A stretch of DNA of 35,646 nucleotides, from assembly GCA_017624275.1 (NCBI GenBank), contig JAGANG010000050.1, forward strand, positions 1 through 35,646. Direction: 5' to 3'. This DNA is from Spirochaetales bacterium (GTDB lineage: Bacteria; Spirochaetota; GWE2-31-10). The notes under the pieces are model-generated. The model saw only the letters and a program-made list of their open reading frames with translations. It made no database searches and had not been told where the DNA came from. Position 1 is the first letter of the stretch, and each line of letters begins with the position of its first letter. The translations under genes and the position numbers were made by a program. Positions 1 through 35,646 of the stretch are shown here, in pieces.

Positions 1-215
1 AGATTTTCGTCCTTGCCGGGCTGAATTTCCATGTGGAAATGCGTGTCGAGGATACAAATATTCTTAATTTTCATTTTAAACTTTTCCGCTGCTGCGTGGA
101 TTAACGCCAGCAGATATTTTTTAATTCTGTCGTTCATGATGACTTGGACAAGTCTGTGAAATTTGTTGCTTACGTGATAATACGCATTTTTTTTCAATTG
201 CCGTGGTTTTCGCAT
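1..215 (-). CDS. REP-associated tyrosine transposase (RAYT, Y1_Tnp/HUH family), partial, runs off left edge
   Basis: Only the first 71 codons are in the window; the gene continues beyond position 1. The reading frame starts at ATG 215-213, seven bases after a GGAGG (227-223). The peptide begins MRKPRQLKKNAYYHVSNK, matching the N-terminal YHV-(T/S)-N/S-(R/K) signature of the Y1 single-strand transposase fold. Around residues 60-64 it has THFHMEI, which fits the HUH metal-binding pair (His-Phe-His). The catalytic tyrosine would lie in the missing part. Family members of this kind are domesticated relatives of IS200/IS605 transposases that act on REP hairpins. Three REP-like palindromes lie 130-310 bases upstream of this start, which fits that role. 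Codon choice is somewhat richer in CTG/CTC/GCG than neighbouring genes. The HUH-family call is firm; the RAYT subfamily is inferred from context. Confidence 0.8.
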   Translation of the reverse strand, partial: MRKPRQLKKNAYYHVSNKFHRLVQVIMNDRIKKYLLALIHAAAEKFKMKIKNICILDTHFHMEIQPGKDEN

Positions 216-341
216 TTTTATGCCTCCACAATGTTTTAATGCGTTTTGGGAACAATTCTATTGCACGATTGATTATTTTTTTACAAATTTTCACAGTTTA
301 TTTAATTTTAGAGGTAGGTTGACTTGGAAAAGCTGAAATTG

Positions 342-391
342 CATAGGTGTCAGACGTTCATGCGAAAACAGAATATACGTCTGTCACCATA
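342..391 (-). repeat. REP-like palindrome, copy A
   Basis: This imperfect palindrome has outer arms GGTGTCAGACG (346-356) and CGTCTGTCACC (378-388), with one mismatch. It is flanked by CATAG on the left and ATA on the right. Read on the minus strand it is TATGGTGACAGACG, then a core ATTCTGTTTT, then the closing arm. It is exactly 50 bases, the same length as copy B. It shares arms and core with copies B-E, so it belongs to a dispersed family. It is the copy nearest the RAYT start. Confidence 0.7.
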
Positions 392-415
392 TGCACACAA
401 GTAAACCAAAAAAAG

Positions 416-465
416 CATAGACGACAGACCTCAATCCTAAAACAGGATGCTTCTCTGGCACCATA
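416..465 (-). repeat. REP-like palindrome, copy B
   Basis: This copy aligns without gaps to copy A over 50 bases. It shares the flanking CATAG, the CAGAC arm, the central AAAACAG and the closing CTG-CACCATA. Its outer arms are more degenerate (GACAGACC against CTCTGGCACC). An inner hairpin ATCCT (434-438)/AGGAT (444-448) is perfect. Read on the minus strand it starts TATGGTGCCAGAG and has the core ATCCTGTTTT. Confidence 0.6.
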
Positions 466-477
466 AGTAACGCCATT

Positions 478-527
478 ACATCAAAATGTAGCTAAATCCC
501 AAAATGGAATTAGGGTCTGCCACCATA
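478..527 (-). repeat. REP-like palindrome, copy C (degenerate left arm)
   Basis: Read on the minus strand it begins TATGGTGGCAGACCCTAA, followed by the core ATTCCATTTT. The inner stem CTAAATCC (492-499)/GGAATTAG (506-513) has one mismatch. The distal arm (478-490) has decayed and the left boundary is uncertain. It sits in tandem with copies A and B at 62-74 base spacing between the RAYT and the alpha-amylase gene. Confidence 0.5.
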
Positions 528-568
528 AAAAACAAAAAATAGCTTTCTTATTAAAAAAACAATTTATA

Positions 569-584
569 GTTTCATTTTCGAAAC
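569..584. promoter_or_regulatory. Possible operator dyad upstream of the alpha-amylase gene
   Basis: The arms GTTTC and GAAAC are perfect inverted repeats around a six-base centre, 67 bases before the amylase start. The size and symmetry would suit a LacI/MalR-type sugar regulator, but no regulator gene is in view and the arms are short. This is inference only. The rest of 216-650 holds the three REP-like copies and the AAAGGAG ribosome binding site (638-644). Confidence 0.25.
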
Positions 585-650
585 ACTCTTCTTATGGCAT
601 AAGGATTGCTCTTTTAGAGGGATAAAAATCATTAATAAAGGAGCAAATAA

Positions 651-3600
651 ATGATTAAAAGTTATAAAGTAATCAAGCTGATTACAACTTTATGTTGTGT
701 TTTGGCATTCTCATGTACTAACGTCAAGATTACAGACGTTGTTACAGAAGATAAAAAAACACTGGCACAACCGACATTCGGTATTGACGAAACAAGAGTT
801 GAATACGGTACAATATTAAAGTTCTCATATTTGCCGAATGACGCGCTCTTATCTTTTACATCAGACGGAACAGATCCGGATTTTGAAGATTCTGAAACTT
901 ATATCCCATCTACCGGAATTGAATTAACAAAAAGCTGTACAATTAAAGCTCGCCTTTATCACAGTAATTACAAAGAGTCTTTGGTAGTTGAAAAGCAATT
1001 TTCTGTTTATATTGACGATCCTGTTATCAGTACGCAAAGTACGGAAATTACAACTGCTACAACTTTTTCTCTTTCTCACGTTATTAAAAATAAAAACGGA
1101 AAAAATCACAAAGCCGATATTTATTACACTATAGACGGAGACACACCTACGGAAGATTTAGAAGAATACGACGGAACTCCTTTTACACTTCCTGCCGGTG
1201 ATCATACCATAAAAGTTATAGCTATCATCGACGGTATAAAATCTAAAATCGTAACAAAAACTTTCACTGTAATCGATACTAAAGGTGCTTACCTCAACGG
1301 TCTTTCTGCTGTTGCCGATAACAATGAATATATTAAAAACTTCAATACAACTAATTTTAATTACTCGATAAACTTGCCTACAGAAATTGAAAAAATAAAT
1401 ATCACAGGTACAGCCGATGATAACTGTGAAGTGCAAGGCAATGACGAAATATCACTTGCTCCGGGCGAAACTAAAAATGTCAGCATAGCAGTAGTAAATA
1501 AAGAATCCGGCAAAAGCATGTTGTATCACATAACTATTTACAGAGCTTCTTCAATTGCCTCTGATGATGCATCATTATTAGATTTGCAACTTAAAGATAT
1601 AAATGGCAATGTTATTCCGTTTGATACACCGTTTACAAAAGATACTACAGCTTACACTGCATTAACCACTGTCGATAACGTAAAAGTATATTTTACAAAA
1701 AGTCACGACAAGGCTACAACATCTATTGAATCGGAAACCATTCAGTCATTAAATAACGAAACAACTGAAATCTTAATATATGTAACAGCTGAAAACGGTA
1801 TAAATACCAAACAGTACAAAATAATCGTTGAGAAAGAACAAATCGACGGTCCGGTTTTTAATACAAACTTAAAATCTGTCACTGTAGAGGGCAATTCGAT
1901 ACCTGTTTCTGACTATATGACATATACAACTTCTGCTTCTACCGTTCGTGTAATAGCTACTCCGGAAGATGAGGGTGTCAGAATGGAAATAGACGGTGCT
2001 GCTATCAGCGGAAAAGAAGTAACTGTTCCGTGTACAGTAAATATTACGTTAATGGACTGCGAGATAAAAACTTATACATTAGACATTAAAAAAGCTGCCT
2101 CTGCAGTTTTACAATCACTTACGGTAAACGGTAAAGATGTACCTGTAAATACTTTAATGAATTTTAAATCTGATGAACCGACAGCTAAAATTGTTGCCGT
2201 GACAAATGATGCAACTGCAAGTTTTACTATAGACGGAGTTACTTCCGCAAACGGTGCAGCTCAAAATGTAGTTGTATCAGCTGACGGCGAGACAGCTACA
2301 AAGACAGTAAAAATAATTTTAAAATCTACTGACGGACAAGAAGTAACTTATACTTTATCCGTAACTTATACTAAACCGATTGTTCCTATTACAGATAAAA
2401 TTATTCTTCATGCTTATAACTGGACTAATTGTTATGCATGGACAGGAACTAATACAGAGTTGTTAGGTGCTTGGCCGGGAAAAACAATGACTGATGAAGG
2501 AAATAAGTGGTATGGAATAACTTTGGATGTAGCAAGTGCTAACATCATTTTCAACGGTTCCGGTCAAACAGATGACCTTTCTCGTGAAGCCGGCGAATGG
2601 TGGTACAAAGACGGTAAATGGTTGACTCACAATCCTGATGATTCTCAAGTACCTACAGTAGTTTGGGTAGCACCGGCAAACGGCGACAGCCTTACAGGAA
2701 CAGAAGATTTAACAGTAGATGCTACCGATGACGTAGGCATTGATAAAATCGAGTTTTATGTTGACGAAAAACTTGTTGGTTCAATCGCAAGCGGTATGAC
2801 TTGCAGTTGGGACAGTGCAAATGTAGCAAACGGTACTCATAAATTGAAAGCTGTTGCTTACGACAAAGCCGGAAACAAAGCTGAAACAGAAGAAATTTCC
2901 GTAACTACTCAAAATGCAAATAAAGCACCTGTTGCAAATGCCGGAAAAGATAAAACCGGTACGGAAAACGTTGAATTGACATTTGACGCATCTCAATCTA
3001 CTGACAACGGAACTATCAAAAGTTATGCTTGGGATTTCGATGACGGAACAAAATCTACAGAAATGACAACAAAACATGCATATTCAAAAGCCGGAACTTA
3101 TACAGTAACTTTGACTGTAGCAGACGAAGAAGGTTTAACCGGAACAACGACTATTAAAGTTACAATAAATGAAAAAGATTCTTTTGTTCATCGTGATTTC
3201 CGTGAAGAAAATATTTACTTCATGATGACAGACCGTTTCTGTGACGGTGATAAAACAAACAACAACATCTGGGGCGATGAATATCTTCCGGGCGGTGAAA
3301 GCCAAATGTATGATTTTAACGAATCCAAAACAGGTATTTTAAGTTACTATCACGGCGGAGACTTTAAAGGTATCATCAACAACTTGGATTACTTGGTAGA
3401 AATGGGATTTACTGCAATCTGGATTACTCCGAGTGTAAAACAAGCTGAAGGCCGTTTCTATTACGGAGATTATGAAGCAAGCGGATTCCACGGATATTGG
3501 GGATACGACTTTGACCAAATCGACCCACATCTTCACTCAAGCGGAAAAAACAGCGACGGTTGGGATGATTATAAAGCTATGGTAGCTGCTTGTCATGAAA

Positions 3601-4769
3601 AAGGAATTCGTGTAATGCAGGACGTTGTTATTAATCACGGAAATCAATCTGTTTCCGATCCGAAAACTAAATGGCATGCTCTTGACGGTACCGTAATCAT
3701 GGACGGTCAAACTTGGACATGGGAAACAAAAGATAAATATTACGATCCTAGTAATCTTGCTAACGGATTTTATGCTTATAAAGACGCTTGGGGTTGTGCC
3801 GGTTTGATAGACTTTAACGATAAGAGTCCGGACAGAAAAGATGCTCGCCAGCACATGATTAATGTATATAAAAAATTCATTGATGCAGGTGTAGATGCAT
3901 TCCGTATCGATACAGTTGCTTACGTTACAAATGAATGGTGTGGGGAATTTGCCGATGCAATGTACAATCACGCACAATCTAAAGGAAATAACCATTTCTA
4001 TATGATCGGTGAAGCTTGGTGCGGTCGTCACGATGCCGTTGCTCGTCACTCAAAAGATACAACCGATTCATTGCACATGCTTGATATGCATTTAAGTTGT
4101 CTCGATTATCCGGGAGAAATGAGCAGTGTTTTCAAAGACGGCGGAGATTATGCAAGATTTGAAAGTGTAATTGCCAGTGATGCCGGTTGGGGAACTGACA
4201 AAGAAGAACATACAAAAACAGCAATGTTTGTAGATAACCATGACTGTTTCCGTAACAACGGAATTTATAGTGAAGCACAATACAAAAATGCATTGAACTA
4301 CATTTATTTATTCCGCGGTGTTCCTGTTGTATTCTACGGAACTGAAGCTATGTATTCATGGAAAGGAGCTCATGCTTCTACTAACAAAGACGACGTAGTT
4401 TCAAGATGGATGCTCGGTGACCAAGGTATTAACTATGTAAAACAGAACAAACCGACAATGTACAAACACTTGAAGGTATTGAATAAAATTCGTTCTGCAA
4501 GCCCTTGTATCCAAAAAGGTGTTCAGGATAATATCGAGGTTTCAGGAGACAAAGCTGTATTTACAAGAACTCACGAAGGAAAAACTGCTTATGTAGCAAT
4601 CAGTAAAGGTGCTGCATATTCACAAACTTTCAGTAATGTTAAGAGTGGTACATATACTGAATACTCTTCCGGTTCTGACGGAAATTATACAGCTACTGAT
4701 GTAACTGTCAGCGGAAGTTATTCAGTAAATGTTCCAGCTAACGGATTTGCATTTATTGAACCGAAATAA
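651..4769 (+). CDS. Secreted multidomain alpha-amylase lipoprotein (GH13)
   Basis: This 1372-residue protein should hydrolyse alpha-1,4-glucans outside the cell. A lipoprotein signal ends at LAFSC, so Cys22 is the probable lipidation site. Then come, roughly in order: two chitobiase-C-terminal-like beta-sandwiches (40-205), four cadherin-like/Ig-like modules (210-570), a CBM26-type starch-binding module rich in Trp/Tyr (575-660), a bacterial Ig-like module (665-755) and a PKD domain (760-848). The GH13 barrel runs from about 855 to 1300, with a C-terminal beta domain after it. Catalytic residues are visible: nucleophile Asp1087 in DAFRID, acid/base Glu1121 in GEAW, and Asp1198 in DNHD. The start has AAAGGAG seven bases upstream. 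It appears monocistronic, closed by the terminator that follows. Exact specificity (alpha-amylase, neopullulanase or similar) cannot be decided by eye. Confidence 0.92.
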   Translation: MIKSYKVIKLITTLCCVLAFSCTNVKITDVVTEDKKTLAQPTFGIDETRVEYGTILKFSYLPNDALLSFTSDGTDPDFEDSETYIPSTGIELTKSCTIKARLYHSNYKESLVVEKQFSVYIDDPVISTQSTEITTATTFSLSHVIKNKNGKNHKADIYYTIDGDTPTEDLEEYDGTPFTLPAGDHTIKVIAIIDGIKSKIVTKTFTVIDTKGAYLNGLSAVADNNEYIKNFNTTNFNYSINLPTEIEKINITGTADDNCEVQGNDEISLAPGETKNVSIAVVNKESGKSMLYHITIYRASSIASDDASLLDLQLKDINGNVIPFDTPFTKDTTAYTALTTVDNVKVYFTKSHDKATTSIESETIQSLNNETTEILIYVTAENGINTKQYKIIVEKEQIDGPVFNTNLKSVTVEGNSIPVSDYMTYTTSASTVRVIATPEDEGVRMEIDGAAISGKEVTVPCTVNITLMDCEIKTYTLDIKKAASAVLQSLTVNGKDVPVNTLMNFKSDEPTAKIVAVTNDATASFTIDGVTSANGAAQNVVVSADGETATKTVKIILKSTDGQEVTYTLSVTYTKPIVPITDKIILHAYNWTNCYAWTGTNTELLGAWPGKTMTDEGNKWYGITLDVASANIIFNGSGQTDDLSREAGEWWYKDGKWLTHNPDDSQVPTVVWVAPANGDSLTGTEDLTVDATDDVGIDKIEFYVDEKLVGSIASGMTCSWDSANVANGTHKLKAVAYDKAGNKAETEEISVTTQNANKAPVANAGKDKTGTENVELTFDASQSTDNGTIKSYAWDFDDGTKSTEMTTKHAYSKAGTYTVTLTVADEEGLTGTTTIKVTINEKDSFVHRDFREENIYFMMTDRFCDGDKTNNNIWGDEYLPGGESQMYDFNESKTGILSYYHGGDFKGIINNLDYLVEMGFTAIWITPSVKQAEGRFYYGDYEASGFHGYWGYDFDQIDPHLHSSGKNSDGWDDYKAMVAACHEKGIRVMQDVVINHGNQSVSDPKTKWHALDGTVIMDGQTWTWETKDKYYDPSNLANGFYAYKDAWGCAGLIDFNDKSPDRKDARQHMINVYKKFIDAGVDAFRIDTVAYVTNEWCGEFADAMYNHAQSKGNNHFYMIGEAWCGRHDAVARHSKDTTDSLHMLDMHLSCLDYPGEMSSVFKDGGDYARFESVIASDAGWGTDKEEHTKTAMFVDNHDCFRNNGIYSEAQYKNALNYIYLFRGVPVVFYGTEAMYSWKGAHASTNKDDVVSRWMLGDQGINYVKQNKPTMYKHLKVLNKIRSASPCIQKGVQDNIEVSGDKAVFTRTHEGKTAYVAISKGAAYSQTFSNVKSGTYTEYSSGSDGNYTATDVTVSGSYSVNVPANGFAFIEPK

Positions 4770-4793
4770 ATCTTATTGATTTTAACAAAAACT

Positions 4794-4851
4794 AAACCGC
4801 ATTATTTGTAACTTCAAAACGTTGCAGATAATGCGGTTTTTATTTTTTTTT
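4794..4851 (+). terminator. Rho-independent terminator after the alpha-amylase gene
   Basis: A perfect stem AACCGCATTAT (4795-4805)/ATAATGCGGTT (4828-4838) has a 22-base loop and is followed directly by a T-rich run. It lies 25 bases after the amylase stop. Confidence 0.85.
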
Positions 4852-4876
4852 AAGAAGTAAGTTTTCTTGTTTTTAT

Positions 4877-4921
4877 AGGTGCCAGACCTATATTCTATTT
4901 TGATATAGGGGCCTGTCACCT
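4877..4921 (+). repeat. REP-like palindrome, copy D
   Basis: The arms AGGTGCCAGACCTATAT and ATATAGGGGCCTGTCACCT form a long imperfect hairpin around a core ATTCTATTTTG. It has the same arm consensus (GGTGxCAGAC / CTGxCACC) and core (ATTCYRTTTT) as copies A-C but lies in the opposite orientation. It sits between the amylase terminator and the tRNA gene. Confidence 0.65.
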
Positions 4922-4988
4922 ATTTTAAGTTGTTATACATCAAACTTAATTGACTGAAAAAATGAAATATGATACCTAAAACGAGATT

Positions 4989-5061
4989 GGCCCTGTAGCT
5001 CAGTGGATAGAGTAGAAGTTTCCTAAACTTTTGGTCGGACGTTCAATTCGTCTCAGGGTCA
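4989..5061 (+). tRNA. tRNA-Arg(CCT)
   Basis: A complete cloverleaf can be folded. The acceptor stem is GGCCCTG/CAGGGTC, the D stem GCTC/GAGT, the anticodon stem GAAGT/ACTTT with loop TTCCTAA, the variable loop TGGTC, and the T stem GGACG/CGTCT with loop TTCAATT. The anticodon is CCT (5022-5024), reading AGG. The discriminator is A at 5061 and the 3' CCA is not encoded, so it must be added after transcription. A TATGAT at 4968-4973 is a possible -10 element. Confidence 0.93.
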
Positions 5062-5066
5062 ATAAT

Positions 5067-5117
5067 GGACTGTCTGATAAACTCTGCGATAAGATTTACC
5101 GGACAGCCCTTTTTTTA
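5067..5117 (+). terminator. Terminator after tRNA-Arg
   Basis: The stem GGACTGTC (5067-5074)/GACAGCCC (5102-5109) has one internal mismatch and is followed by an eight-base T run. It begins six bases after the tRNA discriminator. Confidence 0.75.
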
Positions 5118-5124
5118 TTTATAC

Positions 5125-5180
5125 GGAAGAATAAAAATAAGAACGTCAGAATCCTTATTTTCATCTTCCCGGCTTTTTTT
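5125..5180. terminator. Hairpin between tRNA-Arg and the DUF2798-like gene, probable convergent terminator
   Basis: The arms GGAAGAATAAAAATAAG (5125-5141) and CTTATTTTCATCTTCC (5154-5169) pair almost completely. Seven Ts follow on the plus strand (5174-5180), and on the minus strand the stem leads into an A/T-rich run. It lies between convergent genes and may serve both. Confidence 0.5.
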
Positions 5181-5197
5181 GCCAATCTGTAACTGCA

Positions 5198-5884
5198 TTA
5201 ATTATTTTTAGCTTTTTCAGCTTCCAGTTCAGCTTTTATTTCATCCATACGACGGTAAATATCAGCAATTGCTTCGGTTTCATCCACAGGTCGCAAGTTT
5301 TTACCCTGCTTATTTGCTTCCCAAGATAATTCCTCGTGTTTTTTAATATCCTTTGCAAATATTACTCTGAACATTTTACGAACCGCCGGCTGGATAAAAA
5401 ACAATTGAGTAAAAAATGCAAACGGGAAATTAAAACAAACTAATTTTAACCAATTAGCAAGCAATGTGAAAATATTAAATCCTTCATAATACGGATAATA
5501 CAAAAAAGCTGCGATAAAACTCATTGCCGGACACATAATAGTCACTGTTGCACAAATAATCATCGTTTCAAAAATCATAGGATGATTTTTACTCGGATCA
5601 AAAATTCTACAGGCAATTTTAAAAGATCCCGGACTGCCGATTGTCATTTCCAAAAAATAAGCAAGAATAAATTCTACTATGACAACTAACCAAATAGGAA
5701 CAAACTTTCCGCACATCAACACTCCGCCTTGTGCATTAATTGCAGCCAATACACTTTTAGTATTGTTAATTTCCATTAAAATTGAGCCGTTTACTACATA
5801 TAAACTGTAGAAAACATAAGCGTGTACGGTAATTACTACTGTAAGAAAAGCAAATACCATCCTTTGAAATTGATTTCGAGGCAT
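5198..5884 (-). CDS. Putative integral membrane protein, DUF2798-like
   Basis: The protein has 228 residues from ATG 5884-5882, which has AAAGGAG eight bases upstream. A longer frame reaching 5980 has no ribosome binding site and would run into the leader hairpin. About four hydrophobic segments are visible: near residues 10-32, 60-80, 105-130 and 145-170. A charged C-terminal tail rich in Glu/Lys/Ala (about 200-228) should lie in the cytoplasm and may be helical. The sequence resembles proteins annotated DUF2798 in gut and oral anaerobes; the family assignment is from memory and moderate. Its function is unknown. It stands alone between convergent tRNA-Arg and a divergent radical SAM operon. 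Its transcript would carry the long hairpin described at 5918-6061. Confidence 0.7.
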   Translation of the reverse strand: MPRNQFQRMVFAFLTVVITVHAYVFYSLYVVNGSILMEINNTKSVLAAINAQGGVLMCGKFVPIWLVVIVEFILAYFLEMTIGSPGSFKIACRIFDPSKNHPMIFETMIICATVTIMCPAMSFIAAFLYYPYYEGFNIFTLLANWLKLVCFNFPFAFFTQLFFIQPAVRKMFRVIFAKDIKKHEELSWEANKQGKNLRPVDETEAIADIYRRMDEIKAELEAEKAKNN

Positions 5885-5917
5885 AAAAAAAACTCCTTTA
5901 AAAATAAAAAATTGTTT

Positions 5918-6061
5918 ACTCAAAAGTGCAAAAAAAAGACACATGTAATGTTTTGCATAAATCCGAGAATACAACCTCAAATAGGTCGTTGAGCAAAAAT
6001 GCTACTAATCAGATTTACGTGCAAAGCACTACATGTGTCACTATTTAATTGGCTTTTGAGT
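5918..6061 (-). promoter_or_regulatory. Nested inverted repeat with U8 tract in the leader of the DUF2798-like gene (possible attenuator)
   Basis: The inner arms (5938-5963 and 6012-6039) pair over about 26 bases with one mismatch, one G-U pair and a two-base bulge, around a 48-base loop. Both outer ends read GACACATGTA / TACATGTGTC. On the minus strand the inner stem is followed at once by eight Ts (5937-5930), the layout of an intrinsic terminator. Outside it, ACTCAAAAG (5918-5926) and CTTTTGAGT (6053-6061) form a second nine-base pair of arms enclosing the U tract. A TTGACA lies further upstream on the same strand, near 6094-6099. The start codon is 33 bases beyond the outer arm. I do not recognise a known riboswitch class. 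The rest of 5885-6197 holds the promoter region of the plus-strand operon. Confidence 0.5.
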
Positions 6062-6121
6062 TAAGTTGCCCGAAATTAACATTTTTCAAGCTTTTGTCAA
6101 TCGTTTCCGGTTTTGATTTAT

Positions 6122-6151
6122 TTGTTTTAGATTGCTGATTTATGGTATAAG
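6122..6151 (+). promoter_or_regulatory. Candidate promoter of the radical SAM operon
   Basis: TTGTTT (6122-6127) and TATAAG (6146-6151) are separated by 18 bases, about 47 bases before the chosen start. The -10 is good and the -35 partial. Confidence 0.4.
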
Positions 6152-6197
6152 ATTTTTTATAGAATATTTTCTATTAATATATTTAAGGAAATTTATC

Positions 6198-8342
6198 ATG
6201 CAAAAAAATATTGTTCTCATTACTCCGCCGTTTGTTCAATTGTCATCGCCTTATCCGGCAACGGCATTTTTAAAAGGAGCATTGGCACAGGAAAATTTTT
6301 GTGTAAAACAATATGATTTCTCAATATTATTAGCATTAAAATTATTTTCCAAAGACGGACTTTCTGAATTATTTGATGAAATTGAAACCCAATTGAATAA
6401 AGGAAACCTTGAACTTTCCGAGCCGTTGGCTGCTTTTATTACAAAAAAAGAACAATATATTTATACGATAGAGCCGGTAATTTCTTTTTTGCAAGGAAAA
6501 TATCCGCAACTGGCACAAAAAATTTTATCCCGCAATTATTTACCTGAAGGAATGCGTTTTGATGAATTAAAAAATTCTAAGCGTAAAACTGATAATACCG
6601 AAACCGCAATACATTTAGCTTCATTGTATATCGATGATTTGACTGATTTATGCAGTCACACGGTTTTACCTAATTTCGGACTGTCCTGCTATGCCGCATC
6701 TATTGCCGAAAGCAATGATTTGAAATTCAGCGATATTGAAGCATTTTTAAAGGAAGACGATTTATTAACAAATTGGTTAGCTGTTTTAATAAAAGAGCTG
6801 GATATTAAAAATTGTAATCTTGTGGGAATCTCTGTTCCGTTTCCCGGAAATTTCTGTATGGCATTAAAAACTGCAAAAATATTAAAAAATATTAATCCGC
6901 AAATAAAAATAGCTATCGGCGGCGGTTTTGTTAATACTGGACTTCGCAATGTAAAAGAAAAAAAATTATTCGATTATGCCGACTTTGTGATTCTTGATGA
7001 CGGGGAATTACCGTTGATAAAATTGGCAGAGTTTTTAAACGGTGAAAGTGACAAAACTTCGCTGGTACGAACTTTTTACCGTGACAATAATGAAATTATT
7101 TATTCCGGTAATGATTCTCAAAATTACGAAAAACAATTTGTACCGGACTATGGTGAGCTTCCTCTTGATTCTTATTTTACTTTGCGAGAATCTACAAATC
7201 CAATGCACTCTCTTTGGTCACAGCGGATTTATTTAAAACTGCGAATGGCACATGGTTGTTATCATCACGGCTGTACTTTTTGCGATACTACACTTGATTA
7301 TATTGCTACATACAAAGCGGAAGACGGCGTATTTTTAGTTGATGCAATAGAAAAACTTATATTACAAACAGGACTTCACAGTTTTCATTTTGTAGACGAG
7401 GCAATGCCGCCGGCTGTTTTGAAAACATTTTGTCAGGAAATAATAAGACGACGTTTGGATATAATCTGGTGGGGAAATATTCGCTTTGATAAAGCATTTG
7501 ATTCCGATTTACCGCAATTGATGGCACGTGCCGGATGTATTGCTGTTACCGGCGGCATGGAATCGGGGTGCAACAGAATTTTGTCTTTGATGAATAAAAT
7601 GACGACGGTAGAAAATATTGTCAGAGTTTCACAAAAATTTGCAAAAGCTAACATTTTGGTTCACGGATATTTAATCTACGGATTCCCGGGTGAAAAACCG
7701 GAAGAAATCGCAGAAACTTTGGAAGTTGTACGACAAATGTTTCAGGAAAAAATATTACACTCCGTGTTTTTTCACAAATTCAGCCTTACAATCCACAGCG
7801 AAATTTTTCGTAATCCGCAAAAATATTCTGTTACCGGAATTATGCGAGATTTAAGTAAACTTACCGATTACGATATTTATTGCAAAGATTCTATACCGAC
7901 TGCGAAACTTAATAAAATTTCAGAAGCATTAAATGTAGCCGTTTATAATTTTAATTTGCGAAACAGTTTAGAAATTCCGGCTTCACAATGGTTGCGGTTG
8001 CAATGCAAAATAAAACCGCAGTTTGTAAAAACAATATTAAATAATAAGAAAAAGTACGATTTGAACAAAAAATGTTGCTGGCTGGGAACAAAACCTTTTT
8101 TTAAAGACGGAATTCTATATTTTGCCGGCAAAACAGGCGATATATCTTATGAATTACCGCAACCGTTAGCCGATTGGGTATGCAGACTGTTAGAAGAAAG
8201 TTCTGTTAATGGTAAAAAAATGTACCATTCTTTAAAATGTTGGTTAGATTCTTTACCTGGCGGTTTTTTTGAAAACAATGAAGATCTTTTAGATAATGAA
8301 TTGTGGGCAGATTTGCTGGAAGCCGGACTTATTTTACTATAA
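6198..8342 (+). CDS. B12-binding-domain radical SAM protein
   Basis: This 714-residue protein starts at ATG 6198 (AAGGAAA seven bases upstream, MQKNIVLITPP); the upstream extension to 6132 has no binding site. Residues 1-330 fit a cobalamin-binding-like Rossmann region, including the VGISVPFPGN strand and the IGGGFVNTG turn. The radical SAM core follows, with the cluster cysteines C354, C359 and C362 (CYHHGCTFC, CX4CX2C rather than CX3CX2C). Strands FHFVDEAMPP, TGGMESG and HGYLIYGFPGE follow as expected. A C-terminal region of about 250 residues is unassigned. It is the first gene of an apparent operon with a lipoprotein (9-base gap) and a beta-barrel (3-base gap). The substrate cannot be inferred. 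A methyltransferase or ring-forming role would be typical of the superfamily. Confidence 0.85.
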   Translation: MQKNIVLITPPFVQLSSPYPATAFLKGALAQENFCVKQYDFSILLALKLFSKDGLSELFDEIETQLNKGNLELSEPLAAFITKKEQYIYTIEPVISFLQGKYPQLAQKILSRNYLPEGMRFDELKNSKRKTDNTETAIHLASLYIDDLTDLCSHTVLPNFGLSCYAASIAESNDLKFSDIEAFLKEDDLLTNWLAVLIKELDIKNCNLVGISVPFPGNFCMALKTAKILKNINPQIKIAIGGGFVNTGLRNVKEKKLFDYADFVILDDGELPLIKLAEFLNGESDKTSLVRTFYRDNNEIIYSGNDSQNYEKQFVPDYGELPLDSYFTLRESTNPMHSLWSQRIYLKLRMAHGCYHHGCTFCDTTLDYIATYKAEDGVFLVDAIEKLILQTGLHSFHFVDEAMPPAVLKTFCQEIIRRRLDIIWWGNIRFDKAFDSDLPQLMARAGCIAVTGGMESGCNRILSLMNKMTTVENIVRVSQKFAKANILVHGYLIYGFPGEKPEEIAETLEVVRQMFQEKILHSVFFHKFSLTIHSEIFRNPQKYSVTGIMRDLSKLTDYDIYCKDSIPTAKLNKISEALNVAVYNFNLRNSLEIPASQWLRLQCKIKPQFVKTILNNKKKYDLNKKCCWLGTKPFFKDGILYFAGKTGDISYELPQPLADWVCRLLEESSVNGKKMYHSLKCWLDSLPGGFFENNEDLLDNELWADLLEAGLILL

Positions 8343-8351
8343 GGGAAATTT

Positions 8352-10055
8352 ATGAAGCAATTATGGTTTATTTTTATTCTTATACTTACTCTTTCATCTT
8401 GTGCTATCGAGAAAATAACAGAGTTAGTTTCTGACGGGCGTGAAATAAAAACTCCCGAATGGAAAGTTGATTATGAATTGCCTATACTCAAAAAATCAAT
8501 CGTAATGTCTGATTTTGTTGATGTGGGAGCTTTTTTAAAAGATTTGCAACATCGTGATGAAGATTCAATAAAAGAGAAAAATTCCGGGCTTATTTATATG
8601 GAAATTGAACCGGTTAAAATCTCTACGGAAGATTTGGATATTGATTCTAACGTAACGGAACTTTTGGATAATAAAGAACCGCTTACTTGGCCGCTTCCTT
8701 TGCAGATTTTCGAATCTCCGCAAGTTATGGAAACATCATTTCCGAGTATCAGAATGGATATGGATAAAGACGGTATTGATGATTTGATATTAGACAGACT
8801 TCAATCAAATGACGGATATTTAAAAATTAAAGCAGAGATTTCTATAACAGATTCTGAAGGTAATAAACATAATGCAACAAAGGAAGAATACTTTGTTGAT
8901 GATTTACCGGTTTTTAAAATTTCGGAAATAATCGTATGTGATAAAAAATTCACTTTTGACGAAGCTGTCTATGATGAAGATGAAAAATGTTTAGTTTTCA
9001 CTCCTAAAGGATTTTTGTCAGACTGGAATACTCCGTTGACCCCGGCTAAAGTAAATCCCGAGGATCCGTTTTGTATCGATTATGCTTTTAAATTTAAATT
9101 ACCGGAAAAGTCTCTTTCTGTCCGTGGAAAAGGATTTGATTTTATAAATAACCTTATCGAGGAAAATGCGCATCAAAATTCTAAAGCCCGCAGTACTGCC
9201 AGATCAAAATATTCAAGACGTAGCAATTCAGGATTTGATTTAGCTAAAATAAAAGAAATGCTTAATGAGAACGGCGGCGGTGTAGAAGGACTTGAAGCTT
9301 TAATAAAAGATGAAGGCGTAAGTGTAAAAGATATTGCAGATGCTTATCAAAACGAAAGTTCCGACGGAATTAATGAATTGCTTGAAGATATCGGAGATGT
9401 TTCTATTGTCGATGTTCTTGCTTCAGATACAATTACCGAAAATATCGAAGATTTTACAGATTTAATCAAAGATTATGACATGGGAGACGGAAAAACTCTC
9501 GGAGATATTACTGCAAGTGAAAATCTGGCAGGATTGAGTGAGTTTTTTAATTTTCATAAAAATCATGCAATTAAAGAATTGGAAGTTACTTTCTCGGTAG
9601 AAATAAATCTGGGAGACAGTTTTATTATTGTAGGAAGATTTATTAATGATTTTACGGCAATTTCAATGAAAGAAAGCGATATGCCGGAATTACCGTTGTC
9701 TAGTATAGGAAAAATACTTAAAGAAATAAAAATTGATGCAGATATAAATAACACCTTTTCATTTCCGGTCGAATTGAGAAATCCTCACTTAAAAGATAAA
9801 GATACCGGAAGTATTACTCCGATATTGTTTAACGGTAAAGAAGGTGATTTTCAATTAGCACCTTACGCAGAAAAAAAATACAAGTTAGAATTTTCTAAAT
9901 CTCTGGCAGAATTAGGCGACTCGGATTTATTACTTGACGTAATAATACCGAAAGGTTCGGAATGTGCCGTAAGTTTGAATACTGATTTCGGGCTGGATAT
10001 GAACATTATTGCAGCCGGTTATGCTTCCGTAGAGACCAATTCTTTGGGAGAATAA
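8352..10055 (+). CDS. Treponemal-type lipoprotein of unknown function
   Basis: This 567-residue protein carries a lipoprotein signal ending in LSSC (probable lipidated Cys17). The start follows AAGGGAAA in the gap after the radical SAM gene. The mature part looks mainly beta-rich from 20 to 270. A basic, Ser/Arg-rich stretch (about 272-295) follows, then an acidic helical segment (about 295-400), and a second beta-rich part to the end. I recognise no named domain. It lies directly before a beta-barrel protein with a 3-base gap, so a periplasmic or outer-membrane partnership is a reasonable inference. Confidence 0.75.
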   Translation: MKQLWFIFILILTLSSCAIEKITELVSDGREIKTPEWKVDYELPILKKSIVMSDFVDVGAFLKDLQHRDEDSIKEKNSGLIYMEIEPVKISTEDLDIDSNVTELLDNKEPLTWPLPLQIFESPQVMETSFPSIRMDMDKDGIDDLILDRLQSNDGYLKIKAEISITDSEGNKHNATKEEYFVDDLPVFKISEIIVCDKKFTFDEAVYDEDEKCLVFTPKGFLSDWNTPLTPAKVNPEDPFCIDYAFKFKLPEKSLSVRGKGFDFINNLIEENAHQNSKARSTARSKYSRRSNSGFDLAKIKEMLNENGGGVEGLEALIKDEGVSVKDIADAYQNESSDGINELLEDIGDVSIVDVLASDTITENIEDFTDLIKDYDMGDGKTLGDITASENLAGLSEFFNFHKNHAIKELEVTFSVEINLGDSFIIVGRFINDFTAISMKESDMPELPLSSIGKILKEIKIDADINNTFSFPVELRNPHLKDKDTGSITPILFNGKEGDFQLAPYAEKKYKLEFSKSLAELGDSDLLLDVIIPKGSECAVSLNTDFGLDMNIIAAGYASVETNSLGE

Positions 10056-10058
10056 ATT

Positions 10059-11504
10059 ATGTGTAATATGAAAAAGTCATTATGCATTTTATTTTTTATA
10101 TTTTATATATTTTCGTTTGCAAATGCGATTCCGTCTTCTTGGCAATCGGCTTTTTCATTGGGAATGAGCGGTTCACACAGTGCCGTTGCATCGGGACTCG
10201 AGGCTTTAACATACAATCCGGCAGGAATATCAACAACTCCTTATCGATTCGGAGTAAATCTGTTCGGGAATTTTACATTTGACTTAATGACAAATTTTTT
10301 CAGTGTTTATGACTTTGTTGAAGTTCTTGAAACATTGAAGTCAGACAATCCAAGCGTTGATGATTTTTTCTCAAGACAGCTGGATTGGATGTCTCCGGAC
10401 GGAGTTAGCTTGACATCTGCAATGTCATTATCTTTTTTCTCTTTTTATGCCAAATTGCAATCTTTTTATATAGGTTTCTCACTTGATAATAAAATCTTTG
10501 CAGATGTCACAGTGGGAAAAGATTTATTCCTGGGAATTTTTGATAAACTTTCGCTGGTACAGCCATTGAACGAAAAATTTTACGGGCGTTTCATGTGGTA
10601 TCAAGATTTTAAATTTGCCCTTTCGACAAAAATTCCAAAAGCAGAAAAACTTTTACCTATCAGAGGACTTTATGCCGGTATAAGCGGACATTTTTATTTA
10701 CCTATCATTTATACCTCGTTCTATTCTGACCTTTCATTGCATACCGGTGATACAGACGAGAAAAACGGACTTTATCAATACGCACTTGATATAAAGTGTG
10801 ATTTTGTCTACGGTTCGGTGTTGGGTAAGCATGTATTTAAGAATGTGCAATTACCGGAAATAGACGGATTAGATTTACAAAGTATTCTTGAAAACGGCGG
10901 TAACTTCGGAATGGGTATCGGAGTAGATTTGGGAATATTAGCTGATATTAACAAATATATAAAAATCGGGTTCAGTGTTACCGACTTGGGATTTATGTTT
11001 TATGCCGGCAGTCAACGAACCGATATTGATACAAACGTAGTTCTTGATATGTTAAAAGCTACAGAAATTATAGATTCACTGAAAAATGTTATAAAAGACT
11101 TTGATAATGCAAGAGACACAAAAGATTTTGAATTTTTTATGCCGTTGACTGCATTTCATTTAGGATTTTCAGTTAATCCTCTTCATCGAAGTGACATCAC
11201 CATAACATTACCGTTGAGTTTTACCGTGGGAGATTTTTATTCTGTTCAATTCGGTGGTTTACCTACTTTTGAACTTTCTACAGGAATAGAAATAATGCCG
11301 ATTTTCTACTGGTTTGACTTTCCGTTAAGATTATCAGTCGGTTTTTCATCTGCAAGCGGATTTTACACAGGATTGGGATTTGGTGTACATTTAGGTGCGT
11401 GCCAATTAGAAGTCGGCGTAAAAGGATTGGAAGCATTATTTATGACTCCACCATGGACTGGAAGAGATTTTGCGGTTGGTTGTTCGGTAAATTTCACTTT
11501 TTAA
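10059..11504 (+). CDS. Outer-membrane beta-barrel protein, FadL/UPF0164-like
   Basis: This 481-residue protein has a cleavable signal peptide ending near ANA (residues 21-23). The start is ATG 10059, with GGGAG eight bases upstream; the next ATG (10068) is too far away. The early mature sequence contains SAVASGLEALTYNPAG, the conserved N-terminal pattern of FadL/PorV-like barrels. The chain then alternates in amphipathic beta strands, with many aromatic residues and Gly, and ends in a Phe (NFTF), as outer-membrane barrels do. Treponemes have several FadL/UPF0164 paralogues. The ligand is unknown. It is the last gene of the radical SAM-lipoprotein-barrel operon. Confidence 0.75.
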   Translation: MCNMKKSLCILFFIFYIFSFANAIPSSWQSAFSLGMSGSHSAVASGLEALTYNPAGISTTPYRFGVNLFGNFTFDLMTNFFSVYDFVEVLETLKSDNPSVDDFFSRQLDWMSPDGVSLTSAMSLSFFSFYAKLQSFYIGFSLDNKIFADVTVGKDLFLGIFDKLSLVQPLNEKFYGRFMWYQDFKFALSTKIPKAEKLLPIRGLYAGISGHFYLPIIYTSFYSDLSLHTGDTDEKNGLYQYALDIKCDFVYGSVLGKHVFKNVQLPEIDGLDLQSILENGGNFGMGIGVDLGILADINKYIKIGFSVTDLGFMFYAGSQRTDIDTNVVLDMLKATEIIDSLKNVIKDFDNARDTKDFEFFMPLTAFHLGFSVNPLHRSDITITLPLSFTVGDFYSVQFGGLPTFELSTGIEIMPIFYWFDFPLRLSVGFSSASGFYTGLGFGVHLGACQLEVGVKGLEALFMTPPWTGRDFAVGCSVNFTF

Positions 11505-11543
11505 AAAAAAGTAGAAAAAAATCTGAAAGTTTGTAGTTATAAT

Positions 11544-11600
11544 AAAAAAATAAGTGTTTATATATATGTAGATAATTTATATATAAACACTTATTTTTTT
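11544..11600. terminator. Perfect 23-bp inverted repeat, terminator-like, abutting the next ribosome binding site
   Basis: The arms 11544-11566 and 11578-11600 are perfect complements around an 11-base loop. They begin with seven As and end with seven Ts, so the structure could terminate in either direction. The final T is directly followed by the GGAG of the TPR lipoprotein gene. Confidence 0.7.
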
Positions 11601-11610
11601 GGAGTCGATT

Positions 11611-12291
11611 ATGAAAATTTTATCAAAACTTATTTTGTTTACATTACTGTCTTCTGTAGTAATTTCTTGCAGTCCCGACAGATTAAAACCGATTCGTAAA
11701 CTGGCAAGATCACAAAATTTAGAAAAGAAAGAAGAAGCCGCATTATTATACAAAGAAGCAGTTTCTACTCTCGTAAATGCTTATTCATCATCTGCCGGAT
11801 TGAACAAAACCATAGGCAAACAATTATTAATAAAAGGAGCTTATGAAAAAGCACTGGAACATTTGGAGCAATCACGTGATATTATAAATAATGATTTTGA
11901 AACATATCATTGTATTGCAATCTGTCATGTAAATTTATACAAAATCAATCGTAATAAAGAACATTTAATTAAAGCAAAAGAAAACTACAAATATGCATTG
12001 AATATCAGTCCGGACAGACCGGGAGTTTTGTATGACTATGCACAACTTTTAGTATTCGGAACCGAAGAATACCAAGAAGCCGTAAATATTTTGACACACT
12101 ACATTTATAAATTAAAAACTCAGGATAAAAACGGATATTTCTTATTGGGACGTTCATTATTTTTACTTGGTGAATATGACAAAGCTTATGAAGTTTATTC
12201 ATCAATTTATAATTTTGAAAAAGAACTCACTGCCGAAGAAAAAACAAGTCTTGATGGTTTTATAGCAGAAACATTAAATAAAAAACGATAG
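11611..12291 (+). CDS. TPR-repeat lipoprotein
   Basis: This 226-residue protein starts at ATG 11611, six bases after GGAG. A start four codons earlier lies inside the T run of the hairpin and is unlikely. The signal peptide ends VVISC, so Cys20 is the likely lipid anchor. From about residue 50, helical repeats with TPR spacing are visible. Segments such as GAYEKALEHLEQS, HLIKAKENYKYALNISP and GEYDKAYEVYSSI carry the typical Gly/Tyr/Ala/Pro positions. It probably holds about four TPRs and acts as a periplasmic scaffold; its partner is unknown. dprA follows after 8 bases. Confidence 0.75.
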   Translation: MKILSKLILFTLLSSVVISCSPDRLKPIRKLARSQNLEKKEEAALLYKEAVSTLVNAYSSSAGLNKTIGKQLLIKGAYEKALEHLEQSRDIINNDFETYHCIAICHVNLYKINRNKEHLIKAKENYKYALNISPDRPGVLYDYAQLLVFGTEEYQEAVNILTHYIYKLKTQDKNGYFLLGRSLFLLGEYDKAYEVYSSIYNFEKELTAEEKTSLDGFIAETLNKKR

Positions 12292-12299
12292 GGAAAAAA

Positions 12300-13169
12300 A
12301 TGCATACTATTCATGATATCGCACTGTCGATGGAATTTCTGACGCCGTCAGATCGTCGTAAATTGTTTGAATATTTCGGTAATTCAGAACAAATATACAC
12401 AGAACCGCTTTTGAAAATACAACGTATATTAGGGAAAAGACGGACACTTCATCCGGAATTTGTAGAAGAAGCAAAGAAGATAAACGATTTTATTTTACGT
12501 TCTGGAATTCAAGTTTTAAGGTTTGACGATGTGATTTTTCCATTGCAATTGAAGTGTTTCGATGATTATCCGTTTATGATATTTTTACGCGGCGACAGAA
12601 ATTTACTTTCTTACAAAATGGCTGCTGTAATAGGAACACGAAAACCGTCTGAAATCGGGAGTGAAGTTGCTTGTACGATGGTTCAAACTTTAAAGCCGTT
12701 TAATTACGCTGTTGTTTCCGGATTGGCAAAAGGAATAGATTCTATTGCTCATCAAGCGGCTCTTGATATAAAAATACCGACAATCGGCATTTTAGGCTGC
12801 GGGATTGATATGATTTACCCCAAAGAATCTAGGCAACTTGCCGTAAAAATGATTGAATCCGGAAATCTGTTAATTTCCGAGTATCCGCCCGGCAGCCGTC
12901 CGCATCGCTGGCATTTTCCGGAAAGAAATCGTCTGATTGCTGCATTATCATCGATTGTTTTACTGGTAGAGGCTCCGACAACTCATTCCGGAACAATAAT
13001 TACGGCATACAAAGCCATAGAATATGGGAAAACACTGGGCGTTTATTTACCAGCAGAAGACAAAAAAGAATATTTTTGCGGCAATATTACATTTTTAAAT
13101 GATGAAGCCGGATTTCCGTTGCGAAACAGAGAAGATTTAAAAATGATGTTAGAAAATAACGAATTCTAA
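12300..13169 (+). CDS. dprA: DNA-processing protein DprA (Smf), short form
   Basis: DprA binds single-stranded DNA during natural transformation and loads RecA. The 289 residues contain a short helical N-terminal part and then the Rossmann-like DprA core. Diagnostic motifs are AVIGTRKPSEIG, SGLAKGIDSIAHQAAL, ILGCGIDMIYP, ISEYPPG and FPERNRLIAALS. The protein ends soon after the core, so the C-terminal winged-helix found in many DprA proteins is absent. The ribosome binding site is weak (AGGGA). It follows the TPR lipoprotein by 8 bases and is probably cotranscribed with it. No other competence gene is in the window. Confidence 0.92.
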   Translation: MHTIHDIALSMEFLTPSDRRKLFEYFGNSEQIYTEPLLKIQRILGKRRTLHPEFVEEAKKINDFILRSGIQVLRFDDVIFPLQLKCFDDYPFMIFLRGDRNLLSYKMAAVIGTRKPSEIGSEVACTMVQTLKPFNYAVVSGLAKGIDSIAHQAALDIKIPTIGILGCGIDMIYPKESRQLAVKMIESGNLLISEYPPGSRPHRWHFPERNRLIAALSSIVLLVEAPTTHSGTIITAYKAIEYGKTLGVYLPAEDKKEYFCGNITFLNDEAGFPLRNREDLKMMLENNEF

Positions 13170-13186
13170 TCTTCTAAAATAAAGCG

Positions 13187-13258
13187 AAAAAGATTGCAGT
13201 GTATTTCAAAAAATTATTTTCAATATTTGGAAATATACTGCAATTAAATAATCTTTTT
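13187..13258. terminator. Bidirectional terminator between dprA and the convergent membrane protein gene
   Basis: The stem TTGCAGTGTATTTC (13194-13207)/GAAATATACTGCAA (13230-13243) has one G-T wobble. It is enclosed by AAAAAGAT (13187-13194) and ATCTTTTT (13251-13258), giving T runs on both strands. It lies exactly between the two convergent genes. Confidence 0.75.
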
Positions 13259-13271
13259 ACCATCAGTCTAT

Positions 13272-13769
13272 CTACACAAAATATTCATCTTGATTTTCTT
13301 GCAATGTTTCATTCAATCTTTCTTTGCGTGCTATTCGCTTTGGATCTCGTGTTACTGTTTTTACAGCCGCAACAATTTGAAAAACATCTGCAATTATTCC
13401 CAACGTCATCGCTGTCACACCGGCTATTAAATACAGAATAAATAAAAAATACGAGATTTCTGCACTGAACATATATTTGAATAAAATATTCCCATGAAAA
13501 TCTTGCAGATAAAACAAGGCAAACAACACTGACAAAAAGCATAATATTCGCATTACTTTGACATTATACAAAACATGAAATGTAAAATATAATCCCAACA
13601 CAATTGAATACATGAATATAAAAGAAATCTTCAATGGAGCATTGAATATATGAATAATATCCGAAATATAAAAACTTATACTGTAAGTCAGTTGCAGTAA
13701 TACAGACGTAACATAAAATAACATAAAGAATTTTAAAATATCAAAAATCTGCTGTTTTACTGTTTTCAT
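13272..13769 (-). CDS. Small integral membrane protein of unknown function
   Basis: This 165-residue protein has four or five hydrophobic segments (about 10-30, 45-65, 72-90, 98-130). A basic C-terminal tail (KTVTRDPKRIARKERL) is probably cytoplasmic. I recognise no family. The start has GAGGAG overlapping the stop of avtA, which ends only 3 bases upstream, so its translation is probably coupled to avtA. It is the last gene of the nadC-nadB operon. Confidence 0.65.
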   Translation of the reverse strand: MKTVKQQIFDILKFFMLFYVTSVLLQLTYSISFYISDIIHIFNAPLKISFIFMYSIVLGLYFTFHVLYNVKVMRILCFLSVLFALFYLQDFHGNILFKYMFSAEISYFLFILYLIAGVTAMTLGIIADVFQIVAAVKTVTRDPKRIARKERLNETLQENQDEYFV

Positions 13770-13772
13770 GAC

Positions 13773-15032
13773 TTATTCTCCTCTGTAAAGTTTTGTAACT
13801 TCCTCCGCTAAAATTTTTATCCCTTTTTCCAATAATGCTGAATCTTGTGAAAAAGTAATACGAATGCATTCATTTTTCATTTCTGAATTTTCTTCACATC
13901 CCGGAAAGAAATAACAGCCGGGAATAATATAAACATTTCTTGATTTTAAACGTCGGTACAATTCATAATTGTTGATTGGTAAATTAGGAAACCACAACCA
14001 TAAGAAAAAAGCTCCCTCATTTTCATGTACATAATACGGTAAATCATCGGGGAAATAACGCCTAATCAATTCTAAAGCTTCTTGTGAGCGTTTTTTATAA
14101 AAAGGCGTAATAATATTTTCTGACAGTTCTGTTATTTTATTTTTCGCAAAAAACTTATTTGTCAAAACCTGCCCGAAGGTTCCGCTTGCCAAGTTTACAA
14201 CTGCATTTATATTGGAAATCATGTTAATAATTTCTTCATCTGCCACAATTATTCCGGTACGCAATGACGGCAAGCCTAATTTTGACAAGCTAAACGAATG
14301 AATTATGTTTTTATCAAACAATGTTTTTGTTTTACGAAATAAGATTCCCGGGAAAGGCTCGCCGTAGGCATTATCAATAATCAACGGAATATCATGTTCT
14401 TTTGCCAAAGCCAACAATTGTTCCATCTCTTCATCCGTAATTACATTTCCTGTCGGATTTGTAGGACGAGTAACACAAATTGCTCCAATGCTTTCATCTA
14501 TTTTTAATGCATCAAAATCTACACGATATTTAAAACTGTGTTTTCCCGTATATTCGATTTTAGGAAGATAAGAACGCAAAGTATCTTCTTCAAGGGTTTG
14601 ATCCGCATAACCGATATACTCCGGCACCATAGGAAACAAAATTTTCTTTTTACTGCCGTCCGGAAATTTTCCGGAAAACATATTTAACAAGTAGAAAAAA
14701 GCATTTTGACTGCCGTTTGTAATCGCTACATTGTTGCGAGTAATATTCCAACCGAATGTCCGCTGAAAATATTTTGCTACATCTTGCAAAAAATCTTCGT
14801 TTCCCTGAGGACTGTCGTAAGAACTTATAATTTTACTAAAACGATTTAAATCAGAAACTTCATTTAACAGGGAATGAAAAACTTCTTGCATTTCTTGAAT
14901 TTTGGCAGGATTTCCGCCGCCCATAAGAATTACTTCTCCCGGTTTTTGCATTGCATCACCGATATCATTCATCAATTCACCTATTCCGGTTACTTTCCCT
15001 ATTTTCTTACCGAATGAAGAAATCTGAAACAT
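13773..15032 (-). CDS. avtA: Valine-pyruvate aminotransferase
   Basis: This 419-residue fold-type I PLP enzyme would exchange amino groups between valine and pyruvate (alanine/valine interconversion). It is close in sequence to E. coli AvtA throughout. Shared blocks are GGGNPAKIQEMQ, TNGSQNAFFYL, PEYIGYAD, VTRPTNPTGNVITDEE and DNAYGEPFPGI. The PLP lysine is K251 in SLSKLGLPSLRTG. The start has TAGGAG about eight bases upstream. It lies 17 bases after the solute-binding lipoprotein gene. The substrate preference is inferred from homology; related aminotransferases are broad. Confidence 0.88.
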   Translation of the reverse strand: MFQISSFGKKIGKVTGIGELMNDIGDAMQKPGEVILMGGGNPAKIQEMQEVFHSLLNEVSDLNRFSKIISSYDSPQGNEDFLQDVAKYFQRTFGWNITRNNVAITNGSQNAFFYLLNMFSGKFPDGSKKKILFPMVPEYIGYADQTLEEDTLRSYLPKIEYTGKHSFKYRVDFDALKIDESIGAICVTRPTNPTGNVITDEEMEQLLALAKEHDIPLIIDNAYGEPFPGILFRKTKTLFDKNIIHSFSLSKLGLPSLRTGIIVADEEIINMISNINAVVNLASGTFGQVLTNKFFAKNKITELSENIITPFYKKRSQEALELIRRYFPDDLPYYVHENEGAFFLWLWFPNLPINNYELYRRLKSRNVYIIPGCYFFPGCEENSEMKNECIRITFSQDSALLEKGIKILAEEVTKLYRGE

Positions 15033-15049
15033 AAAATTCTCCTAAAAAA

Positions 15050-16636
15050 CTATTGAGGTTCAATCACTGATTTAAAAATCATTTTTAAAGTCAACGAATC
15101 ACAGAAATAATCATAATCCGGCTGATAATAAAAGTTTGAGATTTTTGCATTCATAAAGAAATAATTTTTCTGTGCAAAAACCGGCGAAAATTGCCATTTA
15201 AAATTAAAAGTCTTTCTTTTTGCCGATTCATTACTTCCGCCTACTGTAGCAGCAAATTGTGATTCTGTAAAAAGCTTATTCACATTCCACGTTTTCGGGA
15301 ATAAATCATATTCAAACAGTACGATGTCATAATCTTTTTTATAAAAAATTGTATCTACAAAATCTTCCGTATTTTCCACTCGGACAATATTGTAATTCAA
15401 ACTGTTTGAATCCAGTACAATCTTTAATGTCTTTTCTATTTCATCCGTAAGTTTACCGGCAAAAAGAACAATTTTTAAAATCATAGGTTTGTTATCAAAA
15501 CCAAACTTTCCGTTATCATCAGTAAACAATTGTTTTGGTACAGGCGGCTTTGTAAAAAGTGTATTTTCATAAATTCCGGATAATGCGGTAAATTTTGGAT
15601 TTTCATCTGTAATACTTCCCAGTACTCCGGCAATAAAACTGCAAACCCCGTCATTTTTCATATATGCAGAACTTCCGTCATTAAAATTATTATAAGCCGT
15701 AACAATTCTGTTATTTTTATATCCGGTATCAACAACACGTTTTTTACCTTCCATTCCTTGCATTACAACTGACAGAAGTTCAAATTCTCCGTCGAGTCCC
15801 TCAAATATATCCACTTCATCCGCCATAAATTGACGAATCAATTCTTCACGATTCGGAATATATTTCAAAACTATTTGTTCCGTATAAGGAAATGAATTGC
15901 CCAGAGAATCCTCACGTTGGTAATAAGGATTGGCACGTAATGTATATTTTTCCGTATTAATTTCTGAAATCATATATGCACCGGATGAAGTAAAAGTTAA
16001 ACTTTCGGAAATAGCGTTAAAATCCGCAATTCTTTGAATTTCTTCTTTTTTTATTACCGGGAAATTAACAAGACGTTCCAATACAAAAGGATCGGCTTTA
16101 GAAAATGACAAAGTAATTTGAGTATCGGTTGTAGAATCTATATTTACGTCATTTCCGGGCATAAGAAATTCTGCTCCGATTTTTGTAGTTTTGAGAATAT
16201 TTTTTAAGAAAAGAAAATCAGCTTCTATGTCGGCAATCGTAACATCACTTCCGTCTGAAAACTTTCTGTTTTTATCAAGAGTAAAAACAATATTCTGCAA
16301 GTTTGAAGAAACAGTAACCGATTCGGCAATATTTCCTACAATTTTTCCTGATGTAGGATTACGAAAAACTAAAGTTCCCATTGTCGCCTGTTTGATAAAC
16401 TTTTCCATATCATTAGAAGCAAAAAAAGGATTTATCCCGTTAGCTATATTTTGAAATGCAAATACCAATTCCGAAGCAATATTTGCTTTGATAGGAATTT
16501 CAGAATATTCCTTAGAAATTTTATATGCAATATCAGTTTTATCTTCCTTGTAAAAAGCTGTATTTCTGTTTTTGTTTTCGCATGATAAACATAAGGCAAA
16601 AATTACAATAAATAATGAACTAAATATTTTTTTCAT
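15050..16636 (-). CDS. Extracellular solute-binding lipoprotein, family 5 (peptide/nickel type)
   Basis: This 528-residue protein has a lipoprotein signal ending LCLSC (Cys19). The mature part fits the SBP_bac_5 fold. GTLVFRNPTSGKIVGNIAES, the FTLDKNRKFSDGSDVTIADI block and SGAYMISEINTEKYTLRANP are typical of OppA/DppA-like proteins that bind peptides or small ligands for ABC importers. No permease or ATPase gene is beside it, so it is an orphan binding protein. It sits inside the NAD operon, 17 bases after nadB. The ligand is unknown; a role in pyridine or amino-acid uptake is conjecture. Confidence 0.85.
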   Translation of the reverse strand: MKKIFSSLFIVIFALCLSCENKNRNTAFYKEDKTDIAYKISKEYSEIPIKANIASELVFAFQNIANGINPFFASNDMEKFIKQATMGTLVFRNPTSGKIVGNIAESVTVSSNLQNIVFTLDKNRKFSDGSDVTIADIEADFLFLKNILKTTKIGAEFLMPGNDVNIDSTTDTQITLSFSKADPFVLERLVNFPVIKKEEIQRIADFNAISESLTFTSSGAYMISEINTEKYTLRANPYYQREDSLGNSFPYTEQIVLKYIPNREELIRQFMADEVDIFEGLDGEFELLSVVMQGMEGKKRVVDTGYKNNRIVTAYNNFNDGSSAYMKNDGVCSFIAGVLGSITDENPKFTALSGIYENTLFTKPPVPKQLFTDDNGKFGFDNKPMILKIVLFAGKLTDEIEKTLKIVLDSNSLNYNIVRVENTEDFVDTIFYKKDYDIVLFEYDLFPKTWNVNKLFTESQFAATVGGSNESAKRKTFNFKWQFSPVFAQKNYFFMNAKISNFYYQPDYDYFCDSLTLKMIFKSVIEPQ

Positions 16637-16653
16637 AAAACAGTCCTTGTTTT

Positions 16654-18222
16654 TTAATTTTTAATGTAATGGCAACCTAAAGACTTTGTATTGTGTATCG
16701 CCTGATCTACAATAATCGATGCCGTAATAATTGCATTACGCAATTCTATAATGGAACGATTCAATTTTGCTTCCTTATAGAATTTTATAATTCTGTGAGA
16801 ATAATAATTTAAATCAGATTTAGCACGCTCCAAACCTTTATTAGTTCTTATTATTCCGGCATAATTCCACATTGTCAGTTTAATAACTTGTAAATCTTGC
16901 CCGATAATAAGCGGATCAAATTCTTCCATATTAGATTTTGGAGTTTCCCAATCTACAATATTTTCCAATCTTGCTCGACGTATTTCCTGAAAATTATCTT
17001 TTATATCATCAGCTACACGTTTTGCCCATACAAGCCCTTCAAGCAACGAAGTAGATGCCAGTCGGTTTGCTCCGTGCAATCCGGTACAACTTACTTCTCC
17101 CAATGCATAAAGATTTTTCAAAGATGTTCGTCCGTTAAGATCTACTTTTATACCGCCGCAAAAAAAGTGTGCCGACGGAACAATCGGAATCGGTTCTTTA
17201 GTAATATCAATTCCGCCGGATAAACACGTATTGTAAATTTTTGAAAAGCGTTTTTCAATAGGCACACTGCCTTTATAATGATTGGCTAAATCAAGTAAAA
17301 GGAAATCTGCTCCGGTTCGACTCATTTCTTCATATATTGCACGTGCAACGACATCACGAGGTGCAAGTTCTTTTAAATGACTGTAGCGTCCCATAAATTC
17401 TTTTCCGTCTCGGTTTAAAAGCTTTGCTCCCTCACCTCGCAATGATTCGGATATCAAGAAACGCTTTATATCTCGATGAAAAAGTGCTGTCGGATGAAAT
17501 TGAACAAATTCTGCATTAATAATATCCGCACCGGCTCGATGTGCCATACTTAATCCGTCACCGGTAGCAGATGACGGATTGGTTGTATGTTGGAAAATTT
17601 CACCGATTCCGCCGGTTGCCAAAATCACTTTATGTGCCAGTAATTTTTCTACGCATCCGTCAAGGTTGTTTAATACATAAACGCCCATTACTTCACGTTT
17701 TCTATAAATTTCTTGATTATCACCGCTGTGATGATTATTTGTAATTAAATCTATTGAAGTGTGAGACGTAAGAATTTTAAGTCCGATTTTTCGGGCATAA
17801 GCTAAAAGCTCCGTAATAATTTTATCACCGGTATGATCTTCATAATGCAAAATTCTTCGTTTGGAATGTGCGGCTTCTTCTGTATAATCAATTTCTCCGG
17901 TATCATTTGTACTGAATTTTATTCCGACTTTATCTATTAAAAAATCGAACACTTGTTTCGGGCCGGTTTCCGACAGCATTTTTACGGCAGCAGTATTGTT
18001 ATAATAACATCCGGCTTCTAAAATATCTTTATATAACAACTTTGGATCGTCTTCGGGATTCCAGGCGATAATTCCGCCTTGTGCTTGAAAAGAATTACAC
18101 TCGGACACTTCGTCTGTCTTTGTTATAACGACAACATCAAGTCCAGCTTCTTTTAAATAAATTGCACAACTTAATCCTGCTATACCTGTTCCTATAACTA
18201 AAGCATCATAAACTTTTTGCAT
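16654..18222 (-). CDS. nadB: L-aspartate oxidase
   Basis: NadB oxidises L-aspartate to iminoaspartate, the first step of de novo NAD synthesis. Its 522 residues match the usual length. The FAD-binding dinucleotide motif is at the N-terminus (GTGIAGLSCAIYLKEAGLDV). The second FAD/active-site segments FQAQGGI, HSKRRILHYEDHTG, ATGGIGE and FVQFHPTAL are present, as are PSAHFFCGGI and GLHGANRLASTSLLEGLV. The helical C-terminal domain of the fumarate reductase/succinate dehydrogenase flavoprotein family follows. AAAGGAG lies eight bases before the start. It follows nadC by 17 bases. Quinolinate synthase (nadA), the partner enzyme, is not in the window. Confidence 0.95.
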   Translation of the reverse strand: MQKVYDALVIGTGIAGLSCAIYLKEAGLDVVVITKTDEVSECNSFQAQGGIIAWNPEDDPKLLYKDILEAGCYYNNTAAVKMLSETGPKQVFDFLIDKVGIKFSTNDTGEIDYTEEAAHSKRRILHYEDHTGDKIITELLAYARKIGLKILTSHTSIDLITNNHHSGDNQEIYRKREVMGVYVLNNLDGCVEKLLAHKVILATGGIGEIFQHTTNPSSATGDGLSMAHRAGADIINAEFVQFHPTALFHRDIKRFLISESLRGEGAKLLNRDGKEFMGRYSHLKELAPRDVVARAIYEEMSRTGADFLLLDLANHYKGSVPIEKRFSKIYNTCLSGGIDITKEPIPIVPSAHFFCGGIKVDLNGRTSLKNLYALGEVSCTGLHGANRLASTSLLEGLVWAKRVADDIKDNFQEIRRARLENIVDWETPKSNMEEFDPLIIGQDLQVIKLTMWNYAGIIRTNKGLERAKSDLNYYSHRIIKFYKEAKLNRSIIELRNAIITASIIVDQAIHNTKSLGCHYIKN

Positions 18223-18239
18223 GATTTACTCTCCTTTGT

Positions 18240-19076
18240 TTATTTGTGTTTTATCAAAGAAAAATCAAAAATTTTTACCGTATGAGTTAATTCACCTACA
18301 GAAATATAGTCTATCCCGGAGGTTGCAAGTTCTTTTACTCGTTCAAGCGTCATATTTCCGGAAGCTTCGATTTCTGTTTTCTTATTAATAAGTTTTACTG
18401 CCTCAAGCATTGTTTGATTATCCATATTATCAAGCATAATGCGATCGACATTCAATTGTAATGCTTCTTCTATTTCTGCAAAATTTCTGGTTTCAACTTC
18501 TATTTTATATTTATTTCCCCATTTTTCACGCACACGTTTTACAGCTTCGGTAATACCGCCTACGCCGTCGCTGTGATTATCTTTTATCATTACCATATCA
18601 TGCAAGCCGATACGATGATTAACAGCTCCGCCGCAAGTAACGGCGTATTTTGCAAGATGACGATAACCTGGCAACGTTTTTCTTGTATCAAGAATTTTTA
18701 CCGGAGCTGCGGCTTTTACAAAATCATTAGTTCGTGTAGCAATTCCGCTGAGATATGAAATGAAATTTAAAGCCGTACGTTCACCCTTTAGTATTGAAGA
18801 AATCTTTCCTTCAACTACGGCAACAATATCACCGTAAGAAAGAACGTCGGAATCTGAATAGGAAAAGGAAACTTTCAATAAAGGATCTATTTTATTGAAC
18901 ACTCTTTCAAAAATCTGTCTGCCGCAAAGAACTCCGTCGGACTTTGCTTTTAACATGTAAGTTCCGTCACCAAGTCCGTTGGGAAATATTGCATCCGTAG
19001 TAACATCTCCCGATTCTGCAAAATCTTCATAAAAAGCAATATCTATCAATCGATCTATTTCTTCTGTACAAACCAT
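18240..19076 (-). CDS. nadC: Nicotinate-nucleotide pyrophosphorylase (carboxylating)
   Basis: NadC converts quinolinate and PRPP to nicotinate mononucleotide. The 278 residues are standard. Visible motifs are the N-terminal EDFAESGDVTTDAIF, ERTALNFISYLSGIATRT, the phosphoribosyl-binding ILDTRKTLPGYRHLAKYAV, GGAVNHRIGLHDMVMIKDNH, and the barrel end ASGNMTLERVKELATSGIDYISVGELTH. It is the first gene of a five-gene minus-strand operon (nadC, nadB, lipoprotein, avtA, membrane protein). A GGAGGG binding site lies just upstream of the ATG. Confidence 0.95.
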   Translation of the reverse strand: MVCTEEIDRLIDIAFYEDFAESGDVTTDAIFPNGLGDGTYMLKAKSDGVLCGRQIFERVFNKIDPLLKVSFSYSDSDVLSYGDIVAVVEGKISSILKGERTALNFISYLSGIATRTNDFVKAAAPVKILDTRKTLPGYRHLAKYAVTCGGAVNHRIGLHDMVMIKDNHSDGVGGITEAVKRVREKWGNKYKIEVETRNFAEIEEALQLNVDRIMLDNMDNQTMLEAVKLINKKTEIEASGNMTLERVKELATSGIDYISVGELTHTVKIFDFSLIKHK

Positions 19077-19100
19077 TATGCCCTCCGTATATTAGGAAGT

Positions 19101-19120
19101 AATATAACAAAATGTTTTGT
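19101..19120 (-). promoter_or_regulatory. Candidate -10 box with adjoining dyad upstream of nadC
   Basis: On the minus strand TATATT (19106-19101) follows directly after the dyad ACAAAA-CA-TTTTGT (19120-19107). The dyad would lie in the spacer of a promoter for nadC, 25-44 bases from its start, where an NAD-synthesis repressor could act. No regulator is in view, and the dyad does not match a NAD-regulon site I know. Confidence 0.25.
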
Positions 19121-19247
19121 GATTTTGTACATTATAAAAACATCATTTAATATTGGAAAAGAAATTATTGACGAAAGTCTATGTTAAGTAATTTTTAGAA
19201 ATAGTATTTTGCCTAATATTCGCAACGGTAAATATAACTCTATTGCT

Positions 19248-19286
19248 GTGCCAGACCCTCATTCCATTTCAGAATAACCCCTGCAC
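19248..19286 (+). repeat. REP-like palindrome, copy E
   Basis: GTGCCAGACCCTcATTC and GAATaacccCTGCAC form an imperfect hairpin around ATTCCATTTC. Arm and core match copies A-D, with the same orientation as D. It lies between the divergent nadC and mgtC-like genes. The rest of the 19077-19413 gap holds promoter candidates for each side and nothing else I can support. Confidence 0.55.
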
Positions 19287-19350
19287 GATAAAATAAAAAA
19301 ATCTCGAACAATATTTTCCAAAAATTTTAATTTTTTGATTATTCGAAATC

Positions 19351-19378
19351 TTGCATTTATTCGATAAATTATTATGAT
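19351..19378 (+). promoter_or_regulatory. Candidate promoter of the mgtC-like operon
   Basis: TTGCAT (19351-19356) and TATGAT (19373-19378) are 16 bases apart and end 35 bases before the chosen start. Confidence 0.4.
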
Positions 19379-19413
19379 TCAAATTACTTAATTTTACTCT
19401 AAAGGTGATATTG

Positions 19414-20106
19414 ATGATTGCTGACTTTCTTTCAACTACCGTAGGCGGTATTTCAATTTCTATAATCGGTTTGCGAATTCTCCTAAGTTTTATTGCCGGA
19501 TTTGCCATGGGAATGGAACGAGAAATTCACCAACATCCTGCCGGTCTGAGAACAATCATCATGATTACGGTTTCATCTACATTGTTAATGATATTATCAA
19601 TGAGTCTTCCGAATATCTTCGGAAGCGGTGACCCGGCACGAATTGCGGCACAAGTTGTTTCGGGAATCGGTTTTTTAGGAGGCGGTGCAATACTGCGACA
19701 AGGAATTAATATTAGAGGATTGACTTCTGCCGCAATTATTTGGGCTTCTGCGGCTATAGGACTTACAATCGGTGCCGGTTTATATTTTGCTGCCGGAATT
19801 ACACTTATTGTTTATGTTGTCACTCTTGTAACAGTAGAAAAAATAAAACTGATATTTATTCAAGCTGAATGCAAAAAAAACATCGACATTGAATACATCG
19901 GTACAGTTGTAAAGATTGAAGAAATTAACGCTGTTTTTAAAAGCTATAAAATTGAAATTCTTACAACTGATATCTGCTATAAAATAGCCGAAAACAAAAC
20001 ACGCTTCACATTATCAATAAATATTCCAAAACTTATAGAACCTGAAAAATTAAAAGAACAATTGGCAACTTTAGGTAATTTAAGTCTTTTATATTTACAC
20101 GAGTAA
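19414..20106 (+). CDS. MgtC/SapB family membrane protein
   Basis: This 230-residue protein starts at ATG 19414, six bases after AAAGGTG. A GTG three codons earlier lies inside that binding site and is rejected. The N-terminal two thirds hold about four membrane segments with family hallmarks: LSFIAGFAMGMEREIHQHPAG with the conserved E/R, LRTIIMITVSSTLL, and ARIAAQVVSGIGFLGGGAI. A soluble C-terminal domain (about 145-230) resembles the ACT-like tail of MgtC proteins. The family is linked to magnesium limitation and, in pathogens, to modulation of the membrane ATP synthase; the role here is unknown. ogt follows after 9 bases. Confidence 0.88.
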   Translation: MIADFLSTTVGGISISIIGLRILLSFIAGFAMGMEREIHQHPAGLRTIIMITVSSTLLMILSMSLPNIFGSGDPARIAAQVVSGIGFLGGGAILRQGINIRGLTSAAIIWASAAIGLTIGAGLYFAAGITLIVYVVTLVTVEKIKLIFIQAECKKNIDIEYIGTVVKIEEINAVFKSYKIEILTTDICYKIAENKTRFTLSINIPKLIEPEKLKEQLATLGNLSLLYLHE

Positions 20107-20115
20107 AAAGTTTTT

Positions 20116-20595
20116 ATGCATTTTCAACAATTCTACCCTACCCCACTCGGCATTCTCAAAATCACAGAAGAAGACGGTTTTATAACAGAAATTTCTATTG
20201 AAAAAAATAACATTACCGTAAACGAGCAAAAATCTTCACTATTGTTAGAAAAAGCTTGTGTCCAATTAGGAGAATATTTTGCAGGAAAACGAAAATCTTT
20301 TGACCTGCCTATTAAAATGCACGGAACAATTTTTCAAAAACAAGTCTGGCAAGAATTACTAAGAATACCTTACGGAGAAACACTAAGCTACCAAGATATC
20401 GCTGTCGCCGTCGGCAATCCTAAAGCAGTCCGAGCCGTAGGTCAGGCAAATAATAAAAATCGTATTATAATTTTAATTCCCTGCCATAGAATTATTAACA
20501 AATCCGGTGCTTTAGGCGGTTTCAGTTGCGGTACAAATATCAAAACTTTTCTGCTCAATCTGGAAAAATCAAATATTGACAATAAATATAAATAA
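20116..20595 (+). CDS. ogt: Methylated-DNA--protein-cysteine methyltransferase
   Basis: This suicide repair protein moves the methyl group from O6-methylguanine to its own cysteine. The acceptor Cys123 sits in the invariant IPCHRII motif. Also visible are the helix-turn-helix region YGETLSYQDIAVAVGNPKAVRAVGQAN (about 90-115) and the closing GGFSCG. The 159 residues are typical of the stand-alone Ogt/MGMT type without an Ada N-terminal domain. It lies 9 bases after the mgtC-like gene and about 40 bases before a GNAT gene, so the three may form one operon. Confidence 0.95.
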   Translation: MHFQQFYPTPLGILKITEEDGFITEISIEKNNITVNEQKSSLLLEKACVQLGEYFAGKRKSFDLPIKMHGTIFQKQVWQELLRIPYGETLSYQDIAVAVGNPKAVRAVGQANNKNRIIILIPCHRIINKSGALGGFSCGTNIKTFLLNLEKSNIDNKYK

Positions 20596-20634
20596 ACATT
20601 ATAAGTTGCCATTATTTTTGAATAAGGAAATCTA

Positions 20635-21198
20635 ATGCTCACACATTGCGGAACAGAAATTATAAATACCGAACATCTTATTTTGAGACCATTTAAATAT
20701 GATGATATACAAGATTGCCTTAAAAATTGGATTGCCGATGAAAAAATCCAGTCTATGTACGCCGAACCTGTCTACAAAACAACAGATGAAGTAAAAATTC
20801 TTTTTGATAAATATATTTCTTCCTACCAAAATAATAATTATTACCGCTGGGCTGTTATCCATAAAGAAAGCAACGAATGTATCGGGCAAATCGCATTTTT
20901 TTGGGTAGATTCCGAAAATCATTTTGCTGAAATCGAGTATTGTATCGGACAAGCATTTCAACGAAAAGGTTTAGCTACGGAAGCAACAAAAGCAATCATT
21001 GATTTTGGATTTAATAAGATTAATTTGCATAAAGTTCAAATTTCCGTAAAAGAAATAAATCCGGCTTCTCGTCGTGTAATAGAAAAATGCGGTTTTACTT
21101 ATGAAGGCACTTTACGTGATTATTTCTTTTCAAGTGGGAAATATATAAGCCGTTTATATTATTCATTATTGCGTTCTGAATGGAAGAATCAGCGTTAA
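20635..21198 (+). CDS. GNAT-family N-acetyltransferase (RimJ/RimL-like)
   Basis: The protein has 187 residues, and AAGGAAA lies about six bases before the start. The opening TEHLILRPFKYDDI and the acetyl-CoA-binding strand-loop-helix IEYCIGQAFQRKGLATEATKA are standard. NPASRRVIEKCGFTYEGTLRDYF is the RimJ/RimL-type C-terminal motif. Such enzymes acetylate protein N-termini, antibiotics or small amines. The substrate cannot be told from sequence. Confidence 0.88.
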   Translation: MLTHCGTEIINTEHLILRPFKYDDIQDCLKNWIADEKIQSMYAEPVYKTTDEVKILFDKYISSYQNNNYYRWAVIHKESNECIGQIAFFWVDSENHFAEIEYCIGQAFQRKGLATEATKAIIDFGFNKINLHKVQISVKEINPASRRVIEKCGFTYEGTLRDYFFSSGKYISRLYYSLLRSEWKNQR

Positions 21199-21349
21199 TC
21201 ACAAGATTGCCCATAATTTTTTAACGTTGTTCCATCAACAAACTTTTCCGTCAAATATTTTACTATTCTAAAACAGTATTTTTCTTGAATGTTCCAAAGC
21301 GTCTTCTTACATTCTATAACTGAATATTAATATATTAAAAGGAGCATTC

Positions 21350-22549
21350 ATGTTTTTAAAGAAAGTAAAATTTTTTATTATTACTTTAACGGTAATTTTA
21401 TGTTTCGCAAATTGTTCGGAACACAGTGGTTTAACAGTCATTTTTATGACAGAAGACGGTATTCCTCCAAAGATTGTAAATGTTCAATTTGGTGAGAAAT
21501 TAACTGAAGAACAAATTCCAGTATTAAAGAAAGATGGTCACATTTTTGACGGCTGGTACGACGCAGATAAAAAAATTGAAGCCGGCTACACTGTAATAAG
21601 AAGTTTAGTTTTAACTCCCAAATGGAAATCATCAAATCAACCTATTTGTTTAAAAAAAATGCCAATAGACAAAAATATTGAATATAGACTTACTGAAACT
21701 ATAGTAATTCCGCAGGGAACAACCGTAATTATTTCACAAAAAGGGAATGAAGGAGTATTTATCGATAATCGTGCAGTAAAATTAACTCCTTTTAAAATGG
21801 GACAATATTTAGTTACTCAAGGATTATATGAATATATAATGAGTAAAAACCCGGGAACACATTCTCCAACTGACAATTATAAATTACTGCCTGTAAATAA
21901 TATTTCCTGGTACGATGCAATTGCTTTTTGTAACGAAATGACTAAGATCTTTATGACTGCAAATGATTGTGTATACGAAATAGAAGAAACAACAGTAGAA
22001 GATTTTTTGAGAAATCATGATGTTGATTCTGAAGATTCTGAATGTTTGTTTGAATCTACCGATCCTGAAGATTTACCTATTAAAATTGTAACAGCTGATA
22101 TCAGAAAAAAAGGTTACAGACTACCGACCGAAGCAGAATGGGAATTTGCCGCTCGAGGAGGGAGCAAAAATGATTTTATGAATTGGAGTAAAGTCTATGC
22201 CGGAAGTAATAATATTTCTGATGTTGCATGGGATGACGGGATTCTGCACGAAATCGGTTCAAAACAGCCCAATTCTTTATTGCTTTATGATATGTCCGGA
22301 AACGTCGGAGAATGGTGTTGGGATTTATTTCGAGATGATGTAAAAACGAATGATTCTGCGTATATGCAAGACGGCATAATTGAAAATCCGCAAGGTTGTG
22401 ATTTTTCAATTTATTATGACAGAGTAGTCCGTGGTCTTTATAATGATAATGAAAATGAGACTTGTAGAGTCTCTTATCGGGCTAAAGCTTTTCCCAGATA
22501 TGGCAATGAAAAAATTGGGTTGCGATTAGTTCGTACTATTGGGGAATAG
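21350..22549 (+). CDS. FGE/SUMF1-fold lipoprotein with InlB-type repeat
   Basis: This 399-residue lipoprotein has a signal ending CFANC (Cys22). Residues about 25-95 form a Listeria-Bacteroides (InlB B-repeat-like) module: VIFMTEDG, KKDGHIFDGWYDADKKI and LTPKW. The FGE-sulfatase domain follows (about 130-397) with GQYLVTQGLYEYIM, NNISWYDAIAFCNEM, GYRLPTEAEWEFAARGG, DMSGNVGEWCWD and a closing GLRLVRT. The usual RVxRGGSW box is altered to RVVRGLYN and the catalytic cysteine pair of true formylglycine-generating enzymes is not evident, so it is probably a non-catalytic, binding version. About 40 acidic residues (near 212-245) interrupt the domain. AAAGGAG precedes the start. It is probably surface-exposed. 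Confidence 0.85.
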   Translation: MFLKKVKFFIITLTVILCFANCSEHSGLTVIFMTEDGIPPKIVNVQFGEKLTEEQIPVLKKDGHIFDGWYDADKKIEAGYTVIRSLVLTPKWKSSNQPICLKKMPIDKNIEYRLTETIVIPQGTTVIISQKGNEGVFIDNRAVKLTPFKMGQYLVTQGLYEYIMSKNPGTHSPTDNYKLLPVNNISWYDAIAFCNEMTKIFMTANDCVYEIEETTVEDFLRNHDVDSEDSECLFESTDPEDLPIKIVTADIRKKGYRLPTEAEWEFAARGGSKNDFMNWSKVYAGSNNISDVAWDDGILHEIGSKQPNSLLLYDMSGNVGEWCWDLFRDDVKTNDSAYMQDGIIENPQGCDFSIYYDRVVRGLYNDNENETCRVSYRAKAFPRYGNEKIGLRLVRTIGE

Positions 22550-22563
22550 AAGAAATTCCTAAG

Positions 22564-22607
22564 TTAAAAAAGCCGGTATTTGGGGTACACTCAAATCTAC
22601 CGGCTTT
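22564..22607. terminator. Convergent terminator between the FGE-fold gene and the MATE gene
   Basis: The perfect stem AAAGCCGGTA (22569-22578)/TACCGGCTTT (22598-22607) has T6 on the minus-strand side (22571-22566). It serves the MATE gene best; the plus-strand tail is weaker. Confidence 0.8.
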
Positions 22608-22638
22608 GATTATAATCTTAATGTGTTAAATCAGTTTT

Positions 22639-23979
22639 CTAAAGCTCTGCTCTTGCAAGCTTTCTGTTTGCAAATACAAAGAAAATCAAATGTGCAATTA
22701 TGGTAATTCCCCAGCTAAACGGATAAGCTATCAGCAACATTTTTAATGTTTTAAAATGTTGGAAAATTGTTGCAACCCAAATTATTCTAAATGCACAAGC
22801 TCCGGTAAGAGTAATAATTGTCGGCGTAACGGAATATCCCATTCCTCTTATTACTCCGGGTATTACATCCATTACACTGCACAAAACATAACACGAACAA
22901 ACTATTAAAAGTCTGGTTACAGCTATTTCTATTACTTGCGAATCTGTAGAATAAACACCGGCCAATTTGTTTCCGAATAAACACACCATTGTAGAAAGCG
23001 TAACACATACAACAAACGCACAACCTATACAGCACAATAATATTTGCGGAATTTTTTTATACTTTCCGGCTCCTATATGTTGTCCGGTAAAAGTAAGTCC
23101 TGCATGATAAAAAGAATTTGTTGCAGCATACAAAAAGCCTTCAATATTGGAAGCAGCAGAACATCCAGCAATAACAACCGAGCCGAATGAATTTACAGCT
23201 GATTGAACAACAACATTCGATAAAGAAAATAAGACTCCGCCAATTCCTGCCGGAAGTCCTATTTTTATCATTTTCATTCCTATAGTTTTATTAAATTTTA
23301 ATTTACCAAAAGAGAATTTTAGTCCTTCTACACCTTTAGAAAGTCTGATTATTATTAAAATAGCTGAAATACATTGTGAAACCATTGTCGCAAGAGCAAC
23401 ACCGGCAACGCCCATTTGAAAGGAAATAACAAGTATTAAATTCAAAATAACATTAATTATTCCGGCAAAACATAAATAATATAGCGGATATTTAGTATCT
23501 CCTACGGAACGTAAAATTGCACTTCCAAAATTATAAATCATTAATGCCGGCATTCCTAAAAAATAGATTCTCATATATTTCGATGCAAGTCCTATAACAT
23601 CATCCGGATTTCCCATAAGACGTAAAAACAACGGAGAAAAAATTAAGCCGATAACAGCCAAAACAATTCCGCACCAAAAACTCAAAACTATAGATGAATG
23701 CATTGCATCATTTGCATCTTTAGTTTTTTCAGCACCCATAAAATGAGCTGTTACTACATTTGCTCCTACAGCAAGTCCTATAAATAAATTTATTAACAAA
23801 TGAATCAAAGATGTGGTAGATCCTACAGCCGCCAAAGATGCTTTTCCGGCAAATCGTCCTACAACTATTGTATCCGCAGCATTAAATAATAATTGCAACA
23901 CTCCGGATAACATCAAAGGAAAAGAAAAAAATAAAATATTTAATAACAAATTTCCGTCTGTCAACTTTTTAGCTTTCAT
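22639..23979 (-). CDS. MATE-family multidrug/cation antiporter
   Basis: This 446-residue protein of the inner membrane has about 12 hydrophobic segments in two pseudo-symmetric halves. Family motifs include FSFPLMLSGVLQLLFNAADTIVVGRFAGKASLAAVGSTT at the N-terminus (with the MATE P-L-x-GxL-Q pattern) and IGLAVGANVVTAHFMGA. In the second half IGLPAGIGGVLFSLSNVVV mirrors the first. These transporters export cationic compounds using Na+ or H+ gradients; the cargo is unknown. The binding site before the start is modest (AAGAAG). It is a single-gene unit. Confidence 0.92.
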   Translation of the reverse strand: MKAKKLTDGNLLLNILFFSFPLMLSGVLQLLFNAADTIVVGRFAGKASLAAVGSTTSLIHLLINLFIGLAVGANVVTAHFMGAEKTKDANDAMHSSIVLSFWCGIVLAVIGLIFSPLFLRLMGNPDDVIGLASKYMRIYFLGMPALMIYNFGSAILRSVGDTKYPLYYLCFAGIINVILNLILVISFQMGVAGVALATMVSQCISAILIIIRLSKGVEGLKFSFGKLKFNKTIGMKMIKIGLPAGIGGVLFSLSNVVVQSAVNSFGSVVIAGCSAASNIEGFLYAATNSFYHAGLTFTGQHIGAGKYKKIPQILLCCIGCAFVVCVTLSTMVCLFGNKLAGVYSTDSQVIEIAVTRLLIVCSCYVLCSVMDVIPGVIRGMGYSVTPTIITLTGACAFRIIWVATIFQHFKTLKMLLIAYPFSWGITIIAHLIFFVFANRKLARAEL

Positions 23980-24059
23980 ACTGAATCTTCTTAAAATAAA
24001 AAATTACAGCAATATATATCACTAATGATTTCTTAATTAAAAATAAAACACTTGTTTTA

Positions 24060-24106
24060 CAAAAAAAGCACTCAAAATTAAAGTAATACCTTAATTCTGA
24101 GTGCTT
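24060..24106 (-). terminator. Terminator after rpsU
   Basis: The stem AGCACTCA (24067-24074)/TGAGTGCT (24098-24105), with AATTAA/TTAATT continuing inside it, is followed on the minus strand by seven Ts. It lies 20 bases after the rpsU stop. Confidence 0.8.
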
Positions 24107-24124
24107 ATTCATCTAACTAAAAAA

Positions 24125-24328
24125 TTAGAACATTTTTTTAGTCTTCATAATTTTTTTTCTTTTCTTTCTTTCCAGCTTTTTCATTTTTTCATGTCTTTCA
24201 ACAGCCGGCTGTGTGTAGTATCTTCTTTTTTTCACTTCAAGAAGGATACTTTCACGATCAACAAGTTTCTTAAACTTTTTGATTGCTTTTTCAATGCTTT
24301 CGTCGCTACCAACGTAAACTTGAGCCAA
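24125..24328 (-). CDS. rpsU: 30S ribosomal protein S21 (probable TTG start)
   Basis: S21 is a small basic protein of the 30S subunit that helps with initiation at the anti-Shine-Dalgarno region. From the chosen TTG (24328-24326) it has 67 residues beginning AQVYVGSDESIEKAIKKFKK after the initiator Met. It continues with KLVDRESILLEVKKRRYYTQP and a Lys/Arg-rich tail. The TTG is chosen because GTAGG with the AGGTGAT extension of the anti-SD match ends at a normal distance before it. The GTG at 24337 lies inside that binding site. Spacing to infA upstream is 55 bases, so the two may be cotranscribed. Confidence 0.9.
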   Translation of the reverse strand: MAQVYVGSDESIEKAIKKFKKLVDRESILLEVKKRRYYTQPAVERHEKMKKLERKKRKKIMKTKKMF

Positions 24329-24383
24329 GTAAATCACCTACCTTTTTATTAAAATTTTATCACAGAACCTTAACAGGCTCAAA

Positions 24384-24602
24384 TTATTTATTTCTATAAG
24401 TAATTCTTCCACGAGTTAAATCATAAGGAGAAACTTCAACCAGAACAGAATCTCCGGGAACAATACGAATATAATATTTTCTCATTTTCCCAGATAACTG
24501 AGCCAGAATCTCGTGACCACTGTCTGTTTTTACCTTAAACATTGCATTAGGTAATGCTGTTGTCACTGTCCCCTGTATTACAATCGCTTCTTCTTTTTCC
24601 AT
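24384..24602 (-). CDS. infA: Translation initiation factor IF-1
   Basis: IF-1 binds the A site of the 30S subunit and assists IF-2 and IF-3. The 72 residues form the single OB fold: [44 protein letters not shown], with the canonical [21 protein letters not shown] end. Length and motifs are standard. It has a strong promoter of its own and is followed by rpsU. It is outside the large ribosomal protein operon where many bacteria keep it. Confidence 0.96.
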
Positions 24603-24636
24603 AAACCCCTTCTACTTATAAATAAAACTTATCGGT

Positions 24637-24665
24637 CTTATATTATTTTACAAAATATTCGTCAA
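24637..24665 (-). promoter_or_regulatory. Promoter of infA-rpsU
   Basis: On the minus strand TTGACG (24665-24660) and TATAAG (24642-24637) are separated by 17 bases, and the -10 lies 35 bases before the infA start. Both boxes are one mismatch from consensus. Confidence 0.65.
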
Positions 24666-24687
24666 GAAAAAACAGCTTATCACTTAG

Positions 24688-25947
24688 TTATTTTTTCTTG
24701 CCCATAAGTTTCATCATTGTCTTTTTTGAAATAGCAATATCTTCACCTTTAGCTGCTGAAGCTTCTGTTGCTGCATCGCCATTTTCAGAATTTGCTAATT
24801 CTTTTGCTTTCTTTTCTTCTCTTTCTTGAATTGCTTCTATTTTCTTAATTTTATCTTTTGATAAAGATCTTTCAAAAGCAAGAGCAATTGTTGAAGCTAA
24901 GAAAAGCGTAGAAATCGTACCGGCAACAATACCGATCATAATAACAAATGCAAATCCTTTTATGTTGCTTCCACCAAAAATAAACAATGCTATAACAGGG
25001 AACAAAGTTGTTATTGATGTAATGAAAGTACGTCCTAAAGTTTGACTCAATGATACATTAAAGATTTTATCCGGATGCTCATCTTTCATAATTTTAGAAT
25101 TTTCACGAACACGGTCAAAGATTACGATTGTATCGTTTATTGAGTAACCGATAATTGTAAGTATCGCAGCAACAACTGTAAGATCCAATTCTATTTCAAA
25201 CAAACTTACCATACCCAAACAAATAAGAGCATCATGAACAAGAGCTAAAACTCCGGCTACAGCAAACTGAAATTTAAATCTGATAGTAACATAAAGTAAT
25301 ATTACTGCTACTACAAATGCAATCAACATGATTGCCTGTCCTCTCATTCCTTTAGAAGATGCAGGCGAAACAGTATTTGTACTGTCATTTACTGCATTCT
25401 TCAATACAATCTCAGCATCTGATACAGAAATAATACCTTCAATTTTTTCTTCGTTTTGAAGTTTTGCATTAGCTTCTTCAAAATCTTCACCGGTCAATTT
25501 ATATTCTGCTCCATATTCTTTATTAAGCATTTCAAACATTTTTTCTGTTTTCTTGCCTAAATATTGTGCCGGTGTTAAATCAGGCTGAGTTTTTCTTAGC
25601 TCTTCCAATTCTTTTTCATCATCTTCGGTAAGACCAGTTTTTACCAAGAATGAACTTGCTTTCCCGATTTGCTGCTTTTCATTAAGAATAACTTCTTGTA
25701 CGTTACTACCGAGTCCCGCTTCTTTTGCCAATTCTCGAATTTTTTCAATAGAAGCCCCGGAATAAACTGTAATTCTTTGGCTTACCCCTCCCTGAAAATC
25801 AATACCTACATTAAAATTCTTAGAAGTTAAAAATCCTAAAGGAAGGCTTTTCGGAAGAAAAACTGTCCAAAGGCTGACCAACATACAAACTATAATTATT
25901 GGCAGCATAATCTTTTGTATTTTTACGAAATCTATTACTCTTTTCAT
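24688..25947 (-). CDS. secF: Protein translocase subunit SecF, long form
   Basis: SecF works with SecD to pull exported proteins through SecYEG using the proton gradient. Diagnostic motifs are the first periplasmic GIDFQGGV segment (about residue 48), the membrane segments VVAAILTIIGYSINDTIVIFDRVREN, and TSITTLFPVIALFIFGG. At 419 residues it is longer than the usual 300-320. The extra length lies in an enlarged periplasmic loop (about 60-195, Glu/Lys-rich) and in a charged cytoplasmic tail (about 370-419). It begins 5 bases after secD. Confidence 0.94.
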   Translation of the reverse strand: MKRVIDFVKIQKIMLPIIIVCMLVSLWTVFLPKSLPLGFLTSKNFNVGIDFQGGVSQRITVYSGASIEKIRELAKEAGLGSNVQEVILNEKQQIGKASSFLVKTGLTEDDEKELEELRKTQPDLTPAQYLGKKTEKMFEMLNKEYGAEYKLTGEDFEEANAKLQNEEKIEGIISVSDAEIVLKNAVNDSTNTVSPASSKGMRGQAIMLIAFVVAVILLYVTIRFKFQFAVAGVLALVHDALICLGMVSLFEIELDLTVVAAILTIIGYSINDTIVIFDRVRENSKIMKDEHPDKIFNVSLSQTLGRTFITSITTLFPVIALFIFGGSNIKGFAFVIMIGIVAGTISTLFLASTIALAFERSLSKDKIKKIEAIQEREEKKAKELANSENGDAATEASAAKGEDIAISKKTMMKLMGKKK

Positions 25948-25952
25948 AACAA

Positions 25953-27761
25953 TTATTTCCCCCTAAATAATGATACTGCACGTAATGTTTTAAAATTCGT
26001 TCCAGAATTAATAGTATCCCAAATCAATCTTGTAATGAATAACGATGTGAACAATGTTGAAACAACACCCATACAAAGAGTTACTGCAAAACCTTTAATT
26101 GCACCGGTACCAAATAATGAAATACCTATAGCAGCAATAAATGTTGTTATATTTCCATCCATAATAGCCCAGAACGCTTTTTCATATCCTAAAGTTATAG
26201 ATGTAGTAAAGCTCTTTCCACTTCTGAATTCTTCTTTTACACGCTCATAAATAAGTACATTTGAGTCTACTGCCATACCGAGAGTTAAGATAATACCCGC
26301 AATACCCGGCAAAGTTAATGTACCGTTAAACATTCCCATTCCAGCAAGCAAGAAGAACAAGTTGAATACCAATGCGATATCAGCAACAATTCCACCTAAG
26401 CTGTAAACAAAAATCATAAATACTACAGTTATAATTACACCTACAAGCAATGCAAACAATCCACTTCTGATTGAGTCTTTTCCTAATGATGCACCGATAG
26501 TATTTTCTTCTGCAATTTCCAAAGGAATATTCAAACTTCCTGAACGAAGAATTTTTGCCATATCATCAAGTTCTTCATAAGATAAATTTCCCAATGTAAC
26601 TTGGCTTCTTCCGTTAGGAATTTCACTTTGTACTACAGGACTTTGCAATACAACATCATCAAGAATAATAGCAATCTGACGACCGATATTTTCTCTTGTT
26701 GCTTTTGCCCATCTATCAACAGCTTCACCTTCCAATGTAAAATTAATTACATAACGTCCCAAATTGTCTGGATCTACAGTAGCTGATTTTACTTTTGGAT
26801 TATCACCTAAAAGTGATTCTTTAGAAACTACAATAAAAGGTACCTGAGAATAATCTTCTCCGTATTTATCTTTGTTCGATACTCTTAACGCTTCTGTATC
26901 AGGAGGTAATTGAGACAATATTTCCGGATTGATATTTCCTTTATTGTCAACAAACATTTTACCTTCAGAATCATATTTTCTTTTTAGTTCTGAAAGTAAT
27001 TCAGAACCTTCTTTAGAAACAACTTTAAATTCAAGAACACCGACTGTTTCTATGATTTTTCTCAAATCACTTGTTTCTTTTACACCTGGTAAATTAATAA
27101 CAATTTTATGTTGTTCTTTAATTTTCTGAATTGAAACTTCAGATACTCCGAATTTATTAATTCGGTTTTCAATCATTAAAACAGCATTATCTAAAGCTGC
27201 TGCTTTGTCTGCATCTGTTGTAGCTTTACCTTCTACTGACGGATGATCAAAATTCAAAGTTACAACAGCATAAGCTCCACCTTGCAAGTCAAGTCCTAAC
27301 TTAATCGCACTGTTTTTTACTTTTCGTTTTGCATCAAATTCTGCAGTATAATAATTTTCCAATGCCTTTTTTGCTACTTTTTCTACAAGAAGATTTTTCT
27401 CTTCTTCTGTTTTGTTATTATAGCTATACATATCAAAAAGAATATTCTTCATATCGTTAAATGAAGCATTTGAAGCCAATTTTAATTTTTTCGCACTTAC
27501 TGAATTATATTCTTTTAATTTTCGACTAATTTCTTTCTTTAAAACTTTTAATTCTTTATCGCCTGCATTAGCGTCATTAAAAGCTTTCAAGCCATTTTCA
27601 ATACGAGTATTAATTTCACTTTTCAATCGAACACCGGAAAGACCTGCTTCATCACGATCTTTTTCCTTGTAAACAAAATACCATGTAATTGAAGGCATTA
27701 AGAAATAGAATCCGCCTGCCAAACAAATTAACAGGATTAATAATCTGCTACTTTTCTTCAT
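25953..27761 (-). CDS. secD: Protein translocase subunit SecD
   Basis: SecD is the larger partner of SecF. From ATG 27761-27759 it has 602 residues. It has an N-terminal membrane anchor (MKKSSRLLILLICLAGGFYF) and a large periplasmic region with KLGLDLQGGAYAVVTLNF, EVSIQKI and INLPGVKE. Five membrane segments follow, containing GIAGIILTLGMAVDSNVLIYERVKEE. A longer frame to 27815 lies inside yajC and has no extra support. The chosen start overlaps the end of yajC by 14 bases, and the binding site GAGGTG lies inside yajC, implying translational coupling. Confidence 0.95.
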   Translation of the reverse strand: MKKSSRLLILLICLAGGFYFLMPSITWYFVYKEKDRDEAGLSGVRLKSEINTRIENGLKAFNDANAGDKELKVLKKEISRKLKEYNSVSAKKLKLASNASFNDMKNILFDMYSYNNKTEEEKNLLVEKVAKKALENYYTAEFDAKRKVKNSAIKLGLDLQGGAYAVVTLNFDHPSVEGKATTDADKAAALDNAVLMIENRINKFGVSEVSIQKIKEQHKIVINLPGVKETSDLRKIIETVGVLEFKVVSKEGSELLSELKRKYDSEGKMFVDNKGNINPEILSQLPPDTEALRVSNKDKYGEDYSQVPFIVVSKESLLGDNPKVKSATVDPDNLGRYVINFTLEGEAVDRWAKATRENIGRQIAIILDDVVLQSPVVQSEIPNGRSQVTLGNLSYEELDDMAKILRSGSLNIPLEIAEENTIGASLGKDSIRSGLFALLVGVIITVVFMIFVYSLGGIVADIALVFNLFFLLAGMGMFNGTLTLPGIAGIILTLGMAVDSNVLIYERVKEEFRSGKSFTTSITLGYEKAFWAIMDGNITTFIAAIGISLFGTGAIKGFAVTLCMGVVSTLFTSLFITRLIWDTINSGTNFKTLRAVSLFRGK

Positions 27762-28131
27762 TGTTCTTTTCCACCTCTTCTTCTTTTTCTTTATTATCCG
27801 CTGCAGCAGGCTCATCTTTTCCGTGTCCTTCTACAGTTGAAATAGCATTTTTGTCAAAAGTAATTTCAGCTCTGTCGTCAATACGAACAACAACAACTTT
27901 ATCCTTTACAGAAACTACTTTTCCATGAATACCCCCGATAGTAACTACACGGTCACCTTTCTTTAGGTTACTCAATTTTTGTGCTAATTCTTTTCTTTTC
28001 TTACTTTGTGGGCGAATTAAGAAAACCCAATAAACCACAAGCATGATAACTAGAAATACCATAAAACCCATCTGACTGCCGGCTGCAGCTTGAGGATTGG
28101 CAGCTTGTGCTAAAAAGAAGCCATTCAACAT
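27748..28131 (-). CDS. yajC: Preprotein translocase subunit YajC
   Basis: YajC is the small membrane subunit that joins SecDF. The 127 residues have one membrane segment (about 22-42, MGFMVFLVIMLVVYWVFLI), then RPQSKKRKE, the conserved LKKGDRVVTIGGIHGKVVSV core, and an acidic Glu/Lys tail. AAGGAG lies ten bases before the start. It is the first gene of yajC-secD-secF. Confidence 0.94.
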   Translation of the reverse strand: MLNGFFLAQAANPQAAAGSQMGFMVFLVIMLVVYWVFLIRPQSKKRKELAQKLSNLKKGDRVVTIGGIHGKVVSVKDKVVVVRIDDRAEITFDKNAISTVEGHGKDEPAAADNKEKEEEVEKNNEEK

Positions 28132-28246
28132 TCTATATATTCTCCTTATGTTTCGATTTAGTATAAAAATTCTTTCTCTAATAGAATAAAGACTAAATTT
28201 TTATCCAATAAAAATTTGGATGTTTGTTTATCATTTATACCACACA

Positions 28247-28321
28247 AAGTCAAGTTATAACCCAAATGATAAAAGCATGTATTTATAAAAATGACCACCC
28301 AGTCACTTTATAACTTGACTT
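28247..28321. promoter_or_regulatory. Inverted repeat pair between the divergent yajC and fabV genes
   Basis: AAGTCAAGTTATAA (28247-28260) and its exact complement TTATAACTTGACTT (28308-28321) are 47 bases apart. Each contains TTGACT reading away from the centre, towards yajC on one strand and fabV on the other. They could therefore be the -35 regions of two divergent promoters, or two operator sites for one regulator. For fabV, TACTTT (28338-28343) is 17 bases after TTGACT but is a poor -10. Confidence 0.4.
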
Positions 28322-28424
28322 CAAAATTAAACAATGATACTTTGCGTTACTCTGTTATGATAAAATATCAATTTAATAATTTTTGTTTATTTTGAAAAAA
28401 ACGTAATACTTTAAGGAGAAAATA

Positions 28425-29618
28425 ATGATTATTAAACCTATGCTCAGAAGTAACATGTGCTTTACTTCACATCCAGAAGGTTGTGACAAAATCGTAAAAG
28501 AACAAATTGACTATGTTAAAACTCTTCCTACAATAGACGGAGTTAAAAATGTTTTAGTTGTAGGTGCATCTACCGGATACGGATTATCATCAAGAATTTG
28601 TGCTGCATGGCAAATGAAAGCCAATACTGTCGGAATATTTTTTGAAAGAAATGCGGAGGGAACAAGAACTGCATCTGCCGGTTTATACAATTCCGTTGCA
28701 TTCGAAAAATATGCTGCCGAAACAGGCAATAAACATTACAGTATCAACGGCGATGCTTTTTCACATGAAATAAAAAAACAAACTATAGATTTAATAAAAA
28801 AAGAATTCGGAAAAATTGATTTGGTTGTATACAGTATTGCATCACCGAAAAGAACAAATCCGGATACAGGCGAAGTTACAGCATCATTTTTAAGAACTAT
28901 CGGAGAACCTTTTAATACTCGTACATTAAACATTAACACAGGGAAATTGACTCAAATTAGTTTAAATCCGGCAACAGAAGAAGAAATCGCCAAAACTGTT
29001 TACGTTATGGGCGGCGAAGACTGGAAAATGTGGATTGATGCTTTACAAAAAGCTGATGTCTTATCCGACAACGTAAAAACTGTTGCATATTCATATATCG
29101 GACCAAAACAAACAGCTCCGATTTACAGAAACGGAACTATAGGGAAAGCAAAAGAAGATCTTGAAAGAACAGCACACGAATTATGCGAAAAAATGGCTGA
29201 TATTAACGGTAAAGCGTATGTTTCCGTAAATAAAGGTCTTGTAACTCAAGCCAGCTCTGCAATTCCTGCCGTTCCTTTATACATTTCAATTCTTTATAAA
29301 GTAATGAAAAACAAAGGCTTACATGAAAAATGTATTCACCAAATTGCAAGACTTTTCAAAGATTTCCTTTACAACAAAGACGGCGTACCTACTGATGAAG
29401 AAGGACGTATCAGAATTGACGACTGGGAAATGCGTGAAGATGTTCAAAATGAAATCAGCAAAATATGGGATAATATCAGTGATGAAACCGTAAGCCAATA
29501 TTGTGATATTGCCGGATTTCAAGAAGAATTTTTCCAACTTTTCGGATTTGAAGTTCCGGGAGTTGATTATGAAAAAGATTCTGAACCTTCAGTTCAATTA
29601 AATCCGTTACCGTTATAA
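28425..29618 (+). CDS. fabV: Trans-2-enoyl-CoA/ACP reductase (FabV/TER)
   Basis: This NADH-dependent enzyme reduces the double bond of trans-2-enoyl thioesters, either in fatty-acid synthesis or in butyrate formation from crotonyl-CoA. The 397 residues match the family and closely resemble the T. denticola enzyme. Shared blocks are the N-terminal MIIKPMLRSNMCFTSHPEGC, the nucleotide-binding VLVVGASTGYGLSSRI, VYSIASPKRTNPDTGE, VMGGEDWKMWI and the catalytic region AYSYIGPKQT. YRNGTIGKAK there supplies the Tyr-X8-Lys pair. PAVPLYISILYKVMK and RIRIDDWE follow. AAGGAG lies upstream of the start. It is a single-gene unit with a terminator. Confidence 0.96.
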   Translation: MIIKPMLRSNMCFTSHPEGCDKIVKEQIDYVKTLPTIDGVKNVLVVGASTGYGLSSRICAAWQMKANTVGIFFERNAEGTRTASAGLYNSVAFEKYAAETGNKHYSINGDAFSHEIKKQTIDLIKKEFGKIDLVVYSIASPKRTNPDTGEVTASFLRTIGEPFNTRTLNINTGKLTQISLNPATEEEIAKTVYVMGGEDWKMWIDALQKADVLSDNVKTVAYSYIGPKQTAPIYRNGTIGKAKEDLERTAHELCEKMADINGKAYVSVNKGLVTQASSAIPAVPLYISILYKVMKNKGLHEKCIHQIARLFKDFLYNKDGVPTDEEGRIRIDDWEMREDVQNEISKIWDNISDETVSQYCDIAGFQEEFFQLFGFEVPGVDYEKDSEPSVQLNPLPL

Positions 29619-29640
29619 CTTGGTTTTTGAAATAATTTTA

Positions 29641-29692
29641 AAAGGCAGTCTTTATGAATTTAGAATTCTACAAGACAGCCTTTTTTTATTTT
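29641..29692. terminator. Terminator after fabV (convergent)
   Basis: The stem AAGGC-A-GTCTT (29642-29652)/AAGAC-A-GCCTT (29672-29682) has a central A-A mismatch and is followed by seven Ts. The convergent LOG gene ends at 29701, so it may also stop that transcript. Confidence 0.75.
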
Positions 29693-29700
29693 ATAAATAT

Positions 29701-30234
29701 TTATATCCTCAATACATCAAATATTTCATTTACTGAATTACATACTGAAAAAAGTTGCAGATTACCTTCATAAAGAAAGTTTTCATCAGTTGCTTTTTTT
29801 AATAAATCCAAAAGCGGCTGAAAATATCCGTTAATATTTACGACAATTATCGGTTTATTATGTCTGGATAATTGTTTAAGCGTAAGTATTTCAAAAAACT
29901 CCTCAAAAGTCCCGATTCCTCCCGGCATCATAACAAACGCATCAGATTTATCTTCCATCATCTGTTTTCGTTCACGCATTGTTTCTGTATAAAAAAAATA
30001 AGTACACCTATCTAACAATTGTTTTCTTTCTTTAAAAAAATGTGGAGCAATACCGATAACAGTACCTGATTTTTCCAACACACCCTTTGCAGCTGCTCCC
30101 ATAACACCGGAATTTCCACCGCCATATACTAATACATGTCCAAACTCAGCCAATTTTTTCCCGAATTCATTTGCTTTTTCTAAATAAACTTCCGGAATAT
30201 TATTCGATGAAGCACCGTACATACATACATTCAT
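29701..30234 (-). CDS. LOG-family protein (nucleoside monophosphate phosphoribohydrolase-like)
   Basis: From ATG 30234, which has AAGGAT six bases upstream, the protein has 177 residues starting MNVCMYGASSN. An upstream ATG at 30270 lies inside the Nudix gene and lacks a good site. The Rossmann-like fold carries the family signatures LVYGGGNSGVMGAAAKGVLE and MPGGIGTFEEFFE (PGGxGTxxE), with MRERKQMM before the latter. Members cleave the ribose-base bond of AMP or cytokinin nucleotides. In bacteria the physiological substrate is often unclear. It forms an operon with the Nudix gene 13 bases upstream. Confidence 0.88.
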   Translation of the reverse strand: MNVCMYGASSNNIPEVYLEKANEFGKKLAEFGHVLVYGGGNSGVMGAAAKGVLEKSGTVIGIAPHFFKERKQLLDRCTYFFYTETMRERKQMMEDKSDAFVMMPGGIGTFEEFFEILTLKQLSRHNKPIIVVNINGYFQPLLDLLKKATDENFLYEGNLQLFSVCNSVNEIFDVLRI

Positions 30235-30247
30235 TTTTTTATCCTTA

Positions 30248-30721
30248 CTATAAATCAATATTTTTTCCATTCAGAACGACCTGAATCAATCTCTGATATT
30301 CATAAGAAAGTTTTAATGAAAAGAAATCATTTTGTTCCCGCAACAATTTTAAGAAAATTTTATCACCTTCCCACATGGGTAAATTATTGAATTCTGATTT
30401 ATGTTTCCATGCCAATGAGCCTTCATTACAATCAGTTAATTCCCCGCTCCAATTATTCGCAGTATACAAAAACATATATTCAGTTTCCCACTCATTAGAA
30501 ACAAAAGTCACAATTCCGCGTAATTTCCATTCCAATAATGTCAATCCGGTTTCTTCATAAACTTCACGCAAAAGACATTCTTCCGGACTCTCACCTTCTT
30601 TGAATTTTCCTCCGATACCAATCCACTTTCCTGCATTAGGATCATTCTTTTTCTTATTTCGATACAACATAAGATAATCATCATTATCGTTTTCAATGTA
30701 GCATAATGTCGTATTTTTCAT
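30248..30721 (-). CDS. Nudix hydrolase (8-oxo-dGTP diphosphatase-like)
   Basis: The 157 residues contain a full Nudix box at about 38-60, GKFKEGESPEECLLREVYEETGL. Its fit to GX5EX7REUXEEXGU is complete, so the metal-binding glutamates are present. The preceding GKWIGIGGK is typical of MutT/MTH1-type enzymes that clean oxidised nucleotides. The substrate is inferred. Its ATG directly follows the stop of the DUF5662 gene (TAAATG), so translation is coupled. Confidence 0.9.
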   Translation of the reverse strand: MKNTTLCYIENDNDDYLMLYRNKKKNDPNAGKWIGIGGKFKEGESPEECLLREVYEETGLTLLEWKLRGIVTFVSNEWETEYMFLYTANNWSGELTDCNEGSLAWKHKSEFNNLPMWEGDKIFLKLLREQNDFFSLKLSYEYQRLIQVVLNGKNIDL

Positions 30722-31264
30722 TTAATACTCCATCTTTCCTTTTAATTTACGAATATAAAGAAAAGTTTCCTTTTCGCCTTTCTCGCTCAACATTCGCAAC
30801 AATTTTTCCAATAAATCAGATGTTTCCGGATGAATCACACGATGTTTTTTTGCATTCAGAAAATACTCCAACGAACTGGAGTCGGTGTAATCTCCTTTTT
30901 TATAAATTTTAGAAGCAGCAACACGATCACAAAACATTTCAATCACATAACGCAATGGCATTTTTACGGGAGCCATCATGTGAGTTTCTCGATTATAATC
31001 TGTCCAATATTCAAAATGATGCGGATTGCGTCCTTTATGATGAATCCACGCCAAAGAATATCCTTTTACGGCACGTTCACCTTCATTAGGACTGCGATTC
31101 CCTTGAAAATAACGAACTCCGGCAAAAAATTCTTTAGGACTATATTTTGATAAATCATGCAAACAACCTTGCCAAAATATTCCAGCTTTAAAACAATGGC
31201 GAATCACCATGTGCCGGTGTCGAGTAATTGTAGATAAATGTCCAAAAAAATTGCGAATAATCAT
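30722..31264 (-). CDS. DUF5662-family protein
   Basis: The protein has 180 residues from ATG 31264, six to seven bases after GGAG. A TTG four codons upstream overlaps that site and is rejected. It is rich in histidines: HRHMVIRHCFKAG, the HD-like CLHDLSKYSPKEF, WIHHKGRNPHHFEYW and MMAPVKMPLRYVIEMFCDRVAAS. This pattern matches DUF5662, a family of unknown function with a likely metal site. It is the first gene of a three-gene unit with the Nudix and LOG genes, which may act in nucleotide clean-up. That link is inference from context. Confidence 0.75.
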   Translation of the reverse strand: MIIRNFFGHLSTITRHRHMVIRHCFKAGIFWQGCLHDLSKYSPKEFFAGVRYFQGNRSPNEGERAVKGYSLAWIHHKGRNPHHFEYWTDYNRETHMMAPVKMPLRYVIEMFCDRVAASKIYKKGDYTDSSSLEYFLNAKKHRVIHPETSDLLEKLLRMLSEKGEKETFLYIRKLKGKMEY

Positions 31265-31294
31265 ATTTTTCTCCAAGTTTCTTCCAAGTCATAA

Positions 31295-31340
31295 AATAAA
31301 AAAAGATGAACTTCATCATTTGAATGATAAAATTCATCTT
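31295..31340 (-). terminator. Terminator after the dehydrogenase-fold gene
   Basis: AAGATGAA (31303-31310) and TTCATCTT (31333-31340), plus an inner ATCATT/AATGAT, form a long hairpin. On the minus strand it is followed by a seven-T run. It separates the flgM unit from the DUF5662 unit. Confidence 0.8.
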
Positions 31341-31364
31341 AATAAAATTTATTATAATTTTTTT

Positions 31365-32507
31365 CTAAAATGCCAGTTGCAAAATATTATAAAGCTCTTC
31401 ACTATTGCATATACGCGGTAAATAATTCATACCGTCAATTTTTACTGCACTGTCAGCAATTCCTATTAAATCATCCGTTTTTATGGAAAACTCCGATAAT
31501 TTACCAGGCAATTCCAAATCTTCAGCCAATTTTTTAACAAATTCAATAACTTTCACAGCGACATCAAGCATTGTTTTTGATTCTACATTAATCCCCATCG
31601 CTGCACCGATTCTTGCCAACTTTTCGGCACTTGACGGAATACAAAATTCAATCACATAAGGTAAAAGAGCCGAAGCCACACCCATATTTTTTGATTGCAT
31701 TTTTTGTTCAATTACTTCAGATACAGTACCAACAATCCCTATAGATGCCATACTAAGACCCAAAGATGTCATAAGACCGGACAAAGACAAAAACAATGCT
31801 GAATCAGAATCTTTATCTTTTACTGCAGAAACAATATATTTTGCTTGCATCTCAATAGCTTTTAAAAACATCATATCAGACAGAAAATTTGAATTCGTAG
31901 ATAAATATCCTTCTATTGCATTCGCTAAATTATTCATCATAATTTGCGATAAATTATCGTCTGATATTACAGTCGGATCATAAATCACATTACAAGGCTG
32001 TCCGTTTATTGCTTTCAATATACAAAGCTTTCGAGTACGCACATCAGTTATGATAAAATCATTTCTAAACATAAAAGGATTTTTCGATTCTGTAGGAACT
32101 TCTATGTAAGGAATTGATTCCTCTTTTATGCTTTCGCCGTCAATGTAATCATTAATAGATTTTGTATTTTTAATAAGCATTGCAATTGCCTTTGCAACAG
32201 AAAGAGTTCTCATTCCTCCCACTCCGACAATTACATCGCAATAAGATGCTCTTGCTAATAAAGCACCTTTATCAATAACATTTGTATTTAATGAAAATAT
32301 CTTTGCAGGAATATCATATAAAATTACTTCACAATTTCGTTCTGCCAATAATGTTTGGATTCGAGAAATAATCTTCCCACTTAACAATTCATTTTCAGTC
32401 ACCAAAAATACTTTATTGCCGACTGAACTGACTACGCTTCCTATTCTATTAAGTGAATCAATCCCGAACTTTAAATGTGAAGGAATGAAAAAATCAAAAA
32501 CCTGCAC
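31365..32507 (-). CDS. Iron-containing alcohol dehydrogenase-fold protein lacking its metal ligands
   Basis: This 380-residue protein aligns with group III (FucO-like) dehydrogenases from end to end: the N-terminal FDFFIPSHLKFG, VFLVTENELL, EVPTESKNP (usual PTTAGTGSE), NVIYDPTVIS, NAIEGYLSTNSNFLSD and GVASALLPYVIEF. The four metal ligands (Asp, His, His, His; FucO D196, H200, H263, H277) align with N192, N196, G260 and N274. The usual GGGS nucleotide loop is GGMR (97-100). It is therefore unlikely to be a metal-dependent alcohol dehydrogenase and may be a pseudoenzyme or sensor. It starts 18 bases after flgM and is closed by its own terminator, so it is probably cotranscribed with flgM. Confidence 0.82.
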   Translation of the reverse strand: MQVFDFFIPSHLKFGIDSLNRIGSVVSSVGNKVFLVTENELLSGKIISRIQTLLAERNCEVILYDIPAKIFSLNTNVIDKGALLARASYCDVIVGVGGMRTLSVAKAIAMLIKNTKSINDYIDGESIKEESIPYIEVPTESKNPFMFRNDFIITDVRTRKLCILKAINGQPCNVIYDPTVISDDNLSQIMMNNLANAIEGYLSTNSNFLSDMMFLKAIEMQAKYIVSAVKDKDSDSALFLSLSGLMTSLGLSMASIGIVGTVSEVIEQKMQSKNMGVASALLPYVIEFCIPSSAEKLARIGAAMGINVESKTMLDVAVKVIEFVKKLAEDLELPGKLSEFSIKTDDLIGIADSAVKIDGMNYLPRICNSEELYNILQLAF

Positions 32508-32525
32508 GAAAAGAACTCCCTTAAA

Positions 32526-32813
32526 TTACATTAAATCGTTAATGAATTTATCAGCTGTTTCACTTATAACAGCTACATCATTAAAATAATTAGGATTAGC
32601 AGCCAATTTTGCTTTCACTTCAGCTATTCTGTCGGCTCTTACATCCGGAGCAGATTTAACCATTTCAATAATACGTTTTTGTTCTGAACGAGTTAAAGCT
32701 TCATTAGATATACTAACACTGTCTTTAATATCAGTCTTTCTTACCTGAGACGCAGAATTCATTTTTGCATACTCATTAATACCATTAACTGAATTAATTT
32801 TATTAATACTCAT
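32526..32813 (-). CDS. flgM: Anti-sigma-28 factor FlgM
   Basis: FlgM holds the flagellar sigma factor sigma-28 inactive until the hook is complete and is then exported. From ATG 32813 (AAGGTGG about five bases upstream) it has 95 residues. An upstream GTG lies inside the binding site and is rejected. The N-terminal half is polar and low in order (SINKINSVNG, then KTDIKDSVSISNEA). The C-terminal half carries the sigma-binding pattern IIEMVKSAPDVRADRIAEVKAKLAANPNYFND. The promoter upstream looks sigma-28-dependent, as expected for a late flagellar gene. Confidence 0.88.
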   Translation of the reverse strand: MSINKINSVNGINEYAKMNSASQVRKTDIKDSVSISNEALTRSEQKRIIEMVKSAPDVRADRIAEVKAKLAANPNYFNDVAVISETADKFINDLM

Positions 32814-32837
32814 AAATACCACCTTTTGATAATATAT

Positions 32838-32864
32838 TTATCGACTTAAAAAGAAATAACTTAA
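32838..32864 (-). promoter_or_regulatory. Candidate sigma-28 promoter of flgM
   Basis: On the minus strand TTAA (32864-32861), a 15-base spacer and GTCGATAA (32845-32838) lie 25 bases before the flgM start. The sigma-28 consensus is TAAA-N15-GCCGATAA, so the -10 differs at one base and the -35 at one base. Confidence 0.5.
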
Positions 32865-32941
32865 CCTAAACAAAATTACCTGACAATAATTGTAAGCCAA
32901 GTCTATTCCAAAATAAAGTACTATAGTAAAAAATATTCAAT

Positions 32942-33685
32942 TTATATATTATTTTCACTAACTTGTTCTTCTTTTTTACGTGGTGAATAATTTGCAATCA
33001 AAACTACATATTCCCCAGCATTTTTATCTTCTTCCATCTCTTTTTGTAATTCTACAGCCAATCCGCGATATACTTTTTCGTTAATTTTGGAAATCTCTTT
33101 GCATACACAAACTTGTCGTTCCGGAAAAACTACTTCTATATCGGCAAGTAATTTAAAAATTCTATGGGTACTTTCATACAAAACAATAGTTCCGTCCAAA
33201 TCCTGCATAGCTTCCAACTCATGTCTGCGTTTTCCGCCTTTACAAGACAGAAAACCGAAAAAATGAAATGTATCGGTTCGCATTCCGGATACAACCAATG
33301 CAGGAACTAAAGCCGTAGCACCGGGAACAGCCACTACCGGGAAACCGGCGTCTATACATGCACGAACGGCAACCGCTCCTGGATCACTTATACACGGTGT
33401 ACCACCGTCACTGATTACGGCAACAGAATTCCCTTGTTCCAACAATTGAACAAGTCCGTAACTGGAATTTCTTTCATTATAACTGTGGTACGCCACAAGT
33501 CTTTTTTTTATCTCATAATGATTTAATAATTTCAAAGAATGACGTGTATCCTCACAAGCTATCACATCAACGGCATTTAACACTTTCAATGCTCTAAGTG
33601 TAATATCTTCAAGATTTCCGATCGGTGTTGAAACCAAATAAAGAGTTCCCGCTTCTACCGCATTACGCTCTTGATTATCAGTCAT
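32942..33685 (-). CDS. rsmI: 16S rRNA (cytidine1402-2'-O)-methyltransferase
   Basis: RsmI methylates the ribose of C1402 in the decoding centre of 16S rRNA. The 247 residues show TLYLVSTPIGNLEDITLRAL, the ACEDTRHS motif, VISDGGTPCISDPG, VVAVPGATALVPALVVSG and FHFFGFL, then the C-terminal KEISKINEKVYRG and the AGEYVVLI strand. All are standard for the tetrapyrrole-methylase-fold family. It starts 3 bases after folD and is probably the third gene of purO-folD-rsmI. Confidence 0.95.
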   Translation of the reverse strand: MTDNQERNAVEAGTLYLVSTPIGNLEDITLRALKVLNAVDVIACEDTRHSLKLLNHYEIKKRLVAYHSYNERNSSYGLVQLLEQGNSVAVISDGGTPCISDPGAVAVRACIDAGFPVVAVPGATALVPALVVSGMRTDTFHFFGFLSCKGGKRRHELEAMQDLDGTIVLYESTHRIFKLLADIEVVFPERQVCVCKEISKINEKVYRGLAVELQKEMEEDKNAGEYVVLIANYSPRKKEEQVSENNI

Positions 33686-33688
33686 TAT

Positions 33689-34585
33689 TTATACCTCAAA
33701 ATCAAATTTAAGCTCTTTTCGGTTATTAACCATATACCAACCTTTCAAAGTATTGGCAAAAAGCAATGCACTTGTTACACCGCCGATACCGCCGGGAACT
33801 GCCGTTACAAGAGATGCGACCTCATTAACAGCAGCCGCATTTACATCACCGCATAAAACACTTTTACCGGTTTCATCATTTTTTGTATTAATTCCAACAT
33901 CAATTACAATTGCGTCGTCTTTGACCCAATTTTCATTAATCAATTCTGCAACACCGCAACAAGCCACGACAATATCGGCATCAGCTGCTATTTCTTCCGG
34001 ATATTGTGCCTTTGTATGCAATACAACCGGAACCATATTACGTTTTAGTGCCAGATGAAATACCGGTTTACCGACTGTCACAGAACGCCCTACAATCGCA
34101 ATTTTTTTACCGGCAAGTTCCATTCCTCGCTCTTTTGCAATTTTTGCCAACGTCAAATCCACAGCCCAAGCTGTAGCAGGCACCATAAAAGGCTGACCGG
34201 CAAAAAGTAAGCCCTGATTAAAAGGACTTACTCCGTCAACATCTTTTCGATAATCTACCAACCGAGAAACCATTGAATGAGAGATTTGACGAGGCAACGG
34301 AAGTTGCAAAATCATTCCGGAATATTTGTCATCACGATTTATCTCATCCATTTTTTTTACAAATTCATTTTCCGTAACCGAATCACTGAACCGAACAAGC
34401 TCAGTTTTAATTCCTAATTTTTCAGAATTGCGAACAATTCCGTTAATATAACTTTCGGAAGCTGCATGCTCACCGGCAACAAGACAAGCCAAACGAACAT
34501 CAGCACCGTACATATTAATTTTAGCAACTAACTCTTCACGGATTTCATCTGCAATATATTTTAATTTTCTGATTTCTCCGGGCAT
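33689..34585 (-). CDS. folD: FolD-type methylenetetrahydrofolate dehydrogenase/cyclohydrolase with altered active site
   Basis: FolD makes 10-formyl-THF from 5,10-methylene-THF. The 298-residue protein has the fold throughout: ASESYINGI, MILQLPLP (Q94), KDVDGVSP (D117), the NADP-binding GKKIAIVGRSVTVGKPV, and the terminal TAVPGGIGGVTSALLFANTL. The catalytic lysine of the YxxxK motif (E. coli Y50/K54) is Ile50, with Tyr46 kept. The usual PCTP segment is PATA (136-139), and PGGVGPMT is PGGIGGVT. Loss of this lysine abolishes cyclohydrolase activity in studied enzymes. It may therefore be a dehydrogenase only, or use another residue. It starts 18 bases after purO. Confidence 0.88.
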   Translation of the reverse strand: MPGEIRKLKYIADEIREELVAKINMYGADVRLACLVAGEHAASESYINGIVRNSEKLGIKTELVRFSDSVTENEFVKKMDEINRDDKYSGMILQLPLPRQISHSMVSRLVDYRKDVDGVSPFNQGLLFAGQPFMVPATAWAVDLTLAKIAKERGMELAGKKIAIVGRSVTVGKPVFHLALKRNMVPVVLHTKAQYPEEIAADADIVVACCGVAELINENWVKDDAIVIDVGINTKNDETGKSVLCGDVNAAAVNEVASLVTAVPGGIGGVTSALLFANTLKGWYMVNNRKELKFDFEV

Positions 34586-34603
34586 ATTACCTACTCCATA
34601 TTT

Positions 34604-35320
34604 TTATTCATGTGCATTTTTTATTTTAATTTCAGTCTTTCCTGTTTCAATATCAATAGTTTTTACCAATAATGAAACTAAATTATCTGCGTTTAAGATA
34701 TTCCAATAAGTTTCAAGATTATCATCAAATAAAGGAACATGATACGGATAACGTGCAAATGTAGGCAATGGATTACCGTCACCTTCATAAGTATGAATAC
34801 AGTATCCATATCCCGGTTCTATCGCTTCATACGAAAAATTTATTCTTTCGCAAGCTTTACCGTCACCGTAAGTACAACGTAAAATTGAAAAATGAAATTT
34901 GTGTTGTTTATCATCTAAATCTATCATACCGGTAATTCTCGGTGTAAAATTCGGAGCGTCCGGTTCAAACTGTCTTGTAGCTAAAGAATCAGTAAAACCT
35001 TTTCCGTTTTTCAATCCTTCATAAACAGTGTCTGTTTGGTCTCCGTTTGAAACAATATGACATTTGTCCAAAAATCTTACTGGATAATAAATAATCAATG
35101 ACGGATCTTTCATTTTTGACTCATCAAAAGGTGCAGTTCTTACAAAACCGTTTTCTTCAATAAATACACGATTACGAGAATTTTCACTTCTTCCCATAAT
35201 CCAGTAAATCTGAACTAATTTTTTTCCGTCTTTTGATAATCCTTGAATTATTCCTCGTCCCGGATAAACATTATTTTTCAACGCTTCAAAATTATCTTGT
35301 GCTGTCTTTTCTATATTCAT
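34604..35320 (-). CDS. IMP cyclohydrolase, PurO-like
   Basis: The 238 residues resemble the IMP_cyclohyd (PurO) family first known from archaea, which closes the ring of FAICAR to give IMP. Visible blocks are NNVYPGRGIIQGLSKDGKKLVQIYWIMGRSENSRNRVF, DPSLIIYYPVRF, the HIVSNGDQTDTVYEGL stretch, FTPRITGMIDL and YGYCIHTYEGDGNPLPTF. The fold is an Ntn-like four-layer sandwich in studied members. AAAGGAG precedes the ATG and a good promoter lies upstream. folD, whose product feeds the preceding formyl-transfer step, follows by 18 bases, which supports the purine role. Confidence 0.85.
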   Translation of the reverse strand: MNIEKTAQDNFEALKNNVYPGRGIIQGLSKDGKKLVQIYWIMGRSENSRNRVFIEENGFVRTAPFDESKMKDPSLIIYYPVRFLDKCHIVSNGDQTDTVYEGLKNGKGFTDSLATRQFEPDAPNFTPRITGMIDLDDKQHKFHFSILRCTYGDGKACERINFSYEAIEPGYGYCIHTYEGDGNPLPTFARYPYHVPLFDDNLETYWNILNADNLVSLLVKTIDIETGKTEIKIKNAHE

Positions 35321-35352
35321 TTCTAACTCCTTTAATTAAAAAAATAATACAG

Positions 35353-35381
35353 ATTATACCATAAGAAACCGTAATTGACAA
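35353..35381 (-). promoter_or_regulatory. Promoter of purO-folD-rsmI
   Basis: On the minus strand TTGTCA (35381-35376) and a perfect TATAAT (35358-35353) are 17 bases apart, with the -10 32 bases before the purO-like start. Confidence 0.7.
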
Positions 35382-35510
35382 ATTTCGACTATACCAATTT
35401 GACTTTTCCATACATTCGAAAATGAATAATAGTGATGAAAAAACAACAGAAAGAACACATAGGCATTAGTAAATATAGCGGATATGGATATAAGTAAATG
35501 TGTCAGGGGA

Positions 35511-35518
35511 TAAAAAAA
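35511..35518 (-). terminator. T-tract ending the rRNA operon
   Basis: Seven Ts follow directly after the terminal helix of 5S rRNA on the minus strand. The 5S closing stem would serve as the terminator hairpin. Confidence 0.5.
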
Positions 35519-35635
35519 GCCCGGCAACTTCCTACTCTCCCATCTCCCGAAAGAAACAGTACCATCGGCACTAAGGGGCTTAACTTCTGTGTTCGAAATG
35601 GGAACAGGTGGACACCCTCGTTATGATCACCGGAC
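35519..35635 (-). rRNA. rrf: 5S ribosomal RNA
   Basis: Read on the minus strand this 117-base stretch matches 5S rRNA. Conserved parts are CCACCTGTTCCCATTTCGAA, CAGAAGTTAAGCCCC, GCCGATGGTACTG and GAGAGTAGGAAGTTGCC. The 5' GTCCGGTGAT and the 3' GTTGCCGGGC pair to form helix I, which fixes the ends. The 23S gene should lie to the right, outside the window. Ends are uncertain by one or two bases. Confidence 0.95.
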
Positions 35636-35646
35636 ATATATATTAC

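Follow-up and report, generated by a model that had tools for sequence, protein, structure and literature searches.

The literature describes RAYTs (REP-associated tyrosine transposases) as single-copy genes or finds no evidence of gene movement: Nunvar 2010 (PMC2817692) reported none in multiple copies, and other accounts give them as single-copy (PMC8049555) or of low copy number (PMC6006769). In a survey of the superfamily, class 1 proteins (IS200) carry Y---Q and DH[VI]H and class 2 proteins (RAYTs) carry Y---NP (PMC6006769). RAYTs are further described as having a conserved N-terminal threonine and NP(L/V)(R/K)xG following the tyrosine (PMC2817692). The closest described systems are REPtrons, with GTAG REPs, in E. 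coli, Stenotrophomonas and Pseudomonas (PMC2817692, PMC8266576, PMC6006769); TIRtrons, whose transposases (TIRYTs, PMC3733652) belong mostly to subclass 2.1 (PMC6006769); IS200/IS605 elements such as IS608 and ISDra2; and CGTC-tagged REPs, also reported from Spirochaetes (PMC3733652). In the literature that we covered, which is incomplete, no report of a spirochaete RAYT of the kind described here was found, and among the papers listed for the motif sequences all were unrelated.

We analysed a stretch of 35,646 nucleotides from Spirochaetales bacterium (the window), which is contig C83 of a 2.58-Mb, 91-contig, 84%-complete genome (G000). A first-pass annotation, made from the letters alone, had read a minus-strand fragment at 1-215 as a Y1/HUH RAYT lying beside an array of REP-like palindromes. 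From the sequence evidence presented below, we estimate a probability of roughly 0.78 that the left end of the window is one copy of a spirochaete element that works like a REPtron or TIRtron, is still mobile, and uses a tag other than GTAG. The features on which this reading is based are collected in the table.

Table. Features of the window, copies of the two RAYT families in the same genome, and foot-flanked RAYT-like genes in other spirochaetes.
Feature	Position or location	Strand	Remarks
Truncated RAYT-type Y1/HUH transposase (family A), N-terminal 71 codons	3..215	(-)	THFH present; tyrosine helix off contig
Element leader, RAYT start codon to first REP	216..345	(-)	ends ...GAAATTGCATA at REP; conserved in all family-A copies (multiple alignment)
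REP1, two-footed: GGTGTCAGACG - core ATGCGAAAACAGAAT - CGTCTGTCACC	346..388	.	element's upstream (5') end
REP2, two-footed: GACGACAGACC - core ATCCTAAAACAGGAT - TCTCTGGCACC	420..462	.	spacer of ~31 nt from REP1, common to other copies
REP3, single-footed: core ATCCCAAAATGGAAT + foot GGTCTGCCACC (right foot plus core only)	496..524	(+)	
Intrinsic terminator of amylase-like gene: AACCGCATTAT...ATAATGCGGTT + T tract	4795..4851	(+)	precedes REP4
REP4, solitary, two-footed: GGTGCCAGACC - core - GGCCTGTCACC	4878..4920	.	between amylase-like gene and tRNA
REP5, solitary, single-footed: left foot TGTGCCAGACC + core, right foot degenerate	19247..19275	(-)	
Family-A copies, both flanks assembled	C75, C30, C9		
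Family-A copies, 3' flank only	C73, C50, C54, C65, C59, C1 start		
Family-A copies, 5' flank only	C63, C83, C36, C7, C81, C1 end		
Family-B copies	L135:18300-19250 (G000 C67); L136:11060-12015 (G000 C55)		directly after intrinsic terminators
RAYT-like gene flanked on both sides by foot variant	L086 (G211)		GGTGCCTGGCACC
RAYT-like gene flanked on both sides by foot variant	L074 (G308)		CTGGGGACAGACCC
RAYT-like gene flanked on both sides by foot variant	L078 (G314)		AGGGACAGACCTC

The product of the window gene (215-3, minus strand) reads MRKPRQLKKNAYYHVSNKFHRL...DTHFHMEIQPGKDEN / ...ILDTHFHMEIQP, and its frame is open to the contig end. Intact paralogues elsewhere in the genome (family A) are 154 aa long, with THFH as the HUH motif and the tyrosine in YIEENAVRAG; the complete paralogue of the window gene, P0001 (L003:654-1118:-), carries both THFH and YIEEN. 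The catalytic tyrosine, sought beyond the contig edge, was recovered in these intact copies, which have the tyrosine helix on which a RAYT reading depends. The family-A protein only just passed the NCBIfam model for REP-associated tyrosine transposases (NF047646, REP_Tyr_transpos; 82.8 bits, cut-off 80). Y1_Tnp (E 8e-14) was the sole domain above the Pfam cut-off in the 154-aa protein, and the PDB match was to TnpA-REP (4er8, E 5e-4). These three matches bear out the first-pass assignment of the fragment. When family A was aligned with a second family from the same genome (family B, below), the HUH and the tyrosine lined up in both. After the tyrosine, family A reads Y---NA (NAVRAG) and family B Y---NP (NPIRAG), and at the position of the conserved N-terminal threonine family A has serine and family B threonine. 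Family A thus differs from REPtron proteins in having NAVRAG in place of NP(L/V)(R/K)xG, and serine in place of a reportedly invariant residue. It also differs from TIRYTs of subclass 2.1, because the C-terminal HTH domain that is a trait of that subclass was absent in the Pfam search. An alternative reading is that the element is an ordinary IS200/IS605-family insertion sequence with subterminal hairpins and MITE-like internal deletions, so that the RAYT/REP label is superfluous. We consider this unlikely: the protein passed the RAYT model and failed that of IS200/IS605 (NF033573; 28 bits, cut-off 55), and it has Y---N and THFH rather than the Y---Q and DH[VI]H of class 1 (PMC6006769).

All palindromes of the window share one layout, in which a core, ATNC(N7)GNAT, is followed on the right by the foot GGTCTGNC(A/G)(C/T)C, preceded on the left by its reverse complement, or both. 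The feet read GGTGNCAGACC or GACGACAGACC, with one variant reading GTCGTC, and the GT[AG]G tetranucleotide was absent from the 5' foot here and in a sister species, G001, where the foot is AGGGACAGACC. A search with the pattern ATNCN7GNATN3GGTCTGNCN2C, allowing at most 2 mismatches, gave 9 strand-hits in the window versus 0.03 expected from shuffles, a count that is partly circular because the pattern was derived from the REP family itself; 8 of the 9 were the five REP sites. REP5 was left out of the training of a covariance model and was still recovered by it (25.7 bits, E 1e-4). Folded as single-stranded DNA, only REP1 (z -3.7) and REP4 (z -2.2) were clearly better than shuffled sequence, and REP2, REP3 and REP5 had no clear advantage. 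The family is therefore defined by foot plus core and not by a perfect stem. A test for covariation in the inner hairpin found none, so we claim no conserved RNA or DNA fold for this hairpin, and an Rfam scan of the window returned 5S and tRNA only. Among two-footed REPs of the own genome, stem position 5 was unpaired in 25 of 36, and positions 4, 6, 7 and 8 were paired in 35-36 of 36; the mismatch recalls the bulge required in E. coli REPs (PMC8266576). The five palindromes are real, related and intergenic, as had been annotated, but only two fold clearly, and REP3 and REP5 proved to be single-footed.

A DNA search of the genome with window positions 1-540 gave 29 matches. Eleven contigs break inside the element or within about 60 bases of it, as expected because the element is a repeat. 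Since halves with one flank may pair up, we give the family-A count as at least nine, a lower bound in a fragmented, 84%-complete bin. REPs lie on both sides of every family-A copy whose sides are assembled, the flanking genes differ in every copy, homology stops at the REPs, and the TAG stop codon of the RAYT falls inside the 3' REP foot (GGAATAG-ACGACAGACC). The association of the RAYT with a REP array therefore stood, whereas the single RAYT of the first-pass annotation became at least nine, each with palindromes at its ends. The element is compact (~0.7-1 kb) with one gene, and the copies assembled on both sides showed no tnpB. Non-autonomous derivatives built from the 5' REP array were found at L013, L014, L016 and L018. 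Multiple copies, small size, a single gene, palindromic ends and such derivatives would also suit an IS200/IS605 insertion sequence, as would the sharp, IS-like ends of family B. However, solitary REPs, single-foot units among them, exceed the transposases about tenfold, and the five intact family-A genes share 89-96% DNA identity, compared with about 99% tabulated for IS200 (PMC6006769).

The family-A copies differ from one another by 4-11% in DNA, which speaks against a very recent burst in this family, and protein identity is 93-98%. The intact genes have dN/dS of 0.04-0.15 at dS 0.16-0.54, and other members of the family are decaying: only a remnant is left on C26, and the C36 copy contains a stop. 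Strong purifying selection across divergences as high as dS 0.5 could reflect old duplications of a domesticated, host-retained RAYT instead of transposition, and RAYTs elsewhere are regarded as domesticated (PMC8049555). This explanation is improbable, in our judgement, given the homology that stops at the REPs, the different genes flanking each copy, a presence that differs from the sister species, and the decaying copies.

To examine the palindromes genome-wide, we used the covariance model, trained on 43 REP units of the window's own genome and on no G001 sequence. The class was sampled by nine genomes in all, including one sister species, G001 (Spirochaetales bacterium isolate HAN109); the first-pass annotation had assumed treponeme relatives, an assumption that was not confirmed. 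We obtained 145 strand-hits in the own genome, which correspond to ~100 REP places because two-footed units match both strands, and at least 150 in G001. The other seven genomes had 1-8 weak hits each, the best at E 0.02, which is chance level. The palindromes are thus abundant in their own genome and in a sister with the same RAYT; they are neither missing from the rest of the genome nor equally common without a RAYT, and within the class the RAYT-REP association is based on one genus. In G001 the repeats are mostly AGGGACAGACC...GGTCTGTCCCT, with the foot (A/G)GGGACAG. Many of them (GGGGACAG) match GGGGWSAS, the TIRtron repeat consensus; the window repeats read GGTG, and GGTGWCAG nearly matches it. 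A search of IMG/VR found no relatives, and so no sign of phage carriage, and a search of GTDB contigs found three loci only. ORFs make up 90% of the DNA in the sampled stretches of the own genome, which total 350 kb, yet 53 of 56 REP sites lay outside ORFs (binomial P about 1e-49), in agreement with the intergenic bias annotated earlier; the remaining 3 share one ORF composed of the repeats. These stretches were partly picked for having hits and give no density estimate, but position within a stretch is a fair test.

REPs were found mostly at the 3' ends of genes, where they adjoin ready-made terminators and have no T tract of their own. An intrinsic terminator lay within 60 nt of, and pointed at, 19 of 41 REP clusters, compared with 60 of 460 (13%) random intergenic points (P 1e-6). 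When terminator and foot face each other, mostly 8-12 nt separate the end of the T tract from the foot, with duplicated flanks in some cases. Randomisation within the same gaps gave 1.6 expected cases at a spacing of 6-14 nt, a range set after inspection of the data, versus 13 observed. In G001 the association was weaker (8 of 32 versus 15 of 170, P 0.014), and the 6-14 nt spacing was not seen. We conclude that REP placement near terminators is a real positional bias, arising from targeting or selective survival. The position of terminators is a possible reason for finding REPs at gene 3' ends.

Intergenic placement, mainly at gene 3' ends and near terminators, is also what would be expected if the palindromes were host elements, acting as bidirectional terminators, stabilisers of mRNA 3' ends or protein-binding sites, among which a RAYT inserted or which it targets. 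We regard this as very unlikely. REP feet form the ends of every family-A copy, with the stop codon inside the 3' foot; REPs fall to chance level in relatives without a RAYT; they sit beside terminators without supplying a T tract; and the foot motif also flanks RAYTs of another spirochaete family (below). As a separate observation, terminator-plus-REP blocks are repeated together with their flanks (TTTTGGCTGTCGGTAGAAATGCCGGCAGTTTTTTTGTCGGTTC-AGTGTCAGACC) at L130:1-1110 (G000 C48) and L145:11700-11900 (C47), which suggests that whole 3' ends were duplicated.

Family B is about 48% identical to family A, with nearly identical copies on C67 and C55 and halves on C57 and C29. Its ends are sharp and inverted (TGCCCAGAGC...GCTCTGGGCA / TGCCCAGAGCTC...AGCTCTGGGCA, about 0.95 kb apart), and its flanks are unrelated. 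The same genome also holds a third, divergent RAYT-like ORF (G000 C87:10927-11217, L047), open for 119 codons with HFQ in place of the HUH, which is possibly a decayed member of the family.

We compared the element sites with G001. The gene lying 5' of the family-B copy on C55 ends in G001 in a terminator of its own, and a REP follows in place of the element; the family-B element is likewise absent from the C67 flanks. At the C1 site, G001 has a solitary REP in the same gap, and for about 370-400 nt around the C30 flanks it has neither REP nor RAYT. We looked in G001 for clean empty sites matching the window sites and those on C55, C67, C1, C59 and C30. The elements are absent from the G001 flanks examined, but these flanks are non-adjacent or rearranged, or a neighbouring gene has changed, and we found no empty site with its two sides joined. 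Two blocks of the window between 6134 and 19132 (6134-13156 and 13274-19132) have exchanged places in G001 C125, and block ends lie near REPs in several loci, hinting at REP-linked rearrangement.

Intact active-site residues, palindromes shared between the element ends and ~100 further places, whole elements that have multiplied under purifying selection, and repeats restricted to RAYT genomes can all be read from the sequence and point to the preferred reading of a mobile RAYT element. The multiple copies, the REP ends and the RAYT-limited distribution likewise support the original suggestion that the RAYT may have generated, or may still move, the palindromes. In the mechanism that we propose, the mobile element would have as its only gene a RAYT-type Y1/HUH single-strand transposase, with REP-type palindromes as its ends. 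By analogy with E. coli TnpA-REP (PMC8266576) and IS608, the protein would bind the foot G(G/A)(T/C)GNCAGACC and a hairpin on single-stranded DNA, and the tyrosine of YIEEN would cut beside the foot, after which the piece would be pasted elsewhere. The moved piece could be the whole element (REP-RAYT-REP), or single or paired REPs travelling as non-autonomous passengers. In the window species, insertion or retention favours positions ~8-13 nt past an intrinsic terminator's T-tract.

The system is a RAYT by curated model and REPtron-like in its working, yet two usual descriptors fail, namely the GT[AG]G foot and low copy number, since the at least nine copies here are joined by multi-copy RAYTs in the spirochaete genomes G294 and G358. 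With REPtrons it shares a protein that passes the RAYT model, a gene between REPs, and numerous solitary REPs in intergenic DNA, which occur singly, in pairs or in clusters and mostly 3' of genes. It differs in its foot, in two feet often sharing one core, and in a RAYT present in several closely similar copies. TIRtrons likewise have a RAYT-like gene between non-GTAG inverted repeats and moderately abundant families. In contrast to them, the feet here lie in hairpin units with a conserved core, the repeats occupy about 100 genomic places and the transposase is multi-copy, whereas subclass 2.1 is reported without REPs. IS200/IS605 elements share the HUH single-strand transposase of ~150 aa, the palindromic ends and the multiple copies, but not the abundant solitary ends. 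CGTC-tagged REPs are similarly short, palindromic and intergenic, and the GTCGTC foot variant recalls them; unlike those repeats, which are reported without an associated transposase (PMC3733652), the repeat here occurs on every family-A RAYT copy. With at least nine RAYT copies under selection, a sharp-ended second family and ~100 matching REPs, the genome is a natural system for testing RAYT self-movement and the movement of REPs by their RAYT.

Relatives at E <= 1e-12 are encoded by 57 of 393 spirochaete genomes, in several of them in many copies. Those of G294 and G358, which belong to another spirochaete family, are about 38% identical in amino acids to the window protein. Among 8 copies from each of these genomes, GGTGTCTGACACC, GGTGTCAGACACC or a close variant lies beside nearly all, and on both sides of many. 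The sequence GGTGTCWGACACC, found flanking RAYTs of this second family, includes the window arm GGTGNCAGAC. Exact GGTGTCWGACACC counts across the 393 genomes were 95 in G294, 102 in G373, 61 in G358, 9 in G341, 2 in G365 and 1 in G335, with 0-1 elsewhere, and a reversed control pattern never exceeded 1 per genome. All five genomes with at least 2 sites were RAYT-positive (P 5e-5). Only because this second, independent clade shows the association too can RAYT-REP association be considered more than one event. Around other spirochaete RAYTs, GGGGACAGACC, AGGGACAGACC or GGTGCCTGGCACC is repeated. The probable recognition sequence of these spirochaete RAYTs is CAGAC with G-rich sequence to its left, which approaches the TIRYT consensus GGGGWSAS (PMC3733652). 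A foot common to distant spirochaete RAYTs provides a concrete recognition sequence to test. A broader proposal, which we advance tentatively and at slightly less than even odds, is that spirochaete RAYTs are undomesticated and copy themselves together with their REPs, that divergent RAYTs share a (G/T)GNCAGAC-type foot, and that insertion in the window species is directed just beyond terminators.

Another genome of the same order, G005, has at least 8 full-length, 165-aa RAYT-like genes (L052, L054, L056, L058-L062) with dN/dS of 0.07-0.27. The second histidine of the HUH is missing (HIE, EIQ or NIE), and the tyrosine position is occupied by serine, with arginine in one copy and a shifted Leu-Ile in another. 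Upstream of most of these genes lie GGTCTGTCCC / GGGACAGACC palindromes, complete or in part. They constitute a multi-copy, apparently catalytically dead RAYT family under selection.
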